Source of the DNA: Balneola sp.
Lineage (GTDB): Bacteria; Bacteroidota; Rhodothermia; Balneolales; Balneolaceae
Direction: 5' to 3'
Length of the DNA: 64,000 nucleotides
NCBI GenBank assembly: GCA_002694685.1
Contig: NZMW01000001.1
Location: 124,001 to 188,000 of the forward strand
A program made the translations under genes and the position numbers. The notes beneath the pieces were generated by a model, which searched no databases, was not told the DNA's origin, and saw only the letters and a list, made by a program, of their open reading frames with translations. Positions 1 to 64,000 of the stretch are shown piece after piece; the stretch's first letter is position 1; every line of letters begins with the position of its first letter.

Positions 1-264
1 GTAGATTCTACGGATATACATTACCTCAGAGTACTAAGTCCGGATGGTGAAGAGCAGTCATTTACGAAATTCAATCAAACCACGACGGTTTCAGCATTAC
101 CACCTCTTTCATACACACTGATCCTATTTAAGGATAAAAACGGCGACGGAAAGTGGAATCGAGGTTCTGTTGTTCCTTACAAATCACCTGAGCGATATTA
201 TGTCCAGGAAGGACTCCGCGTGCAAGAGGGGTTCACTTCAGGAGTGAACATCAATTTCGATTAA
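1..264 (+). CDS. C-terminal end of an Ig-like domain exported protein (partial)
   Basis: An open frame enters from the left edge and ends at TAA 262-264, giving 87 residues with no start inside the window. The tail contains 'YTLILFKDKNGDGKWNRGS' followed by a 'PERYYVQEGLRV' segment. This resembles the C-terminus of Bacteroidota lipoproteins with bacterial Ig-like (SbsA type) domains, which end with an 'aiyDxNxNGkWDtG...qPE.v' stretch. What is seen is the frame and this motif; family membership is from memory. Function is unknown, probably a cell-envelope protein. A 186-bp spacer separates it from the mutase gene, so the two need not be co-transcribed. Confidence 0.6.
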   Translation, partial: VDSTDIHYLRVLSPDGEEQSFTKFNQTTTVSALPPLSYTLILFKDKNGDGKWNRGSVVPYKSPERYYVQEGLRVQEGFTSGVNINFD

Positions 265-450
265 AAAGCACAATTTTTTGTTGCTGACATTGAAATTCTA
301 TGATGTATACCTGCGTTAATCCACCTGAAAGCATTTAAACCCATTTAAAGCATGGATTTTTGAAAATTGTAATATTCGATCAAGAAACTTAAAAATCCCT
401 GCTGTAATCCGTATCTTCTGGAACCGCTTCCAATATCAATTAATAAGAAT

Positions 451-3400
451 ATGTCGGTAAACACTAAAACATCACCAACTAAGAAAGCTTCAGCTCAACC
501 TTCAAATGCTCAGCATGTGCAGGAGCCGTATTCAGCCAAAAACAAAATTCGCTTTGTAACAGCCGCCAGTTTATTTGATGGCCACGATGCCAGTATCAAC
601 ATAATGCGTCGTATTTTGCAAAGTAGTGGAGCTGAGGTTATTCACTTAGGCCATAATCGCTCGGTACACGAGATTGTAAACTGCGCTATTCAGGAAGATG
701 CCCAGGGTATAGCAATAAGTTCTTACCAAGGCGGACACGTTGAGTATTTTAAATATATGATTGAACTGCTCGAAGAGCACGGAGCAGGTCACATCAAAGT
801 ATTTGGCGGTGGCGGTGGTGTGATTGTTGAGTCTGAAATTGAAGAACTTCATAATGCCGGAGTAACCCGAATCTTTTCAGTAGATGATGGAAGCTCAATG
901 GGATTGCAGGGCATGATCAACTTCATGCTGAAAGAATGTGACTTCAACCCTCTTTCTGTAGCTAAGCCGGAAATCAAAAAGCTAAAGCAAAGAGATACCA
1001 TTGCACTCTCCAGAGCTTTAACCGCTATTGAGAATGAAGCCGATGATGTGCTTAGCCTGAAAGAAGGCAAGCTGACGGATGCAAAAGGCAAAGAAATTGA
1101 ACTGTCTGAAAAGATCATTCCTTTAGTTGGAATCACCGGAACAGGCGGAGCAGGAAAAAGCTCGCTTACCGATGAACTCGTACGCCGTTTCCTTACAGAA
1201 TTTGAAGACCTCACCATTGGTATTATTTCAGTAGATCCATCCAAGGTGAAAACAGGCGGTGCGCTTTTGGGAGACCGCATCCGAATGAACAGCATTGATA
1301 CCGACAGAGTGTTTATGCGAAGTATGGCAACCCGTGCTTCTAATCGATCTACCAGTAAGGGATTATTGGGAGCTATTGAGCTTTATAAAGCGGCAGGATT
1401 TGATCTTATCGTTGTTGAAACCTCAGGAATTGGACAGAGTGGAACCGAGATTGTAGATATCACTGATATTCCGATGTATGTGATGACCAGTGAGTATGGA
1501 GCTGCTACCCAGCTAGAAAAAATCAACATGCTCGATCTGGCTGAACTGGTTGTGCTTAATAAATTTGAGAAGAAAGGTTCTCTGGATGCACTGCGGGATG
1601 TTCGCAAGCAAATGATTCGAAATATGGGTCAGTGGCATGCCAAGCAGGAAGATATGCCGGTTTACCCAACTATAGCCGCGCAGTTTAATGATGAAGGCGT
1701 GAACCGCTTATTCAAGGCTTTGGTCGATAAGATTAATGGCCATTACAGTATTGGTTGGGAAACCAAGATATACAACAATCCGGCTCCTGCTGAGAACATT
1801 CAGGCACAGGCTATTATCCCCGGAAAACGGGTGAGGTATTTATCTGAGATTTCAGAAACTGTTCGTGATTATCATACTTGGGTGGAAGATCAGGTTGATG
1901 TGGCGTCGAAACTGGATCAGGTTTCAGGAACAATAGATCAGTTAGAAAACTGGAACCCTGATGAAAAAGCGATTATGAAAGACAATCTCTCTACGATGAG
2001 GGAACACTGGCTTTCAAAACTGGATGTCCTTCCAAAGAAAATTCTGGAAGGCTGGGGTGAATTGTTTGAGAAATATCAGCAAGAATTTTTTGAAGTTCAG
2101 ATTCGCGATAAGACTTTCAAGAATAAATTATACCGTGAATCGCTAAGTGGACTGCAAATTCCACGAGTTGCACTTCCAAAGACCAAACATAAAGGAGAGC
2201 AGCTGAAATTTGCCCTTAAAGAAAATCTACCCGGATATTTCCCATATACGGCAGGCGTATTTCCATTTAAACGGGAGGGAGAAGATCCAACGAGAATGTT
2301 TGCGGGTGAAGGAACACCGGAGCGAACCAATAAACGTTTTCATTATGTAAGTGAAGGGATGCCGGCGGCCCGACTTTCCACTGCTTTTGACTCAGTGACG
2401 CTCTATGGTGAAGACCCCGGCTACCGCCCGGATATTTACGGCAAGATTGGAAACTCCGGAGTTAGTATTTGTACCCTGGATGATATGAAGAAGCTGTATT
2501 CCGGCTTTGAACTCACCTCTCCAAAAACATCCGTTTCGATGACTATCAACGGTCCGGCGCCGATGATTTTGGCCATGTTTATGAACACAGCTATTGATCA
2601 GGAAGTGGAACGCTACCTGAAAGAGAATGGAAAATGGGAAGAGGCCAAGAAGAAAATCAAAGCCTACTTCAAAGAACGTGATGTAGAGCAGCCTCACTAT
2701 GGAATGGAAATTCCCGAAGGTAGCGACGAGTTTGGTTTAGCTACATTGGGTATTTCTGGAGATCATTTGCTACCGGAAGACACTTATGAAGAGATCAAAG
2801 AACAAACGCTAAGCGTGGTCCGCGGAACCGTTCAGGCTGATATCCTTAAAGAAGATCAGGCCCAAAACACCTGTATTTTCTCCACTGAATTTGCCCTTAA
2901 GATGATGGGGGATATTCAGACTTATTTCACAGAACATAAAGTTCGGAATTACTACTCAGTGTCTATTTCCGGATATCATATTGCAGAAGCCGGCGCAAAT
3001 CCTATTACACAGGCTGCTTTTACGCTGGCTAACGGTTTTACCTTTGTGGAATATTACCTGGCACGCGGACTGGATGTGGATGATTTTGCTCACAACCTGT
3101 CGTTCTTCTTTAGCAATGGCCTAGATCCTGAATATGCGGTGATCGGCCGTGTAGCACGTCGTATTTGGGCGGTAGCTATGAAGGATAAATACGAAGCCAA
3201 CGATCGTTCCCAAAAACTGAAGTATCATATTCAAACCAGTGGCCGTTCGCTTCATGCACAGGAAATTCAGTTCAATGATATCCGTACAACACTGCAGGCG
3301 CTATTGGCTATTTATGATAACTGTAACTCCCTGCACACCAACGCTTACGATGAAGCAATAACGACTCCGACAGAGGAGTCAGTACGCCGTGCATTAGCTA

Positions 3401-3924
3401 TCCAGATGATCATCAACAAGGAGATGGGGACAGCGAAGAATGAGAATATCAATCAGGGTTCCTACTTCATTGAAGAGCTTACTGATTTAGTTGAAGAAGC
3501 TATTTTGACAGAATTTGATCGCATCACCGAACGTGGTGGCGTATTGGGCGCGATGGAAAACATGTATCAGCGCGGCAAGATTCAGGATGAGTCACTTTAT
3601 TATGAATCTAAGAAACACTCCGGCGAGCTTCCGATTATTGGTGTGAATACATTCCAGAAAGAAGAGGGTGGAGAAGAAGAGGACAAAGAAATCGATTTAA
3701 TCCGCTCTACCGAAGAGGAGAAGCGTCAGCAGATTGAAAACCTCGAGAAGTTCTGGAAACGAAATGAGAAAGATGCTGAAGAAGCCATCGAACGACTCAA
3801 AGAAGTAGCCCGTAATAACGGCAACTTATTTGAAGAACTCATGGAGACCGTAAAAGTCGCTTCATTGGGTCAGATCTCTCATGCCTTGTATGAGGTAGGT
3901 GGGCAGTATCGACGGAACATGTAA
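451..3924 (+). CDS. icmF: Fused isobutyryl-CoA mutase with G-protein chaperone domain (IcmF)
   Basis: A 1157-residue adenosylcobalamin enzyme that interconverts isobutyryl-CoA and n-butyryl-CoA, or related branched acyl-CoAs, by carbon-skeleton rearrangement. Domain order fits IcmF: B12-binding domain (residues about 32-165, cobalt-ligand His45 in 'DGHDAS'), MeaB-like GTPase chaperone (P-loop 'GTGGAGKSS' near 230-238; base-recognition 'NKFEKKG' near 370-376), a linker, then the mutase barrel from about 570 to the end. The substrate region reads 'GVFPFKR' (602-608), with Phe where methylmalonyl-CoA mutases have Tyr; this is why it is called IcmF and not a methylmalonyl-CoA mutase. The length (about 1,100 residues) is normal for IcmF. 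It stands alone between unrelated genes, and a long inverted repeat follows its stop. The ATG start places the His motif at the usual distance from the N-terminus. Confidence 0.93.
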
Positions 3925-3928
3925 TTTC

Positions 3929-3990
3929 GTTGATTGGTTAATCGTTATTCGGAAATCGATAGATTTGGCAGGAACGATTAACCAATCAAC
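3929..3990. repeat. Perfect 18-bp inverted repeat between convergent genes
   Basis: Left arm 3929-3946 (GTTGATTGGTTAATCGTT) is perfectly complementary to right arm 3973-3990, with a 26-base loop. It lies between the convergent icmF and SRPBCC genes, where it could act as a two-way terminator, although neither side has a clean T-tract. It shares the words 'TTAATCGTTATTCG / GATTAACGAAT' with the hairpin at 35959-36117, suggesting a dispersed repeat family. Confidence 0.75.
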
Positions 3991-4000
3991 GATTAACGAA

Positions 4001-4486
4001 TCACTCGAACTCTGACAAAACCTTATCCAGCTGATCAAAAGCCTTAGATAAGCCGTCTTTCATACCCATCTCCAAGATTTGGTTCAGCTGTTCTTCTGAT
4101 TCATATTCTGTGATCATCATCATCTCGGTGTGTCCGGAGACTTCGTTGAAGTTCGCAGCGAAATGCGCAACGGGCAGGTCAGTATTTACCTTTCCATCTT
4201 CATCACAAAAAACATCATCGCCGGTAAAATTGTGAGGCTCCTCAATGGAATTGTAGTTGGTGCGGCCCCAATGTTCTTCACCGTTTGGTCCAATCATGGC
4301 ATAAATGCGGTGTCCGTCTTCCTTAAACTCCATGTGGGTAGTTTTAGACTTCCAGGGTTTAGGAGCCCACCATTGGTCCAGAAGTTTCGATTCAGTCCAG
4401 GTCTTCCAAACCAGGGAAACCGGAGCTTCAAAGGTGCGGGTGACGGTTAGTATATTCTTGCGTGAAGTAAAGTTTGTGTTAGCCAT
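4001..4486 (-). CDS. SRPBCC (AHSA1-like) domain protein
   Basis: A 161-residue soluble protein with the AHSA1/START-like ligand-binding fold. The N-terminal signature is visible: 'LTVTRTFEAPVSLVWKTWTE' followed by 'LLDQWWAPKPW' and 'MEFKEDGH', as in the SRPBCC family named after the Hsp90 ATPase activator Aha1. In bacteria these small stand-alone proteins are thought to bind hydrophobic ligands or act in stress responses; no specific substrate can be read here. It is monocistronic, convergent with icmF and divergent from the repeat protein at 4.6 kb. Family assignment is confident; function is unknown. Confidence 0.85.
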   Translation of the reverse strand: MANTNFTSRKNILTVTRTFEAPVSLVWKTWTESKLLDQWWAPKPWKSKTTHMEFKEDGHRIYAMIGPNGEEHWGRTNYNSIEEPHNFTGDDVFCDEDGKVNTDLPVAHFAANFNEVSGHTEMMMITEYESEEQLNQILEMGMKDGLSKAFDQLDKVLSEFE

Positions 4487-4595
4487 GTGCAGATTACGTT
4501 TAGTAGTTCGGTTTAATATAGTACAGTGATTTGAAAAATCATCAGGTGCACTTCTCTATTCTATTTTAGTGGCACAATCCATACATTCTGATATT

Positions 4596-5453
4596 ATGGC
4601 TCCACAAAAAGATAGAAAAAGAGTAATTGGAAACGACCTTCGGAATAATGATCCTGATGAAGAGCCGGAGTTTGAGTTAGACCAAGAGCAGGGTGAAAGC
4701 GATGCCGAAACCAATCCCGATTTTGAAGCTACATCCTATCATGTTGATAAGAAAAGCACGTTTAAGCGAGACTCTATTGTGATTGGGATTTTCATAATAA
4801 TAACGTTCTTCTGGTATTTTGATGGAAAGCCGTTGGAAGCACTAGGGATGAGAGGTGATTCGGGGCAAGTCACAGAGGTTATTCAACAAAGTGATGCTGG
4901 TGCAGGTTTTGCTTTTCTGGATTATTTGAGTGCTGTCAACGAACTTGAATTTTCACGTGAGCCTTCTCAAAATCAGGTAAATGCCCTCTATCAAAACGGG
5001 GTTCCTTTGGAATATATGCAGGAACTGGAGCGCTTGAATTATTTGGAAGAACTAAGTTATACAGGCGTAATTGGGCTGTATGCGAATGGAGTTCCCATTG
5101 AGTATATACAGAATCTAGGGCGTATAGATTATTTGGATGAGGTAAACTATTCGGGCATCATAGGGTTGTATTCCAGCGGAGTATCCGAAGATTATTTAAC
5201 AGGGCTAAACCGACTGGATTACCTCGATGAAACCAGTTATTCAGGTATTATCGGATTATACTCAAGTGGTGTCCCGCTTAGTTACATGCAGACTCTAAAT
5301 CAATTCGATTATCTGGATGAAGTATCCTATTCAGGCATTATTGGGATGTATGCGAATGGTGTAACTGAAGATTTTATCAGGGAGCTGGGTCGCCGTGATA
5401 TGTTGGATGAAATGAGCTATACCGAAGTCATTACAATGTATCAGAACAATTAA
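4596..5453 (+). CDS. Membrane-anchored protein with 30-residue tandem repeats
   Basis: About 285 residues from ATG 4596; a GTG at 4569 would add nine residues, and ATG was preferred because neither has a ribosome-binding site. The N-terminal 65 residues are acidic and polar (cytoplasmic in style), followed by one hydrophobic segment 'DSIVIGIFIIITFFWYF' and then a run of repeats. The repeat unit is 30 residues, 'DYLDExxYSGIIGLYSSGV' plus 'xxxYxxxLxxL', with about four good copies, a degenerate first copy and a truncated last one. The pattern (l-x-GV-x-x-x-Y/F-I-x-x-L) resembles repeats attached to BlaR1/M56-type membrane proteins in this group (family recall). The repeat domain probably faces the periplasm and could bind a protein or peptide. 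No enzyme motif is present, so the function is not known. Confidence 0.7.
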   Translation: MAPQKDRKRVIGNDLRNNDPDEEPEFELDQEQGESDAETNPDFEATSYHVDKKSTFKRDSIVIGIFIIITFFWYFDGKPLEALGMRGDSGQVTEVIQQSDAGAGFAFLDYLSAVNELEFSREPSQNQVNALYQNGVPLEYMQELERLNYLEELSYTGVIGLYANGVPIEYIQNLGRIDYLDEVNYSGIIGLYSSGVSEDYLTGLNRLDYLDETSYSGIIGLYSSGVPLSYMQTLNQFDYLDEVSYSGIIGMYANGVTEDFIRELGRRDMLDEMSYTEVITMYQNN

Positions 5454-5491
5454 GTATTCATCTAAACCCTTCTCTTAACATTCATTTTTAT

Positions 5492-6700
5492 ATGAAGAAA
5501 CTCCTTAGCCTGTTTGCAGTCCTTTTATTCTGTTCACCCTTAGTTTTCTCCCAATCTCCAAAAGAAGGGGTATGGAAAGGAGCAATCATTTATGAAAGCG
5601 TCGAAGTTCCTTTCAACTTTGAGTATGCAAACTCTGAAGAAAGTGATCCAACCCTAATATTTATAAATGGTGAAGATCGGGCTTCACTGAAAGCAGAAGT
5701 AAGAAACGACAGTCTCATTATTCCCATGTTCGGATTTGACATCACGTTGAAAATGGCGATGGGCGAAGAGCGAATGACGGGAGAGCTAATAAAGCATTAC
5801 CGAAATCAGAGCTATGCTTTTGAAGCTGTATATGGATTGCCCCGATATGAAATTACTGAGGAAACGAACCCAGTTGAAGTTGGATCCCGCTGGGCGATGA
5901 AAGTAAATGCCGGACAAAGCAGTGAGTATCCGGCTGTTGGACTTTTTGAGCAGAATGGAAATAGAGTAACTGGAACCATCATGACCAAAGTAAGTGACTA
6001 TCGGTTTTTTGAAGGTAAGGTTGAGGGCAATGCGTTGGTTATGTCCACCTTCGATGGAGTGCATTCTTTTGTGTTGAAGGGAGTTTATGATGAAACCTTA
6101 GATAGTTGGAGTGGGGAGTTAATTTTAGATAATGGTTACGCTCAGAAGTGGGGGGCAGAGAAGGATGAATCCGCGGAGCTTCCTAATCCCTTTGAAATGG
6201 TAGATCTGAGTGAAAAAGATATTAAGCCTGATTTCGATAAGTTATCCGCCTTGTCAAATCAAAAAATTGACCCAGAAACTTATAAAGGTAAGGTGCTCGT
6301 CATTCAGTTGATGGGAACTTGGTGTGCAAACAGTCAGGATCAAACACGCTACCTCACCAATTGGTATGCGAAAAACAAAGACCGGAATGTCGAGATACTG
6401 GCTGTGAATTATGAGGCGAATTATAGCCCTGAATATGGATTAAGCCGAATAGAAACCTATAAAGAGCGGCTGGGTATAGAATACGATATGATTTTAGGAG
6501 GTCGGATTAGCAAATCTGAAGCGGCTCATCCTTTCCCTTTTATGGATCAAATTGAGGCTTTCCCGACACTGGTCATTATTGATAAAGAAGGATATGCCCG
6601 CCACGTTCACAGCTATTTTACGGGTCCCGCAACCGGTGAGTACTATGAGGACTTTGACAGACGATTTAATGCAATTATAGATGAACTTGTTGCCGAATAA
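5492..6700 (+). CDS. Exported TlpA-like thioredoxin-fold protein with CxxS motif
   Basis: 402 residues with a clear signal peptide ('MKKLLSLFAVLLFCSPLVFS'), a beta-rich N-terminal region (about 22-225) and a C-terminal TlpA/AhpC-type thioredoxin domain (about 245-400). The active-site region is 'LMGTWCANSQDQTRYL': Cys278 is kept, but the second cysteine of WCxxC is Ser281. A canonical dithiol exchange is therefore not possible; a monothiol, isomerase-like or peroxidase-like role, or a structural role, is more likely. Bacteroidota TlpA proteins usually read 'WCxPC' or 'WCPNC'. The gene follows the repeat protein by 38 bp on the same strand and may be co-transcribed with it. Confidence 0.82.
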   Translation: MKKLLSLFAVLLFCSPLVFSQSPKEGVWKGAIIYESVEVPFNFEYANSEESDPTLIFINGEDRASLKAEVRNDSLIIPMFGFDITLKMAMGEERMTGELIKHYRNQSYAFEAVYGLPRYEITEETNPVEVGSRWAMKVNAGQSSEYPAVGLFEQNGNRVTGTIMTKVSDYRFFEGKVEGNALVMSTFDGVHSFVLKGVYDETLDSWSGELILDNGYAQKWGAEKDESAELPNPFEMVDLSEKDIKPDFDKLSALSNQKIDPETYKGKVLVIQLMGTWCANSQDQTRYLTNWYAKNKDRNVEILAVNYEANYSPEYGLSRIETYKERLGIEYDMILGGRISKSEAAHPFPFMDQIEAFPTLVIIDKEGYARHVHSYFTGPATGEYYEDFDRRFNAIIDELVAE

Positions 6701-6714
6701 GCCCTTCAAAAAGA

Positions 6715-7041
6715 TTAACCTTTCTTCTTTTTCTTTTTTGGCTCCGGCAGTTCTTTCAATGTAACCCGGATTAACTCACTCAGCCATTCTGAATCCTCAA
6801 GCTTATCTTCAATCAAAAAGCTATTCTTTGCACCTTTGTAGGGTGGGGCTTCTATTACGTTGCCAATATAATCTCGACCGGCTTGAGTGGGCTTTACAAA
6901 AAGCTTGTTGTCACAAATCAACCCAAAAATTTTCCCATCGGAAAATATTCCATACTCCCCGAACATGCTCTTAGCATGGATACTGCCAGTATTTTGAATT
7001 TGTTCAACAACGAAATCTACGAAGTCTTTATCTGTTGCCAT
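6715..7041 (-). CDS. TfoX N-terminal domain protein
   Basis: 108 residues that fit the TfoX/Sxy N-terminal domain: 'FVVEQIQNTGSIHAKSMFGEYGIF' (here split as 'GSIHAKSMFGEYGIF' near 18-32) followed by 'DGKIFGLICDNKLFVKP' and 'PYKGAKNSF'. Full TfoX of Gammaproteobacteria activates competence genes, but short single-domain members are widespread and uncharacterised, so no competence role is claimed. The tail is a lysine run ('PKKKKKKG'), plausibly nucleic-acid binding. The gene is convergent with the thioredoxin gene, with only 14 bp between the stops, and lies just downstream of the secreted protein gene on the same strand. Confidence 0.85.
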   Translation of the reverse strand: MATDKDFVDFVVEQIQNTGSIHAKSMFGEYGIFSDGKIFGLICDNKLFVKPTQAGRDYIGNVIEAPPYKGAKNSFLIEDKLEDSEWLSELIRVTLKELPEPKKKKKKG

Positions 7042-7081
7042 TCTTTATTAGTGGTAAGGGTTGAATTCCAAAATAGAAGAA

Positions 7082-7669
7082 CTATTCGATTTTGGTACAA
7101 GAAATTTTCCAGGTTGGATAGGAAAACGTCTCTGCCTTATCAGTCCACTCACCAACCCAGTTGAATTGGTTATCCGTTATTTCTGAAAAAGTGAGTCTGA
7201 AATACCCTTCATTTCCATTTGGTGAAGCTTGATCCCTGTAGAATGAGATGCTTTCCTTTTCAGTCTTTGTACCTTCCCAAGCCGGTAGTCTGCTGGGGAT
7301 GGATCCTGATGCATAATAGTGGACATACCATTTAAGGCTGTCAGCATTGAATTGTCGGATACTTCCTGAATGTGCACCATCGGCTTTCAGGGTTTCATCT
7401 TGAACGGCTTTACCATTCATGATGTATTTGAAGATCCAGTACATATCAACCGGTTCATTCCAGGAACCATCCTGGGCACGGCTTTCTGAACTGCATTCGC
7501 TTTTGCCAATGAGTGGTGCAAAATCGCCAACTTGTTCAGGAGCATCCGGATTAAGCTGACCATAAGGATGAGCTTCTGAAGGTTCATATTCATATTGAGC
7601 GAAAGCAGGGATTATTGAGGCGGTAAAAAGAAAAAGAAGTAGCAAGAGAGATTTCATTAGCCCATTCAT
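7082..7669 (-). CDS. Secreted DUF1579-like beta-barrel protein
   Basis: 195 residues with a signal peptide ('MKSLLLLLFLFTASIIPAFA', starting at the fifth residue; ATG 7657 is an equally good start). The mature part has a 'DFAPLIGKSECSSES' start, 'MNGKAVQDETL', and a C-terminal 'YPTWKISCTKIE'. The order (a weight-loss-like 'G.W.c.s' start, a central 'G.a.qde', a closing beta strand) resembles lipocalin-like DUF1579 proteins; this is a weak family guess. Two cysteines near the two ends could form a disulfide in the periplasm. Function unknown. It is divergent from the GH2 gene across a 271-bp spacer in which no convincing operator was found. Confidence 0.6.
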   Translation of the reverse strand: MNGLMKSLLLLLFLFTASIIPAFAQYEYEPSEAHPYGQLNPDAPEQVGDFAPLIGKSECSSESRAQDGSWNEPVDMYWIFKYIMNGKAVQDETLKADGAHSGSIRQFNADSLKWYVHYYASGSIPSRLPAWEGTKTEKESISFYRDQASPNGNEGYFRLTFSEITDNQFNWVGEWTDKAETFSYPTWKISCTKIE

Positions 7670-7940
7670 CTAAAGTGATAGTATCTGTTTAGCATTGGGA
7701 AACCTACGGCATTCATCAATATAAGGTTCATTGCTGGTAAATTGTGCGGATAATAGATAGGAGACTTCTACCGGGGATAATCAATAAAATAGAAATTTGA
7801 GCTGGTAATTCATCTTAATTTCATTACTTTATAAAAGTTAAATAAAAAATTGAAAAACCGTTTAAACTCATCAATGCTATTATTTTTATGATATTCGAAT
7901 TGGTTTTCAAAATAAATTCCAAAAAAATAAACTTTTCCAA

Positions 7941-9746
7941 ATGAGTAAAATAAAGGTAGTCCTCCTCCTAACTTTTTTAGCTTCGTCAACAGGAATTTTT
8001 GCCCAAGGTCAGTTGTCTGATAAACCAATTCAGAATATTGAAGCCCGTGATAAGGTTACCCTGGATGGTTTATGGAGCATAATTGTAGATCCGCTTGAAA
8101 ATGGATATTACAACTACCGATGGCAGCCTAAAGACAATGGATACTTCATGGATGCAAAAATGGAGAATCCTTCCGATCTGATCGAATATAACTTTGATAC
8201 TAGTTATCAAATCATGGTTCCTGGTGACTGGAATACGCAGATGGAGAAACTCTATTTTTATGAAGGCACCGTTTGGTATAAGAAGAGTTTTGATTATGAT
8301 CTACAACCAAACGAAAGAGCTTATGTCTATTTCGAAGCTGCAAACTATGAGGCAATAGCTTATCTGAATGGGGAGAAGCTTGGTGAACATATAGGAGGCT
8401 ATACTCCATTTCAGTTTGAGGTGACGGACGTCATCAAAGAAAAAGACAATTTTTTGGTTGTAAAAGTTGACAATAAGCGTCTTCGGGAAGCTATCCCGAC
8501 CATTAATACAGATTGGTGGAATTATGGAGGAATTACACGATCTGTACATCTTATCAAAACTCCACAAACTTATATAAAAGATTATTACCTGCAGTTGGCA
8601 GACGGCTCCACCAATAAACTGGAAGGCTGGGTTGAACTCAATGATGACACAAGTGGAGAAATGGTTCAGCTTGGAATTCCGGAGTTAAATATCTCGGAAG
8701 AATTCGAGGTGCGGAATGGTAAGGTTGAGTTTATGCTGGATGCCAGGCCGGAATTATGGTCTCCTAAGAATCCTAAGCTCTATGATGTATATATCAAGAT
8801 GGGAGAGAATGTAATTGAAGATGAAATTGGTTTTCGCACTATAGAAACAGACGGCACCAACATACTGCTGAACGGGGAAGAGATTTTTCTCAAGGGAATT
8901 AGCATTCATGAAGAAGCTCCCTTCAAAACAGGAAGAGTTACGGCCGTAGAGGAAGTGCGAATCCTGCTTCAGTGGGCTAAAGAGCTTGGGGTGAATTTTG
9001 TTAGGCTGGCTCATTATCCGCATAATGAAGCGATGGTGCGGGAGGCGGAGAAAATGGGACTTATGGTTTGGTCAGAAATCCCGGTTTACTGGACGGTGTT
9101 ATTTGAGAATGAAGACACTTTCAAAAATGCTGAGCAACAGCTTGAGGATATGATGATCAGGGATAAGAATCGTGCAGCTGTGGTTCTATGGTCCATAGCA
9201 AATGAGACTCCTGTAAGTGAGGGACGGAACACCTTCCTTAAAAACCTTGCGGACCGGGCACGCGCAATAGATGACACCCGACTTATCACAGCTGCTCTGG
9301 AAAGTCATAACAGTAAAGATGGGGTTAAGTTTATTGATGATCCCGCCGCTGGTTATGTAGATGTTATTGGGATTAATAATTACTGTGGATGGTATGTTCG
9401 AACTCCGGAATCTTGTAAGGATATTGAATGGGCTTCAGAGTATGACAAGCCGGTAATTGTGAGTGAATTTGGAGCCGGAGCTTTACAGGGAATGCATGGA
9501 GACAAGAACGAGCGCTGGACTGAAGAATATCAGGTAAGCGTGTACGAAAACAATATCGAAATGCTGAAGAACATGGACTTTCTTGCCGGTGCATCTCCAT
9601 GGATTTTGATGGACTTTCGTTCTCATCGTCGTCACCTGAGCAGAATTCAGGCTGACTTCAACAGAAAGGGACTTATTTCTGAACAAGGAGTTCGCAAAAA
9701 AGCTTTTTATACTCTTCAGGAATACTATAATAGTATCGAGAACTAA
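7941..9746 (+). CDS. Exported glycoside hydrolase family 2 enzyme, probably beta-glucuronidase
   Basis: 601 residues with signal peptide 'MSKIKVVLLLTFLASSTGIFAQ', then the GH2 sugar-binding jelly roll ('PGDWNTQ...GTVWYKKSF'), an Ig-like domain, and the TIM barrel. The acid/base is Glu422 in 'LWSIANETP' and the nucleophile Glu509 in 'IVSEFGAGA'. Near the C-terminus 'FNRKGL' carries Asn574-x-Lys576, matching the N-x-K motif that recognises the glucuronate carboxylate in E. coli GusA, and the length is close to GusA (603). Beta-glucuronidase is therefore favoured over beta-galactosidase, but this is inference. It is the first gene of a glycan cluster, 7 bp ahead of the GH5 gene, and acts in the periplasm or outside the cell. 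Confidence 0.88.
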   Translation: MSKIKVVLLLTFLASSTGIFAQGQLSDKPIQNIEARDKVTLDGLWSIIVDPLENGYYNYRWQPKDNGYFMDAKMENPSDLIEYNFDTSYQIMVPGDWNTQMEKLYFYEGTVWYKKSFDYDLQPNERAYVYFEAANYEAIAYLNGEKLGEHIGGYTPFQFEVTDVIKEKDNFLVVKVDNKRLREAIPTINTDWWNYGGITRSVHLIKTPQTYIKDYYLQLADGSTNKLEGWVELNDDTSGEMVQLGIPELNISEEFEVRNGKVEFMLDARPELWSPKNPKLYDVYIKMGENVIEDEIGFRTIETDGTNILLNGEEIFLKGISIHEEAPFKTGRVTAVEEVRILLQWAKELGVNFVRLAHYPHNEAMVREAEKMGLMVWSEIPVYWTVLFENEDTFKNAEQQLEDMMIRDKNRAAVVLWSIANETPVSEGRNTFLKNLADRARAIDDTRLITAALESHNSKDGVKFIDDPAAGYVDVIGINNYCGWYVRTPESCKDIEWASEYDKPVIVSEFGAGALQGMHGDKNERWTEEYQVSVYENNIEMLKNMDFLAGASPWILMDFRSHRRHLSRIQADFNRKGLISEQGVRKKAFYTLQEYYNSIEN

Positions 9747-9753
9747 TGCTCAT

Positions 9754-10902
9754 ATGAAGCTTCAAACATTCAACCCTTTCAAAAAAGCGAATATGAAATT
9801 ACTGGTTGTTAGCGCTGCCTATTTTTTACTGATGATGTCGTGCAGCGATAAGAATCCTTCGGGAGCTGATAGGGCGGAAGAAGTTCCCACAGCACACGAA
9901 ATGGTTATCGAGATGGGACTGGGATTCAATCTGGGTAATACCTACGACAATGGGTATAACTCCACGGATTTCGAAAGTACCGCTCCTATTATCGCAAAAT
10001 ATGATAATGCCGGAATGCAGCATGTTCGGATACCTACAACCTGGCTGGAAGGATTTGGTGGGAATACATTGGCCGATGAAAATGGAAACGTAGATTTTGA
10101 TAATCCCCGCTTTCTGGAACTAAAGAAAACGATCGATTTTGCTTTAGATAGAGGCCTGTACGTGGTGTTAAACGCTCATCATGAAAGAGGCTTTAAAGAA
10201 CATTATGACGGGAGCGCTGAGTATAATGACAAGTTCACGAATCTATGGACCGATATCGCCGAGTACTTCAAAGATTACGATCATCATTTGATTTTTGAAT
10301 TATTAAACGAGCCTGAAGGAGCTTTTGGGGGAGGGGGATCTGTAAATCAAGACAGTGAAATAGCCCTTCAAAGAACCAGGCAGATCATGAATGTAGGAGT
10401 TACTGCAATTCGGGCAACAGGTGGCAATAATGGGAATAGATTGGTTATGATTGCAACCAATGGATTAGGGAATCAGAGCCAGCTTGAAGACGTATATCCA
10501 AATATAGATGCACTACCCGGACAGGGTTCTGATAAGTACCTCTCTATACAGGTGCACAGTTATGATCCATGGGAGTTTTGCGGACAAAATGGGAGTAACA
10601 GTGCTTATCCCGGAGATGAGGCAACAGCTAATATTATAAAAAGGGTTGCAGCTCATGGCCGGGAACTTAACGTGCCTATCAACTTAGGGGAGTTCGGTGT
10701 CGGAAGAGATGGTGACCAACAGTCCCGAGATACGGACCTTGTTCGCGGATATTATCAAACGATGGTACAAGTAGCCAAAGACGAAGGGATGTCCACATCA
10801 GTTTGGGACGATCAGGGTTGGTTTGGATTGATAACAGGCAGCCCTAGCAATGGCTATAGCTTTGTTTACGATATTGTACCTACGATGCTTTCTGAAAACT
10901 AA
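9754..10902 (+). CDS. GH5 endoglucanase-type lipoprotein
   Basis: 382 residues (369 if ATG 9793 is used, which gives a shorter, more typical lipoprotein signal). The lipobox is 'LMMSC' with Cys30. GH5 clan-A features are in order: 'GLGFNLGNTYDNGY', 'VRIPTTW', 'VVLNAHHE', acid/base Glu186 in 'ELLNEPEG', 'IQVHSYDPW', and nucleophile Glu313 in 'NLGEFGVG'. The 'GFNLGNTxD' start resembles the endo-beta-glucanase/xyloglucanase subgroup (GH5_4-like). A beta-linked glucan substrate is inferred, not proven. It is probably anchored in the cell envelope facing the periplasm or surface, and works with the GH2 enzyme encoded 7 bp upstream. Confidence 0.87.
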   Translation: MKLQTFNPFKKANMKLLVVSAAYFLLMMSCSDKNPSGADRAEEVPTAHEMVIEMGLGFNLGNTYDNGYNSTDFESTAPIIAKYDNAGMQHVRIPTTWLEGFGGNTLADENGNVDFDNPRFLELKKTIDFALDRGLYVVLNAHHERGFKEHYDGSAEYNDKFTNLWTDIAEYFKDYDHHLIFELLNEPEGAFGGGGSVNQDSEIALQRTRQIMNVGVTAIRATGGNNGNRLVMIATNGLGNQSQLEDVYPNIDALPGQGSDKYLSIQVHSYDPWEFCGQNGSNSAYPGDEATANIIKRVAAHGRELNVPINLGEFGVGRDGDQQSRDTDLVRGYYQTMVQVAKDEGMSTSVWDDQGWFGLITGSPSNGYSFVYDIVPTMLSEN

Positions 10903-10947
10903 CCTGCATTTCAATAAGTACTTTAAATGTTTAAATATCGATAAGTA

Positions 10948-12153
10948 ATGTCCAAACTTGTTAGTACAAACAAATCAGAAACTACCCCAAGTGAGAATAG
11001 AATTCGGGTTCTGAAATTAATTCGGAACAAGAAAGAAATTACGAGAGCGGATATCATCGAACAGACCGGGCTGAGTGCACCGACAATAACCCGTATTATT
11101 GAGGCACTTCTTAACAAAAAGCTGATAATACAGGATGAAGTCGGGAGCTCGAGCGGTGGACGCCCTCCACAGATCATAAAGTTTGATTCTGAGAATAATT
11201 ATGTGATTGGTATTGATATCGGAGGGACGTTTATACGGGCTGCTTTTTCGAACCTTGACGGGGAGTTTCTGTACGAAATTAAAGTACCTACCGAAGTTGA
11301 GAAAGGCTTTGTAGGGGTGATGAAACAGCTTGGTGAAATGATCCAGCGTTTGTTAGAAAGAGCAAAGTCGCGGAAGAATAACGTATTCGGTATTGGGGTG
11401 TCGGTCTGCGGAATCATGAATAAGAAATCAGGTTTGTTAGATTACGCACCGGTGCTTGACTGGAGAAATGTAGATATCCGTAAGGCTCTAAGTGAGTATA
11501 CTGACTTGCAAATTTCAATTGGTAATGTGGCTAATCTTATCTCTCTGGGAGAACTTTATTATGGAGTAGGAGAACAGTTTGATGATTTTATCTGCATTAA
11601 CATGGAGTATGGGATTGGATCCGGGATCATTATTGATCGACAACTATTTGAAGGGGCGAATGGGTATTCCGGAGAGATTGGACATATCGTAGTCAATCGT
11701 CAAAGTACCATTAAAGGAAGAGAGGGAATTGAAGGAACTCTCGAAGCCTTGGCTTCACGGTATGGGATCGCAGATATTATGAAAGCTCGAATGGAAAAGG
11801 GAGAAGATTCTTTACTCAAAAATGATGAAGTAATTGATTCCCAATCGGTTTTAAATGCCGCCAGCAGCGGAGATAAGTTAGCAATACAGGTATTGGAAGA
11901 AGCGGCAGATTATATAGGTATAAGTATAGATATACTTATCAAGCTTTTTAACACACAGGCAATTGTGTTGTCTGGTGGTTTTGGAGAGGAAGGCGAGTTT
12001 TTTAACGAAAAAATCAAAAGTAAAGTCTCTGAACTGAGCTTGCAGCTGCAGAAGGATGAAATCCCAATCATGGTTTCAAGTTTTGGAACGGATGCCAATC
12101 TAATGGGAGCCTTTTCACTGATACTACAGAACGTATTACATTTAGAAGGCTGA
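10948..12153 (+). CDS. ROK family transcriptional regulator (NagC/XylR type) without zinc cysteines
   Basis: 401 residues: an N-terminal winged helix-turn-helix (about 15-75, 'RADIIEQTGLSAPTITRIIEALLNKKLI') followed by 'GRPPQ' and a ROK sugar-sensing domain beginning 'VIGIDIGGTFIRAAF'. ROK proteins normally carry a CxCGxxGCxE zinc motif after the 'GEIGH' histidine; here the segment after 'GEIGHIVV' reads 'RQSTIKGREGIEGTLEALAS' with no cysteines. It probably represses the GH2-GH5 genes and responds to a sugar, which fits its position 45 bp after GH5 and 54 bp before a ROK kinase. Target sites were not identified. Confidence 0.9.
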   Translation: MSKLVSTNKSETTPSENRIRVLKLIRNKKEITRADIIEQTGLSAPTITRIIEALLNKKLIIQDEVGSSSGGRPPQIIKFDSENNYVIGIDIGGTFIRAAFSNLDGEFLYEIKVPTEVEKGFVGVMKQLGEMIQRLLERAKSRKNNVFGIGVSVCGIMNKKSGLLDYAPVLDWRNVDIRKALSEYTDLQISIGNVANLISLGELYYGVGEQFDDFICINMEYGIGSGIIIDRQLFEGANGYSGEIGHIVVNRQSTIKGREGIEGTLEALASRYGIADIMKARMEKGEDSLLKNDEVIDSQSVLNAASSGDKLAIQVLEEAADYIGISIDILIKLFNTQAIVLSGGFGEEGEFFNEKIKSKVSELSLQLQKDEIPIMVSSFGTDANLMGAFSLILQNVLHLEG

Positions 12154-12207
12154 TCTACTCCCAAAAATCTACACTGTAATTATTGTGCTGGCTTACTATT
12201 ATAAGGC

Positions 12208-13293
12208 ATGAATTCTACAATCATTTTAACGCTTGATGCCGGTGGGACCAATTTTAATTTTTCTGCAATTCAGAATGGTAGTCGAGTAGGAGATATACTT
12301 TCATTACCTGCGCATGCTGATAACCTGGATAAATGTCTGGATACCCTGAAAAAGGGGTTTAGGCATCTGATGGATGAATCTAATAAAAAGCCCGCCGCCA
12401 TAAGCTTTGCATTTCCAGGTCCTGCTGATTACAGGAACGGTGTAATCGGAGACCTCCCCAATTTACCTGCATTCAGTGGCGGTATTCCGCTTGGACCTAT
12501 TTTGGAAGAAGAGTTTCAGATTCCGGTGTTTATTCATAATGATGGAAACCTTTTTGCCTGCGGAGAAAGTAAAGCCGGATTTCTGCCATGGGTTAACCAC
12601 AAATTGGAAGAACAAGGAAATCCCAAACGCTATAATAATCTGATCGGAATTACTGTCGGCACCGGTTTCGGGACTGGTATTGTAGTAAACGGAAAGCTGC
12701 TTGAAGGAGATAACAATGCTTCCTCAGAAACCTGGAAAATGAGGAATAAAAGGCATCCTTATTCTTTTCTAGAAGACACCCTGAGTATCCACGGCTTAAA
12801 AAGAATGTATGCTGAGCAGATCGCTATGGATCCGGCTAAAGCTCCTGAACCTTTTGAGATTTACCGGATAGCTAAAGGAGAAGCAGAAGGAATTGAGCAG
12901 GCAGCAAGGGAGGCTTTTTTGCGTTATGGTGAAGTGCTGGGTGATGCCATTTCTACGATGATCAATATTATTGACGGGGTGGTAGTAATTGGAGGGGGAG
13001 TCGCCGGTGCATACCCGCTTTTTTCAGGGGCTATGCTCGATCAGTTTAACAGCTCTTATGATTTGTTAAATGGGAAACGTACTTCAAGACTGGTTCAGAA
13101 AATGTACGACCTTGAGCGGGATTGGAGCCTTAAACAGTTTCTTCAAGACGATATGAGGGAAATAGAATTACCATCGGGTACGAAAAAAGTCCGCTTTGAA
13201 GAAAACAAAAAGCTCGCAGTTGGCTTAAGCCGATTAGGCACCAGTGAGGCTATAACCCTTGGTGCCTATTATTCGGCAATTTCAAGACTCTGA
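12208..13293 (+). CDS. ROK family sugar kinase
   Basis: 361 residues without a DNA-binding domain. It starts with the phosphate-binding 'TLDAGGTNFNFSA', contains the catalytic-type 'FIHNDGNLFACGE' (the Asp of the ROK 'ND' motif), the glycine-rich 'GITVGTGFGTGIVVNG', and 'VVVIGGGVAGAYPLF'. It most likely phosphorylates the hexose released by the neighbouring hydrolases (glucokinase or fructokinase-like), using ATP in the cytoplasm. As in the regulator next to it, the CxCGxxGC zinc motif is missing. It sits 54 bp after the regulator on the same strand and is convergent (3 bp between stops) with the transporter. Exact sugar unknown. Confidence 0.87.
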   Translation: MNSTIILTLDAGGTNFNFSAIQNGSRVGDILSLPAHADNLDKCLDTLKKGFRHLMDESNKKPAAISFAFPGPADYRNGVIGDLPNLPAFSGGIPLGPILEEEFQIPVFIHNDGNLFACGESKAGFLPWVNHKLEEQGNPKRYNNLIGITVGTGFGTGIVVNGKLLEGDNNASSETWKMRNKRHPYSFLEDTLSIHGLKRMYAEQIAMDPAKAPEPFEIYRIAKGEAEGIEQAAREAFLRYGEVLGDAISTMINIIDGVVVIGGGVAGAYPLFSGAMLDQFNSSYDLLNGKRTSRLVQKMYDLERDWSLKQFLQDDMREIELPSGTKKVRFEENKKLAVGLSRLGTSEAITLGAYYSAISRL

Positions 13294-13296
13294 AAT

Positions 13297-14637
13297 TCAG
13301 GCTGCTGGTGCTTGTTCTAACTCAATTTTTGAACCTTTTTTACCATACCAGGAAATGTATAGGTAGCAAAGAATTGGAAGGAAAAGCCCCATCTGTAGGC
13401 CGATAGAATCAGCAAGGAATCCATAGAATGGAGGTATGATAGCTCCACCCACAATGGCTGTACATAGTATTCCGGATCCCTGAGCAGTGTGTTTTCCAAG
13501 TTTTTTGATAGCCAGTGTAAATATGGTTGGGAACATGATAGAATTAAATAAACCAACAGCTAATATTGTCCACATTGCTGTTAACCCACCACTAAACATA
13601 CTTATGAGTATTAAACTGACATTTACAAGTCCATAGATACCCAGCAAATTTCCGGCATTAAGTTTTTGCATCAGGCCGGCTCCAATAAATCGGCCAACCA
13701 TAGCACCTCCCCAATAAAAGAACACATAAGTACCGGCAAGTTGTGAAGCATTCATATCCTGAATACTGGTATCAGAGAAAACAGTGGATAAACCTGCTGC
13801 TATCGACGACATAACTGCACTGCCTTCCACCAGCGTCTCAATATCAAGTTGTAAGAAGTAGTTAACAAGATAACTGCCGATGGTTACTTCAGCACCCACA
13901 TATACAAAAATACCGAGTGCTCCCAGCATGAGGTGCTTTGTTTTCAGTGCCACTGAATAGCTTCCACTCTTATTGTCATCTCCTTCAAGAATCTTAGGAA
14001 GCTTAAAAACTGAAAATAATCCTGCAAGGATAATAAGCACGATAGCCAATATCACAAATGGTCCCTGTACGGCCGCAGCCTCCGCTTCGTAATATGCCAA
14101 CTGTTGGGCCTGACCCATCGCACTCACTTCTGCAGATGAAGCCACAGAGCTGCTCAGAATAAATGCAGCACTCACAAGAGGAGCAATGGTAGTTCCTAGT
14201 GAGTTAAATGCCTGAGCAAGATTCAAACGACTCGAAGAAGTTCGATCCGGTCCTAAAGCTGCTACATAAGGATTTGCGGCTACCTGCAGAATGGTGATAC
14301 CTCCGGCAAGTACAAATAATGCCAGCAGGAAGATTGGGAATAATCTGAACGAAGCAGCAGGGTAGAAGAGCAAACAAGCGGCACCCATGGTGATCAACCC
14401 AACAACAGCACCTTTTTTATATCCAATTTTAGAAATGAGATATCCGCCGGGAATAGAGAACACAAAATAAGCGGTAAAGAAAGCAAACTGAACAAGACCG
14501 GCTTCAAAGTAGGAAAGTTCAAAAACATCTCGGAGCCTTGGGATGAGAGCATCAACCAAAACGGTGATAAATCCCCACATAAAAAAGAGGGTAGTTACAA
14601 CAATAAAAGCCGGGCGGTAATTAGTTTTCTGCGACAT
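13297..14637 (-). CDS. Sugar:proton symporter, FucP/GluP-type MFS transporter
   Basis: 446 residues with about 12 membrane segments. The N-terminus 'FIVVTTLFFMWGFITVLVDALIPRLRDVFELSY' (shown here by its core 'FFMWGFITVLVDALIPRL') followed by 'GYLISKIGYKKG' is the hallmark of the FucP/GluP branch of the major facilitator superfamily, which imports fucose, glucose or galactose with protons. It lies at the end of the GH2-GH5-ROK cluster on the opposite strand, its stop only 3 bp from the kinase stop, so the functional link (import of released monosaccharide, then ROK phosphorylation) is inferred from position. The terminator at 14721-14748 separates it from the minus-strand gene upstream. Confidence 0.9.
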   Translation of the reverse strand: MSQKTNYRPAFIVVTTLFFMWGFITVLVDALIPRLRDVFELSYFEAGLVQFAFFTAYFVFSIPGGYLISKIGYKKGAVVGLITMGAACLLFYPAASFRLFPIFLLALFVLAGGITILQVAANPYVAALGPDRTSSSRLNLAQAFNSLGTTIAPLVSAAFILSSSVASSAEVSAMGQAQQLAYYEAEAAAVQGPFVILAIVLIILAGLFSVFKLPKILEGDDNKSGSYSVALKTKHLMLGALGIFVYVGAEVTIGSYLVNYFLQLDIETLVEGSAVMSSIAAGLSTVFSDTSIQDMNASQLAGTYVFFYWGGAMVGRFIGAGLMQKLNAGNLLGIYGLVNVSLILISMFSGGLTAMWTILAVGLFNSIMFPTIFTLAIKKLGKHTAQGSGILCTAIVGGAIIPPFYGFLADSIGLQMGLFLPILCYLYISWYGKKGSKIELEQAPAA

Positions 14638-14720
14638 AGTACAGGATATTATTTTTGGTTATTCAAATGAGGATAAACAAAAACGAAAAGGATTCACAGT
14701 GATAAAAATTTTCATAAAAA

Positions 14721-14748
14721 AAAGCTTCTGAATTACTTCAGAAGCTTT
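14721..14748 (-). terminator. Rho-independent terminator after the TPR gene
   Basis: A 12-bp perfect stem (AAAGCTTCTGAA, 14721-14732, with 14737-14748) and a 4-base loop. Read on the minus strand it is followed by a run of T (the A-run at 14716-14723 on the plus strand). It ends transcription of the long minus-strand operon whose last gene is 14778-15461. Confidence 0.88.
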
Positions 14749-14777
14749 AAATATGCTAAATAAATTTTTAGTCAGGA

Positions 14778-15461
14778 TTATTTTGCAGCAATCATTCCTT
14801 TTAGTCGCTGAGCTTCTGCAAATTGTCCACTTTGTGGATAGTCATTAGTAATTTGATCTGCTATTGCATTCGCTTGTTCGAAGTTGCCGGCACTGTAGTG
14901 AGCTTGTGCGGCTTCAAGTAAGTTAGATGGAGTAGTAGCACTGTTTTCATCCCAGTTGGCTGCCTGAAGGAATTTATCAGCGGCTGCTTCATAGCTTTCG
15001 TTTGCCAACATCAACTTTCCGTGAAAGGTTAATGGACCCACTCCTAAAATGCCTTCCGGAACATCAAAATCTTCCATGTAAATCAGGGCATTCTCTATGT
15101 CACCCAATTCATAACTGGAAACGGCTGCATAAAAGTGGGCGATGTTTCCTGCATTAGTTCTAGGAAATTCTTCTGAAATTTGATCAAACCCATAAGTGAG
15201 TTCAAATTCATTCCCGTATAAAGCATTCTCGTAGTCAGCCTGATTGTAATAATTTTCAGCGACGGACAATAATTGCTGAGCTTGTTCTTCTTGGGCAGAT
15301 GAATAAAAGTTGTAACCTATAATTCCACCGACTAAAGCTATAAATGCGATTGCTAAAATGGTAAGAAAGGAACTGTTTTCACTTACGTAAGCCGCCGCAC
15401 GGTTATAATTTTCAATTAGCGGATCGGATTCTAATTCTTCTTTTGAAAGCCTTTTTGACAT
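14778..15461 (-). CDS. Membrane-anchored TPR protein
   Basis: 227 residues: a short cytoplasmic N-terminus, one transmembrane helix (about 33-52, 'LTILAIAFIALVGGIIGYNF'), then tetratricopeptide repeats such as 'AENYYNQADYENAL', 'AADKFLQAANWDENS' and 'AQAHYSAGNFEQANA'. The layout resembles YfgM, a periplasm-facing TPR chaperone partner in Proteobacteria, and the small TPR proteins common in Bacteroidota; which of these it matches in function is not known. It is the last gene of the minus-strand run, 71 bp after the lolD-like gene, and is followed by a strong terminator. Confidence 0.82.
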   Translation of the reverse strand: MSKRLSKEELESDPLIENYNRAAAYVSENSSFLTILAIAFIALVGGIIGYNFYSSAQEEQAQQLLSVAENYYNQADYENALYGNEFELTYGFDQISEEFPRTNAGNIAHFYAAVSSYELGDIENALIYMEDFDVPEGILGVGPLTFHGKLMLANESYEAAADKFLQAANWDENSATTPSNLLEAAQAHYSAGNFEQANAIADQITNDYPQSGQFAEAQRLKGMIAAK

Positions 15462-15532
15462 GTTTATTTAGTTGTAATAGCTGTGATTTGAAAGAGTATA
15501 AAAATAGGACTGTTTTCGGACTTCACAAAACT

Positions 15533-16225
15533 TTAAAGTGTTTCTAAAATTCCATTTTTCAGTTCGAGAATAGTGTCGGAGCGACCGGCAATTTCTTTTT
15601 CATGTGTAATCAAAAGCACAGAAACACCCATTGCTTCCCGAAGTTCAAAAAGTAAGTCCAGTATAATATTTGTATTTGTTTGGTCAAGATTACCTGTCGG
15701 TTCGTCTGCAAGTATAATCCTTGGGTTATTCATCAGCGCTCTGGCCATGGAAACTCGCTGTTGTTCGCCACCGGATAGCTGAGTGGGGCGGTGACTTTTT
15801 CTTTCTTCCACTCCAAAAAGTCCCAATAATTCTTCAGCTCTGCTGTATGCCTGATCGGAGGAAGTTCCACCAATTAGAGCGGGCATGGCTACGTTTTCGA
15901 GAGCCGTAAATTCTGGCAGTAAGTGATGAAATTGAAATACGAAGCCGATATACTTATTTCGGTAGTCAGCAAGATCATCCGCTTTATAGGACGAGATGTT
16001 GTTTGAATCCCATAAAACATCTCCGGAGTCAGCACGATCCAGACCGCCTAAAATATGCAAGAGCGTACTTTTACCACTTCCGCTCGAACCAATAATAGAA
16101 GTGATGCTTCCTTCAGCGATACTTAGGTTCATCCCCTGAAGTACTTTGAGTTCACCTCTTTCTGGGCCACCGGCAAAGCTTTTGTGCAAATCTCTAGCTT
16201 CGAGAACCGTTTTCTTTTCTTCCAT
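15533..16225 (-). CDS. lolD: ABC transporter ATP-binding protein, LolD-like
   Basis: 230 residues with a full ABC ATPase set: Walker A 'GSSGSGKSTLLH', Q-loop 'FQFHHLLPEFTALENVAMP', signature 'LSGGEQQRVSMARAL', Walker B 'IILADEPTGNLD' and the switch His in 'LLITHE'. The pattern matches the LolD/MacB group, which powers lipoprotein release from the inner membrane (LolCDE) or MacB-type efflux. No permease gene lies next to it, so the partner is elsewhere and the LolD name is a best fit. Its start overlaps the stop of the phosphodiesterase gene by one base, showing tight co-transcription. Confidence 0.85.
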   Translation of the reverse strand: MEEKKTVLEARDLHKSFAGGPERGELKVLQGMNLSIAEGSITSIIGSSGSGKSTLLHILGGLDRADSGDVLWDSNNISSYKADDLADYRNKYIGFVFQFHHLLPEFTALENVAMPALIGGTSSDQAYSRAEELLGLFGVEERKSHRPTQLSGGEQQRVSMARALMNNPRIILADEPTGNLDQTNTNIILDLLFELREAMGVSVLLITHEKEIAGRSDTILELKNGILETL

Positions 16226-17037
16226 TACTCAGCGGTATTTTTAAGACCTGGATACGTAACGGGCTCAATATGAACACACTTTCCTGTTTCCGTATCTACT
16301 TTTGCAAAAGCACCACAAAGCTGGTTATCGCCTTTTGCAGACTGATATTTCTGGTGAACCCCGGTCATAAACCTTTTGATGGCTACTTTTTTATCCATTC
16401 CAATTACACTGTTAAAGGAACCGGTCATACCGGCATCGGTAAGATAGCCAAGCCCTTGCGGTAAAATTCGGGCGTCATTGGTTTGAATGTGAGTGTGTGT
16501 ACCAACCATAACAGAAGCCTTGCCATCAATATGCCACCCCATGGAAACCTTTTCAGCTGTAGCTTCTGCATGGAAGTCGACAAATATGATATTGGTTTCC
16601 TCTCTGATTTTCTCCAAAGCCCACTCGGCGGCTGAAAAAGGATCATCAATGGATTTCATGAAAGTCCGGCCCTGTAAATTCAGTACGCCAACTTTAACGT
16701 TTTTATTAGGAACTTCGTGAATACTGAAGCCCAGTCCCGCATTACCTTTTGGGTAATTAAGAGGGCGGAGGATGTGGTCATGCTCTCGCATGTAATCAAA
16801 TACCTTCCATTTATCGAAGGAGTGATCTCCGCCGGTCACAACATTGACCCCTAAGTTTAGCAGGTTTTTGATGATCTTGCGATTCGTGCCAAATCCTTCG
16901 TGAGAATTTTCAGCGTTAGCTACCACAAAGTCCGCGTCGTATTTCTTGATAAGACTGGGGAGGAAAGTATTGGTCATTTCAATACCTGGGTCGCCAACAA
17001 TATCGCCTACAAAAAAAATGCTGATTGTATCAGCCAA
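16225..17037 (-). CDS. YmdB-like metallophosphoesterase (TIGR00282 family)
   Basis: 270 residues. The fold signature is seen from the N-terminus: 'IFFVGDIVGDPG' (metal Asp), 'FVVANAENSHEGFG' (Asn/Glu ligands), 'VVTGGDHSFDK', 'IIFVDFHAEATAEK' and the terminal 'MVGTHTHIQTNDARILP' plus 'TDAGMTG'. This is the YmdB family, for which 2',3'-cyclic nucleotide phosphodiesterase activity is described in Bacillus. It is cytoplasmic with a two-metal centre. It sits 28 bp downstream of zapA within the same minus-strand operon; the reason for that link is not known. Assignment to family is confident, substrate is not. Confidence 0.9.
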   Translation of the reverse strand: MADTISIFFVGDIVGDPGIEMTNTFLPSLIKKYDADFVVANAENSHEGFGTNRKIIKNLLNLGVNVVTGGDHSFDKWKVFDYMREHDHILRPLNYPKGNAGLGFSIHEVPNKNVKVGVLNLQGRTFMKSIDDPFSAAEWALEKIREETNIIFVDFHAEATAEKVSMGWHIDGKASVMVGTHTHIQTNDARILPQGLGYLTDAGMTGSFNSVIGMDKKVAIKRFMTGVHQKYQSAKGDNQLCGAFAKVDTETGKCVHIEPVTYPGLKNTAE

Positions 17038-17065
17038 AGTGTACTCCTGCTATTTGTTCGGTTTT

Positions 17066-17359
17066 CTATTCTTTAATTTCAGTAAGTAAACGTTCTAAAC
17101 TATGATTCACGCGCTCCATCAAAACTTCTTCACTGTTTTCGAGCTCGCTATTGGCATTGCGTACTTCAAATAATTCTTCAGCAATACTCAAGGCTGCCAA
17201 TACCATGACAGTGGATTCAGGTTGCTTAACAAGCTGCTGCCGGTAGGTTTTAAAGCGTTCATCCACAAACTTACAAATCCTAACCATGGATTCTTCTTCA
17301 TGATCCTCAACCTTAAGGGGATACTGCTTTCCGAGAATACTAACTTTAATCGATTTCAT
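17066..17359 (-). CDS. zapA: Cell division protein ZapA
   Basis: 97 residues with the ZapA head domain start 'IKVSILGKQYPLKVEDHEEE' and 'ICKFVDERFKTYRQQL', followed by 'TVMVLAALSIAEELFEVRN' and a C-terminal coiled coil. ZapA binds FtsZ and cross-links protofilaments at the division site. The gene overlaps the coiled-coil gene upstream by four bases (ATGA, 17356-17359), so the two are translationally coupled. Placement next to pheT is common in Bacteroidota-related genomes (from memory). Confidence 0.9.
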   Translation of the reverse strand: MKSIKVSILGKQYPLKVEDHEEESMVRICKFVDERFKTYRQQLVKQPESTVMVLAALSIAEELFEVRNANSELENSEEVLMERVNHSLERLLTEIKE

Positions 17360-17610
17360 GAATCAGCTCCAAGGTGATGATCAATTTTAGATATTAGTCC
17401 CTGAACATGCTGACGCAAAGCTAATCGCTCTGACTCAGTAATAGCAGAAAAGATATCGGTCTGCTTTTCATGCTCTTCTTCAAGCTTGGTCTTTAACTTC
17501 GCGTTATCCTTTTTGAGATCTCGGATTTCCTTTTTCAGACCTTCCACTTCGGTACCCACTTCATCCAGCAGTAGCCTGAACTTATCGCTTTGTTGTGAAA
17601 GTTTATTCAT
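17356..17610 (-). CDS. Small coiled-coil protein (ZapB-like)
   Basis: 84 residues, almost entirely a heptad-repeat helix ('VEGLKKEIRDLKKDNAKLKTKLEEE'-like core near 20-45), followed by 'SERLALRQHVQGLISKIDHHL'. No enzymatic motif. Its start is 11 bp after the pheT stop and its end overlaps zapA by four bases, so it is translated with zapA. By position and shape it is a plausible functional analogue of ZapB, bridging ZapA to other divisome parts; sequence alone does not prove this. Confidence 0.75.
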   Translation of the reverse strand: MNKLSQQSDKFRLLLDEVGTEVEGLKKEIRDLKKDNAKLKTKLEEEHEKQTDIFSAITESERLALRQHVQGLISKIDHHLGADS

Positions 17611-17621
17611 ACGTAGATTAA

Positions 17622-20030
17622 TTACCCTCTCAGTTTGGCTGAGAAATCTTTTTCCAAAGATTTAACAATTCTCTGAATAATAGGTTCTACTTCTTTGATA
17701 TTCAAGGTCTTGTTCGGGTCCAGAAAGTTTAACCTAAATGCCAGACTTTTGTTTCCTTCCCCAATTGAATCACCTTCGAAAACGTCAAAAATATCAATGC
17801 TTTCTAGCTGATCACCGGCTTTGTCTTCAATTACTTCCATCAGCTCTCCGGCTGTAACTGACTGAGAAACTATGACTGCAAAGTCGAATTCAAACGCGGG
17901 AAATTTGGGAACAGACTTAAATGTATTCTGAGGAATAACGGCTAAAGCTTCGGATATAGCAGTAACTGAAAGTTCGGCAACGTAAGCATCCTGCTCAAAA
18001 TCATAGGCTTTTTTCAAGTCTTCGGCGGGTACAAAGAGAGAGCCGATTTTCTTGTCTCCCCAAAAATAACCAAGCGTATTTTCATCTTGAGCTTTTGAAG
18101 ATAAGTGCTCAATCAGGTTGAGCTTGGTAAAGAAAGCATGCACCAAAGCTTTGAGGTCAAAAATGGTATATGATGTTGCTTCTTCAGACCAGGTATCCTG
18201 ATTTTTAAGTCCAGCCAATCCGAATAAAACGTGTACTTCTTCTTTAATGCCTTCGTAATACGATCCTTCTTCATCAGCTTCGAATACATGACCCAGCTCA
18301 AAAAACCGAACACCGGATCTTTTTCGGTTGAAGTTGTAAGAAGCAGACTTCAAGAAACCATGCAGGAGGGAAGGACGCAAAGTGATCATATCCTTATTTA
18401 GAGGATTGAGAGCGGCAATCATATCATCCAGTTCACCAAAATGCGAGGCTTCTTTTTCGGAGATCAGTGAATTGGAGTAAATTTCTCGCAGACCCAATTG
18501 CTGAGCTGTTGTCCTGATCTTTTGATTTAACTCCTCCCATTCATTAATGGGTTCTGAAGAAACATAAATACCATGCTTAGGTGCAGGAATTTTATTGTAG
18601 TCAAAGAGTCGTCCAACTTCCTCAATCAAATCAACCTCTCGTTCCAGATCAGGTCGGAATGTTGGGATTTCAAGAGTTATTGTTTCTTCGTCTCTTTTTA
18701 TTTCTTTAAGCTCCAAACCATCCAAAATATTTGCAATGGTTGAGATGTCAAAATATGTGCCTAGAAGCCGATTAGTATAGCTTTTTCTAAGAGTCAGCTG
18801 GTGAGTTTCGGTTTTTGTTGGATGGATATCAACCGTCTCATCAGAGATTTTTCCACCTGCAACTTCCGCGATTAAGTCAGCTGCTCTTTCTGCTGCCAGA
18901 GCCTGCAGATTAGGATCTATACCTCGCTCAAAACGGTAAGAGGCATCAGTCTGTAATGTTTGTTCTTTAGCCGTTCTTCGGATAGAGCCAGGGTCGAAGT
19001 AGGCGCTTTCAATTAAGATATCAGTAGTGTCGTCATTCACTTCAGAATCAACACCACCCATAACGCCGGCTATAGCTACTGGACCTTCACCATCACAGAT
19101 AAACAAGGTGCCGGGAGTACATTTTCTTTTAACGTGATCCAGTGTTTCGAATTCTACTTCTTGGTCAAAGTCTTTTACTATAATTTCTTTTCCACGGATT
19201 GTAGAATAGTCAAAAGCATGAAGCGGTTGGCCTAATTCATACATCACGTAATTAGTCACATCCACCACGTTGTTTACTGGACGAACACCAATAGCCTTTA
19301 ATTTATTTCGGAGCCAGTTTGGTGATTCTTTGATTTCAACACCTTTGACCATCTTGCCGACATAGCGGTGGCACTTTTCAGCGTTTTCTATTTTTATGGT
19401 GATATCATCAGAGTCCTGAACAGACTTTCCGGAATTTACTTCAGGCTTTCTTAAATCTAGATTCAGTGCAGCCGCTAAATCACGGGCAACTCCTAAATGG
19501 CAGGTTGCATCCGGGCGGTTTGGGGTAATAGCGATATCAATAATGGTATCTTCATAGAGGTCGAATACTTCCGAAATAGGAATGCCGACTTTAAGGTCAT
19601 CATCAAGTACCATGATCCCATCATGATCGGTACCAAGACCGATTTCATCTTCGGCACAAATCATCCCCTCAGAAACTTCTCCTCGAAGTTTGGCCTTTTT
19701 GATCTTTAGAAAGCTACCATCATCCAGTTTAATAGGCAGGGTAGAGCCTACAGTCGCAACAGGTACTTTTTGTCCCTTAGCAACATTCTTGGCACCACAC
19801 ACAATTTGAGTTTGTTCTTCACCAAGATTTACGTCACAGATCTGAAGTCGGTCAGCGTTGGGGTGTGCCCGAACTTCAAGTACTTCTCCAACGATGACGC
19901 CTTCCAAAGAGCTGCCAAAGGATTCAATCTCTTCAACTTCAAGCCCAATAAGAGTGAGTTTTTCTGCGGTATCTTCCGGAGAGAGGGGAAGATCAATAAT
20001 TTCTTTAAGCCAGTTGTACGATACTTTCAT
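17622..20030 (-). CDS. pheT: Phenylalanyl-tRNA synthetase beta subunit
   Basis: 802 residues, the normal length. Domains in order: N-terminal 'MKVSYNWLKEIIDLPLSPED', the EMAP-type tRNA-binding domain (about 40-150, 'VIVGEVLEVRAHPNADRLQIC'), B3/B4 editing domain ('PNRPDATCHLGVARDLAA'), B5, the catalytic-like core ('RPSLLHGFLKSASYN'), and a C-terminal FDX-ACB domain that holds tRNA ('KFPAFEFDFAVIVSQSVTAG'). It forms an alpha2-beta2 enzyme with PheS and charges tRNA-Phe. It starts 17 bp after the pheS stop and continues into the coiled-coil/zapA genes. Confidence 0.96.
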   Translation of the reverse strand: MKVSYNWLKEIIDLPLSPEDTAEKLTLIGLEVEEIESFGSSLEGVIVGEVLEVRAHPNADRLQICDVNLGEEQTQIVCGAKNVAKGQKVPVATVGSTLPIKLDDGSFLKIKKAKLRGEVSEGMICAEDEIGLGTDHDGIMVLDDDLKVGIPISEVFDLYEDTIIDIAITPNRPDATCHLGVARDLAAALNLDLRKPEVNSGKSVQDSDDITIKIENAEKCHRYVGKMVKGVEIKESPNWLRNKLKAIGVRPVNNVVDVTNYVMYELGQPLHAFDYSTIRGKEIIVKDFDQEVEFETLDHVKRKCTPGTLFICDGEGPVAIAGVMGGVDSEVNDDTTDILIESAYFDPGSIRRTAKEQTLQTDASYRFERGIDPNLQALAAERAADLIAEVAGGKISDETVDIHPTKTETHQLTLRKSYTNRLLGTYFDISTIANILDGLELKEIKRDEETITLEIPTFRPDLEREVDLIEEVGRLFDYNKIPAPKHGIYVSSEPINEWEELNQKIRTTAQQLGLREIYSNSLISEKEASHFGELDDMIAALNPLNKDMITLRPSLLHGFLKSASYNFNRKRSGVRFFELGHVFEADEEGSYYEGIKEEVHVLFGLAGLKNQDTWSEEATSYTIFDLKALVHAFFTKLNLIEHLSSKAQDENTLGYFWGDKKIGSLFVPAEDLKKAYDFEQDAYVAELSVTAISEALAVIPQNTFKSVPKFPAFEFDFAVIVSQSVTAGELMEVIEDKAGDQLESIDIFDVFEGDSIGEGNKSLAFRLNFLDPNKTLNIKEVEPIIQRIVKSLEKDFSAKLRG

Positions 20031-20047
20031 TAAAGTAAGTGAGGTCT

Positions 20048-21055
20048 TTAGTTAAACTGTTCGAGGAAGCGAATATCGTTTTCATAAAAGGTGCGGATGT
20101 CATCTATACCATGACGGAGGATGGCGATGCGTTCTACGCCCATTCCCCAGGCAAACCCGGTATATTTTTCAGGATCAACACCTGCGTGTTGTAAAACATT
20201 AGGGTCTACCATACCGGAACCTAAAATTTCCAGCCATTTTCCATCTTGCTCAGTTCCCCACCAAATATCCATTTCTAAACTGGGTTCAGTGAATGGGAAA
20301 AAGCCGGGTCGTAAGCGGTACTTTACGTCGGTACCAAACATCAGCTTCGCAAAGGTGATGAGTGTTTCTTTGAGGTCAGCAACACTAACATTCTCATCAA
20401 TATATAGTGCTTCTACCTGATGGAATAAGAAGTAGGATTTTGGAGACACAGCCTCATTTCTATAAACTCGTCCGGGCATAATGGCGCGGATTGGAGGCTC
20501 GGTATTTTCCATAAGTCGAATCTGTACAGGAGAAGTGTGCGTTCTCAGTACTAAGTCCTGAACATCAGGATCGTTACTTTTCTTTATAAAAAAAGTATCC
20601 TGTTCATCCCGAGCGGGGTGATTAGGAGGAAAGTTAAGTGCGGTAAAGTTGTGAAAATCGTCTTCAATTTCTGGTCCATCCGCAATAGTAAACCCAAGCC
20701 GATAAAAAATGGACTTCATTTCTTCCAAAGTCTGTGTCAAAGGATGAAGTGAACCTAATGGCCAAGAGGGAGGAGTGAGTGTAATATCATCTTTAGCACT
20801 GAGGTCTTTGCTTTCGTTTTGTTCCAGCGCGGCTTTTGCGTCTTCAAACTTGGATTCAGCCAAAACTTTAACCTGATTCATGGCCTTTCCTACAGCAGCG
20901 CGATCCTCTTTAGGAACACTTCCCATTTTTTTAAACATGGACTGTACTCGTCCATTTCGCGAAAGGAATTCGAGCCGGAAATTCTCAAGCTGATCATCAT
21001 CAGCAATAGAAAAATTCTGTATTTCTTCTTGTAATGCTTTTATGTCATCAAGCAT
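20048..21055 (-). CDS. pheS: Phenylalanyl-tRNA synthetase alpha subunit
   Basis: 335 residues from ATG 21055 ('MLDDIKALQEEI'), the usual PheS start; an upstream ATG at 21097 would add 14 residues unlike the family. An N-terminal coiled coil (about 1-90) is followed by the class II core: motif 1 'HPLTQTLEEMKSIFYRLGF', motif 2 'LRTHTSPVQIRLME' and 'GRVYRNEAVSPKSYFLFHQVE', and motif 3 'GFAWGMGVERIAILRHGI'. It carries the phenylalanine and ATP site of the enzyme. A terminator lies between rplT and this gene, so pheST probably has its own promoter in 21056-21180. Confidence 0.96.
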   Translation of the reverse strand: MLDDIKALQEEIQNFSIADDDQLENFRLEFLSRNGRVQSMFKKMGSVPKEDRAAVGKAMNQVKVLAESKFEDAKAALEQNESKDLSAKDDITLTPPSWPLGSLHPLTQTLEEMKSIFYRLGFTIADGPEIEDDFHNFTALNFPPNHPARDEQDTFFIKKSNDPDVQDLVLRTHTSPVQIRLMENTEPPIRAIMPGRVYRNEAVSPKSYFLFHQVEALYIDENVSVADLKETLITFAKLMFGTDVKYRLRPGFFPFTEPSLEMDIWWGTEQDGKWLEILGSGMVDPNVLQHAGVDPEKYTGFAWGMGVERIAILRHGIDDIRTFYENDIRFLEQFN

Positions 21056-21087
21056 GGGTTGCTTTATTAATGATTTGGTAAATGATA

Positions 21088-21116
21088 CCGCTACCACGCA
21101 GAGCGTCGGGAGCGAG
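21088..21116. repeat. REP-like imperfect hairpin with 'GCGTCGGGAGCG' core
   Basis: On the minus strand this reads CTCGCTCCCGACGCTCTGCG followed by TGGTAGCGG. It folds as an imperfect hairpin of about 11 bp around a short loop. The core 'CGCTCTGCG' is shared with the hairpin at 36002-36028 (TCACTCCGA TGCTCTGCG TCGGAGTGA). It is similar to a 'CTCGTTCCCACGCTCTGCG' palindrome that I recall as widespread in bacterial intergenic regions. It lies just upstream of pheS. Confidence 0.45.
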
Positions 21117-21183
21117 GAGAGACTAATACTTACTGGTTCCGATTACTCTTTACCGTAACCAAAATTAGTTCCCAAAAATAAAA

Positions 21184-21220
21184 AAACCGACAAACCTTAT
21201 TCAAAAAGATCTGCCGGTTT
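21184..21220 (-). terminator. Rho-independent terminator after rplT
   Basis: Arms 21184-21194 and 21210-21220 form an 11-bp stem with two G-U pairs on the minus-strand RNA (AAACCGGCAGA with TTTGTCGGTTT). The stem is followed by a T-run (plus-strand A-run 21180-21186). It ends the thrS-infC-rpmI-rplT transcript. Confidence 0.8.
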
Positions 21221-21240
21221 ATACCGTTTAATATATACAA

Positions 21241-21588
21241 TTAAGCAGTGGCTTCCTTAACAATAGCAGCAAACGTATCTGCATCGTGGACGGCAAGATC
21301 TGCAAGAACCTTACGGTTAATCTCCATATTCTTGGTCTTCATCCCGTGGATGAATTTAGAATAGGTAGTACCGTTTAATCTTGCTGCCGCATTGATGCGG
21401 GTGATCCATAATCGACGGAAATTACGTTTACGATTCTTGCGATCTCGATATTGGTACAAAAGACCTTTCTCGACCGCGTTTTTAGAAATCGTATAAACGT
21501 TCTTACGCTTGCCCCAATAGCCTTTCGCTTGATTTATAATCTTCTTGCGACGGCGACGGGAAGCCACCAAATTTAATGATCGTGGCAT
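21241..21588 (-). CDS. rplT: Ribosomal protein L20
   Basis: 115 residues, very basic. The typical start '[20 protein letters not shown]' and the conserved '[19 protein letters not shown]', '[18 protein letters not shown]' and '[17 protein letters not shown]' blocks are all present. L20 binds 23S rRNA early in assembly of the 50S subunit and in many bacteria regulates its own operon. It follows rpmI by 19 bp and is the last gene before the terminator. Confidence 0.97.
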
Positions 21589-21607
21589 TTTGTCGTTAGT
21601 TTAGAGT

Positions 21608-21808
21608 TTATGATTGATAAGGCAGCTGGCGTTTGATAGACTTTTCATCGGCTTTGTCAACCAATGTGTCTTTGCCTAACTGTCTCTTAGTTTTACTACT
21701 TTTCTTGGTCAAAATGTGACGCTTATAAGCTTTTTTACGCTTAATTTTACCGGAACCGGTAACCTTAAATCGCTTTTTAGCACCACTGTTACTTTTCATT
21801 TTTGGCAT
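21608..21808 (-). CDS. rpmI: Ribosomal protein L35
   Basis: 66 residues from ATG 21808. The start was set by '[20 protein letters not shown]', the standard L35 N-terminus; the in-frame ATG at 21874 adds 22 residues not found in L35. The rest, '[20 protein letters not shown]' and the tail '[13 protein letters not shown]', fits the family. It is a 50S subunit protein encoded between infC and rplT, the standard arrangement, and is translated from the same minus-strand mRNA. Confidence 0.95.
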
Positions 21809-21881
21809 GGAAATCCACCAACTTTTGTGAAAATTAAAGACTTGTAAAATAGGGAGAATTGTATCCCTGTGCAACGAAGAA

Positions 21882-22424
21882 TTAACTTTTTGAAGGAGCT
21901 AACATCATAATCATTCTGCGACCTTCCATGTTGGGAGTAGATTCAATCTTACCAACATCAGATAAGTCTTTAGCAAGCTGCAGAAGGAGTAATTCCCCTT
22001 TTTCAGTGTAGAGCATATCTCTTCCACGGAATTGCACAGTTGCTTTTACTTTGTCGCCACCTTCAAGAAATTCTCTGGCATGGCGAGTTTTGAATTCAAG
22101 ATCGTGATCGTCTGTGTTCGGGCGAAAGCGCAGCTCTTTTACAGAAATGGTATGCTGCTTCTTCTTCGCTTCTTTCTCTTTCTTCTTTTTTTCGTACATG
22201 AACTTGCCGTAGTCAATCACCTTACATACCGGGGGCTTGGCTTTAGGTGCAACTTCTACGAGATCGAGTTCATAGGATGCAGCGATTTGAAGAGCACGTT
22301 CAGATGTAGTGATCTCATGTTCATCATCTGGTTTGATAACGCGAACTTTTGCCGCATTTATTTCTTCATTAATTCGAGGACGATCATCATTTTGTGGTCG
22401 TCTCTGATAGTTTCTTCTTGCGAT
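21882..22424 (-). CDS. infC: Translation initiation factor IF-3 with AUC start codon
   Basis: 180 residues when begun at ATC 22424-22422, the codon before '[20 protein letters not shown]'. The first ATG in frame (22220) would give only 112 residues and remove the whole N-terminal domain ('[18 protein letters not shown]', '[17 protein letters not shown]'), which is clearly coding and uninterrupted. The only upstream in-frame codons are CTA AAC AAC GAG GTT ACT after the thrS stop, so no ATG, GTG or TTG is available near the correct position. E. coli infC uses AUU, and rare starts allow IF-3 to repress its own translation. The protein prevents 30S-50S association and checks the start codon. It begins 18 bp after thrS. 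Confidence 0.93.
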
Positions 22425-22442
22425 AGTAACCTCGTTGTTTAG

Positions 22443-24386
22443 TTAGTCTTTAGGTAAAGCTTTAGTTTGAATCTCTTCGTTTATGTCCGTAAGAAAATCA
22501 GAAAAACTGAAAGTTCCAATATCACCTTTTTTATGGCGACGAACCGAAACTGTTTCGTTTTCGACTTCTTTACTACCCACTATTAACATATATGGGATCT
22601 TACTCGTTTCAGCATCTCGGATTTTTCCTCCGATCTGCTCACTGCGGGAATCAAGCTCTACTCGAACTCCAAGTTCCTGCAATTTCTCATAACAATATTC
22701 TGCATATGCATTTTGTTCATCCGAAATAGGAAGGATACGAACCTGCTCTGGAGACAGCCATAATGGGAAGTCTCCGGCAAAGTGTTCAATCAAAATACTG
22801 GTAAATCTTTCCATCGAGCCAAAAGGTGCTCTGTGAATAATTACCGGGCGATGTTTCTCATTATCGGAGCCTACATAAGTAAGGTCAAAGCGTTCAGGCA
22901 TCACATAATCAACCTGAACGGTTCCAAGCTGCCATTTTCGCCCGATGGCATCCCGAATAATAAAATCAATTTTAGGTCCGTAGAAACTCGCTTCGCCGGG
23001 AGCTACTGTATAATCGAGATCCATCTCATCGGCTACTTCCCGTATCTCTTTTTGAGCGCGATCCCAGTATTCGGTGTCGCCTCCATATTTCTTCTCATTG
23101 TCATCACGGTAGGAGAGGCGGATATCAACAGGCATCCCAAAAGTACTGAAAACCAGCTGGGTCAGCTCAATGGTATTCTTGATTTCTTGCTTAAGCTGAT
23201 CGTGAGTACAGTAAATGTGTGCGTCATCCTGGGTAAAACCTCTCACACGAGAAAGTCCGCTTAACTCACCGGATTGCTCATAACGATAAACAGATCCAAA
23301 CTCAGCAAGTCTGAGAGGAAGATCTCGGTAACTTCGTAGATCGTTCGAATAAATTCTATGATGATGAGGGCAATTCATCGGCTTAAGCATGTACTCTTCA
23401 TTATCCACTTCCATGGGGTTGAACTGAGAGTCTTTGTAGTAGGGATAGTGTCCGGAAGTTTTATACAGCTCGATATTAGCAATATGTGGAGTGATAACTT
23501 CTTTATAGCCGCGTTTTTTCTGTTTGTCCCGCAAGAAAGCTTCAAGCGTTCGGCGGAGCACTGTTCCATTGGGTAACCACATTGGTAAGCCACTGCCTAC
23601 CATGCTGTCTATCATATAAATACCCAATTCTTTACCCAGCTTACGGTGATCCCGTTTCTTGGCTTCTTCAATACGATGGAGATGCTCTTCCAGCATTTTC
23701 TGCTTTGGAAAGCTGATGCCATAGATACGGGTCAATTGCTTGCTATCGTTATTTCCGCGCCAGTAAGCTCCGGCAAGACTGGTAAGTTTAACTGCTTTTA
23801 CATCACCGGTATTAGGAACGTGAGGGCCGCGGCATAAATCGGTAAAATCACCCTGCGTGTAGAATGTGATCGTACCGTCTTCCAGATCCTCAATCAGATC
23901 AACTTTATACTCGTTGCCCTTATCCTTGTAGAATTCGAGGGCTTCTTGTTTTGAAATATCTTTGCGCTTGAATTCAGACTTCTTGCGCGCCATTTCGATG
24001 AACTTATCTTCAATCTTGGATAGGTCTTCCTGGCCTATTTGATTGTCACCGAAATCAATGTCGTAATAGAATCCGCTTTCAATAGGAGGGCCGATTCCAA
24101 ACTTTGCATTCGGGTATAGTTCCTGAATAGCTTCAGCAAGCAGGTGAGCAGATGAGTGCCAGAAGGTATATTTACCGTCCTCACTGTCCCATGTATTTAT
24201 AGCAATTTCAGCATCTTTAGTAATAGGACGATCCAGATCAATGATGTCGCCGTTCACTGTAATACTAAGAGCTGCACGGGCTAAGCCGGCTGCAATAGAT
24301 TGGGCTACTTCTAAACCGGTTGTTCCTGATGAGTATTCGCGTTGAGTTCCGTCGGGTAATGTAAGCGTAATTTTTTGGTCTGCCAT
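22443..24386 (-). CDS. thrS: Threonyl-tRNA synthetase
   Basis: 647 residues, full length. N-terminal TGS domain (about 1-62), then the editing domain with 'HSSAHLLAEAI' (HxxxH), catalytic core with the zinc-site Cys in 'KPMNCPHHHRIY', motif 2 'RLAEFGSVYRYEQSG', 'GFTQDDAHIYC', motif 3 'VIIHRAPFGSMERF', and the C-terminal anticodon-binding domain ('VRILPISDEQNAYAEYCYEK'-type core). It charges tRNA-Thr. It is the first gene of the thrS-infC-rpmI-rplT operon and is divergent from the PAS kinase across 160 bp, which must hold its promoter. Confidence 0.96.
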   Translation of the reverse strand: MADQKITLTLPDGTQREYSSGTTGLEVAQSIAAGLARAALSITVNGDIIDLDRPITKDAEIAINTWDSEDGKYTFWHSSAHLLAEAIQELYPNAKFGIGPPIESGFYYDIDFGDNQIGQEDLSKIEDKFIEMARKKSEFKRKDISKQEALEFYKDKGNEYKVDLIEDLEDGTITFYTQGDFTDLCRGPHVPNTGDVKAVKLTSLAGAYWRGNNDSKQLTRIYGISFPKQKMLEEHLHRIEEAKKRDHRKLGKELGIYMIDSMVGSGLPMWLPNGTVLRRTLEAFLRDKQKKRGYKEVITPHIANIELYKTSGHYPYYKDSQFNPMEVDNEEYMLKPMNCPHHHRIYSNDLRSYRDLPLRLAEFGSVYRYEQSGELSGLSRVRGFTQDDAHIYCTHDQLKQEIKNTIELTQLVFSTFGMPVDIRLSYRDDNEKKYGGDTEYWDRAQKEIREVADEMDLDYTVAPGEASFYGPKIDFIIRDAIGRKWQLGTVQVDYVMPERFDLTYVGSDNEKHRPVIIHRAPFGSMERFTSILIEHFAGDFPLWLSPEQVRILPISDEQNAYAEYCYEKLQELGVRVELDSRSEQIGGKIRDAETSKIPYMLIVGSKEVENETVSVRRHKKGDIGTFSFSDFLTDINEEIQTKALPKD

Positions 24387-24546
24387 TCAGTGTTTAATTC
24401 TCAGAATTTCCTTAACGCTATAAGATAAAAAAAATAGTATGTACACACAGGCTTATTCTGGCGATTATTTTAGTTATTCAAATTGGATTTGATTTGCTAG
24501 AAATGGGATATTCGTTTGGCAATGAAATTAAGATGTCCATTACCTT

Positions 24547-26670
24547 ATGAAGTTTAATTCTGATGAGAGCTTTTTTGATGCTCAACCTATGTTTGTTTGC
24601 GAACAAACGACCATGAAGATTTTGGAGGTAAATGAAGCAGCAACTCAAATTTTAGGATTTAAGAAAAAGAAATTTTTAAAGAAAAGAGTAGTGGATTTCT
24701 GTGAGCAGAAATCTGTAGATGAACTGGAAATTCATCTAGAAGAGACTACGAAAAAGGCAATTGACAAAATCTGGGTTTTTAAAACTTCAGATGGCAAATC
24801 AATATATGTTCAACTTTCAGCTCATCTCATCAATTATAAAGGGCGACCTGCCAAACTCGTTATTGCTCACAACCTCTCAGATATCGTAGGTAATAAGAAA
24901 AGTGCTGATAAATTACTTTCAAGTCAGCTTTCACTAAACAATTTCCCGCTTGCTGAAATTGAGTGGGATTCAAACCTGAATATCATCAGATGGTCTTCAA
25001 AAGCTGAGGAATTGTTTGGGTATTCTGAAGAAGAGGCTATTTCAGAGAACCGTTTGCTGGAGAAGTTCATCCATGATGATGATCTGGAATACGTAAAGGA
25101 AAAAATTCGGGAGACTTATAAAAAGAGAAATAAAGACGTTTCTGTAATCAACAGAAATATTACAAAAGACGGGCGCGTAATTTATTGCGAATGGTATAAC
25201 TCTTTGCTCTACAACCGCAATAATGAAGTGGTTGCGATGTACACCCTGGTCCACGATGTAACCGACCGTGAAGAAGCTCTGGATAATGCCAAGCGCAGTA
25301 TGATGAGCTATCAGGATTTATTCAATTCTATAAGCGACGCTATTTATTTGCTTGATAAGGAAGGAATGATCCTTCAAGCAAATGATGGCCTTGAGAAAAC
25401 ATTCGGCTATAAGAAAAGTGAAGTAGTAGGAAAACACACCAAGGTATTGGCTCCACCGGGAAAGTATAACCCCGATCGCATTGAAGAGATTATTGATAAT
25501 GCTTACAAAGGAGTTAACGGCAAGTATGAAGGCTGGGGGCGCAAGAAGAATGGCGAGATCATCCCAACTGAATTTCTGGTGAACACCGGTAATTACTTTG
25601 GAGATGAAGTGGTTATTGTGATAGAGCGGGATATCTCTGATCGCAGAGAATCAGAGGAGGCTTTGAAGCAGCGGGAAGGTTTGCTGAGTAAACTATTTAA
25701 TTCCTCACCTATTGGAATAGCGCTGCTGAACGAGCATCACGAAGTTGAAATGGTAAATGATGGCTTTGAGCAGCTTTTCGGGTACCGGGAGAATGAGCTA
25801 AAAGGGCTTGAGCTTGATAAGCTTATTGTTCCTGAAAAACGCCATGAATTTGCAATCAGCCTAACCGAAAGCGCACAGGTACAGGAAGTTACTGAAAAGA
25901 GAGTCCGTAAAGACGGAACCATTTTAGATGTAATTATTTATGCTGTCCCTGTTGTTGTAGGATCAAGCGTGGTGGGGATTTACGGCATTTATGTTGATAT
26001 CACAGATCGCAGACAGGCCGAAGAAAGTGTCAGGAAATCGTTGCGCGAAAAAGAGATGCTTCTTGCTGAAGTTCACCATAGAGTGAAGAATAACCTGGCT
26101 GTAATAACGGGATTACTGGAATTACAATCCTATTCGGCGGATAACGCTCATGCCAAGCGGATACTCAAAGACAGTCAGATGCGGGTCAATTCCATTGCAA
26201 TGGTGCATGAGAAGTTGTACCAGACTGAGGATTTTTCAGAAGTAGATATCAACCAATATTTCGAGGAATTATCTGTGGTAATTCATAAGACCATGAAACG
26301 CTCGGAAACAAAGGTTCAGATTGACCTTGATATCACGCCTATTAAACTCCCGATTACTCAGGCTATACCATGCGGACTTTTGCTGAATGAAATCATAACA
26401 AACAGTTACAAGCACGCCTTTAAGGGAAAGAAGAGAGGTAGAATTATTGTGAGCCTTTCAAAAAAACAGGAAAGAATTTGTTTGTCGATTAAAGATGATG
26501 GCGTTGGGCTACCGGAACAACCAAAATCTAGTATTCAGAGCTCACTAGGCATGACCCTTATAAAAACCCTTGCTAAACAACTAAACGCTACATTTGATTT
26601 TAGATCTGATGGAGGGGCGATTTTTGAGTTTGAGTTTTCAAAAGGAGAAGAGGTAAAACTAAATAAATAA
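24547..26670 (+). CDS. Multi-PAS sensor histidine kinase, HisKA_2 type
   Basis: 707 residues with no transmembrane segment. About four PAS domains occupy residues 7-500 (for example 'FFDAQPMFVCEQTTMKILEV', 'SIPLDKEG'-like 'AIYLLDKEGMILQANDGLEK' and 'LLNEHHEVEMVNDGFEQLFG'). The kinase core follows: 'AEVHHRVKNNLAVITGLLEL' with phosphoacceptor His510, and a C-terminal HATPase ('LLNEIITNSYKHAF' N-box, 'IKDDGVGLP'). This is the HisKA_2 histidine kinase class, which often passes phosphate to stand-alone receiver proteins. The soluble PAS array suggests an intracellular signal (redox, light or small ligand). No response regulator is adjacent, so the partner is elsewhere. Confidence 0.9.
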   Translation: MKFNSDESFFDAQPMFVCEQTTMKILEVNEAATQILGFKKKKFLKKRVVDFCEQKSVDELEIHLEETTKKAIDKIWVFKTSDGKSIYVQLSAHLINYKGRPAKLVIAHNLSDIVGNKKSADKLLSSQLSLNNFPLAEIEWDSNLNIIRWSSKAEELFGYSEEEAISENRLLEKFIHDDDLEYVKEKIRETYKKRNKDVSVINRNITKDGRVIYCEWYNSLLYNRNNEVVAMYTLVHDVTDREEALDNAKRSMMSYQDLFNSISDAIYLLDKEGMILQANDGLEKTFGYKKSEVVGKHTKVLAPPGKYNPDRIEEIIDNAYKGVNGKYEGWGRKKNGEIIPTEFLVNTGNYFGDEVVIVIERDISDRRESEEALKQREGLLSKLFNSSPIGIALLNEHHEVEMVNDGFEQLFGYRENELKGLELDKLIVPEKRHEFAISLTESAQVQEVTEKRVRKDGTILDVIIYAVPVVVGSSVVGIYGIYVDITDRRQAEESVRKSLREKEMLLAEVHHRVKNNLAVITGLLELQSYSADNAHAKRILKDSQMRVNSIAMVHEKLYQTEDFSEVDINQYFEELSVVIHKTMKRSETKVQIDLDITPIKLPITQAIPCGLLLNEIITNSYKHAFKGKKRGRIIVSLSKKQERICLSIKDDGVGLPEQPKSSIQSSLGMTLIKTLAKQLNATFDFRSDGGAIFEFEFSKGEEVKLNK

Positions 26671-26672
26671 AA

Positions 26673-26700
26673 AAGCCTGCTAAAGCTACAAAGCAGGCTT
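26673..26700 (-). terminator. Terminator-type hairpin with minus-strand T-run
   Basis: A 9-bp perfect stem (AAGCCTGCT at 26673-26681 with AGCAGGCTT at 26692-26700), followed on the minus strand by an uninterrupted T-run (plus-strand A-run at 26667-26674). It ends a minus-strand transcript that would come from 26704-26950 or read through from the tRNA. On the plus strand it lacks a T-tract, although it lies just after the kinase stop. Confidence 0.7.
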
Positions 26701-26768
26701 AAACAAGTGTGTTAGTTGTGAGTGAGGAGCATCACATACACACTTTTAAATCGAGTACTTCGGCAATT

Positions 26769-26858
26769 TCACCCCAGGAAACAGCAGATACGTTCTTTGG
26801 GGAATCCAGGACTAGAAGGTCTCGCCTGCTGTAAAAACTCCTTCTTAGAAATCGCCAT
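26769..26858 (-). CDS. Possible small ORF of 29 codons
   Basis: ATG at 26858 opens a 29-residue frame starting 'MAISKKEFLQQARPSSPGF' and ending at TGA 26769. It lies just upstream of a minus-strand terminator. The +1 frame of the same stretch is also open and ends 'WGEIAEVLDLKVCM', so which frame, if any, is translated is unclear. No known family recognised. Kept at low confidence because it is the only candidate for the terminated transcript besides the tRNA. Confidence 0.25.
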   Translation of the reverse strand: MAISKKEFLQQARPSSPGFPKERICCFLG

Positions 26859-26960
26859 GAATAGAATAAAATGATGGTTGGCTGTTTAGATAAGAAATCA
26901 GGAGGATAGAAGTGTTAGGAGAGTGTTAAATTGAATTACTGAATCTTTAACAAATAAAAA

Positions 26961-26991
26961 AACCCATGCAAATCTTGAATCTGCATGGGTT
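26961..26991 (-). terminator. Terminator after tRNA-Val
   Basis: A 10-bp perfect stem (AACCCATGCA at 26961-26970 with TGCATGGGTT at 26982-26991) with an 11-base loop. On the minus strand it is followed by a run of T (plus-strand A-run 26956-26962). It begins 9 bases after the 3' end of the tRNA gene. Confidence 0.85.
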
Positions 26992-26999
26992 GTGGGGAG

Positions 27000-27073
27000 T
27001 GCGACCTACTGGATTCGAACCAGTGACCTCTGCAATGTCAATGCAACGCTCTAACCAACTGAGCTAAGGTCGC
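27000..27073 (-). tRNA. tRNA-Val (anticodon GAC)
   Basis: The minus strand folds as a complete cloverleaf: acceptor stem GCGACCT/AGGTCGC, D-arm GCTCAGTTGGTTAGAGC, anticodon stem-loop TTGCA-TTGACAT-TGCAG with anticodon GAC (reads GUC, valine), variable loop AGGTC, and T-arm ACTGG-TTCGAAT-CCAGT. The 3' CCA is not encoded (discriminator A followed by CTCC), so it is added after transcription. Confidence 0.95.
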
Positions 27074-27166
27074 GTATTTCAATAAATAAACGGCCCCAAA
27101 TATAGGGACCTTTCGGGGAGTAACACAAAGATAGTTTTGGTGTTTTTGCTAATTAAAATCGTCCAT

Positions 27167-27246
27167 CGCAAATCGGTCGTTCGGTCTTTCGCAAATCAAA
27201 TAAAATCGAATGGCGATTAACCGATGGACCGAATGATTGATTTGTG
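27167..27246. repeat. Imperfect 20-bp inverted repeat upstream of nusB
   Basis: Left arm 27167-27186 (CGCAAATCGGTCGTTCGGTC) pairs with right arm 27227-27246. The four differences are all G opposite T, so a plus-strand RNA would form a continuous 20-bp stem with G-U pairs, while the minus-strand RNA would have A-C mismatches. It uses words ('GATTAACCGA', 'CGATT') like those in the hairpins at 3929 and 35959. Confidence 0.6.
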
Positions 27247-27425
27247 ATTTATTCCTATCAGATTTAAGAACTTCTTGTTACAGCTGTCATCCCATTAGAT
27301 GTTAGATAATTCAATGACAATGCATACTGAAGGTCTTGAATTACTTCAAAAATTCACTACAAGCATAGTGCACAATTGTATATACAAACCCGTATCTTTA
27401 AGGCTCACTACAATAGTTATTTGGC

Positions 27426-27896
27426 ATGATCAACAGAAGACAAGTACGAGAAACGGTTCTCAAAGCAATTTACGCACTGCAGCAGGGCAAAGACTCAACC
27501 CAGCACGTTACGGATACCATTATCAAGAAAGCTGAATTCGCAAAAGAAAAAGATCTTCGTCGCTTTGCGGAAAAGTTATTTTTTCAAACGGTGGAGCATC
27601 GAGAAGAACTGGATGAGGTCATCGTTGATCATATCAAAAATTGGGATATCAATCGACTTGCACTGATTGATCGCATGATCCTGAAAATGGCCATTTGTGA
27701 GCTCATCTATTTTGAAGAAATTCCTACCAAAGTTAGCATTAATGAAGCGATTGAGTTAGCTAAACGATATTCAACGGCTAAATCAGGTCGGTTTATAAAT
27801 GGAATTCTTGACGCGGCTTTGACCGACTTGAATGAAAAAGGACGCATTAATAAGAAAGGACGCGGACTCATTCAAAAAACGTTGGGCAGTAACTAA
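27426..27896 (+). CDS. nusB: Transcription antitermination factor NusB
   Basis: 156 residues with the NusB all-helical fold: N-terminal 'MINRRQVRETVLKAIYALQQ', the central 'DEVIVDHIKNWDINRLALID', and the C-terminal 'PTKVSINEAIELAKRYSTAK' and 'SGRFINGILDAAL' that define the family. It binds boxA RNA with NusE/S10 and prevents premature termination on rRNA operons. The tail is basic ('NKKGRGLIQKTLGSN'). It is followed after 4 bp by the phosphatase gene and then, 18 bp further, by ychF, so the three probably form an operon. Confidence 0.94.
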   Translation: MINRRQVRETVLKAIYALQQGKDSTQHVTDTIIKKAEFAKEKDLRRFAEKLFFQTVEHREELDEVIVDHIKNWDINRLALIDRMILKMAICELIYFEEIPTKVSINEAIELAKRYSTAKSGRFINGILDAALTDLNEKGRINKKGRGLIQKTLGSN

Positions 27897-27900
27897 TTAA

Positions 27901-28578
27901 ATGGCAACTTATCCAGACATAATAGCAATTGGCGATATACACGGGTGTGCTCTTTCAAACCACGCTTTGCTCAAAAAACTGGATAGTGAATATAGCGACC
28001 AACCAACCTATGTTTTTCTGGGTGACTATACAGATAGGGGCCCCGACTCTAAAAAAGTAGTAGATCAGCTAATCAAATTTAATAAAGATCATGAATGTGT
28101 TTTTCTGAAAGGGAATCACGATCAAATGCTGCTAAATGCATATGAGAAAGGTGATTGGAATCTCTGGTTAAGTAATGGTGGTAATACTACTCTAAAAAAT
28201 TATGACTCAAGTCCCGGTGATTTCAAACTCCCAAAAGATCATTATGAGTTTTTTAAAAACACGGAATTGTACTGGGAAACTGAAAGCTATTTTTTTGTAC
28301 ACGGTGGAATTTCTCCCGATTTAACGATTCAGGAAAATTTGGATAGTGAATATGAGCGGGAGCAGTTTATTTGGCAACGTGATCACGTATATGCCCGCAC
28401 AAATAAATGGAGTAAAACGGTGGTATTTGGGCACACACCGGTTAAAGAACCTATTGTAGAAGAGAATATGTTGGGCATCGACACAGGGTGCGTTTATAAG
28501 AAAAAGGGCTATGGTGTATTAACTGCTGTAGCTCTTCCCGAAATGAAATTTATTGAACAAAACTGTTTAGACTTTTAA
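27901..28578 (+). CDS. Serine/threonine-type metallophosphatase
   Basis: 225 residues with the complete PPP-family metal set: 'AIGDIHGC' (first metal site), 'FLGDYTDRGPDS', 'FLKGNHDQML', 'FVHGGISPD' and 'VVFGHTPV'. It belongs to the short bacterial PrpA/ApaH-like branch, which dephosphorylates proteins or diadenosine polyphosphates; the exact substrate cannot be told. It is cytoplasmic with no extra domain. It lies 4 bp after nusB and 18 bp before ychF. Confidence 0.88.
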   Translation: MATYPDIIAIGDIHGCALSNHALLKKLDSEYSDQPTYVFLGDYTDRGPDSKKVVDQLIKFNKDHECVFLKGNHDQMLLNAYEKGDWNLWLSNGGNTTLKNYDSSPGDFKLPKDHYEFFKNTELYWETESYFFVHGGISPDLTIQENLDSEYEREQFIWQRDHVYARTNKWSKTVVFGHTPVKEPIVEENMLGIDTGCVYKKKGYGVLTAVALPEMKFIEQNCLDF

Positions 28579-28596
28579 ACTAAAAATTGACTGTAC

Positions 28597-29691
28597 ATGA
28601 GCTTAAGATGTGGAATTGTTGGCTTGCCCAACGTAGGTAAATCAACCTTATTTAATGCATTAAGTAACGCCGGAGCTGAATCCGCTAACTTTCCTTTCTG
28701 TACCATCGACCCGAATGTGGGAATGGTACCAGTGCCTGATGAACGCTTACATGAACTTGCAAAGCTGGCTGAATCTAAAAACGTACTTCCCGCAACCATC
28801 GAGTTTGTAGATATTGCTGGACTAGTAAAAGGAGCCTCAGAAGGAAAAGGAAAAGGAAATGCCTTCCTATCTCATATCCGTGAAGTGGATTTGATTTTGC
28901 ATGTAGTGCGTTGTTTTGATGATAATGACATCATTCATGTGGAAGGAAACGTAGATCCGGAAAGAGATATCCGAATTATAGAAGAAGAGCTCATTCTTAA
29001 AGATCTTGAGTCCGTTGAGAAACGAGCTGAGAAGCTGAAGAAAGAAGCAAAAGGCGGAGACAAAGCCAAAGTAACACAGCATGCAATTGTACAAAGGCTA
29101 GCCGATCACTTAGGGGAAGGAAATGCTGCCCGTACTTTTGAAGCATCCAAAGAAGAACGAGAAGCTTACAAAGACTTATTCCTGCTTTCTGACAAACAAG
29201 TTCTTTATGCATGCAATGTTGGTGAATCAGATTTAGAAGACGGTAACGATTACGTTGAAACCGTTAAAGAAATTGCTTCTGAGTATGACGATGAAACCGT
29301 AATGTTCTGTGCCAAAATTGAAGCTGAAATCGCTGAGCTGGATGAAGACGAAAAAGAGATGTTCCTTGAAGAGCTGGGTGTACCAAGTGCCGGTTTAGAT
29401 CGTCTTATTAAAGGTGCATTTAAAGAGCTTGGCTTGATCACCTATTTCACAGCCGGACCCAAAGAAGCTCGTGCATGGACTATCAAGGAAGGAACAAAAG
29501 CTCCCCAAGCTGCAGGTGTAATACACACCGATTTTGAAAAAGGCTTTATCCGTGCTGAAACCATTTCTTTCAAAGATTATCAGGAACTCGGTTCCGAAAA
29601 AGCTGCACGCGATGCCGGTAAAATGCGTCAGGAAGGAAAAGAATACGTAGTTGCTGATGGCGATGTACTGCTTTTCCGTTTTAATGTGTGA
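28597..29691 (+). CDS. ychF: Redox-regulated ATPase YchF
   Basis: 364 residues, the standard length. The Obg-like G domain has 'GIVGLPNVGKSTLFNALSNA', switch II-type 'DIAGLVKGASEGKGKGN' and 'KQVLYACNVGE', with the N-x-x-E in place of NKxD that gives YchF ATP specificity. The C-terminal TGS domain includes 'LGLITYFTAGPKEARAWTIK' and 'IRAETISFKDYQELG'. YchF (OLA1 in eukaryotes) binds ribosomes and modulates stress responses. It ends the nusB-phosphatase-ychF run and is convergent with the VIT protein, separated by an 11-bp hairpin. Confidence 0.95.
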   Translation: MSLRCGIVGLPNVGKSTLFNALSNAGAESANFPFCTIDPNVGMVPVPDERLHELAKLAESKNVLPATIEFVDIAGLVKGASEGKGKGNAFLSHIREVDLILHVVRCFDDNDIIHVEGNVDPERDIRIIEEELILKDLESVEKRAEKLKKEAKGGDKAKVTQHAIVQRLADHLGEGNAARTFEASKEEREAYKDLFLLSDKQVLYACNVGESDLEDGNDYVETVKEIASEYDDETVMFCAKIEAEIAELDEDEKEMFLEELGVPSAGLDRLIKGAFKELGLITYFTAGPKEARAWTIKEGTKAPQAAGVIHTDFEKGFIRAETISFKDYQELGSEKAARDAGKMRQEGKEYVVADGDVLLFRFNV

Positions 29692-29713
29692 TGAAAAATG
29701 AAAGTTGCAAGAT

Positions 29714-29754
29714 GATAGGGTGATAGATGCTTTTTCTAATTACATCACCCTATC
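29714..29754. repeat. Hairpin between convergent genes
   Basis: An 11-bp perfect inverted repeat (GATAGGGTGAT at 29714-29724 with ATCACCCTATC at 29744-29754) and a 19-base loop lies between the ychF stop and the stop of the convergent VIT protein. No T-tract follows on either strand, so it may be a weak two-way terminator. Confidence 0.5.
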
Positions 29755-29778
29755 CATTAAACAACTCTTAACCACCCT

Positions 29779-31902
29779 TTATTTCAGATAGGTTATCTTA
29801 ATTTTTTCAGATGCAGTTGGGGTTTGAACGCTCACCAGATATACCCCGGTTGCAATATTGGCGCTACTCAAACTTAAGTCCCAATTGACGGTAAAGGAAG
29901 TCATACCGTTATATTGCTGTGTATTTAAGGTGGCAACTTTCTGCCCCAGCATATTATAAATCACGATTTTGCTATTTCCGGCATCCCAGGGTTTTGAAAG
30001 AGTTACCTCAATATTAACAGCAGGATTAAATGGGTTTGGATAGGCTTTGAGTGATTCGATTTCGAAGGAGTTGGGATTTTCATCTTCAACACCAGTTACT
30101 TCACCGCCGTCATCATTATCCGGATTTAAGAGGACTGTGTCCTGAGGAAGGATAGCCAGAAAAGAGGTATATCGAGACATTAATCGGTTCTCGATGCTAT
30201 AGTCAATGATGGTAGTGATGTCTTCATTGGAAGATGAAGATTTTTCAAGTCGGTCAATATTTCGGCCCATCCAAAACCTTTTGAGGTTACTATCAATTTC
30301 GGTGCTTTCATTAATTACAAGCTGCTCATTGAAAACGGTATCTCTGATTGACCCAGTAAATTGTACCGTTAATGGTAAATCGCCATAGTATTTTCCGGTT
30401 TGAACGTAGGTCGAGTTAAGAGCGATTTTGTCATTGTTACTGCTCTTAAAATTTGAATAGGTAAAACCGTTAGCAAAGGTTGGGTATACTGTGTAATTAG
30501 TAATAGAGCCTTCCAAATTATTAAAAGCAGGTTCAAATCGTTCTAAAACATACTGTGAGTCATAACGATTAAACAGTTCTCCGCCGCTTTCACGGGCCAA
30601 AATTCCATACAGATAATCGTTGCCTTGGTAATCAGTCCCGTTTCTATAACTATAGATTTGATCAGTATTCTGAAGATCTAAAATGGTTGTTTTTGGGAAG
30701 TCATTTTCGGCATAGTTCAAAATGGATTCGGAAAATGAATTGGCATCCTGAAAGTTATGATAGGTATCGGAGCTCGAAATAAGGATAAGCTCGCCCGACC
30801 CTTCAGTTTTAACGAAGTCGATTCCACCAACAAGTATATCGTCCAGGTTACTGACAGAGAGAATATCGCCGGCATCAATCTGGTCAAACACACTGTCTAT
30901 CTTGGCATCAGTTGTTTGTATCCAATTTTCTGAGAAAACCAGATCAGAAACATTGGAGTAGAGAAAATTAAAGTAATCTGAATCATCAAAATTCTTCTTG
31001 AGATTGAACTTAATCTCATCTAACACTTCTGCTTTACTCAATGTGGTATTGGAGGCTGCATAATCAAACATCACCATTACCTTTTTTGAAGCAGTCACAT
31101 CAAGTACTTCCTTAGGGATAAATGATAAACTATAATATTTACCGGTCGAGTCTGAATAATTCGACAATAAAACTGAGGAAGTATCTTGTTTAGCAACATT
31201 GAGACTCAGAGAGGAAGTGAGAGATTGGAGCTCAATTTCGGTTTCCCAATAGGTCCGGTCTAAGGAGTCAGTGCCCGAGGTAAAAGTTACATCTTCATTA
31301 TTGGAAAAAGACAATTCCGGATTTTCTTCTTCGCTAAAATATCTAACTACCGGCTCTTCAATAATACCTTCTGCAAGGGAATGAAATTTATTTGGCAGGC
31401 GAATGGATGTTGAAGTTTTTAGGTGATCATTAGGGACTAGAAAACTGATTTTTAGTTTTCTGACCTGCGAACGGGTAAAAGGGTAGACTCGCAACTCATA
31501 TGAAGTTGGTGAATCTTTGAATAGAATGGCAGGATCTTGCTGGCGATTTACAATACTCTCATATACTCTGTTGGCCGTCCACCGATCTACAATATGAGCC
31601 ACTAATAATTGGTCTTCGAACCATAGCCATAAATCAGATATTGTTATTTGGTCATCAAGTTCGAAAAACGAGAATAACTCTATCAGCTCGTTTTGAGAAA
31701 AATTATTGGAATCAGCTGCAGAGAATGAGATAAAGAGTTCGATTTCAGTGAAGTTACCTTTGGGGTGAACTTCATAAACTGTTTCATTTACATTAACCGG
31801 GTAGTAGTTCCAGGTTCGGTCTGGGTTAGCTATACCCAAATATTCATATTGAGCGATGGCAAGTGAGGGCAAAAGGGCGAATAACAGGATAAGTGTTCGC
31901 AT
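29779..31902 (-). CDS. Secreted VIT-domain protein with T9SS type A sorting signal
   Basis: 707 residues: signal peptide 'MRTLILLFALLPSLAIAQ', an N-terminal VIT-like domain (about 30-160) with 'LLVAHIVDRWTANRVYESIV' and 'DPAILFKDSPTSYELRVYPF', a central region in the position of a VWA domain but without a clear DxSxS metal site ('VMVMFDYAASNTTLS'), and a C-terminal sorting domain (about 630-707, 'AYPNPFNPAVNIEVTLS' to 'GVYLVSVQTPTASEKI'). It is exported through the T9SS and probably held at the surface. VIT/VWA proteins usually bind proteins or matrix; ligand unknown. It is monocistronic. Confidence 0.82.
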   Translation of the reverse strand: MRTLILLFALLPSLAIAQYEYLGIANPDRTWNYYPVNVNETVYEVHPKGNFTEIELFISFSAADSNNFSQNELIELFSFFELDDQITISDLWLWFEDQLLVAHIVDRWTANRVYESIVNRQQDPAILFKDSPTSYELRVYPFTRSQVRKLKISFLVPNDHLKTSTSIRLPNKFHSLAEGIIEEPVVRYFSEEENPELSFSNNEDVTFTSGTDSLDRTYWETEIELQSLTSSLSLNVAKQDTSSVLLSNYSDSTGKYYSLSFIPKEVLDVTASKKVMVMFDYAASNTTLSKAEVLDEIKFNLKKNFDDSDYFNFLYSNVSDLVFSENWIQTTDAKIDSVFDQIDAGDILSVSNLDDILVGGIDFVKTEGSGELILISSSDTYHNFQDANSFSESILNYAENDFPKTTILDLQNTDQIYSYRNGTDYQGNDYLYGILARESGGELFNRYDSQYVLERFEPAFNNLEGSITNYTVYPTFANGFTYSNFKSSNNDKIALNSTYVQTGKYYGDLPLTVQFTGSIRDTVFNEQLVINESTEIDSNLKRFWMGRNIDRLEKSSSSNEDITTIIDYSIENRLMSRYTSFLAILPQDTVLLNPDNDDGGEVTGVEDENPNSFEIESLKAYPNPFNPAVNIEVTLSKPWDAGNSKIVIYNMLGQKVATLNTQQYNGMTSFTVNWDLSLSSANIATGVYLVSVQTPTASEKIKITYLK

Positions 31903-32036
31903 GGTAGTCTGATATGTTAGGGATTCTCTCGTAGATCAGTGTAACAAAAAAGAGGGTATAATTCACCTCATATGTGATAGTTTTTTAGGCGCTTTGTGCT
32001 AAAGCTAAAAGGTGGTTAGCGAGTATTCATAGAAAT

Positions 32037-33011
32037 CTATTCCATCAATTTAGCCCTTATTTTTTCTTTCGTCTCCTTATTACAAAATGCTGCATCAATG
32101 GCATAATGATTACACTTTAGAAAATGCTCGGCTTGCCAATCAAAATGCTTGTTTAGAGATAAGTACTCTTCAATCAGAGAAACATTTGAAATGGTCCGCC
32201 CATCGGTATTGATGCTCATAGAATTGCCTCTCTTGTAAATGTCGTCAACCTGATGTTGGGCAACTAATTCATAAATCCCGGTTTGCACATTGCTTGTTGG
32301 GCAGACTTCCAGATGGATATCGTTTTCTTTAAGATGATCCATCAGCGAATCATCTTCCAAACTCCTTACACCATGACCAATTCGAGAAGGATAAAAGTTC
32401 TGAAGCACTTCCCGGACACTTTCAGCACCACGGGCTTCGCCGGCATGAGCAGTACAGGGAATGTTTTGCTCATTCGCATATTCAAAAGCCTTAATGTGGT
32501 TGTCGATTGGCAGGGTTTCATCGGCAGCGATATCGAAGCCCACAACCTTAGTTCCTCTAAACTGCTCTACTAACTTTATGGTTTCCATGCTTTGCTCTTC
32601 GGTATAATGGCGAAGTGTACAAAGGATAATTCTAGCTTCAATTCCGGTTTCTTTAATTCCTTTGATGGTGGCTTCATTAACGATAGAAACAACTTCCTCG
32701 GCAGTTAAGTCCTCTTCCAGATGCTGCAGCGGAGCGAAACGAATTTCAGCATAAATCACGTTGTCTTCCTGCAGCTGATGAAAGAGATCAAGCGTAACCA
32801 TTTCCAACTGCTCTTTTGTTTGCATGATGGCGATGGGTTCCTGTGCGCACTTCAGATACTCATCCAGGCTGGAGCAGTTGGCCGGAGCAATGAAGTTCTG
32901 CTGATATTCTTCTCTGGAAATTTCAGGTTTCAACTTTTTTACAATCTCGTAGCTCAGGGAGCAATCAAGGTGGAGATGCAGTTCGATTTTTGGCAGGGAT
33001 GTAAAATTCAT
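32037..33011 (-). CDS. add: Adenosine deaminase
   Basis: 324 residues, amidohydrolase fold. Zinc ligands His12 and His14 lie in 'LPKIELHLHLDCS' (the usual Gly after Asp is Cys here), the catalytic Glu in 'TAHAGEARGAESV', further ligands in 'RIGHGVRSL' and 'SINTDGRTISN'. The 'NTDGRT' form, in place of the 'NTDDP' of animal enzymes, matches a bacterial ADA branch. It converts adenosine or deoxyadenosine to inosine in purine salvage. Other adenosine-like substrates such as aminodeoxyfutalosine cannot be excluded. It is monocistronic and divergent from polA, with a 44-bp palindrome in the gap. Confidence 0.88.
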   Translation of the reverse strand: MNFTSLPKIELHLHLDCSLSYEIVKKLKPEISREEYQQNFIAPANCSSLDEYLKCAQEPIAIMQTKEQLEMVTLDLFHQLQEDNVIYAEIRFAPLQHLEEDLTAEEVVSIVNEATIKGIKETGIEARIILCTLRHYTEEQSMETIKLVEQFRGTKVVGFDIAADETLPIDNHIKAFEYANEQNIPCTAHAGEARGAESVREVLQNFYPSRIGHGVRSLEDDSLMDHLKENDIHLEVCPTSNVQTGIYELVAQHQVDDIYKRGNSMSINTDGRTISNVSLIEEYLSLNKHFDWQAEHFLKCNHYAIDAAFCNKETKEKIRAKLME

Positions 33012-33069
33012 TTAATGGGGTGATATTCTAAGTATCAAAAATAATTTGTTTGGAAATGGCATTCTATTT

Positions 33070-33113
33070 CAACCACCGTAGGGGCAATTCATGAATTGCC
33101 CCTACGGTGGTTG
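33070..33113. repeat. 44-bp perfect palindrome between add and polA
   Basis: Positions 33070-33113 equal their own reverse complement over all 44 bases. The outer part is CAACCACCGTAGGGGCAATT and the centre is CATG-AATT. The 'GTAGGGGCAATTCATGAATT' core is like an intergenic palindrome I recall from many distantly related bacteria, so a REP-type element is more likely than a local operator. It would form a 20-bp cruciform or RNA hairpin. Confidence 0.9.
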
Positions 33114-33198
33114 ATGATTGTGTAATCAAAATTCGTAATTAGACCCAAAAAAAATTAGTTTCCGAGTTCAGTATTCAAGTCCAAAATAAACAGATTCA

Positions 33199-35952
33199 AT
33201 GTCTAAAAAACTTCTCTTTTTACTGGACGGAATGGCGCTGGCCTACCGTGCTCACTTTGCATTTATCAATAGCCGATTAAAAAATTCAGAAGGCATTCCA
33301 ACCGGACCTGTTCTTGGTTTTGCCAATACGCTTGAGAAAATGCTGGATGAAGAAAAGCCGACCCATATAGCCGTTGCATGGGATACTAAGGAGCCTACCT
33401 TTCGCCACGAAGAGGATAAAGAATATAAGGCAAACCGACCGCCCCAACCTGAAGAACTGACTATCGGGATTCCCCTAATTAAAGAAATGGTGAAAGCATG
33501 GGGAATTAAGAATATTGAGCAAGATGGCTATGAAGCAGATGACATTATTGGAACCATTGCCAACGGAGCCAATGCTGATGATGTAGATGTGATGATGGTC
33601 ACGCCCGATAAGGATTTTATGCAGCTTGTGCACGATCATGTTCGAATGATGAAGCCCGATAACAATAATGGTGGGTTTAATATCATCGATCGGGAAGGAG
33701 TGAAGGATTACTTTGGGGTATATCCAGAGCAGGTGATCGACGTACTTGCTATGATTGGCGATACCTCGGATAACATCCCCGGCGTACCCGGAATTGGAAA
33801 GAAAGGAGCGCCTAAGTTGATTAAGAAATATGGTTCTCTTGAAAAAGCCATTGAAGCAGCTCCTAATATCAGTGGTAAAAGGGCGAGAGAAGGTCTAACT
33901 GAATATGGAGAACAAGCTCTTCATGCCAAATTCATGGTCACTATCAAAACAGATGTACCAAACACGGCTAAATGGCAGGATATGACTTGGGAAGGTCCTG
34001 ATGAAAAAGCATTGGGTCTGTTCTTCAAGCGGATGGAGTTTCGAACACTCACGAAGAAATATTTAGGAGCGGAAGGTCCTGTTGTTTCAAAAGAGGGAGA
34101 TCAGGTGGATTTATTCGGTTCCTTCAAAGAAGAAGCGCCGAAGCAAGAGCTGGACGAAGACAAGGTGAATTATGAACTGGTTCAATCGCTTGATGCGGTG
34201 AAAAACCTGGTAGAGCGTTTCAAAGACCATGAGGCCTTTTGTTTTGATACGGAGACGAATAGTCCCGATCCGGTTTCAGCAAAATTGGTTGGTATTTCTC
34301 TCACAGCTACACCGGGAACCGGTTATTATATTCCGGTGAACGTGGAAGGCGGTTTGGATGAGAAAGAAGTAATTGAAGTTATACGACCACTTTTTGAAAA
34401 TGAAAATTCCACCAAAGTAGCGCATAATTATAAGTTCGATTACCTCATGCTTTCACGGTCCGGAATTGAAATCAAAGGCAAGCCTTTTGATACTATGATT
34501 GCGGCTTACCTCATTGATGCCAATCAGCGTCTGAAAATGGATGAGCTTTCCAAAAGCCTCCTGAATTATAAACCGGTTCCGATTGAAGAACTGATTGGAA
34601 AAGGGAAGAAGCAGATTTCAATGGCAGACTTGAAGCCCGAAGAGGTCTATCTCTATGCCTGCGAGGATTCAGATATCACCCTGCGCCTCTATGAAATTCT
34701 GAATGAGAAGCTCAAGGAAGATGAGCTGGAAGAAATTGCCTACACGGTTGACTACCCGCTGATGGAAGTATTGGCCGATATGGAATTCAAGGGCATAAAG
34801 CTGGATACCGAAATGTTATCTGCTTTTTCTGAGGAATTGGAATCCGATTTGAAAGAGCTGGAAGAACAGATTTATGAGAAGGCTGGAGAGGAGTTTAATA
34901 TTAACTCTCCGCAACAGCTCGGAACTATTTTGTTTGAAAAGATGGATTTGCCTTCCGGAAAGAAAACTAAAACGGGGCAGTACTCTACGGCAGAGTCTGT
35001 GCTAAATAAACTGGCACCAAAGTACGAAATGCCGAGTCTGATTCTGGATTATCGCCAGCTGACCAAGCTAAAATCTACCTATGTAGATGCGCTGCCTGAT
35101 TTGATCAATCCTGATACCGGTCGTGTTCACACCGATTTTAACCAAAGCGTTGCGGCCACGGGACGATTGAGTTCTTCCAATCCCAACCTGCAAAACATCC
35201 CGATTCGAACAACCCGCGGACGGGAAATTCGAAAAGCCTTTATTGCCGAAGATGGATACAAAATCATGTCGGCAGATTACTCACAGGTTGAGCTTCGGGT
35301 GATTGCCCATATCGCCAAAGATGAAGCAATGATGGAAGCCTTTAAAAACAAGGAGGACATTCACTCCAGAACTGCTAAGGAAATTTTTGATCTGGACTCT
35401 CTGGATGAGGTTACTCAAGATCATCGCCGAAAAGCGAAAGAAGTCAACTTCGGAATTCCTTATGGGGTGAGTGCCTATGGATTGGCTTCTCGTTTAGGGA
35501 TTGATAACAACGAAGGAAAGGAGATGATCGACCAATATTTTGAGCGTTTCCCAAATATTCTGAACTACATCAACGATACAAAAGAGTTTGCCCGTGAAAA
35601 TGGATTCGTGAAAACGCTGTTAGGACGCCGGCGATATATTCCTGATATCAAATCAGGGAATTGGAACGTACGGGGCTTTGCAGAGCGAACGGCCATCAAT
35701 ATGCCCATTCAGGGAACCGCTGCTGATATCATCAAGCTTGCGATGATTAATATTCACCACTGGCTGAAGGACAACAACAAGAAAAGCCGAATGCTGCTTC
35801 AGGTACATGATGAGCTGATCTTTGAAATTCATGAAAGTGAAATAGATGAGGTCCCTGCAAAAATCAACGAGCTGATGGAGACGGCCTTTGAGCTGGATGT
35901 TCCATTGGATGTGGATTCCGGAGTGGCAGAGAATTGGTTGGAAGCACATTAG
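33199..35952 (+). CDS. polA: DNA polymerase I
   Basis: 917 residues with all three domains. The 5' nuclease (about 1-290) has 'LFLLDGMALAYRAHFAF' and 'DVLAMIGDTSDNIPGVPGIG'. The 3'-5' exonuclease (about 315-515) keeps its acidic residues ('FDTETNSPDP', 'AHNYKFDYLML', 'YACEDSDITLRLYE'), so proofreading is probably active. The polymerase (about 530-917) shows motif A 'SADYSQVELRVIAHIA', motif B 'RRKAKEVNFGIPYGVSAYGL' with Phe at the sugar-selecting site, and motif C 'LLQVHDELIFE'. It fills gaps and removes RNA primers. It is monocistronic. Confidence 0.97.
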   Translation: MSKKLLFLLDGMALAYRAHFAFINSRLKNSEGIPTGPVLGFANTLEKMLDEEKPTHIAVAWDTKEPTFRHEEDKEYKANRPPQPEELTIGIPLIKEMVKAWGIKNIEQDGYEADDIIGTIANGANADDVDVMMVTPDKDFMQLVHDHVRMMKPDNNNGGFNIIDREGVKDYFGVYPEQVIDVLAMIGDTSDNIPGVPGIGKKGAPKLIKKYGSLEKAIEAAPNISGKRAREGLTEYGEQALHAKFMVTIKTDVPNTAKWQDMTWEGPDEKALGLFFKRMEFRTLTKKYLGAEGPVVSKEGDQVDLFGSFKEEAPKQELDEDKVNYELVQSLDAVKNLVERFKDHEAFCFDTETNSPDPVSAKLVGISLTATPGTGYYIPVNVEGGLDEKEVIEVIRPLFENENSTKVAHNYKFDYLMLSRSGIEIKGKPFDTMIAAYLIDANQRLKMDELSKSLLNYKPVPIEELIGKGKKQISMADLKPEEVYLYACEDSDITLRLYEILNEKLKEDELEEIAYTVDYPLMEVLADMEFKGIKLDTEMLSAFSEELESDLKELEEQIYEKAGEEFNINSPQQLGTILFEKMDLPSGKKTKTGQYSTAESVLNKLAPKYEMPSLILDYRQLTKLKSTYVDALPDLINPDTGRVHTDFNQSVAATGRLSSSNPNLQNIPIRTTRGREIRKAFIAEDGYKIMSADYSQVELRVIAHIAKDEAMMEAFKNKEDIHSRTAKEIFDLDSLDEVTQDHRRKAKEVNFGIPYGVSAYGLASRLGIDNNEGKEMIDQYFERFPNILNYINDTKEFARENGFVKTLLGRRRYIPDIKSGNWNVRGFAERTAINMPIQGTAADIIKLAMINIHHWLKDNNKKSRMLLQVHDELIFEIHESEIDEVPAKINELMETAFELDVPLDVDSGVAENWLEAH

Positions 35953-35958
35953 AGTGAA

Positions 35959-36117
35959 TTCGTTAATTCGTTATTCGTTGATTTGTTGGCTGGATGTTAA
36001 CTCACTCCGATGCTCTGCGTCGGAGTGAAACTTAGTGGATGGAGATTAAAGCATTTCTCAAAAGACTTTTTGGTGATCGAATAGCGATTAACGAATAACG
36101 AATAACGAATTAACGAA
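35959..36117. repeat. Nested inverted repeats between polA and the pentapeptide gene
   Basis: Outer arms of 21 perfect bases (35959-35979 and 36097-36117; core TTCGTTAATTCGTTATTCG) flank an inner 9-bp hairpin (TCACTCCGA at 36002-36010 with TCGGAGTGA at 36020-36028, loop TGCTCTGCG). The right arm also contains a 'AACGAATAACG' direct duplication. The outer arms share words with the 3929-3990 hairpin and the inner hairpin shares its core with 21088-21116. The whole block lies between convergent genes. Confidence 0.7.
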
Positions 36118-36690
36118 CTACCCTACAACAATCCCATATTTATCCAGCAAGCCGGGTAAGCTTTGAAGGGAAAATTTAGCACCTTCAATCTGATTGGCTT
36201 CTGGATCTATAGAGTAATTAAAAGATGATCGGAAATCAGCTTTTTTCAAATTGGAGGAAGAGAATACTGCTTTGGCTAAATCGCAGTTATCAAAGACAGC
36301 TTCTTTAAGCTCGGCTTGAGTAAAATCGACTTCGTTAAGCTGGCAACCTTTAAAGACGGTATGATTACCCTTCACCTGAAAAAAAGAAGAGAGGTTCAGG
36401 TTACACAATTCAAATTCAGCAGAGAAAGCAAAGTTGTTGCAGGTATCGAATTGGAGTCCGATGAGCTTGCACTCGGTAAATTTTGAATCTCTGATTGAAG
36501 TGCCAATCAGTTTGGCCATCGATAAATCACAGCCTTTAAATTCACACTCTATAAAACCGCATTCACCCAAGTTCACTTTCGGTAGTTTGCAGTTAATAAA
36601 GTGACAAGATTCGTAATCAGCTGCCCTAAAATCTTCGTCCGTATAATCTATTCCTTCAAAGACTTCGTCTGAATAATAGGTCTTTGTCAT
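36118..36690 (-). CDS. Pentapeptide repeat protein, Qnr/McbG-like
   Basis: 190 residues made mostly of A(D/N)LXX-type pentapeptide repeats ('CHFINCKLPKVNLGECGFIE', 'CEFKGCDLSMAKLIG', 'AVFDNCDLAKAVFSSSNLKK'), forming a right-handed quadrilateral beta-helix. The C-terminus 'FSLQSLPGLLDKYGIVVG' resembles the dimerisation tail of Qnr proteins ('LLMERLGIAVIG'). Qnr/McbG/MfpA proteins mimic B-DNA and bind DNA gyrase, and some protect it from toxins or quinolones. A gyrase role is plausible but unproven; many such chromosomal proteins are uncharacterised. It lies 35 bp upstream of the lipoprotein-gene stop on the same strand. Confidence 0.83.
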   Translation of the reverse strand: MTKTYYSDEVFEGIDYTDEDFRAADYESCHFINCKLPKVNLGECGFIECEFKGCDLSMAKLIGTSIRDSKFTECKLIGLQFDTCNNFAFSAEFELCNLNLSSFFQVKGNHTVFKGCQLNEVDFTQAELKEAVFDNCDLAKAVFSSSNLKKADFRSSFNYSIDPEANQIEGAKFSLQSLPGLLDKYGIVVG

Positions 36691-36725
36691 ATACTTGAGC
36701 TAAGTTTTTGATGTTAGGAGGATTA

Positions 36726-37337
36726 CTAAAAGTTAGCCTCATTATTAGGGTAACTCACAGCCTGCTGCTTACTTTCGAAATTAGACCTCTGAGTTTTAGT
36801 CATATAGGAAACTGAGTCTGGCCTGAAGTTTGAAAACTTGTTTACTAAATATTCCTCTTTAAGCATGATAACTAGCTTATCATTCTCTACGGTGGCGTTA
36901 ATTTCAGCATTTCTAACTAAAGTCCTGCGGCCGGACATTACAGTCATATTACTATGTGAAGATTTTGTTTTCATTACCCCAGCTCTCCATAAACTCACCT
37001 GTCCGGCCTCAACCAACTCATCAAAAGAACCCGAAGCTGGTTCTGCTCCCGGATATTTAAAGAGACTAAATCCAGCACTATAACCTTCATCTTCAAAATT
37101 AAAACTTGCCATCCATTGGTATTCCAATGTTCCGGTATCAGATTTTTCCAAAAACCATTCCCACGTATCTTTTCTTTCTATATCAAAAATGAACTTTATG
37201 TAGTCGTATTCAACAACCACAGAATCAGCAGATGCCATGAGCTGCTCAGGGGGAATTTCTTCTTTTTGATTGTCCACACATCCTGCAAAAAGAATTGAAA
37301 TCAGTAATAGAAAAAGAGTAATAAGCTGTCGAAGCAT
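36726..37337 (-). CDS. Lipoprotein of unknown function
   Basis: 203 residues with a lipoprotein signal 'MLRQLITLFLLLISILFAGC' (Cys20). The mature part is mixed alpha/beta and contains 'DTWEWFLEKSDTGTLEYQWM' and 'GYSAGFSLFKYPGAEPASGS'. No domain recognised. The gene precedes the pentapeptide protein gene on the same strand (35-bp gap), so they may be co-transcribed, although their roles look unrelated. Located in the cell envelope. Confidence 0.72.
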   Translation of the reverse strand: MLRQLITLFLLLISILFAGCVDNQKEEIPPEQLMASADSVVVEYDYIKFIFDIERKDTWEWFLEKSDTGTLEYQWMASFNFEDEGYSAGFSLFKYPGAEPASGSFDELVEAGQVSLWRAGVMKTKSSHSNMTVMSGRRTLVRNAEINATVENDKLVIMLKEEYLVNKFSNFRPDSVSYMTKTQRSNFESKQQAVSYPNNEANF

Positions 37338-37476
37338 AGATTCAATATTTTAGATATTTAATGGAAAGAAAAGATTAGATAAGAACTGAAAATTAATATC
37401 CCAAAATTATTAACAAGTATTTGAGAAAGCGAAAGATTTAAGGAACAATTTTAGGAGTGGAAGTTGTTTGACTGGC

Positions 37477-38976
37477 ATGAATATCAATACAGACTATGAT
37501 GTAATTATTGCCGGCTCCGGCATGGGCGGGATGAGTGCAGGAGCTATGCTAGCCAAAGATGGCTATAAAGTACTGATCCTGGAAAAAGCTCATGCTCCGG
37601 GAGGTTGTTCCTCCTCTTATTTCAGGAAAGGATATGTGTTTGAATCCGGCGCGACCACGTTAATTGGATTTGATGAGAATCAGCCCCTATGGAAACTTGA
37701 AAAAGAATCAGGTATTCAAATTCCACGAGAAGAAATAACTCCAAGTATGTCCGTTTGGCTTGATGACGAACAGCTCACCCGGTATAAAGACCGTGAGCAG
37801 TGGATTCAGGAATGCATCCGTGTGTTTGGAAATGAAACGGGTCAGCGGGCCTTTTGGGAAGAAGCATTAGCAGTTTCAGATTTAGTATGGAAAGTCTCTT
37901 TAAAGAATCCATTCTTTCCCCCACAAAAAATATCGGAGTGGGGGAAACTTGCCATCAACAACAATCCACTAGACGTTTGGGTGCTGAAGTATGCGTTTCA
38001 ATCCGTGGAAGACGTAATGAGAAAATATGGTGTGGATACTCCAAAATTCCGCCGTTTTGTTGATGAGCAACTCATGATTACGGCACAAGCTAAATCTGCC
38101 CAAACACCTTTCTTGTTTGGGGCTGCGGGACTTACCTACACCAATTATTCCAACTTCTATGTGCCGGGTGGTTTACTTGAAATGGTCAATAGTATTCGTG
38201 AATTCATTCAAGCCAAAGGCGGTGCGCTTCATACCAAAGAAGGTGTTGAGATGGTCGAGCAGGATGGGGAAGAATTCAAGGTTCATACCCAATCAAAGAA
38301 AGGAAAGAAAAAAATTTATAGGGCGCCTATTGTTATTTCAAACATTCCGGTATGGAATATGGGAGGCTTAACTTCAGGAGAAATGAGTGACTATTTCAAA
38401 GAAGAGTCAAAAGAATTTAAAGAAGCTTGGGGCGCCATCACTCTTGGAATTGCTACGGATGATGTATATCCGGTGGAACTGCCACTACACAACCAAATAC
38501 ATCTGGATGAAGGCGAAACTGTTCCTTTCACAAATTCGGATTCAATATTCATCTCCATGTCAAAACGCGGAGATACTGAGCGAGCGAAAGAAGGAGCGAG
38601 AACGCTTAACGTATCCACTCACGCATCTCCGGAATTATGGTACTCGCTGAACGGTACTTATGAAGACGCTAAACAACAGGCAGAAGATTTCATCGTTAAA
38701 ACGCTGGAGAAAAAATTGCCCGGATTTGCAGAAGCAAAAATTGATGTCATTCATACCGCAACACCCATTACGTGGGAAAAATGGGTGTACCGCAAAAAAG
38801 GCAGAGTAGGTGGGATACCCCAAAGTATGGCACGAAGCTTGCTCAATTGGACTCCACACGAAACTCCGTTCAAAGGTTTGTATCTTGTTGGCGATACAAC
38901 CTATCCCGGACAAGGAATTCCGGGCGTAACTTTGAGTGGAATCAACGTATATTCACGAGTAAAAAAGAATCATTAA
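37477..38976 (+). CDS. FAD-dependent oxidoreductase of the phytoene desaturase/carotenoid isomerase family
   Basis: 499 residues from ATG 37477 (a TTG at 37468 is less likely). The N-terminal dinucleotide fold reads 'VIIAGSGMGGMSAGAMLAKD' and 'LILEKAHAPGGCSSSYFRKG', and the C-terminus has the FAD-closing 'GLYLVGDTTYPGQGIPGVTL'. These place it in the CrtI/CrtD/CrtISO/retinol-saturase group, which dehydrogenates or isomerises polyenes. No other carotenoid gene is adjacent, so the exact reaction is open. It ends 11 bp before the first rhomboid gene, suggesting a shared transcript. Confidence 0.85.
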   Translation: MNINTDYDVIIAGSGMGGMSAGAMLAKDGYKVLILEKAHAPGGCSSSYFRKGYVFESGATTLIGFDENQPLWKLEKESGIQIPREEITPSMSVWLDDEQLTRYKDREQWIQECIRVFGNETGQRAFWEEALAVSDLVWKVSLKNPFFPPQKISEWGKLAINNNPLDVWVLKYAFQSVEDVMRKYGVDTPKFRRFVDEQLMITAQAKSAQTPFLFGAAGLTYTNYSNFYVPGGLLEMVNSIREFIQAKGGALHTKEGVEMVEQDGEEFKVHTQSKKGKKKIYRAPIVISNIPVWNMGGLTSGEMSDYFKEESKEFKEAWGAITLGIATDDVYPVELPLHNQIHLDEGETVPFTNSDSIFISMSKRGDTERAKEGARTLNVSTHASPELWYSLNGTYEDAKQQAEDFIVKTLEKKLPGFAEAKIDVIHTATPITWEKWVYRKKGRVGGIPQSMARSLLNWTPHETPFKGLYLVGDTTYPGQGIPGVTLSGINVYSRVKKNH

Positions 38977-38987
38977 AGCAGAATTTT

Positions 38988-39620
38988 TTGGATAATTATT
39001 CCCCCAATACCCAGATTTCAGTATTTCCGCCAGTCATAAAAAACCTCTTAATTATAAACGGACTGGCGTTTCTTTTAACAAAACAGCTTTTTGGCGCCGG
39101 CTGGACTCCCATAGGTTCCACTCTCGCACCATATCTTGTTCTGAATCCTCTTGGCGAAGGATTCATGCCTTGGCAGCTAGTGACTTACATGTTCCTGCAT
39201 GCAGATCTTGGACACATATTTTTCAACCTCTTTGCATTGTGGATATTTGGTCAGGCTATTGAAAATCTCTGGGGCTCAAAACGGTTTCTGATGTATTATT
39301 TACTGACGGGTGTTGGAGCAGCAGTTATTCATATGTTTTTAGGAGGATACTTTACTTACACATTAGGCGCTTCCGGAGCTGTATTTGGGATCCTATTAGC
39401 CTTCGGGATCATGTTTCCTGACAAATACATTGTCTTGTTGATACCGCCCATACCGGTAAAGGCTAAATACTTTGTAACCTTCTACGGGTTGTTTGAACTA
39501 TTCAACGGGCTAGCGATGCCGAATAGTGGAATTGCTCACTTTGCTCACTTGGGTGGACTTGTAGTTGGCTTTGTACTCATTAAATATTGGGGACTTAAAA
39601 AACCAGAGCAATATGTCTAA
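38988..39620 (+). CDS. Rhomboid family intramembrane serine protease (first of two)
   Basis: 210 residues from TTG 38988 ('(M)DNYSPNTQISVFPPVIKN'). There is no ATG between the preceding gene's stop and the first membrane segment, and an ATG-led frame further upstream lies inside the oxidoreductase gene, so TTG is the best start. Six membrane segments are seen. The catalytic dyad is Ser129 in 'TLGASGAVFG' and His187 in 'FAHLGG', and the N-terminal part has 'HADLGHIFFNLFALWIFGQA'. It cleaves membrane proteins within the bilayer; substrate unknown. Its stop overlaps the next rhomboid by eight bases. Confidence 0.87.
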   Translation: MDNYSPNTQISVFPPVIKNLLIINGLAFLLTKQLFGAGWTPIGSTLAPYLVLNPLGEGFMPWQLVTYMFLHADLGHIFFNLFALWIFGQAIENLWGSKRFLMYYLLTGVGAAVIHMFLGGYFTYTLGASGAVFGILLAFGIMFPDKYIVLLIPPIPVKAKYFVTFYGLFELFNGLAMPNSGIAHFAHLGGLVVGFVLIKYWGLKKPEQYV

Positions 39621-40515
39621 CGGTCCTTCATTTTTCTCAGGCGGTAACATGAATAGCGGCAACTATGATTCCTTTGGGAATGCCTTTAAGCGAGGGTTCA
39701 TGAGGATGCCGGTTGCTATTCGAACCATTATTGCTATCAATGCGGTAGTATTTGTAATCCAAATGTTGGGCGGGCAGCCTCTTAACAATTGGGTGGTGCC
39801 AAATCTTGGATTTGATCCAACCTTTCCAACTTTCCTGACCCAACCGTGGAGACTTGTTACCTACATGTTTTTGCATGGAGGATTTCTTCACTTTCTATTT
39901 AATATGTTATGGCTGTGGTGGATGGGTAAGGCAGTCGAAGAGACGCTCGGCCCCAGAACTTTCACCGTGATTTATTTTGGTGCTGGAATTTTGGGTGCAC
40001 TTCTGGATGCAGGATTAGCCCTTATATTTGGTTCTGCCTTAGTAATTGGAGCCTCAGGAGCGGTAACGGGTATTCTAGTAGCCTTCGCGATGCTATTTCC
40101 AACCGCGCCAATCATGCTATTCCTATTTCCTCCCATTCAGGCGCGATTTTTTGTTGCCGGCTGGATAGCGATCGATATTCTGTTTTTAGGAAGTGCAGAT
40201 GGAGTAGCACGCCTTGTTCACCTTGGAGGTGCTTTAGGTGGTTACTTATTAATTAAAGCATATAAAAACGGAAAAGACCTAAGTATGGTTATTCGTTATT
40301 TTGAGTATATGTTTGGCAAAGTAAAACCGGAAAGTAAATCGAGTTCAAAACGGCCACGAAACAAAAATATGCATATTGTTCAGGATGCAGAAATTGTAGA
40401 AGAAGTGGATCAGTCAGAACTGGATGCCATTTTAGAGAAGATTTCTAAGAAAGGCTACGATTCACTTACATCCGAAGAGAAGCAAAAACTATTTAAACTA
40501 AGTAAAGAAGATTAA
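39613..40515 (+). CDS. Rhomboid family intramembrane protease with C-terminal DUF6576-like tail (second of two)
   Basis: 300 residues from ATG 39613 ('MSNGPSFFSGGNMNSG'), which overlaps the end of the first rhomboid gene; translational coupling is likely. Catalytic Ser148 is in 'VIGASGAVTG' and His203 in 'RLVHLGG'. After the membrane domain comes a cytoplasmic tail (about 235-300) ending 'DAILEKISKKGYDSLTSEEK', a module common in Bacteroidota rhomboids. The first rhomboid lacks it, so the pair may work as two non-identical subunits or with different substrates. ispG follows after 6 bp. Confidence 0.9.
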   Translation: MSNGPSFFSGGNMNSGNYDSFGNAFKRGFMRMPVAIRTIIAINAVVFVIQMLGGQPLNNWVVPNLGFDPTFPTFLTQPWRLVTYMFLHGGFLHFLFNMLWLWWMGKAVEETLGPRTFTVIYFGAGILGALLDAGLALIFGSALVIGASGAVTGILVAFAMLFPTAPIMLFLFPPIQARFFVAGWIAIDILFLGSADGVARLVHLGGALGGYLLIKAYKNGKDLSMVIRYFEYMFGKVKPESKSSSKRPRNKNMHIVQDAEIVEEVDQSELDAILEKISKKGYDSLTSEEKQKLFKLSKED

Positions 40516-40521
40516 GTCACT

Positions 40522-41739
40522 ATGGCTGCTATAAAACGACGTAAATCGATTCAGGTAATGGTAGGGGATGTGCCCGTTGGTGGAGGCGCACCTATTGTAG
40601 TTCAATCCATGACTAATACTGATACAGCTGATATTGACGAAACTGCAGATCAGATAGAACACCTGAAACGTGCCGGATCAGAGCTGGTTCGAATTACGGT
40701 AAATAATGATGCAGCTGCTAAGGCTGTTCCGCATATAAAAGAAAAGCTTTTGAAAAGAGGGGTGACCGTTCCAATTATCGGTGACTTCCACTATAACGGC
40801 CACAAGCTATTGACGGCCTATCCTGAAATGGCGCGTTCGTTGGCCAAGTTCAGAATTAATCCAGGAAACACGGGCACAAAAGCCCGTGATGAAAATTTTA
40901 CTACGATTGTAGAGCAGGCCATTAAATACGATAAACCGGTACGTATCGGCGTAAACTGGGGCTCGCTAGATCAGCAGCTACTTGCTGATAGAATGGATGC
41001 TAACAATAAACTGACTAAGCCTAAAACGGCAAAAGAGGTTATGTTGGATACCATGGTTGAAAGTGCGAAGCGCTCTTCAAAACTAGCAGAAGATGTAGGT
41101 TTGGCTTCCGACAAGATTATCATCAGCTGTAAGATGTCAGGTGTTCAGGACGTAGTTACTGTTTATGAAAGAATAGCCGAAGAAGTTGATTACCCACTTC
41201 ACGTAGGACTCACAGAAGCCGGAATGGGAATGAAAGGTATGGTTGCCAGTGCATCCGCGCTGTCCGTAATACTGCAACAGGGGATAGGAGATACTATTCG
41301 GGTTTCACTTACTCCTCAGCCCGGTGCTGACCGTGCTTTGGAAGTTCAGGTTGCCCAACAAATTCTTCAATCTCTTAAAATCAGAAACTTCATCCCGCAG
41401 GTAACCTCTTGTCCAGGATGTGGAAGAACAAAGAGTACATACTTTCAAGAACTGGCAGAAGAGATTCAGGATTATATTGTAGAATCCATGCCTATCTGGA
41501 GAAAAGCATATCCCGGAGTAGAAGAAATGGACGTAGCTGTGATGGGTTGCGTTGTTAATGGTCCTGGTGAATCACGCAACGCAAATATTGGGATTTCACT
41601 CCCCGGAACGTTTGAGGAACCTAAAGCTCCTGTTTATATTGATGGTGAGCACTCTACCACATTAAGGGGTGATCATATTGGGGAAGAATTCCGTGAGATT
41701 TTAGATAATTATATAAAAGAGAGATACGCTAAGAATTAA
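40522..41739 (+). CDS. ispG: 4-hydroxy-3-methylbut-2-en-1-yl diphosphate synthase (flavodoxin/ferredoxin)
   Basis: 405 residues. The 4Fe-4S ligands are Cys297 and Cys300 ('[11 protein letters not shown]') and Cys343 ('[11 protein letters not shown]'). The N-terminal barrel begins '[20 protein letters not shown]' and includes '[16 protein letters not shown]'. It converts MEcPP to HMBPP in the MEP isoprenoid pathway. The length fits the short bacterial form without the insert found in plants and some Bacteroidota. It is 6 bp downstream of the rhomboid genes, which may be chance. Confidence 0.96.
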
Positions 41740-41767
41740 AAGGTACAAGTGTAGCTGAAACACTTGG

Positions 41768-41781
41768 TGTAAGCCCTTACA
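41768..41781. promoter_or_regulatory. LacI-type operator, upstream copy
   Basis: TGTAAGCCCTTACA, the same as the downstream palindrome except for one central base. It lies 217 bp upstream of the second site, a spacing that would allow looping by a tetrameric LacI protein. Confidence 0.6.
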
Positions 41782-41805
41782 TTTATTCTCAGATTTATTT
41801 AGTCT

Positions 41806-41828
41806 GCAATGTAAATCTTTTACATTGC
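41806..41828. promoter_or_regulatory. 10-bp inverted repeat, possible second operator
   Basis: GCAATGTAAA-TCT-TTTACATTGC is a perfect 10-bp inverted repeat with a 3-base centre. The 'TGTAAA..TTTACA' halves resemble the neighbouring TGTAAG sites, so it may be a weaker site of the same regulator or a different one. Confidence 0.45.
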
Positions 41829-41984
41829 TCAACCTTCAATTAGAATATGTTTTTCTAATTATGCGCAATAACAATGGGTAAACCCTTGATTAAATTTATA
41901 TAGAGGAGCGCAAAATTATTCTTTTTCAGGTTCAAAGTGATATACATTAGAAAAGCTTTTTTGTGAAACTATTTGTTGAAATTA

Positions 41985-41998
41985 TGTAAGCGCTTACA
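41985..41998. promoter_or_regulatory. LacI-type operator, perfect palindrome TGTAAGCGCTTACA
   Basis: A perfect 14-bp palindrome with the central CG typical of LacI/PurR operators. It lies 42 bp upstream of the receptor gene. The local LacI-family gene (51739-52752) is the likely binder; this is inference from position and operator type. Confidence 0.7.
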
Positions 41999-42040
41999 TT
42001 AACTTTCATGTTAAGAACCGGAATGAATAATGTTGGATAA

Positions 42041-44707
42041 ATGCGCTATTTCTTTATACTAATTTTTAGCCTGACAACTGTAACTGCTTTTGGTCAGTAT
42101 GGTAAGATTCGTGGAATCGTAACAGATTCTCAAACAGGTGAAACCATCATTGGTGCGAGTGTAATTATACAAGGTACAACCAAAGGTGATGCTACCGACA
42201 TTGATGGGGAATATATTATTACAGGGGTTGAACCGGGTAGCTATAGTCTCGAAATTTCATATATAGGGTATAATAAAACAACGGTCGAGGATGTTCGCGT
42301 CTCAATTGATCTCACTACAGAAATAAATGTTGAGTTACGCTCAGATGTGTTGGAAGGTGAGGAGATTACTGTTGTAGCTGGTAGAGAATTAATCAGAAAA
42401 GATGTTACAGCTAGTTTATCGTCTGTTACTAGTGAGCAAATAGAAGCTATTCCGGTTGAAAACTTTTCAGAAGTTGTTGAATTACAGGCGGGTGTAGTTG
42501 ACGGTCACTTTAGAGGGGGAAGAACCGGAGAAGTTGGTTATTGGGTTGATGGAGTTCCAGTTACCGATGTTTTTGATGGCAGCCTTTCAGCAGGTGTAGA
42601 GAATAGTTCCGTTAAAGAAGTTCAGGTTGTTACCGGAGCTTTTAATGCTGAGTATGGGCAAGCAATGAGTGGAATTGTAAACATCGTAACTAAGGATGGA
42701 AGCAATAACTTTACAGGCTCAGTAAATACTTTCTTAGGTGATTATGCCTCAACCAGAACAGATCTTTTCAGAGGTATAGATCAAATTAACCCTATTGCTG
42801 TACGAAATGTAGAGGCAAGTCTGGATGGACCTATTATAAAGGATAAGCTGTTTTTCTTTGTAAGTGGAAGATATTTTGGAAATGATGGATGGTTCAATGG
42901 CCGTGAAGTTTTTGATTACAATGATGTAGGAATTAACTCATTAGGTCAGCTTGGGCTGATTGACACGCTAGGTTCAGGTGATTCATCTTTAGTTAATATG
43001 AACCCTTATGAGAAGTTGAATGCGCAGGTAAAACTAACCTGGCGTCCGGTTTCTGGAGTGAAAATTTCGGCTAATGGTATTTTTGGAGGAGAAGAATTTA
43101 AAAATTACAACCACTCTGCGCAGTTTATGCCGCAGTTCTCCAGAGATGAATACACAAGAAATTATAGTGTCTATTTAAAAGGCACTCATACGCTTTCAAG
43201 CAATACTTATTATGATGTAAGTATTTCAAATAACTATAAAAAGTACGAGTCCTATCTATTCGAAGACCCTTTCGACTCCAGGTATTTACCAAACGATTAT
43301 GCAGGATTCCGGGCCAATAATATAATTTCTAACTTTATTATTGGTGGTACTGACAATGGAAGGACAAACCGTGAGACAAGCACCTACATTGGTAAATTTG
43401 ATATCACCAGTCAGGTAAACAGCTCAAATCAGATAAAAACAGGAGTTGAGTACAGATATCACTCACTTAAATTCAGTGATAAAACCTCTATCGTAAATAA
43501 CCCTAACGGAGGAGTATCATCAGTTTTTGTTAATTCTGAGTATGATGTAAACCCAATTGAGATATCAGGCTACATTCAGGATAAAGTTGAAGTAGGAAAC
43601 TTGATTATAAATGCGGGTGTCCGCTTCGATTATTTTGACTCAAAATTCAAAGTATTTACAGACCCCACAGATCCGAATGTAGTATTTGAGGAACAAAGAC
43701 CTGATAATAATGATCTGGTTTTTGAAGATTCAGAGCCAACCTGGCAATTTAGTCCTCGTTTGGGTATCGCGTTTCCAATTTCAGAAACAGGTGCATTACA
43801 CTTTTCTTATGGGCACTTCTTTCAGATACCAAACTTCAGCCTCCTTTATCAAAATCCATTCTTCCGCTTGGGTAGTGGTTCCGGGCTAATTGGTTTATTA
43901 GGTAACGCGAACCTAAAGCCTCAGAAAACTATTAACGGTGAACTTGGATATAAGCAGGAGTTAAGCAGTAGCTCGGCCGTTGAGGTTACAGCATTTTTCA
44001 GAGATATCAGAAATTTAGCAGGTACAGCAACTGACCCAACTGTGGTAGACGGTACCTCTGTACGGTATGGAATCGTTAAAAACTCAGACTTTGGATTCAT
44101 TAAAGGGGTTGTACTGACTTTTGACCAAGGGTTCTCAAATGGCCTGTTCTTCACTGCCGATTATACCTTCCAGATTGCCAAGGGTAATGCTTCTGATCCA
44201 TCCCAGGCATATAACGCAGCTGCAGCAAAAACTGAGCTCGAGAAGAGAATTGTACCTTTAGACTGGGATCAGTTACACACGGTCAACCTGACTTCAAATT
44301 ATACTTCTCGAAGTGGCTGGGGATTCGGTGCCATATTTACTGCAGGATCTGGATTTCCTTACACCCCGGATTACACTTTAAGAACAGGGACTACACCACC
44401 TTCAGTAAATCCGCTTAACAGCCAAAGAAGACCGCCAAAGTATAATCTGGATCTCAATATCACCAAGAATATTCAAATGGGTGAAAACCAGAGGTTACAA
44501 GTATATGCTAAGATTGATAATGTACTTGATACCGGAAATGAACAGGGCGTTTTCTCTGATACAGGAACTGCGGAGTATTCACTTTACAGAAACGAAGACT
44601 TGAAGACATTCAGGGGCGATATCAGATACCTGAATGAGAATTACAATCGACCTGATTTTTATAATGAACCTCGCCGAATGGTGCTTGGAGTACGATATAA
44701 TTTTTAA
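42041..44707 (+). CDS. TonB-dependent receptor with carboxypeptidase-regulatory-like domain
   Basis: 888 residues. After signal peptide 'MRYFFILIFSLTTVTAFGQ' come a CarboxypepD_reg-like domain (about 22-100, 'GKIRGIVTDSQTGETIIGAS'), a plug (about 105-230, 'YWVDGVPVTDVFDGSLSAG' and 'AEYGQAMSGIVNIVTKDG'), and a 22-strand-type barrel ending 'MVLGVRYNF' with a terminal Phe typical of outer-membrane proteins. By context it probably imports alpha-glucan oligosaccharides. It resembles SusC in function, but no SusD-like lipoprotein gene follows, and it is shorter than most SusC proteins. It is the first gene of the locus, with operators upstream. Confidence 0.88.
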   Translation: MRYFFILIFSLTTVTAFGQYGKIRGIVTDSQTGETIIGASVIIQGTTKGDATDIDGEYIITGVEPGSYSLEISYIGYNKTTVEDVRVSIDLTTEINVELRSDVLEGEEITVVAGRELIRKDVTASLSSVTSEQIEAIPVENFSEVVELQAGVVDGHFRGGRTGEVGYWVDGVPVTDVFDGSLSAGVENSSVKEVQVVTGAFNAEYGQAMSGIVNIVTKDGSNNFTGSVNTFLGDYASTRTDLFRGIDQINPIAVRNVEASLDGPIIKDKLFFFVSGRYFGNDGWFNGREVFDYNDVGINSLGQLGLIDTLGSGDSSLVNMNPYEKLNAQVKLTWRPVSGVKISANGIFGGEEFKNYNHSAQFMPQFSRDEYTRNYSVYLKGTHTLSSNTYYDVSISNNYKKYESYLFEDPFDSRYLPNDYAGFRANNIISNFIIGGTDNGRTNRETSTYIGKFDITSQVNSSNQIKTGVEYRYHSLKFSDKTSIVNNPNGGVSSVFVNSEYDVNPIEISGYIQDKVEVGNLIINAGVRFDYFDSKFKVFTDPTDPNVVFEEQRPDNNDLVFEDSEPTWQFSPRLGIAFPISETGALHFSYGHFFQIPNFSLLYQNPFFRLGSGSGLIGLLGNANLKPQKTINGELGYKQELSSSSAVEVTAFFRDIRNLAGTATDPTVVDGTSVRYGIVKNSDFGFIKGVVLTFDQGFSNGLFFTADYTFQIAKGNASDPSQAYNAAAAKTELEKRIVPLDWDQLHTVNLTSNYTSRSGWGFGAIFTAGSGFPYTPDYTLRTGTTPPSVNPLNSQRRPPKYNLDLNITKNIQMGENQRLQVYAKIDNVLDTGNEQGVFSDTGTAEYSLYRNEDLKTFRGDIRYLNENYNRPDFYNEPRRMVLGVRYNF

Positions 44708-44719
44708 TTGAACACTAAT

Positions 44720-47700
44720 ATGCATCAGACTGATACTCAAAAAAGCATGAGAAGATTAATATCCAGCTTTGTAATAATTATATTGAGCCTGATCTTTCTA
44801 CAGGATTTTGCGAAAGCTCAAACTATACCCGATTTCCTTAAAGACCCAGCCTACCGATCCAGTAGAGAAGTACGTAAGAGTGCAGAATCTGACGGTAACC
44901 GTGTGTGGATTACTTTCCATAATACCGGCTTGCTTGGTGGTGTTGGTGAAATTCGTGGGCAATGGCCCCGAGGTTCTGATGTCAATTATATCGGGGATGT
45001 ATCTCCTGTAATATCTCTTGAGATACCGGTGGACACTAATAACGACGGACAGGCAGACTCATTAGTTCAGCACTCAGTTACAAATTTTGGTCCTAGAGCA
45101 GGGCAGGGTGTACGTCCGGGGCAAACCCAGTTTTGGGGATTTGAGCCTATGAGAGGCTTTGCTAATGATGATGGCGAAAATGACAGACCGGCTATCAGTG
45201 TGGATGAGTCAACGTGGCCAAACCGATGGCCGGATCAGCCAACATGGATTGCTCCAGATGGTAGTCCTGAGTGGAACGGCTTTTTTGGACGGGGTATTCA
45301 AAATGCTGATTTTGAAACCTATTTCTGGACAGATGATCACAACGACAAGTTTATGAATGACTTGGTAAATCAGGGTGAAATTTCATCTTTTGCTCCGGAT
45401 AGTACAGATCCTACCCGAGATGGACTTGGTCTTGCAATGAGCGTGAGAGGTCTTCAGTGGTCTCAGTTTCTTGCTCAGGATGCGATGTTTTATATTTATG
45501 AGTTAACAAACACCAGTACAACCACTTATCCACGGGTCTCTGTTGGTTTGGTGGTAGGAACTGCTGCTGGCGAGAGTGCAAATACCGGAAGTGGTGACAC
45601 TCAGGATGATTTGGCTTTCTTTGATCAGGCTAACAGAATTGTGTACTCATGGGATGCTGACGGTACTAATCAAGATGGTAATGATGTAGGCTATGTTGGC
45701 TATGCATTTATGGAAAGTCCCGGAGATCCTGACGATGGCATCGATAATGATGGTGATGGTGATCCAAATCAGCTTAATGTTGATGGATTCCCTTATGTAG
45801 ATGCAGGTCTTGCAGGGCAAGGCAATGTTTTTCAAACTCAGGACTTCCTGCCGAGAACTCTGAGTGAAGGTGATCCCATTATTCTGATTGATGAAGAAAC
45901 AGGGGAGCGGTCTTATGTATTTCTAGGCAGTGGTACAACTACAGTTACTTCTCAAGGAATTGAGTATCAGCTTTCACCCGGAATGACAATTCAGGAAACC
46001 ACCAAAGAAGTTCAGAATCGAAATGAGACTATCATCGTGACTGAGAAAAATCTGATTGATGAAGATTTAGATGGTCTGATTGATGAAGATGAAAACCTGC
46101 ACTTTGAACGACGTCAGGAAAGAATTACCGGTGGTATCGAACTTTTGCCGCCTCTTTACTACAAAAACTACATTGGGTTTGCTGAAGACGCTGGAAATGG
46201 AACACCAACAGAACAAGATTCTCTTAATAACGGGTTGTTGAATCCAATGATTGATGAGTCTGCTAACGACGGAATTGATAACGACTCTGACTGGAACCCT
46301 TTAACTGATGATGTGGGAGCTGACGGAGTTTCCGGAACCGGAGACAGTGGTGAAGGAGATGGAGTGCCAACCGTTGGTGAGCCGAACTTTGAAAATCTGG
46401 ATGTTGATGAAACGGATCAGGTAGGACTCTCAAGTTTCTACTACTTTACTCCTCCGGGAGCCGTGCGTTTAAATGAAGATTCTCAGGTTTGGGATGCGAT
46501 GTCCCCAGGTTTCTTCACACCGAATAATCAACTTAATGAAGATAGACAGGCCGGTGGTGTAGACGGTGACTTCATCTTTAGTTCAGGATATTTCAGGCTT
46601 GAGCCAGGGGAGACCATTCGTTTCTCACTTGCACTGGTTTTTGGTGAAGATCTTGCGAACATCACGAATAATGTTCAGACTATTCAGGAAATTTATAACC
46701 GTAACTATAATTTTGCAAGACCTCCTGAAAAGCCGACTCTAAAAGCAGCAGTAGGTGATGAGCAAGTCACTCTTTACTGGAATAGTATAGCAGAAGAGAG
46801 TATAGACCCTATATTGGGACAGGATTTTGAAGGATACAAAATTTTCAAAAGTACCGATCCTAATTTCCTTGACCCTGATAGAATCACAGATGCCTTCGGC
46901 AACGATGCTCTTTTAGAACCCATTGCACAATTTGACTTAGACAATGGTATCAATGGTTTGTGGCAGGCCGCCGAAGATACCTCAACAGGTCAGGGTACTC
47001 CAACCTATGTATTCAATCCCGACCTTGCTGACAGGGTGCGAGGCGTGCCATTCTACTTAGGCGATGATACCGGTCTCCGGCACTCTTTTGTTGACACTAA
47101 CGTAGTGAACGGTCAAAAATACTACTATGCTTTAGCTGCCTATGACCGTGGAAGCATTGATTTCTATCCTGCTGAGAATAATTTCTCTGTAACTGTTCGG
47201 GATGATGGGTCAACCATAACTGACATTAATGTAGTAGAAGTTGAACCTAACACGCCGGTGCTTGGTTATCGGGCAGGTTCAGTGATAGGAGATGTTGATC
47301 ATCCACAAGGTAATGCTACAGGTGATGTTTTTGTAGAGGTATTGGATCCTATTTTCCTTAAAGAAAACTCGGAGTACGAAGTACGCTTTCTTGGTGATAC
47401 TTTCCCATCATCTACCTATTCGGTTATCAATAATGGAGACATCATTCTTTCTGACGTGCCAATAGCTGACGCTGAATCAAACATTTTTGATGGAATGAGG
47501 CTAGCATTTCAAAACGATGAAACCCGAATTGATAGAGACCAATCGGGCTGGGCCGACGGTGATACGCTTAAAATTGACGCCCTTGTCAGAGATGGTCAGC
47601 TGAGTAACAGTCCTTTTTGGCAATTTACGGCTCTTGATGCTCCTTACGATTATGAGATCGAGTTCTTCGATTCGAATGTCGCAACCTCTCTTGATACGGT

Positions 47701-48385
47701 GAATGGTACAGGACCGAGCGCCAGAAACACTCCTGCTACTCAAGTTAATTTCAACGTAACAAACACCATTACCGGAGAAGAAGTACCCTTTGCATTTGAT
47801 GAGACACAGGGAACGCAAGACGGGAGATTAGGCGACCGTGAGTTTATCTATATCTATGACAGTTTTGGAGATTCATTAAGTCCGGTATTCGAATTTCGTA
47901 TTGTCTATGAAACGGTGCTTGGACAAGGACGTGTGCCAACCGGAGAACTACCGGAAGCGGGTGATATCTATCAGATCAAAACCTATAAGTCTTTTGGTAG
48001 CAGTGATACCTATTCGTTTACTACAGAATCATCAAACGTAGATGAAGAAACTGCGAAAGATTTACTGGATCAGGTCAGAGTAGTTCCTAACCCATATGTA
48101 AGCGCAGCTAGTTGGGAAGGGAAATTGCCTCCAACTATTACAAGTGGCCGGGGTGAACGGAAAATTCAGTTTCAAAATGTACCTGATGGCTCAACGATTA
48201 GGATTTTTACAGTCCGTGGCGAATTGGTGCGTGAGTTAAATCACGACGATTCCATAGATCGCGGTTATGTCAACTGGGACTTAAGAACAAGAGAAAATCT
48301 TGACGTGGCTTATGGTGTGTACTATTACCACTTAAAGGCTCCCGGAGTAGGTACTAAAACAGGAAAAATTGCACTTATTAAATAA
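44720..48385 (+). CDS. Large exported protein of unknown function with fibronectin-type and sorting-like C-terminal regions
   Basis: 1221 residues from ATG 44720; TTG 44708 and ATG 44747 are alternatives, the last giving the most compact signal peptide ('MRRLISSFVIIILSLIFLQDFAKA'). It has calcium-binding-like Asp/Asn runs ('DPDDGIDNDGDGDPNQ' and 'LIDEDLDGLIDEDEN'), a fibronectin III-like module (near 670-800, 'LKAAVGDEQVTLYWNSIAEE'), and a C-terminal domain with 'VVPNPYVSAASWEGKLPP' and 'YGVYYYHLKAPGVGTKTGKI', related to T9SS/FlgD-like tails. It is probably a surface or outer-membrane-associated partner of the receptor; no catalytic motif was found. It begins 13 bp after the receptor and overlaps the PorV-like gene by one base. 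Confidence 0.75.
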   Translation: MHQTDTQKSMRRLISSFVIIILSLIFLQDFAKAQTIPDFLKDPAYRSSREVRKSAESDGNRVWITFHNTGLLGGVGEIRGQWPRGSDVNYIGDVSPVISLEIPVDTNNDGQADSLVQHSVTNFGPRAGQGVRPGQTQFWGFEPMRGFANDDGENDRPAISVDESTWPNRWPDQPTWIAPDGSPEWNGFFGRGIQNADFETYFWTDDHNDKFMNDLVNQGEISSFAPDSTDPTRDGLGLAMSVRGLQWSQFLAQDAMFYIYELTNTSTTTYPRVSVGLVVGTAAGESANTGSGDTQDDLAFFDQANRIVYSWDADGTNQDGNDVGYVGYAFMESPGDPDDGIDNDGDGDPNQLNVDGFPYVDAGLAGQGNVFQTQDFLPRTLSEGDPIILIDEETGERSYVFLGSGTTTVTSQGIEYQLSPGMTIQETTKEVQNRNETIIVTEKNLIDEDLDGLIDEDENLHFERRQERITGGIELLPPLYYKNYIGFAEDAGNGTPTEQDSLNNGLLNPMIDESANDGIDNDSDWNPLTDDVGADGVSGTGDSGEGDGVPTVGEPNFENLDVDETDQVGLSSFYYFTPPGAVRLNEDSQVWDAMSPGFFTPNNQLNEDRQAGGVDGDFIFSSGYFRLEPGETIRFSLALVFGEDLANITNNVQTIQEIYNRNYNFARPPEKPTLKAAVGDEQVTLYWNSIAEESIDPILGQDFEGYKIFKSTDPNFLDPDRITDAFGNDALLEPIAQFDLDNGINGLWQAAEDTSTGQGTPTYVFNPDLADRVRGVPFYLGDDTGLRHSFVDTNVVNGQKYYYALAAYDRGSIDFYPAENNFSVTVRDDGSTITDINVVEVEPNTPVLGYRAGSVIGDVDHPQGNATGDVFVEVLDPIFLKENSEYEVRFLGDTFPSSTYSVINNGDIILSDVPIADAESNIFDGMRLAFQNDETRIDRDQSGWADGDTLKIDALVRDGQLSNSPFWQFTALDAPYDYEIEFFDSNVATSLDTVNGTGPSARNTPATQVNFNVTNTITGEEVPFAFDETQGTQDGRLGDREFIYIYDSFGDSLSPVFEFRIVYETVLGQGRVPTGELPEAGDIYQIKTYKSFGSSDTYSFTTESSNVDEETAKDLLDQVRVVPNPYVSAASWEGKLPPTITSGRGERKIQFQNVPDGSTIRIFTVRGELVRELNHDDSIDRGYVNWDLRTRENLDVAYGVYYYHLKAPGVGTKTGKIALIK

Positions 48386-49425
48386 TGAAAGGTCAAACAA
48401 TGAACACCATTAAGGCAGTCAAGTACTGTTTGTTGTTAGCAACAAGCTTGGTTTTAACAGCAAATGTGCATGCGCAAGACAAAGTTGGAACTACAGCAGC
48501 AGCATTTTTGAGTATCACCTCAGGAGCTAAGGCAACAGCAATGGGCGGTGCCTATGTTGCGGTTGCAGATGATGGAAGCGCGATGTTTTGGAATCCGGCA
48601 GGGATGGCACAACTAGAAAGTAATACGGTTACTTTTTCCAATATGAACTGGTTTCTTGATTCACAGATTCAGGATGCTTCAGTAGTAATTAACGGTGGTA
48701 ATCTTGGTAATTTTGCTCTTTCAGTCCGATCTATAAATCACGGCGAAATTGAAGTAACAACCATTGATTTGCCAGAAGGAACTGGAGAAGTATTTAGCCC
48801 AACAAACCTTTCTGTCGCCGTTTCTTATTCCCGTTTTATTACAGATAACTTTTCAATCGGAGCTAACACAAAGTTTGTTCAAGAAAAAATTTGGAATGAA
48901 TCGGCTACAGGCTTTGCGGTGGATTTAGGAGTTTTCTACAGAACCAATTTCAAGAATCTTAGAATTGGTATGTCTATGACAAATTTTGGAAATGAGATGA
49001 AAATGGCGGGTGACGATTTAAGACAAGCCATTGATATCGATGAAGCCATAAACGGTAATAACGACAGACTAGAAGGATATCTTGGTGTCGATTCCTGGCC
49101 AATGCCTTTGCTCTTTAAAGTAGGATTGGCAATTGACGCGCTGGACATAGAAAACCATAAAATAGAATTAGCTGTTGATGCTAAGCATCCAAACGACAAC
49201 TCAGAAAGTGTGGACCTTGGCCTTGAGTATGGATTCAATGATTTAGTGTTTTTTAGAGGCGGGTATCGAAGTTTATTCTCGAGCCAAATTGAAGACCAGG
49301 GAGTTACAGCTGGTTTTGGGCTGAAATATGACTTTAATGGAGTAGGTGCAAATTTTGGAGCCACCTACATGACTCACGAATATTTGGAAGATCCGATTCT
49401 ATGGACCCTTCAAATTAATTTTTAA
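48385..49425 (+). CDS. PorV/PorQ-like outer-membrane beta-barrel
   Basis: 346 residues with an N-terminal signal ('CLLLATSLVLTANVHA') and then 'KVGTTAAAFLSITSGAKATA' and 'MGGAYVAVADDGSAMFWNPA', the start shared by PorV/PorQ family barrels; it ends 'ILWTLQINF'. PorV is the T9SS attachment-complex component that carries cargo to the surface; PorQ-type paralogues serve other roles. Its place inside a glucan operon suggests a locus-specific paralogue and not the core T9SS gene. The ATG overlaps the stop of the preceding gene by one base; ATG 48400 is a second possible start. Confidence 0.82.
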   Translation: MKGQTMNTIKAVKYCLLLATSLVLTANVHAQDKVGTTAAAFLSITSGAKATAMGGAYVAVADDGSAMFWNPAGMAQLESNTVTFSNMNWFLDSQIQDASVVINGGNLGNFALSVRSINHGEIEVTTIDLPEGTGEVFSPTNLSVAVSYSRFITDNFSIGANTKFVQEKIWNESATGFAVDLGVFYRTNFKNLRIGMSMTNFGNEMKMAGDDLRQAIDIDEAINGNNDRLEGYLGVDSWPMPLLFKVGLAIDALDIENHKIELAVDAKHPNDNSESVDLGLEYGFNDLVFFRGGYRSLFSSQIEDQGVTAGFGLKYDFNGVGANFGATYMTHEYLEDPILWTLQINF

Positions 49426-49473
49426 CAAGAAACTGCACACGCAGAAACAATAACAATAAAAATAGGAGCAACT

Positions 49474-51663
49474 ATGAAAAAGGTTACAACCTTATTCAGT
49501 ACTGCATTGATGATGATCCTAATAGGAACATCATCTTTGTTTGCACAGACTATTTCCATTGAAGCTGCTAAAGATAGCACTGATGGAACAGTAGTAACTG
49601 TTAAAGGTATCGCAATTACGCCTTCTCTGGAATCTGATTCCAGAACGTCCTTTTATATTCAGGATGGAGGAGTAGGACTTAATATCTTTGATTTCGGAAC
49701 CCCGGCTAAAGTAATTACAGCTGGTGATAGTGTCGAAGTAACAGGTGAACTTGATACTTTTAACGGATTACGTGAAATCGTAGTTAGTGATGTAACTACA
49801 GATATCACCCTTATTAATTCAGGAAACGAACTGCCTGCACCACGAGTAATTTCTTATGAAGAATTTGTGGAAGCCGCTTCACCAGAAACAGATACAGCTG
49901 GTATTCAAGGTACTTTGGTAAGAATTAATGATTTGATTACAACCCCAGCTGATTGGCCTGCTGACGGAACATCAGGATCAACAAACGTTGACGCGTTTTT
50001 TAATTCTGATAGTAGCGAAGTACCAATCCGATTATTAGCTCAAACTGAAGCAATTGGAGTTACTCCACCTGCGAGATTTGACATTATTGGTGTTGTAGGT
50101 ACTTTTAACGGTTCACAAATTTCTCCTCGTTTCGAGAGTGATATCGTTGGGTACTATGATATTACCTTCCAGGTTAATATGAATGAAGCAATTGACTCTG
50201 CTCAATTCGTTCCTGAAGATCATTACGTATTCGCAGCAGGAAGCTTTAATGGTTTCTCAACTAATGCTGATACTTTAACTGATGGAAATGATGATGGTAT
50301 TTATTCTAAAACGATAAGCCTATCTGCTGGTGATTATACTTACAAGTATTACGCTGAATCAAGTCGTGATATTGCTTGGGAAGCTGGTGATGATAAAACT
50401 ATTACCGTTTCTAAAGATTCAACAATTGCAGCAGCTCCTTTTAACGCAGATTTTGCTGACTTGAGCGATGCCGTTTTTGGTGAAGTTGAGTTATTCTTCC
50501 AAGTAGATATGTCCATTCAGGAACTTAATGGCAACTTTGATCCAGAAACTGAATCTGTATCGGTTACCGGTGCATTTGATGCTGATTGGAGTGCAGGTAC
50601 TTATAACCTAACTGAGTCACAAACAGAAGGTATCTATGAAGGATCTGTAACTTTTGGAAGTGAAAAAGCTGTACCAAGTACTTATGCGTACAAATTCACT
50701 ATCACTAATGCAGACGAATCAGTTACCTGGGAAAGTGGTGACAACAAAATGATTACTGTTACTGAAGATGGACTATTTGAAGGCCGATACCTGGCTCAAA
50801 ATGCTCCTGATGGTAACATTCCATACTTCGACGGAATTACTCCAAATGACGTATTCGCTGAAGACACAGACGTTATCTTTGAAGTAGACTTACGTGCTGC
50901 TTATTACCACCTTGCAGATAGTTCAGCACTTCCTGCGGACGTTCAAGCCGGTGGTGGAGAAGATTCAACAATTACATTCTTATCTGGTAACGGACCATTA
51001 TTGGCCGGTGGCTGGGAAGACTGGGGCCCTGTTCTTGGTGGAGCTGAAGACCTCAAATTTAATGACAGTGGAGAAAATGGTGACGAAGTTGCCGGAGACT
51101 CTCTCTGGACATTAACGAAGTCATATGTAGCGGGTCAGGCTCGTCAAGGTGCCTTTAAATTAGGTATTAATGGTTATGACAATGAGGCTGGCTTTGGTGC
51201 TGACCATAACACTAGAATCCAGGGCACTAAGGTTGAGTTTGTATTCGGTGCGTTCGTACGTGGTGACTCAGTTTATGACGACCTCTATGACGAATACATT
51301 CTTGCTACTGAAGAAGGGCCAGTTGTGGTTCGACGTGGTGGTAAAGGTGATAACGACGTAGTTGTATCTAATGAGAAAGATGAAACAGTTACAACACCTG
51401 AAGAATTCTCATTAAGCCAAAACTACCCGAATCCATTTAACCCAACAACGAATATTAACTTCACATTACCTGCGGCAAATCAGGTGACGTTGACGGTTTA
51501 TAATATTCTTGGGCAACAAGTAGCTCAATTAGTTAATGGACGCTTAACTGCCGGTCAACATACCGTTCAGTTCGATGCGTCTAACCTTGCATCTGGAATG
51601 TACCTATACCGAATTGAAGCGGGTACATTTACACAGAACAAGAAAATGATGTTGATCAAATAA
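49474..51663 (+). CDS. Multidomain glucan-binding candidate with T9SS type A sorting signal
   Basis: 729 residues: signal peptide, an OB-fold-like domain (about 25-225, '[20 protein letters not shown]' and '[20 protein letters not shown]'), then three related beta-sandwich modules ('[20 protein letters not shown]', '[20 protein letters not shown]', '[20 protein letters not shown]') with '[18 protein letters not shown]' and '[20 protein letters not shown]' endings as in SusE/SusF or CBM20/48 starch-binding domains. The C-terminal sorting domain begins '[19 protein letters not shown]' (about 640-729). It likely holds starch or oligosaccharides at the surface. It is followed by a terminator, ending the first transcript of the locus. 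Confidence 0.8.
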
Positions 51664-51689
51664 ATTGATCCAAATAATAAGTCTTTATT

Positions 51690-51720
51690 CACAGGTACTT
51701 TGATCGGTACCTGTGTTTTT
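51690..51720 (+). terminator. Rho-independent terminator
   Basis: CACAGGTAC (51690-51698) and GTACCTGTG (51707-51715) form a 9-bp stem with an 8-base loop, followed by TTTTT. It ends the receptor-to-SusE/F-like transcript just before the LacI gene. Confidence 0.88.
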
Positions 51721-51738
51721 CAAATAAACTGATTCGAT

Positions 51739-52752
51739 TTGCCAGCAACAATATATGATATCGCCAAAAAAGCAGGGGTTAGCATTGCCACGGTTTCCCG
51801 TGTGTTCAATAACAGTGCCAACGTCTCTGATAAGGCTCGCAATAAGGTACTTGCTGTAGCTGATGAAATGGGCTACCATCCTCAGGCTTTTGCACAGGGG
51901 TTAGCCAGCCGAAAAAGTAATACGGTGATGATTGTTGTGCCTGTAATTTCCAACTACTTCTTCATGGAGGTACTCGGTGGTGTTCAGGATAAACTGAGCG
52001 AAATGAATTATGAACTGAGCATCTTTAATATCTCACCGAATAAAGATATTCAAGAGCAGGTTGAGCACGTTTTGAAGAGAAGGTGGGCAGAGGGATACCT
52101 TTTTATTTCTATTCACTTAAATGAAAATAACTGGAGTAAACTTCAAAAATATAATGTGCCAATTACTTTGGTTGATGAGCACTATGAAGGTTTTGACTCG
52201 GTAAGTGTTGATAATGCCCAGGGTGCTTACCGTGCTGCCAAAAGCTTATTTAAGCACGGATATAAGAGAGTAGCTATGCTTTCAGCTCTGGAATCCTCAA
52301 AACCAATTCGTGATCGTATTAAAGGGTATAAGAGAGCTTTAGATGAGTTTGAAATTCCTTTCGATAAGAAATTGATTATCACGGGTGATAGTATGTACCG
52401 CGATGGCTTTACCGAAAGAGCCGGCTATGAAGCCATGATCAAAATTTTAACAATGGAGCCAAAACCTGAGGCATGTTTTTGCGCATCTGATATTCAGGCA
52501 GTAGGAGCATTAAAGGCTATGCAGGACACTGGCAAAAGCATACCCATTATTGGATATGATGATATCGAATTGGCTGAATATATGGGCCTTTCAACTATTC
52601 GACAGCCTATGCGAGATATGGGCTTTTTTGCTACTCAAAATCTCATTGAAAGGATGAATAATCCTGACAAAGCTATCTCGCAAACAATTTATACTCCTGA
52701 ACTTATCAAGCGAGCCTCAACTGAACTGAACGGTAAAAAAATAGACGCTTAA
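51739..52752 (+). CDS. LacI family transcriptional regulator
   Basis: 337 residues from TTG 51739, which gives the standard start '(M)PATIYDIAKKAGVSIATVSR'. The helix-turn-helix is residues about 3-24 with 'NNSANVSDKARNKVL' after it, and the hinge region reads 'AFAQGLASRKS'. The periplasmic-binding-like effector domain (about 60-330) has 'IPIIGYDDIELAEYMGLSTI'. It probably represses the glucan locus by binding the TGTAAGCGCTTACA sites upstream of the receptor gene and is released by a maltose-type sugar. It starts 19 bp after the terminator and 14 bp before the GH13 gene, so it may be read with the enzymes. Confidence 0.92.
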   Translation: MPATIYDIAKKAGVSIATVSRVFNNSANVSDKARNKVLAVADEMGYHPQAFAQGLASRKSNTVMIVVPVISNYFFMEVLGGVQDKLSEMNYELSIFNISPNKDIQEQVEHVLKRRWAEGYLFISIHLNENNWSKLQKYNVPITLVDEHYEGFDSVSVDNAQGAYRAAKSLFKHGYKRVAMLSALESSKPIRDRIKGYKRALDEFEIPFDKKLIITGDSMYRDGFTERAGYEAMIKILTMEPKPEACFCASDIQAVGALKAMQDTGKSIPIIGYDDIELAEYMGLSTIRQPMRDMGFFATQNLIERMNNPDKAISQTIYTPELIKRASTELNGKKIDA

Positions 52753-52766
52753 TCCATCCAAGCTCA

Positions 52767-55685
52767 ATGAAGTATTTGAACTATTTAGTATTTCTTATCG
52801 CGTTTTCATTTCTGTTAGTTAGTACTGCTACGGCACAGAATACTGTAGATGTAACCTTTAGATACTATTCTGGAGAAAATGCTGTGAGAGCTTATGTTCC
52901 AGGAGAGTTCAATAACTGGGGCAATAACACCGACGGCCGCATTGCTAATAGCGATGGTTCTCTCATGACCGAGGATGAAGAAAATGGATTCTGGTATAAG
53001 TCAGTAAACCTAACTGTGGGTGGAGGAACTGCAACAAATAACGGAGCTACCGGATATGCATACAAATTTCATGAACAATACAATGCAAGCGGCAGCGAAT
53101 GGCAATGGTTTACGGATCCCTTGAATCCAATTGCAATTGGGATGAATAATGACTCATTCTTAGAAGTTACAAGTCCTTTAATATTCCAATTTAGTCCGAC
53201 AAGCGGCGATGTAGTAGGTGAAGATGATGCATTATGGGCAACCGTAGCTTCTGCCGACTCTGATCCTATAGATGTTAATGCTTCCGAAATATTTGTGAAT
53301 GGCATACCTGCAGGTTCCTTCGGTGCAAATTATGACAATGAGAGACAGCTGCTCTCCATAAAAGACCTTTCGGTTTTATCATTACAAGTAGGAGAAAATT
53401 CTGTTCGGATTGATGCCGTAACAGAATCAGGCGCCACTAAATCAGATTCGATCTCATTTGCTTACCTCCCGGATATTCAGCCTGAACTGGCAGATCGTCC
53501 AGCGGGCATTGAAGATGGTATCAACTACAGTGAGAATGGCACTTCGGTAACCTTATCTCTTTTCGCACCCAACAAAGACTATGTTTTTGTTATTGGGGAT
53601 TTTAACGACTGGAAAGTAGATGAAGACTATTTACTTAAAAAAGAATTTTTAAATGCAGACAGTGTTTGGCATTGGATTGAAATTGATGGACTAACAGCTG
53701 GCGAGCAATACGGTTTTCAGTACCTTGTTGATGGAGAAATTCGAATTTCAGATCCATATTCTAGTCTGATTCTTGATCCGTTTAATGATGAATTTATTCC
53801 CGAATCTACCTTCCCAAATATGCTCGCTTATCCTGAAGGAAAAACAGACGGCTGGGTGACGGTTATTGAACCGGGAAAGGCAGAGTACCAATGGGAGGCA
53901 ACGGATTACCAACGCCCCGAAAAAATTGAATTGGTTATCTATGAACTATTGATTCGCGATTTTCTGGATACAAAAAACTTCCAGACGTTGACCGATACTC
54001 TTGACTATTTCGAGAAGTTGGGTGTAAATGCGATTGAGTTAATGCCGGTAAACGAGTTTGACGGTAATTTAAGCTGGGGATATAACCCAAGTCATCATTT
54101 AGCTTTGGACAAGTTTTACGGTAGCCCCGATGCTTTTAAAAAGTTTGTGGATGAGGCTCATAAAAGAGGCATTGCAGTAATCATTGATGTGGTGATGAAT
54201 CATGCGACCGGTGATAATCCCTTGTATCGTTTGTACAGTGAGAATAATCCTTACTTCAATGCTACACCAAGGCATGATTTCAACGTATTTAATGATTTCA
54301 ATCACCAATATGCCGGTACTCAGTATTATACCAAACGAATGATAGAGCACTGGATTGAAGAATATAACATTGACGGTTTTCGATGGGATTTGACGAAGGG
54401 ATTCACCCAGAATTGTCCACCTGTTCGATTTGATGCAAGTGGAAACCCAGTTTATGATGGATGCACAAGCCAATATCAGCAGGATCGTGTAGATATACTT
54501 AGAATGTATGCGGATTACCAGTGGGCAGCTGATGAGGATTTTATTATCATTTTTGAGCATTTGGGTTCTGAGAATGAAGAAGCTCAATGGGCGAACTACA
54601 GAGTAGGGGAAGGAAAAGGAATCATGCTTTGGGGCAACATGAACGGAGCCTATAGTGAGGCTTCTATGGGCTATCATGAAAATGGAAAGTCCAACTTATT
54701 TGGAGTTCAGTCAGAATCCAGAAATTCCTTCCAAAGAAGACATATCGTTGGTTATATGGAAAGTCACGATGAACAGTGGCTGATGCTCAAAAAGAGAAAA
54801 TTTGGAAATTCTTCTGGCAGCTATGACGTCAAAGATTTAGGAACAGCCTTAGGTAGGCAAAAGTTAGCGGCAGCTTTCTTTTTGCCACTTCCGGGGCCAA
54901 AAATGATTTGGCAGTTTGGTGAATTGGGCTATGGTTGGGGTACCAACGAATGCCTCAAACCCGGCGGTTCAGGAAATGGCGATTGCTTGGCTAGTGACCC
55001 GGGCCGTGTAAGCGAAAAACCGGTTAGATGGGAGTATTATGATGACAATGAGCGACTAAAAGTTTATAAGACGTGGAGTTCATTATTGGAGCTGCGTAGA
55101 AGCAGTCCTGCTTTTACTGAGCCGGATGAAGCTGTTTACAGCCTTGATGAAGCTATAAAATCGTACACCCTTGAGCATGAAGACACCGATGTATTAGTTG
55201 TAGGTAATTTTGGTGTCACTGAAGCAACAGCTGAAGTTGTTTATCCTAGTTCTGGAACATGGTATGATTTCTATAAAGGTACTTCACAATCAATTTCTAA
55301 CCCTGATCGTGAAATAGTTTTAGCGCCCGGCGAATTTAAAATATTTACTACCCGTGAATTTGAAACTCCGGAAGAGGATCTGCTGACATCAAAAGAAAAC
55401 GATGGAAACTCTGATGTGCCAAGCTCATTTAAACTTGGGATAAACTATCCAAACCCCTTCAACCCAACTACCAATTTCAGTTATGACATTGCTAAAGCAA
55501 GTGTGGTTAAGCTGGAAGTATTTGATGTATTGGGACGTAAAGTTGCCGAATTAGTGAATGGACGGAAGTCACCGGGATCATATACGGTAAGATTTGATGC
55601 GGGCAACTTAAGCAGCGGACTTTATATCTATCGGTTACAAGCTGGTGGTAATGTCTTTACACAGAAAATGACACTGATCAAATAA
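52767..55685 (+). CDS. Secreted GH13 alpha-amylase family enzyme with T9SS type A sorting signal
   Basis: 972 residues: signal peptide, two N-terminal beta-sandwich modules including a CBM48-like one ('YVFVIGDFNDWKVDEDYLLK'), the GH13 barrel (about 390-810), a beta-sheet domain, and a sorting domain (about 885-972, '[18 protein letters not shown]'). Catalytic residues: nucleophile Asp541 in 'DGFRWDLTKG', acid/base Glu597 in 'IIIFEHLGSE', and Asp668 in 'YMESHDEQW'. The last motif has Ser where most amylases have Asn and resembles the 'SHDE' of branching enzymes, but its surface sorting points to extracellular starch hydrolysis. It is the surface enzyme of the locus. Confidence 0.88.
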   Translation: MKYLNYLVFLIAFSFLLVSTATAQNTVDVTFRYYSGENAVRAYVPGEFNNWGNNTDGRIANSDGSLMTEDEENGFWYKSVNLTVGGGTATNNGATGYAYKFHEQYNASGSEWQWFTDPLNPIAIGMNNDSFLEVTSPLIFQFSPTSGDVVGEDDALWATVASADSDPIDVNASEIFVNGIPAGSFGANYDNERQLLSIKDLSVLSLQVGENSVRIDAVTESGATKSDSISFAYLPDIQPELADRPAGIEDGINYSENGTSVTLSLFAPNKDYVFVIGDFNDWKVDEDYLLKKEFLNADSVWHWIEIDGLTAGEQYGFQYLVDGEIRISDPYSSLILDPFNDEFIPESTFPNMLAYPEGKTDGWVTVIEPGKAEYQWEATDYQRPEKIELVIYELLIRDFLDTKNFQTLTDTLDYFEKLGVNAIELMPVNEFDGNLSWGYNPSHHLALDKFYGSPDAFKKFVDEAHKRGIAVIIDVVMNHATGDNPLYRLYSENNPYFNATPRHDFNVFNDFNHQYAGTQYYTKRMIEHWIEEYNIDGFRWDLTKGFTQNCPPVRFDASGNPVYDGCTSQYQQDRVDILRMYADYQWAADEDFIIIFEHLGSENEEAQWANYRVGEGKGIMLWGNMNGAYSEASMGYHENGKSNLFGVQSESRNSFQRRHIVGYMESHDEQWLMLKKRKFGNSSGSYDVKDLGTALGRQKLAAAFFLPLPGPKMIWQFGELGYGWGTNECLKPGGSGNGDCLASDPGRVSEKPVRWEYYDDNERLKVYKTWSSLLELRRSSPAFTEPDEAVYSLDEAIKSYTLEHEDTDVLVVGNFGVTEATAEVVYPSSGTWYDFYKGTSQSISNPDREIVLAPGEFKIFTTREFETPEEDLLTSKENDGNSDVPSSFKLGINYPNPFNPTTNFSYDIAKASVVKLEVFDVLGRKVAELVNGRKSPGSYTVRFDAGNLSSGLYIYRLQAGGNVFTQKMTLIK

Positions 55686-55701
55686 ACTAAACCCTACCAA
55701 A

Positions 55702-58068
55702 GTGGTTAACAGAACGCTCAAGTTTATTGTTGTAGTCCTGGCCTTATGGGCAACGGGATGTTCGTCTTACATTGAAGCGCCTAAAGAATCTCAGATTATC
55801 GGTCTTGCTTCTCCAGTTAGTCTGGAATATGGAGAAACCAACATCATCACGGCAGATTACTTTATTTCGCCAAAACTTATTGATTCCGTTTCAGTACCTG
55901 TGGGACTAGACGCCACGCTCTCATCAGATAAAGAGGGAATATCTTTAACAGGCTCACTTTCAAGTCCACTGGGTGTGATGGAAGTTTGGATGGATGGTTT
56001 TAGGTATGATATACTTCTAAAAAAATCTAATAAGCAGGAAGTGACCATTACCTTTGATCCTGAAGGAAAAACGTATTCTTCTGTTCAGCTGAAAGGAGAG
56101 ATGAACAACTGGAATCCGGCTGCTGCACCACTTGCAAAAGAAGGTGAAGTATGGACCACCACTATGTTGGTTAACGAAGGAGTGTATCAGTATATCTTGG
56201 TGCTGGATGGGAAAGAAACTCCAGATCCCGCTAACCCAAATACGGTTTCAAACGGGATGGGAGGCACTAATTCTATACTTGAGGTGGGAAATGTTGATGC
56301 CAATAAACCCTTCCTTGAAACTATGGATCACTCAGATCCCATGGTTTACCTCACTACAGACGCTACTGAAAACACCATTGTGTTTTGGGAGAATTATCAG
56401 CTTGATACCGAGTTTAAAGACAATGTCCTGAGATTTGAAATTCCTGCAAACGCTAAAGATTTTGATCGCTCCCATTTAAGGGCATGGACATTTAAAGATG
56501 GGCAACTTTCTAACGATGTGCTTATTCCTTTAGCTAATGGAAAAGTGATTACAGATACGGAAGAGCTTACTCGACAAGACAATCACAACTGGAATATGTA
56601 TTTCGTTTTGATTGACAGATTTAAAGATGGAAATCCGGTAAATACAGAGAAAGTAAACGACCCTAACATTCACCCCAAAGCCAATTATTACGGCGGAGAC
56701 TTTGCGGGTATAACTCAAACTATCGAAAGCGGATATTTTGATGATATAGGTGTGAATACTCTGTGGCTTTCACCTATCACTCAGAATCCTGAAGGTGCAT
56801 ATGGCCTCTGGGATAAAGGCGGTGTGACCACCACTTTCTCAGGCTATCACGGTTATTGGCCTGTTTCTTCATCGAAAGTAGATTATCGTTTTGGTACAGA
56901 AGATGAATTTAGAGAGCTTTTGGATGTAGCTCATCAAAACGGGATGAATGTTATTTTAGATTACGTAGCCAATCATGTGCATGAACTCCATCCGGTGTAT
57001 CAAAAAAACAAAGATTGGGCTACCAACTTGTATTTACCAGATGGCAGAATGAATACCGAGCTTTGGGATGAACAGCGGCTCACCACTTGGTTTGATACCT
57101 TCATGCCTTCGCTGGATTTCTCTCGCCCTGAAGTAATCGAAACAATGACAGACTCTGCATTATATTGGGTCAAAGAGTTTGAACTTGATGGTTTTCGGCA
57201 TGATGCGACCAAGCACATTCAGCTTGAGTTTTGGAGAACGCTAACGCGAAAGATTAAGGACTCGGTAACGGTCCCAACAGGTAAACAAATTTTTCAAATC
57301 GGAGAAACCTATGGAAGCCGGGAGCTGATTGCCAGTTACATTAACTCCGGGATGTTGGACGCGCAATTTGATTTCAATATGTACGACTCAGGCTTGAATA
57401 CTTTTGGTCAAGGAAATTCATTCGAAGGACTTGAAACTCAGCTTCAGGAAAGTTTTAACTATTACGGTTATCACAATTTGATGGGCTACATTTCGGGAAA
57501 TCACGATAAATCACGTTTTATCACACTAACCAGTGGGGAAGTAAGTTGGAGTGAAGACGGAAAACTGGCAGGGTGGACTCGAGAAATTGAAGACCCTCAG
57601 GCTTTTGCTTACGACCGCCTCAGCATGTTTCATGCTTTTAATCAAACCATTCCAGGTATCCCTGTGACTTATCAGGGAGATGAATATGGGCAGCCCGGAG
57701 CCAATGATCCCGATAACCGCAGATGGATGGAGTTTGATGAAGGTGAGCTGAATGCGCTCGAACTTAAAAATCGAAGTATTTACACCAAGCTCACCGGGCT
57801 CAGAAATTCCGAAATGGCATTAACCTACGGGGACTTTCAATTTCACACTACAACCGAAAATACACTGGCTTACTCAAGAGCTTATTTCGGGAATCAAGTG
57901 ATCGTGGTTTTCAATAAATCAGATCAACCTGAAGATGTAGAAGTTATTCTGCGGGAAGGCTTTGACTATAATCAGTTATCAGAACAATTTGGTCATGATT
58001 TCACTATTGAACAGGGAGTCTTAATAGTGACCTTGCCATCCAACAGCTTTGAAATACTAACACTTTAA
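55702..58068 (+). CDS. GH13 lipoprotein, alpha-amylase/neopullulanase-like
   Basis: 788 residues from GTG 55702; the lipobox is 'ALWATGCSS' with Cys20. N-terminal beta domains ('YSSVQLKGEMNNWNPAAAPL') precede the barrel, with nucleophile Asp501 in 'DGFRHDATKH', acid/base Glu535 in 'QIGETYGS', and Asp602 in 'ISGNHDKSR'. It has an 'ANHVHELHPVYQKNKDW' region II. As a lipoprotein it likely works in the periplasm or on the outer membrane, cleaving imported maltodextrin or cyclodextrin. It starts 16 bp after the first GH13 gene. Confidence 0.87.
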   Translation: MVNRTLKFIVVVLALWATGCSSYIEAPKESQIIGLASPVSLEYGETNIITADYFISPKLIDSVSVPVGLDATLSSDKEGISLTGSLSSPLGVMEVWMDGFRYDILLKKSNKQEVTITFDPEGKTYSSVQLKGEMNNWNPAAAPLAKEGEVWTTTMLVNEGVYQYILVLDGKETPDPANPNTVSNGMGGTNSILEVGNVDANKPFLETMDHSDPMVYLTTDATENTIVFWENYQLDTEFKDNVLRFEIPANAKDFDRSHLRAWTFKDGQLSNDVLIPLANGKVITDTEELTRQDNHNWNMYFVLIDRFKDGNPVNTEKVNDPNIHPKANYYGGDFAGITQTIESGYFDDIGVNTLWLSPITQNPEGAYGLWDKGGVTTTFSGYHGYWPVSSSKVDYRFGTEDEFRELLDVAHQNGMNVILDYVANHVHELHPVYQKNKDWATNLYLPDGRMNTELWDEQRLTTWFDTFMPSLDFSRPEVIETMTDSALYWVKEFELDGFRHDATKHIQLEFWRTLTRKIKDSVTVPTGKQIFQIGETYGSRELIASYINSGMLDAQFDFNMYDSGLNTFGQGNSFEGLETQLQESFNYYGYHNLMGYISGNHDKSRFITLTSGEVSWSEDGKLAGWTREIEDPQAFAYDRLSMFHAFNQTIPGIPVTYQGDEYGQPGANDPDNRRWMEFDEGELNALELKNRSIYTKLTGLRNSEMALTYGDFQFHTTTENTLAYSRAYFGNQVIVVFNKSDQPEDVEVILREGFDYNQLSEQFGHDFTIEQGVLIVTLPSNSFEILTL

Positions 58069-58077
58069 AATAAATCC

Positions 58078-59442
58078 ATGAAATTCTATTCACGATCTTT
58101 ATTAATACTAACACTTACAGCCGGATTGTTTTTCTCGGCCTGTAATCAGCCGGAGAAAAAGGCGCAAAGTGTAGAGGGTATTCAGCATGTAGAATGGAGT
58201 CAAAATGCGAATATCTATGAAGTGAATATTCGCCAATATTCTGAGGAAGGTACTTTCAATGCTTTCCGTGAAGATCTACCGAGACTGGAAGCAATGGGTG
58301 TAAAAATTTTATGGCTGATGCCCATTCATCCCATTGGAGAGGAAAACCGAAAGGGGCCTCTTGGAAGCTATTATTCCGTGCAGGATTACAAAGCAGTAAA
58401 TCCAAACTTCGGTACTGAAGAAGACTTTAGAGCCCTTGTTGATGAAGCTCATGCATTGGGAATGAAGGTCATTATAGACTGGGTAGCTAATCACACCGCT
58501 TGGGATAGTCCCTGGACTGAAAACCCTGAGTGGTATGAACTCAATGAAGAAGGGAATTTCATGCCTCCCAGAGGAACGGATTGGACGGATGTCATTCAAC
58601 TCAATTTTGAAAACCAAGAAATGCGTGCTGCCATGGTTGATGCCATGGAATATTGGGTGAGAGATTTCGATATCGATGGCTATCGCTGTGATGTGGCAGG
58701 AATGGTTCCACTTGATTTCTGGAAAGATGCCCGTGCAAGTCTTGATGAAATCAAACCTGTGTTTATGCTGGCAGAAGATGAAGGCCCACAAATGCATGAA
58801 GCATTTGATATGACTTATGCGTGGACCTATGCTCACTTAATTCGTGAAATTGCTGCAGGTAACGAAGGCTTTGAGGCATTGGACAGCCTTATGGAAGTGG
58901 AAGCAACTAAATTTCCTGAAAGTGCCTATCGCATGTACTTCACAAGTAATCATGATGAAAATTCCTGGAATGGTACAGATCCGGGCATGTATGGTGAGAA
59001 TTTTGAAAACTTTGCGGTACTTTCTGCAACTATCGACGGAATGCCGCTAATTTATAACGGTCAAGAGTCAGTACTGGATAAGCAGTTAGAGTTTTTCGAG
59101 AAAGACGAAATCGAGTGGAAAGAGTATGAGCTGACACAATTCTATACCATGCTTCTGCAATTGAATGAAGAAAATGAGGCGCTCTGGAATGGGCAGTACG
59201 GAGGCGACTTATCTATCTACAATTCACCGGAAGAAACCTTTGCTTACCGTCGGGATAAAGGTGACGATTGGGTGTTTGTGTATCTGAATAATGGAGATGA
59301 ATCCATTAACGTACCCCTTGATGAGTATGACATCCCAGCTGATGCTTCCGGATATCAGATCTATTCAGATCAGCTTCCACCTGAAGCAACAAACTATTAT
59401 GAAGTGCTGCCAAACAGCTGGCTTCTAATTGCCAACGAGTAA
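58078..59442 (+). CDS. GH13 lipoprotein, short alpha-amylase/glucosidase type
   Basis: 454 residues; the signal 'LTLTAGLFFSACNQ' has lipobox Cys22. The compact GH13 barrel shows region I 'DWVANHTAWDS', nucleophile Asp205 in 'DGYRCDVAGM', acid/base Glu233 in 'MLAEDEGPQ', and Asp293 in 'TSNHDENSW'. The 'AED' in place of 'GE' at the acid/base is typical of one short GH13 branch. It probably trims maltodextrins to small sugars in the periplasm. It starts 10 bp after the previous GH13 gene. Confidence 0.87.
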   Translation: MKFYSRSLLILTLTAGLFFSACNQPEKKAQSVEGIQHVEWSQNANIYEVNIRQYSEEGTFNAFREDLPRLEAMGVKILWLMPIHPIGEENRKGPLGSYYSVQDYKAVNPNFGTEEDFRALVDEAHALGMKVIIDWVANHTAWDSPWTENPEWYELNEEGNFMPPRGTDWTDVIQLNFENQEMRAAMVDAMEYWVRDFDIDGYRCDVAGMVPLDFWKDARASLDEIKPVFMLAEDEGPQMHEAFDMTYAWTYAHLIREIAAGNEGFEALDSLMEVEATKFPESAYRMYFTSNHDENSWNGTDPGMYGENFENFAVLSATIDGMPLIYNGQESVLDKQLEFFEKDEIEWKEYELTQFYTMLLQLNEENEALWNGQYGGDLSIYNSPEETFAYRRDKGDDWVFVYLNNGDESINVPLDEYDIPADASGYQIYSDQLPPEATNYYEVLPNSWLLIANE

Positions 59443-59481
59443 TCTAACCGAACATAACATTCATTTTAATAATTGCGGCTT

Positions 59482-61023
59482 ATGTCTGATTCAAACTTAA
59501 CCTCCCGTCCACGCCTGAGTTTTTGGGAAATATGGAATATGAGCTTTGGCTTTTTGGGGATTCAATTTGGCTTTGCTCTTCAGAATGCAAACGTAAGCCG
59601 AATTTTTGAAACGCTGGGTGCCAGTGTAGATGATATTCCCATTTTATGGATTGCAGCTCCGCTCACTGGCTTAGTCATTCAGCCCATTATTGGATATTTC
59701 AGTGACCGTACATGGACAAGTTTAGGTCGCAGGCGCCCATATTTCTTATTTGGAGCCATTGCAGCTTCAATAGCATTGGTCATTATGCCAAACTCGCCGG
59801 TACTGTGGGTAGCAGCGGGTATGCTCTGGATTATGGATGCGGCAATTAATGTCTCTATGGAGCCCTTCAGAGCTTTCGTAGGAGATATGCTTCCATCTGA
59901 ACAAAGAACGAAAGGCTTTGCGATGCAGAGTTTTTTCATCGGCACGGGAGCGGTAGTAGCTTCAGCTTTACCATGGATGTTGACGAATTGGTTTGGGGTT
60001 GCCAATACCGCACCTGAAGGGATCATACCTCCGTCCGTTAGATGGTCATTTTATCTTGGCGCCATCGCTTTTATCACTGCTGTAGCGTGGACTGTTTTCA
60101 GAACTAAAGAATATAGTCCCGAAGAACTGGAGCGTTTCGAAGAAGCTGAAAAAGAAGACATTGTTGATCCATCGGTTCTGCGTGAAGTTCCTATTGAAGC
60201 AGGGGAAGGACAGAAGAAGATTACGCTTGGAATCATATTCGCAGTTATTGGAATCATTACCACTTATTTGACCTTCACTTTTTCTCTCGAGAAAGAAGTT
60301 TATGTAGCAACCGGTAGTTTGTCGGTAGCAGGATTAGTGGCTTTGATTGCCGGACTTTTCCAAAAAAGCGGAAAAACAGATAATGGCTTAGTGGTTGTAA
60401 TGCATGACTTCATTCACATGCCCAAAACCATGAAGCAACTGGCTGTAGTGCAATTCTTTTCCTGGTTTGCCTTATTTGCAATGTGGATTTACACGACTTC
60501 CGGTGTGACCGCTCATGTATATGGAACCAGTGACACCACCTCAATACTTTATAACGAAGGTGCTGATTGGGTAGGGGTGATGTTCGGAGTGTATAATGGA
60601 GTAGCGGCCTTAGTTGCATTTGGGCTTGCTCCGGTGGCTAAAATGCTCAGCCGTAAGTGGGTTCATGCTTTATCACTAATCTTAGGAGGATTGGGACTTA
60701 TCTTCATTTACTTCATCAGCGATCCTATGATGCTAATCGTTTCTATGATTGGAGTTGGAGTAGCTTGGGCTTCCATTCTTTCGATGCCGTATGCCATTCT
60801 TGCTGGTTCATTGCCTGCTCAGAAGATGGGACTATATATGGGGATATTTAATTTCTTCATAGTATTGCCTCAGCTGCTTGCTGCAACCATTCTTGGCTTT
60901 GTAACCCGTACCTATTTTGGAGGCGAAGCTGTTTATGCTTTGGTTTTAGGAGGAATTGTGATGATTATCGCAGCTGGAACCATGTATTTTGTGGATGATG
61001 TAGACGAAAAGAAAGCGGCTTAG
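59482..61023 (+). CDS. MFS sugar transporter, maltose/sucrose type
   Basis: 513 residues from ATG 59482 (TTG 59473 is an alternative). About 12 membrane segments are seen, with 'FEIWNMSFGFLGIQFGFALQ'-type start (here 'WEIWNMSFGFLGIQFGFAL') and 'SDRTWTSLGRRRPYF' in the loop 2/3 position, the pattern of the SLC45/GPH-like maltose and sucrose symporters of Bacteroidota (such as MalT-type proteins near sus loci). It imports the disaccharides or glucose made by the three GH13 enzymes. It is the last gene of the locus, 39 bp after the third GH13. Confidence 0.9.
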   Translation: MSDSNLTSRPRLSFWEIWNMSFGFLGIQFGFALQNANVSRIFETLGASVDDIPILWIAAPLTGLVIQPIIGYFSDRTWTSLGRRRPYFLFGAIAASIALVIMPNSPVLWVAAGMLWIMDAAINVSMEPFRAFVGDMLPSEQRTKGFAMQSFFIGTGAVVASALPWMLTNWFGVANTAPEGIIPPSVRWSFYLGAIAFITAVAWTVFRTKEYSPEELERFEEAEKEDIVDPSVLREVPIEAGEGQKKITLGIIFAVIGIITTYLTFTFSLEKEVYVATGSLSVAGLVALIAGLFQKSGKTDNGLVVVMHDFIHMPKTMKQLAVVQFFSWFALFAMWIYTTSGVTAHVYGTSDTTSILYNEGADWVGVMFGVYNGVAALVAFGLAPVAKMLSRKWVHALSLILGGLGLIFIYFISDPMMLIVSMIGVGVAWASILSMPYAILAGSLPAQKMGLYMGIFNFFIVLPQLLAATILGFVTRTYFGGEAVYALVLGGIVMIIAAGTMYFVDDVDEKKAA

Positions 61024-61058
61024 TATTACTTGAGGATACACATGAATCCATGATTGGC

Positions 61059-61096
61059 TTTTGTTGCAACCAATAATTAAATTCGTTGCAACAAAA
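61059..61096. promoter_or_regulatory. Paired-palindrome operator of the toxin-antitoxin genes
   Basis: Two 12-base arms, TTTTGTTGCAAC (61059-61070) and its exact complement GTTGCAACAAAA (61085-61096), are 14 bases apart. Each contains the self-complementary GTTGCAAC. This double-site layout is typical of autoregulated antitoxin operators. It lies 15 bp upstream of the antitoxin ATG. Confidence 0.7.
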
Positions 61097-61111
61097 AACA
61101 ATAGTAATGTC

Positions 61112-61393
61112 ATGAAAAAGAAAGACAAAAAAGATATTGTCTGGTTTGGGATGAAATTGACTCCTGAAGAAAAGGCGAAGATTAAACTGCTAGCCAAACG
61201 AAAAGGGCTTACCCAAAAAGATGCAGTTATGGCATTAGTTAATGAGGAAGTTCTTGAATATGAAATAGAACCAGTTCCCGGTTCAATGTTGGATAAACTC
61301 CAACCTTACATTGGCATAATTGATGGTGGCCCATCGGACGTTTCCACCAATCCAAAATATATGGAAGACTTTGGCAAGGACAGTCTTAATTGA
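61112..61393 (+). CDS. Antitoxin of a PIN-type toxin-antitoxin pair
   Basis: 93 residues from ATG 61112; an earlier TTG would put coding sequence over the operator arms. The N-terminus is basic ('MKKKDKKDIVWFGMKLTPEE'), followed by 'KAKIKLLAKRKGLTQKDAVM', a ribbon-helix-helix-like DNA-binding segment with a beta strand ahead of two helices. The C-terminal half ('PGSMLDKLQPYIGIIDGG') would wrap the toxin. It is encoded just before and overlaps the PIN gene. Function is inferred from position and shape. Confidence 0.72.
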   Translation: MKKKDKKDIVWFGMKLTPEEKAKIKLLAKRKGLTQKDAVMALVNEEVLEYEIEPVPGSMLDKLQPYIGIIDGGPSDVSTNPKYMEDFGKDSLN

Positions 61394-61793
61394 TACGGGG
61401 CCTTTGGTCGCTCTATTTCGGAGAAGAGATCAATTTCACCAATGGGTGAAGACGGTGCTAAGCGAAGATCAATTTAAATTCATAACGTGCGAACCTGTAC
61501 TGAAAGAAACTCTATTTCTTACCAACAACAATCCGGCGGTTGTTAATGCTATTTCGGGAATGATGGATGAGAACCTCTTGGAAATTGAATCTGCCCTTTC
61601 TCTATTTAAAAAGGAAGTGTTCCAACTTATGCAAAAATATCACGATCAAAATACTTCCCTGGCAGATATAAGCTTACTTGCTCTGTATAACAATACTGAT
61701 GAAGCTTCTTTACTAACTACGGATTCTGATTTCCTTGTCTATCGTGATTTACAAGGAAAACCATTGAATTTAATTTCCCCATACAAGACATAA
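61371..61793 (+). CDS. PIN domain ribonuclease toxin
   Basis: 140 residues from TTG 61371 ('(M)ARTVLIDTGPLVALFRRRD'), which overlaps the antitoxin by 23 bases; no ATG or GTG fits the start of a PIN fold in this frame. The four acidic PIN residues are present: 'LIDTGPLV', 'ITCEPVLKET', 'SLADISLLAL' and 'LLTTDSDF'. These proteins cut tRNA or mRNA and are held in check by the partner. The protein is VapC-like, but the antitoxin is not an obvious VapB. Confidence 0.85.
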   Translation: MARTVLIDTGPLVALFRRRDQFHQWVKTVLSEDQFKFITCEPVLKETLFLTNNNPAVVNAISGMMDENLLEIESALSLFKKEVFQLMQKYHDQNTSLADISLLALYNNTDEASLLTTDSDFLVYRDLQGKPLNLISPYKT

Positions 61794-61831
61794 ATTTGCA
61801 TTAAAATCTTCTCTATCTTTAGTCAAAAAGA

Positions 61832-62356
61832 ATGCGCTTAGAGCAGAAACAGTTTGTCCCTTTCATGGTAGGCATCGCAATCATTACGATGCTGGTTATT
61901 ATTTACTCTTCCTTTAATTTTCAAAGAAAGCAGCAGACCAGATTCCAGGAAAATGTAGCTACTTCCGACTCACTTTTAACAATGCCTCTTCTTTCTATTT
62001 TTGAGAATGGATCTCAGTCTGTTGCCGATCAGAAAGGAAGTGAAACAATAGTCGTTTTTTGGGCTAGCTGGTCAGATAAGTCAACATCTATGATGGATGA
62101 AATTCAGAACTACACGGTTCAGAATGATTCTCTGGTTGTTTTGGCAGCACTGGTTAAAGATGCCACCGAGTCGCTTCCTAATGTTCCTCAATACCCCGGT
62201 TTTAAATATGTTGATGGCACTCATTACTTCAACTACCTGAAGGTGCCGGGATTCCCAAGCTATATTTTATTCGATGAAGAAGGCCAAGTTCTGAATACGC
62301 AAATTGGCTACGAAGAAGGCGTAGGCTTTGATTCCCTTAAAGTATATCTGCAATGA
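61832..62356 (+). CDS. Membrane-anchored thioredoxin-fold protein without active-site cysteines
   Basis: 174 residues: an N-terminal anchor (about 9-28, 'FVPFMVGIAIITMLVIIYSS') and a periplasm-facing TlpA-like domain. The active-site stretch is 'VVFWASWSDKSTSM', with Ser81 and Ser84 in place of the WCxxC cysteines; the cis-Pro region 'VPGFPSYILFDEEG' is kept. No cysteine is present in the domain, so it cannot do thiol chemistry and may bind or hold a partner. It overlaps the next gene by four bases, an unexplained tie to folate genes. Confidence 0.82.
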   Translation: MRLEQKQFVPFMVGIAIITMLVIIYSSFNFQRKQQTRFQENVATSDSLLTMPLLSIFENGSQSVADQKGSETIVVFWASWSDKSTSMMDEIQNYTVQNDSLVVLAALVKDATESLPNVPQYPGFKYVDGTHYFNYLKVPGFPSYILFDEEGQVLNTQIGYEEGVGFDSLKVYLQ

Positions 62357-63207
62357 AAAACACGGACGCTGTTATTCTGAATGGGGAAGTGGTTCAAGAA
62401 AATCAGGCACTAATATCTCCGTTCAACAGAGGAATGATGTATGGAGATGGATGCTTTGAAACTATTAGAAGCTATTCAGGAAAGTTTCTCGGCTGGGATA
62501 TGCGCTTCGAGAGATTAAAGGGAGGGCTAGATTATCTAAATATTGACGCCCCATTCACTTCCCAAGAATTAAAAGAGCAGGTTTTAAGTCTGCTTAGCAA
62601 GAATAGTCTTTCAAAAGCGGACGCCATGATTCGCCTTCAATGCTGGAGAAAAGGAGGGCGAGGCTATACTCCTTCATCATCTGAAGCTAACTGGATGATT
62701 CAGGCTTCAGCACTATCTAAGCATCACAACGCGATTAACCTGATACTTGCAGAAACGCGCTGTATTCCCTCTGTAGCCCTCGAACGTAAATATAAGCTAA
62801 GTAATGGCTTGAACTACATTAAGGCTGCTCAGGAGGCTAAGGAGAAGTCTGGAGATGATTCACTAATGCTAACCGTGAATGGGAAGATCAGTGAAACAAC
62901 TTCAGCCAATATTTTTTGGGTAAAAGGGGATAAGGTTTTTACTCCGTCTGTTGAATGTGATCTGCTTCCGGGAGTAACCCGATCTATTGTTATTAATGTC
63001 ATACAGTCGTTAGGAATTCAGATTGAAGAAGGAGTATTTGATTTAGGAGCTATCGAAGAAGCTGAGGCTGTGTTCTGTACTAATTCTTTGAAGGAGATTT
63101 CAGAGGTGCAAAGTTTGGATGAACATAGATTTGAAGTTAGCCATCCATTGGTGCAAAAAATTAAAACAGGCTTTAACCGATTTAAGGAACAGGAACTAGA
63201 GGCATGA
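62353..63207 (+). CDS. pabC: Class IV aminotransferase, probably aminodeoxychorismate lyase
   Basis: 284 residues, PLP fold type IV. The start 'VILNGEVVQENQALISPFNR' and 'GMMYGDGCFETIRSYSGK' are typical, the PLP-lysine region is 'KLSNGLNYIKAAQEAKEK', and 'GKISETTSANIFWV' and 'LLPGVTRSIVINV' close the site. This family includes branched-chain and D-amino acid aminotransferases and PabC (4-aminobenzoate synthesis). The 4-bp overlap with folC downstream favours PabC, but sequence alone does not decide it. Confidence 0.78.
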   Translation: MKNTDAVILNGEVVQENQALISPFNRGMMYGDGCFETIRSYSGKFLGWDMRFERLKGGLDYLNIDAPFTSQELKEQVLSLLSKNSLSKADAMIRLQCWRKGGRGYTPSSSEANWMIQASALSKHHNAINLILAETRCIPSVALERKYKLSNGLNYIKAAQEAKEKSGDDSLMLTVNGKISETTSANIFWVKGDKVFTPSVECDLLPGVTRSIVINVIQSLGIQIEEGVFDLGAIEEAEAVFCTNSLKEISEVQSLDEHRFEVSHPLVQKIKTGFNRFKEQELEA

Positions 63208-64000
63208 GCCGGTTTAAGTCAATCGATGATGTTTGGGCTTTTCTTGATGCTATTCCCATGTTTCAGAAATCAGGGACTTCGGCTGCCAACTTTTCTTTAG
63301 ATGCCATTCGGTCTTTTTGTGAAAAATTAGGGAATCCACAGAATAACTTTCCAAGTATTCACGTAGCCGGCACCAATGGAAAAGGCACAACCTGCTACCT
63401 CCTTGAAAAGATATATGCTGATGCCGGATTCAAAACAGGTCTTTTTACTTCCCCGCATCTTACCCGGTACAATGAACGTGTTAGAGTTGGCCAAAAAGAA
63501 ATTTCTGATGCCGAATTGCTGGAATTCTTCCAAGTTGCCGAAGATCTGTTCAATGAAATAAAACTAAGCTACTTTGAAATTAGCACGGTGTTGGCCTTTT
63601 GGTTTTTTGCTTATCAGGAAGTTGATATCGCCATTATAGAAACCGGTCTTGGCGGAAGGCTGGATTCCACAAATATCATCAATCCCGAAATATCAGTAAT
63701 TACCAGTATTGGCTTAGATCATCAGAATGTTCTGGGAGATACGTTGGAAGAGATAGCTCGCGAAAAAGCAGGTATTATTAAAGAGACAAAGCCGGTAGTT
63801 ATTGGCGATGTTTCAGGGACAGCTTTATCTGAAATCCGGAAAATAGCTCAGCAGAAGAAATCCGAAGTTTTACTTTCCAAAGAGTTAAAGCCTGAATGGG
63901 ACTTATCAGTTATCACGCTCAAAAAGGAAGAAATAGCATTCAAAACAAAATTCAGGGAAGCGGTAAACAAGTGGAATGTAGCCATAGTTTGGAAAGTGGT
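63204..64000 (+). CDS. folC: Folylpolyglutamate/dihydrofolate synthase, N-terminal part (runs off the window)
   Basis: 265 residues are visible from ATG 63204, which overlaps the pabC stop by four bases; the 3' end lies beyond the window. Mur-ligase-like ATP motif 'IHVAGTNGKGTTCYLLEKIY', 'TGLFTSPHLTRYNERV', 'IIETGLGGRLDSTNI' and 'SIGLDHQNVLGDTLEEIAR' match FolC. It adds glutamate to dihydropteroate and folates in the cytoplasm. Together with pabC it forms a folate-synthesis pair. Confidence 0.93.
   Translation, partial: MSRFKSIDDVWAFLDAIPMFQKSGTSAANFSLDAIRSFCEKLGNPQNNFPSIHVAGTNGKGTTCYLLEKIYADAGFKTGLFTSPHLTRYNERVRVGQKEISDAELLEFFQVAEDLFNEIKLSYFEISTVLAFWFFAYQEVDIAIIETGLGGRLDSTNIINPEISVITSIGLDHQNVLGDTLEEIAREKAGIIKETKPVVIGDVSGTALSEIRKIAQQKKSEVLLSKELKPEWDLSVITLKKEEIAFKTKFREAVNKWNVAIVWKV

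Follow-up and report, generated by a model that had tools for sequence, protein, structure and literature searches.

According to the available part of Quentin 2018 (PMC6006769), transposases of TnpAREP subclass 2.4 are associated with double-foot REPs, which carry GT[AG]G and C[TC]AC and also occur in frame inside the tnpAREP gene, between HuH and Y. Among Bacteroidetes and Cyanobacteria, according to the same part of that paper, these REPs and their subclass are abundant. As far as the accessible text of PMC2817692 (Nunvar 2010), PMC3733652 (Di Nocera 2013) and PMC8266576 (Corneloup 2021) goes, classical GTAG REPs and REPtrons resemble the element studied here in the GTAG motif, the association with a RAYT, dispersed intergenic copies, intragenic copies and preserved palindromicity. 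Their GTAG, however, is described there as an unpaired foot at one end that helps strand discrimination, and they usually exceed 100 copies per genome, whereas the GTAG of the present element pairs with CTAC, both strands being identical, and its copies number about seven (four exact and at least three variant); it is thus not a classical GTAG REP. How REP sequences spread remains to be elucidated, in the words of the accessible portion of the 2021 paper (PMC8266576).

Palindromes of Nematomorpha mitochondria, in the available part of PMC6649704, are likewise perfect inverted repeats whose arms evolve in concert, and template switching is proposed there; they lie in coding sequence and are not described in that part as a mobile family. 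The palindromic elements of Rickettsia, named in PMC3733652, are by description also palindromic repeats in frame within genes, but they are a different repeat.

The palindrome reported here compares most closely with the double-foot REPs. GTAG at its 5' end and CTAC at its 3' end close a long stem, its copies are dispersed in the genome of the window (G000, 3.95 Mb; the window is the whole 64,000-nt stretch of DNA analysed), and in the congener Gracilimonas amylolytica LA399 (G002) the same REP flanks a tnpAREP gene and lies in frame within it, between HuH and Y. Given this match of structure and association to the available description in PMC6006769, the element therefore belongs to the published kind, in-gene copy included. 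We hold its identity as a mobile REP with high confidence, and this part was already known. On the other hand, arms that vary from site to site, unoccupied alleles and paired substitution are found only here when set against the accessible part of that paper, and the cognate gene was found in a congener instead of the genome of the window.

A perfect palindrome between add and polA

The first-pass annotation had claimed a spacerless perfect palindrome of 44 bp between two divergent genes, which, following that annotation, we take to be add and polA. The palindrome is real and its length was slightly understated, since one more base pair on each side brings it to 46 bp, and the ORFs bear out its position in a gap of 187 bp (Table 1). 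No other of the 14 inverted-repeat pairs listed for the window at 20 nt or more is both perfect and spacerless, and simple arithmetic (64,000 x 4^-23) sets the chance expectation of a perfect 46-bp palindrome at about 1e-9 per 64,000-nt window. Folded as single-stranded DNA, the 46-mer reaches -25.8 kcal/mol, whereas shuffled versions average -5.2 (z -12.0; 0 of 200 shuffles as good). Elsewhere in the window we noted a perfect 21-nt inverted repeat TTCGTTAATTCGTTATTCGTT just 3' of polA (35959-35979 and 36097-36117, 117 nt between the arms) and imperfect hairpins at 3927-3992 and 61053-61102, with arms of 31 and 22 nt and short loops.

Table 1. Features at the add-polA locus (window positions)
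Feature	Position	Strand	Remarks
Whole perfect palindrome	33069..33114	.	46 bp; arms 33069-33091 and 33092-33114, 23 nt each, 100% complementary, no spacer
28-bp REP core GTAGGGGCAATTCATGAATTGCCCCTAC	33078..33105	.	Double-foot REP, 5' GTAG and 3' CTAC; type according to the available part of PMC6006769
Left outer arm TCAACCACC	33069..33077	+	Site-specific; missing from the unoccupied allele of G001
Right outer arm GGTGGTTGA	33106..33114	+	Similar GGTGGATGAT in the unoccupied alleles of G001 and G007
add	32037..33011	-	Left neighbour, ORF of 324 aa
polA	33199..35952	+	Right neighbour, ORF of 917 aa

Across the genus, a REP stands before polA in 3 of 10 genomes (G000, G002 and G009). The add-polA gap holds none in G001, G004, G005, G006, G007 and G008, nor does the stretch before polA in G003, where the two genes are on separate contigs; at these seven REP-less loci, the best match to the core before polA has at least 11 mismatches. 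A single conserved copy in all relatives, which would have suggested a regulatory site, was therefore not what we found, and the occupancy of 3 of 10 genomes rules out a conserved regulatory site. A block ATTCGTAATTAG...AAAAAAATTAGTTTCC before polA (33131-33163), perhaps the polA promoter, is kept with small changes in 10 of 10 genus genomes, with or without the REP.

A perfect and stable hairpin near two genes could also be read as a hairpin that acts as an ordinary regulatory element, or as a terminator, in the add-polA gap. Since add and polA diverge, however, there is no 3' end to terminate, and the palindrome is directly followed by TGATTGTG, with no T run, which speaks against an intrinsic terminator. 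Moreover, seven of the ten genus genomes do without the REP before polA though the block adjoining polA is kept, the same core stands at unrelated places, and an Rfam search of 32900-33300 returned no family at the gathering score. Considering these observations, we find such a hairpin hardly credible as an explanation.

The first-pass annotation had further judged either recent arrival or active maintenance likely. Recent arrival is doubtful because G002 and G009 hold diverged copies at the add-polA site, that of G002 with the same distance of 25 nt between the core and the ATTCGTAATT block before polA as in G000. From this equal spacing, one old shared insertion appears likelier than two separate ones in G000 and G002. 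Active maintenance, instead, is supported by the paired substitutions described below.

The core and its cognate transposase

A whole-genome pattern search of G000 for the half-core GTAGGGGCAATT gave four forward and four reverse matches, that is, four palindromes, and none for the reversed control. The two-change variants of the 28-bp core (GTAGGGGTAATTCATGAATTACCCCTAC), of which there are at least three besides the four exact copies, are a lower bound obtained from 15 of 37 candidates scored. The count of copies that the first-pass annotation had proposed thus reveals a dispersed element, and the likeness of its core to repeats of unrelated bacteria was confirmed by exact matches in genomes reached via Brocadia, Microcystis, Nitrospira and a proteobacterial MAG. 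Among 57 genomes (relatives and G000), the pattern GTAGGGGCN{4,30}GCCCCTAC is present in 15; G002 has ten such palindromes, nine of them with the exact core.

Three REP copies lie inside 2.1 kb of G000 (C4:157745, 158733 and 159804, or L059:7746, 8734 and 9805), and the apparent counterpart of this region holds three copies in G002 (L078) and in G009 (L087) and two in G001 (L064). Another GTAG palindrome, GTAGGGACGTATCATGATACGTCCCTAC, occurs twice in G000 (C4:251294 and C10:593858); no RAYT bearing its core was present among the RAYT loci examined for in-gene palindromes.

The RAYT gene of G002 (L070:5194-5754, 186 aa) was located through a PF01797 search of 27 genomes, the match sitting among three REP copies of that genome. 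Imperfect palindromes of the focal type, of 52 and 42 bp, stand one on each side of the gene, and the palindrome in frame within it is perfect over 50 bp and translated ...NPAVGAIHELPLRLGY... The protein matches Pfam Y1_Tnp above the cut-off, while its best NCBIfam model, REP_Tyr_transpos, reaches 74.4 bits, just short of the cut-off of 80, and is split into two stretches; a profile of nine such RAYT proteins matched one PDB sequence, TnpArep 4er8. In the AlphaFold model (mean pLDDT 84.8, 48 sequences), residues 94-106, which make up most of the REP-coded stretch, fall below 50 and are predicted to form a loop between the HUH strand at 81-88 and a helix from 111.

RAYTs of the G002 type were found in 24 of the 57 genomes, and viral contigs held three RAYT relatives. 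The single match of this type in G000 carries a different in-frame palindrome, GTAGAATCGCGCCATGGCGTGATTCTAC, of which the pattern used found no second copy in that genome. None of the RAYT matches of G000 has the focal core, and the focal-core motifs GTAGGGG and TAGGGGC, or their complements, do not occur in the loci of its five PF01797 genes (L009-L013, loci of 3.2-3.3 kb each). The expected RAYT was thus recovered in part: a gene both flanked by and containing the core exists in the congener, and the RAYT of the own genome carries another palindrome. Given that no focal-core RAYT was seen among the matches of G000, the focal copy probably dates from an old insertion, its supplier having since been lost.

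We then considered in-gene REPs in RAYT loci of many phyla, taking the best 80 of 481 loci in named genomes, ranked by likeness to a G002-type query; the RAYT ORF was parsed by motif in 69 of them and the 11 loci without an ORF were dropped. An internal 28-mer GTAG palindrome was present in 28 of the 69 RAYT ORFs, a share inflated by ranking the loci by likeness to a RAYT whose peptide is REP-coded; such a palindrome occurred in 4 of 302 control ORFs of 150 aa or more and in none of 1380 codon shuffles. The first half of the list contributed 18 of 35 and the second 10 of 34. Almost all in-gene copies (29 of 31) lie between the HUH and the Tyr motif, and their reading frames are that of the GTA codon in 20 and the next one in 11; the absence of the TAG-reading frame is what stop avoidance alone predicts.

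In 13 loci the core of the in-gene copy could be set against that of the other palindrome of the locus: the mean difference was 0.92 of 10 positions versus 4.67 after shuffling, none of 2000 shuffles being as low, and two loci disagreed (3 and 5 of 10). A pattern search of 22 of the RAYT-locus genomes gave matches in 20. Among the matches listed, the in-gene core recurs elsewhere in several genomes (e.g. G059, G066, G067 and G069), other cores are found in others, and the focal core appears in four unrelated genomes (G058, G059, G070 and G077). Literature searches gave no related paper, for the sequence GTAGGGGC among the papers listed and by title, and for the peptide VGAIHELP no paper at all.

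Outer arms and unoccupied alleles

The palindrome extends beyond the 28-bp core in all of the 38 distinct genus copies compared (at most three core changes; from G000, G001, G002, G003, G007 and G009, some being the same site in two species). The extra palindrome measures 2-11 bp, with a median of 7 and at least 4 bp in 34 copies, and from position -1 outwards the sides pair in 38, 38, 37, 35, 28, 32, 23, 16, 13, 9, 6 and 12 of the 38. Arm sequences are mostly unlike between sites, and an unchanged core is found with TTTTATC, TCTTTTC, TGAAAACC, TAAATCCC and others. At -1 to -4 the arms lean to C, C, A and C (36, 26, 26 and 20 of 38), i.e. CACC adjoining the core, which could be due to an inherited longer element or to a target preference.

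Outside the genus, arm pairs number 0, 0, 0, 0, 1, 1, 1 and 6 in eight copies whose core is identical to the focal one. Likewise, the 64 listed copies of GTAGGGGC from 16 other genomes, a count that leaves out G060, whose copies share flanks, have 0 (42 copies), 1 (16), 2 (2), 6 (3) or 10 (1). Arms of at least four pairs are therefore carried by 34 of 38 genus copies versus 4 of the 64 listed elsewhere, and the arms thus follow the genus more than the core. A further 36 GTAG palindromes of the genus, 35 of them with other cores, vary widely: six have no arm and, at the other extreme, three have at least 12 pairs. The six armless palindromes of the genus and the four long-armed copies elsewhere run counter to our main reading, set out below. 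In the accessible parts of the literature on double-foot REPs we found no description of outer arms.

It could be argued that the mobile unit is itself a palindrome of 42-46 bp with ready-made arms, which later underwent compensated divergence under selection for the hairpin, as DNA or RNA, with one-armed alleles being deletions. The unlike arms on unchanged cores would then imply a far higher rate of divergence for the arms than for the core they flank, although the weak consensus at -1 to -4 and the resemblance of the add-polA arms of G000 (TCAACCACC) and G002 (AAACTCC), alike in 5 of 7 inner pairs, fit an arm that travels with it. Furthermore, the same or related cores elsewhere have 0-2 arm pairs in 60 of the 64 listed copies, and palindromes of the genus with other cores have arms too. 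We consider a unit with ready-made arms unlikely, and return to it with the paired changes; our preferred reading is that the arms are made at each site by fold-back synthesis around a REP core.

Unoccupied alleles were sought by a screen of 84 distinct copies, loci L247-L326 being left out; two passed and a third had been missed by the filter, and at all three the direction of change is unpolarised by an outgroup. At the L355/L369 site, G002 reads TTTCCACAGGCA-core-TGCCTGTGGAAAGCCTATTTT and G009 (L371) reads TTTCCACAGGCTATTTT, where the left arm is present as ordinary sequence and the core and right arm are missing; the alignment has no direct duplication at the occupied site. At the focal site, CATTCTATTTCAACCACC-core-GGTGGTTGATGATTG in G000 corresponds to CATTTTACCGGGGTGGATGATATG in G001 (L030), with right-arm-like sequence present and the core and left arm missing. 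At the third site, G001 (L064:7814) reads TTCCACCACC-core-GGTGATTTTTC and G007 reads TTTCCATCACCCTAGGATGCTTTTTC, with the left arm only.

The third site is occupied in G000, G002 and G009, and the REP-less allele of G007 is therefore probably a loss, from which it follows that one-armed alleles can arise by deletion too. That core and one arm were lost together there is in keeping with a unit with ready-made arms. Since G002 and G009 also carry a REP at the focal site, the REP-less alleles of G001 and G007 at that site may be deletions as well. We read the left arm TCAACCACC as the copied one because it is missing from the unoccupied allele of G001, the direction being unproven. Of the three, L355, likewise unpolarised, is the strongest candidate for an insertion in which one arm is a copy taken from the opposite flank. 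Unoccupied alleles are few, three in all with one probably a deletion, and this too counts against our main reading.

Some insertion sequences target REP hairpins. If the element inserted into the centre of pre-existing palindromes, the arms would be the old target, and inverted, centred flanks would be left; the intergenic gaps of the genus do hold other palindromes, such as the unrelated one met when the pair L375/L392 was compared with L373. None of the three unoccupied alleles, however, holds a ready-made outer palindrome, each having one arm at most, and for this reason we reject such targeting. In addition, to explain the in-gene copies of the RAYTs L217 and L218 in this way, each gene would have had to contain beforehand a palindrome unlike the other's at a corresponding place. 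Altogether, we regard insertion into palindromes as very improbable, and continue with arms made by fold-back synthesis.

The alleles also bear on the kind of element, for which a mobile REP/MITE-type identity had been proposed at first pass. The REP part of that proposal stands; a MITE in the strict sense does not, because the flank repeats are inverted copies and not a direct target-site duplication.

As a separate observation, G007 (L118/L124, C1:1395400-1395499) has 98 bp of unrelated sequence where G001 (L063:5587) holds a REP, the flanks being 97-99% identical. Within this replacement is a further palindrome-like stretch (GGTTCCGACGC...), which gives the impression of an exchange of intergenic sequence.

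Paired changes and the origin of the arms

We compared G002 with G009 at 11 orthologous REPs, comprising 228 palindrome pairs, whose flanks are identical at 2413 of 2599 positions (92.8%). Among the 228, 211 were unchanged, 8 were compensated double changes, 7 were one-sided and 2 were others; by arithmetic, independent change at 7.2% would be expected to give about 0.4 double and about 30 single changes, versus the 8 and 7 observed. Without the poorly aligned pair L072/L085, there remain 6 double and 4 single changes in 206 pairs. Paired changes affect 3 of 74 pairs in the arms and 5 of 154 in the core, and this occurrence in the arms as in the core is a further point for a unit with ready-made arms diverging under hairpin selection.

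Three other loci differ in related ways. At L348, G007 and G001 differ by an inversion of the central spacer (AAAATCTT/AAGATTTT) together with a paired change at the ends. At L349, the right arm of G007 follows its own left arm, and G001 and G005 have another right arm in common. The G002 and G009 copies L357/L362 differ by a paired substitution and a paired arm length. Paired changes, inversion and arm matching are the marks expected of template switching at a hairpin, though selection for the hairpin can imitate the substitutions.

We also looked at long palindromes and indels in general. Stretches of 600 kb from G001 and from G007 together hold 15 long perfect palindromes; 13 of them have a counterpart of similar length in the other genome, one is unmapped and one is different, the other genome having unrelated sequence. 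The aligned blocks of these two genomes have a mean identity of 94.7%, with flanks at single sites reaching 97-99%, and among 14 indels between them one has an inverted flank copy, outside the REP family. This indel is a 32-nt insertion in G001 relative to G007 (within C1:1570000-1969999) that contains an inverted copy of the adjacent CTGACTCCTGAGTTCTG, fold-back-like in appearance. At another locus (L121:1547-1914, G008:C23), what we take to be the start of an RNase P RNA gene appears to be broken by an ORF that starts with MYYYVYLLQSKRTKNFYIGYT and on visual inspection resembles GIY-YIG. As for the literature, a search of titles and abstracts for REPs linked with template switching or inverted duplication found nothing on bacterial REPs among the papers listed.

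Taken as a whole, we think it probable that the REP core is dispersed by a RAYT and that its arms are made and mended by fold-back synthesis. A RAYT (TnpAREP subclass 2.4, RAYT group 4) would disperse the 28-bp double-foot core, the transposase presumably inserting it at new sites, and at the REP hairpin the 3' end of a DNA strand would be able to fold over and pair with its own strand. The folded-back end may then make a reversed copy of the adjoining flank, roughly 4-12 nt long, and go back to the normal template; repeated template switching could maintain the match between the arms and occasionally invert the centre. For the fold-back origin of the arms taken by itself, we see the balance as about even. 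The arms would have formed at or soon after insertion; that they formed in the very act of insertion we suggest with considerable reserve.

The molecular route of such an event can be proposed in outline. One-ended, hairpin-primed movement of the REP, in which the transposase joins one hairpin end to a single-stranded target and the free 3' end primes fold-back copying of about 4-12 nt of the flank, after which the strand resumes its template, is a tentative idea that we hold as improbable. If it were true, insertions would be signed by an inverted and not a direct duplication of the flank, a new kind of insertion scar. A recognisable scar would make the route by which REPs spread readable from genomes, and testable with a defined RAYT, a defined core and defined pairs of occupied and unoccupied sites. 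The genus may also offer a naturally occurring case, in bacteria, of short palindromes whose perfection is maintained by apparent template switching.
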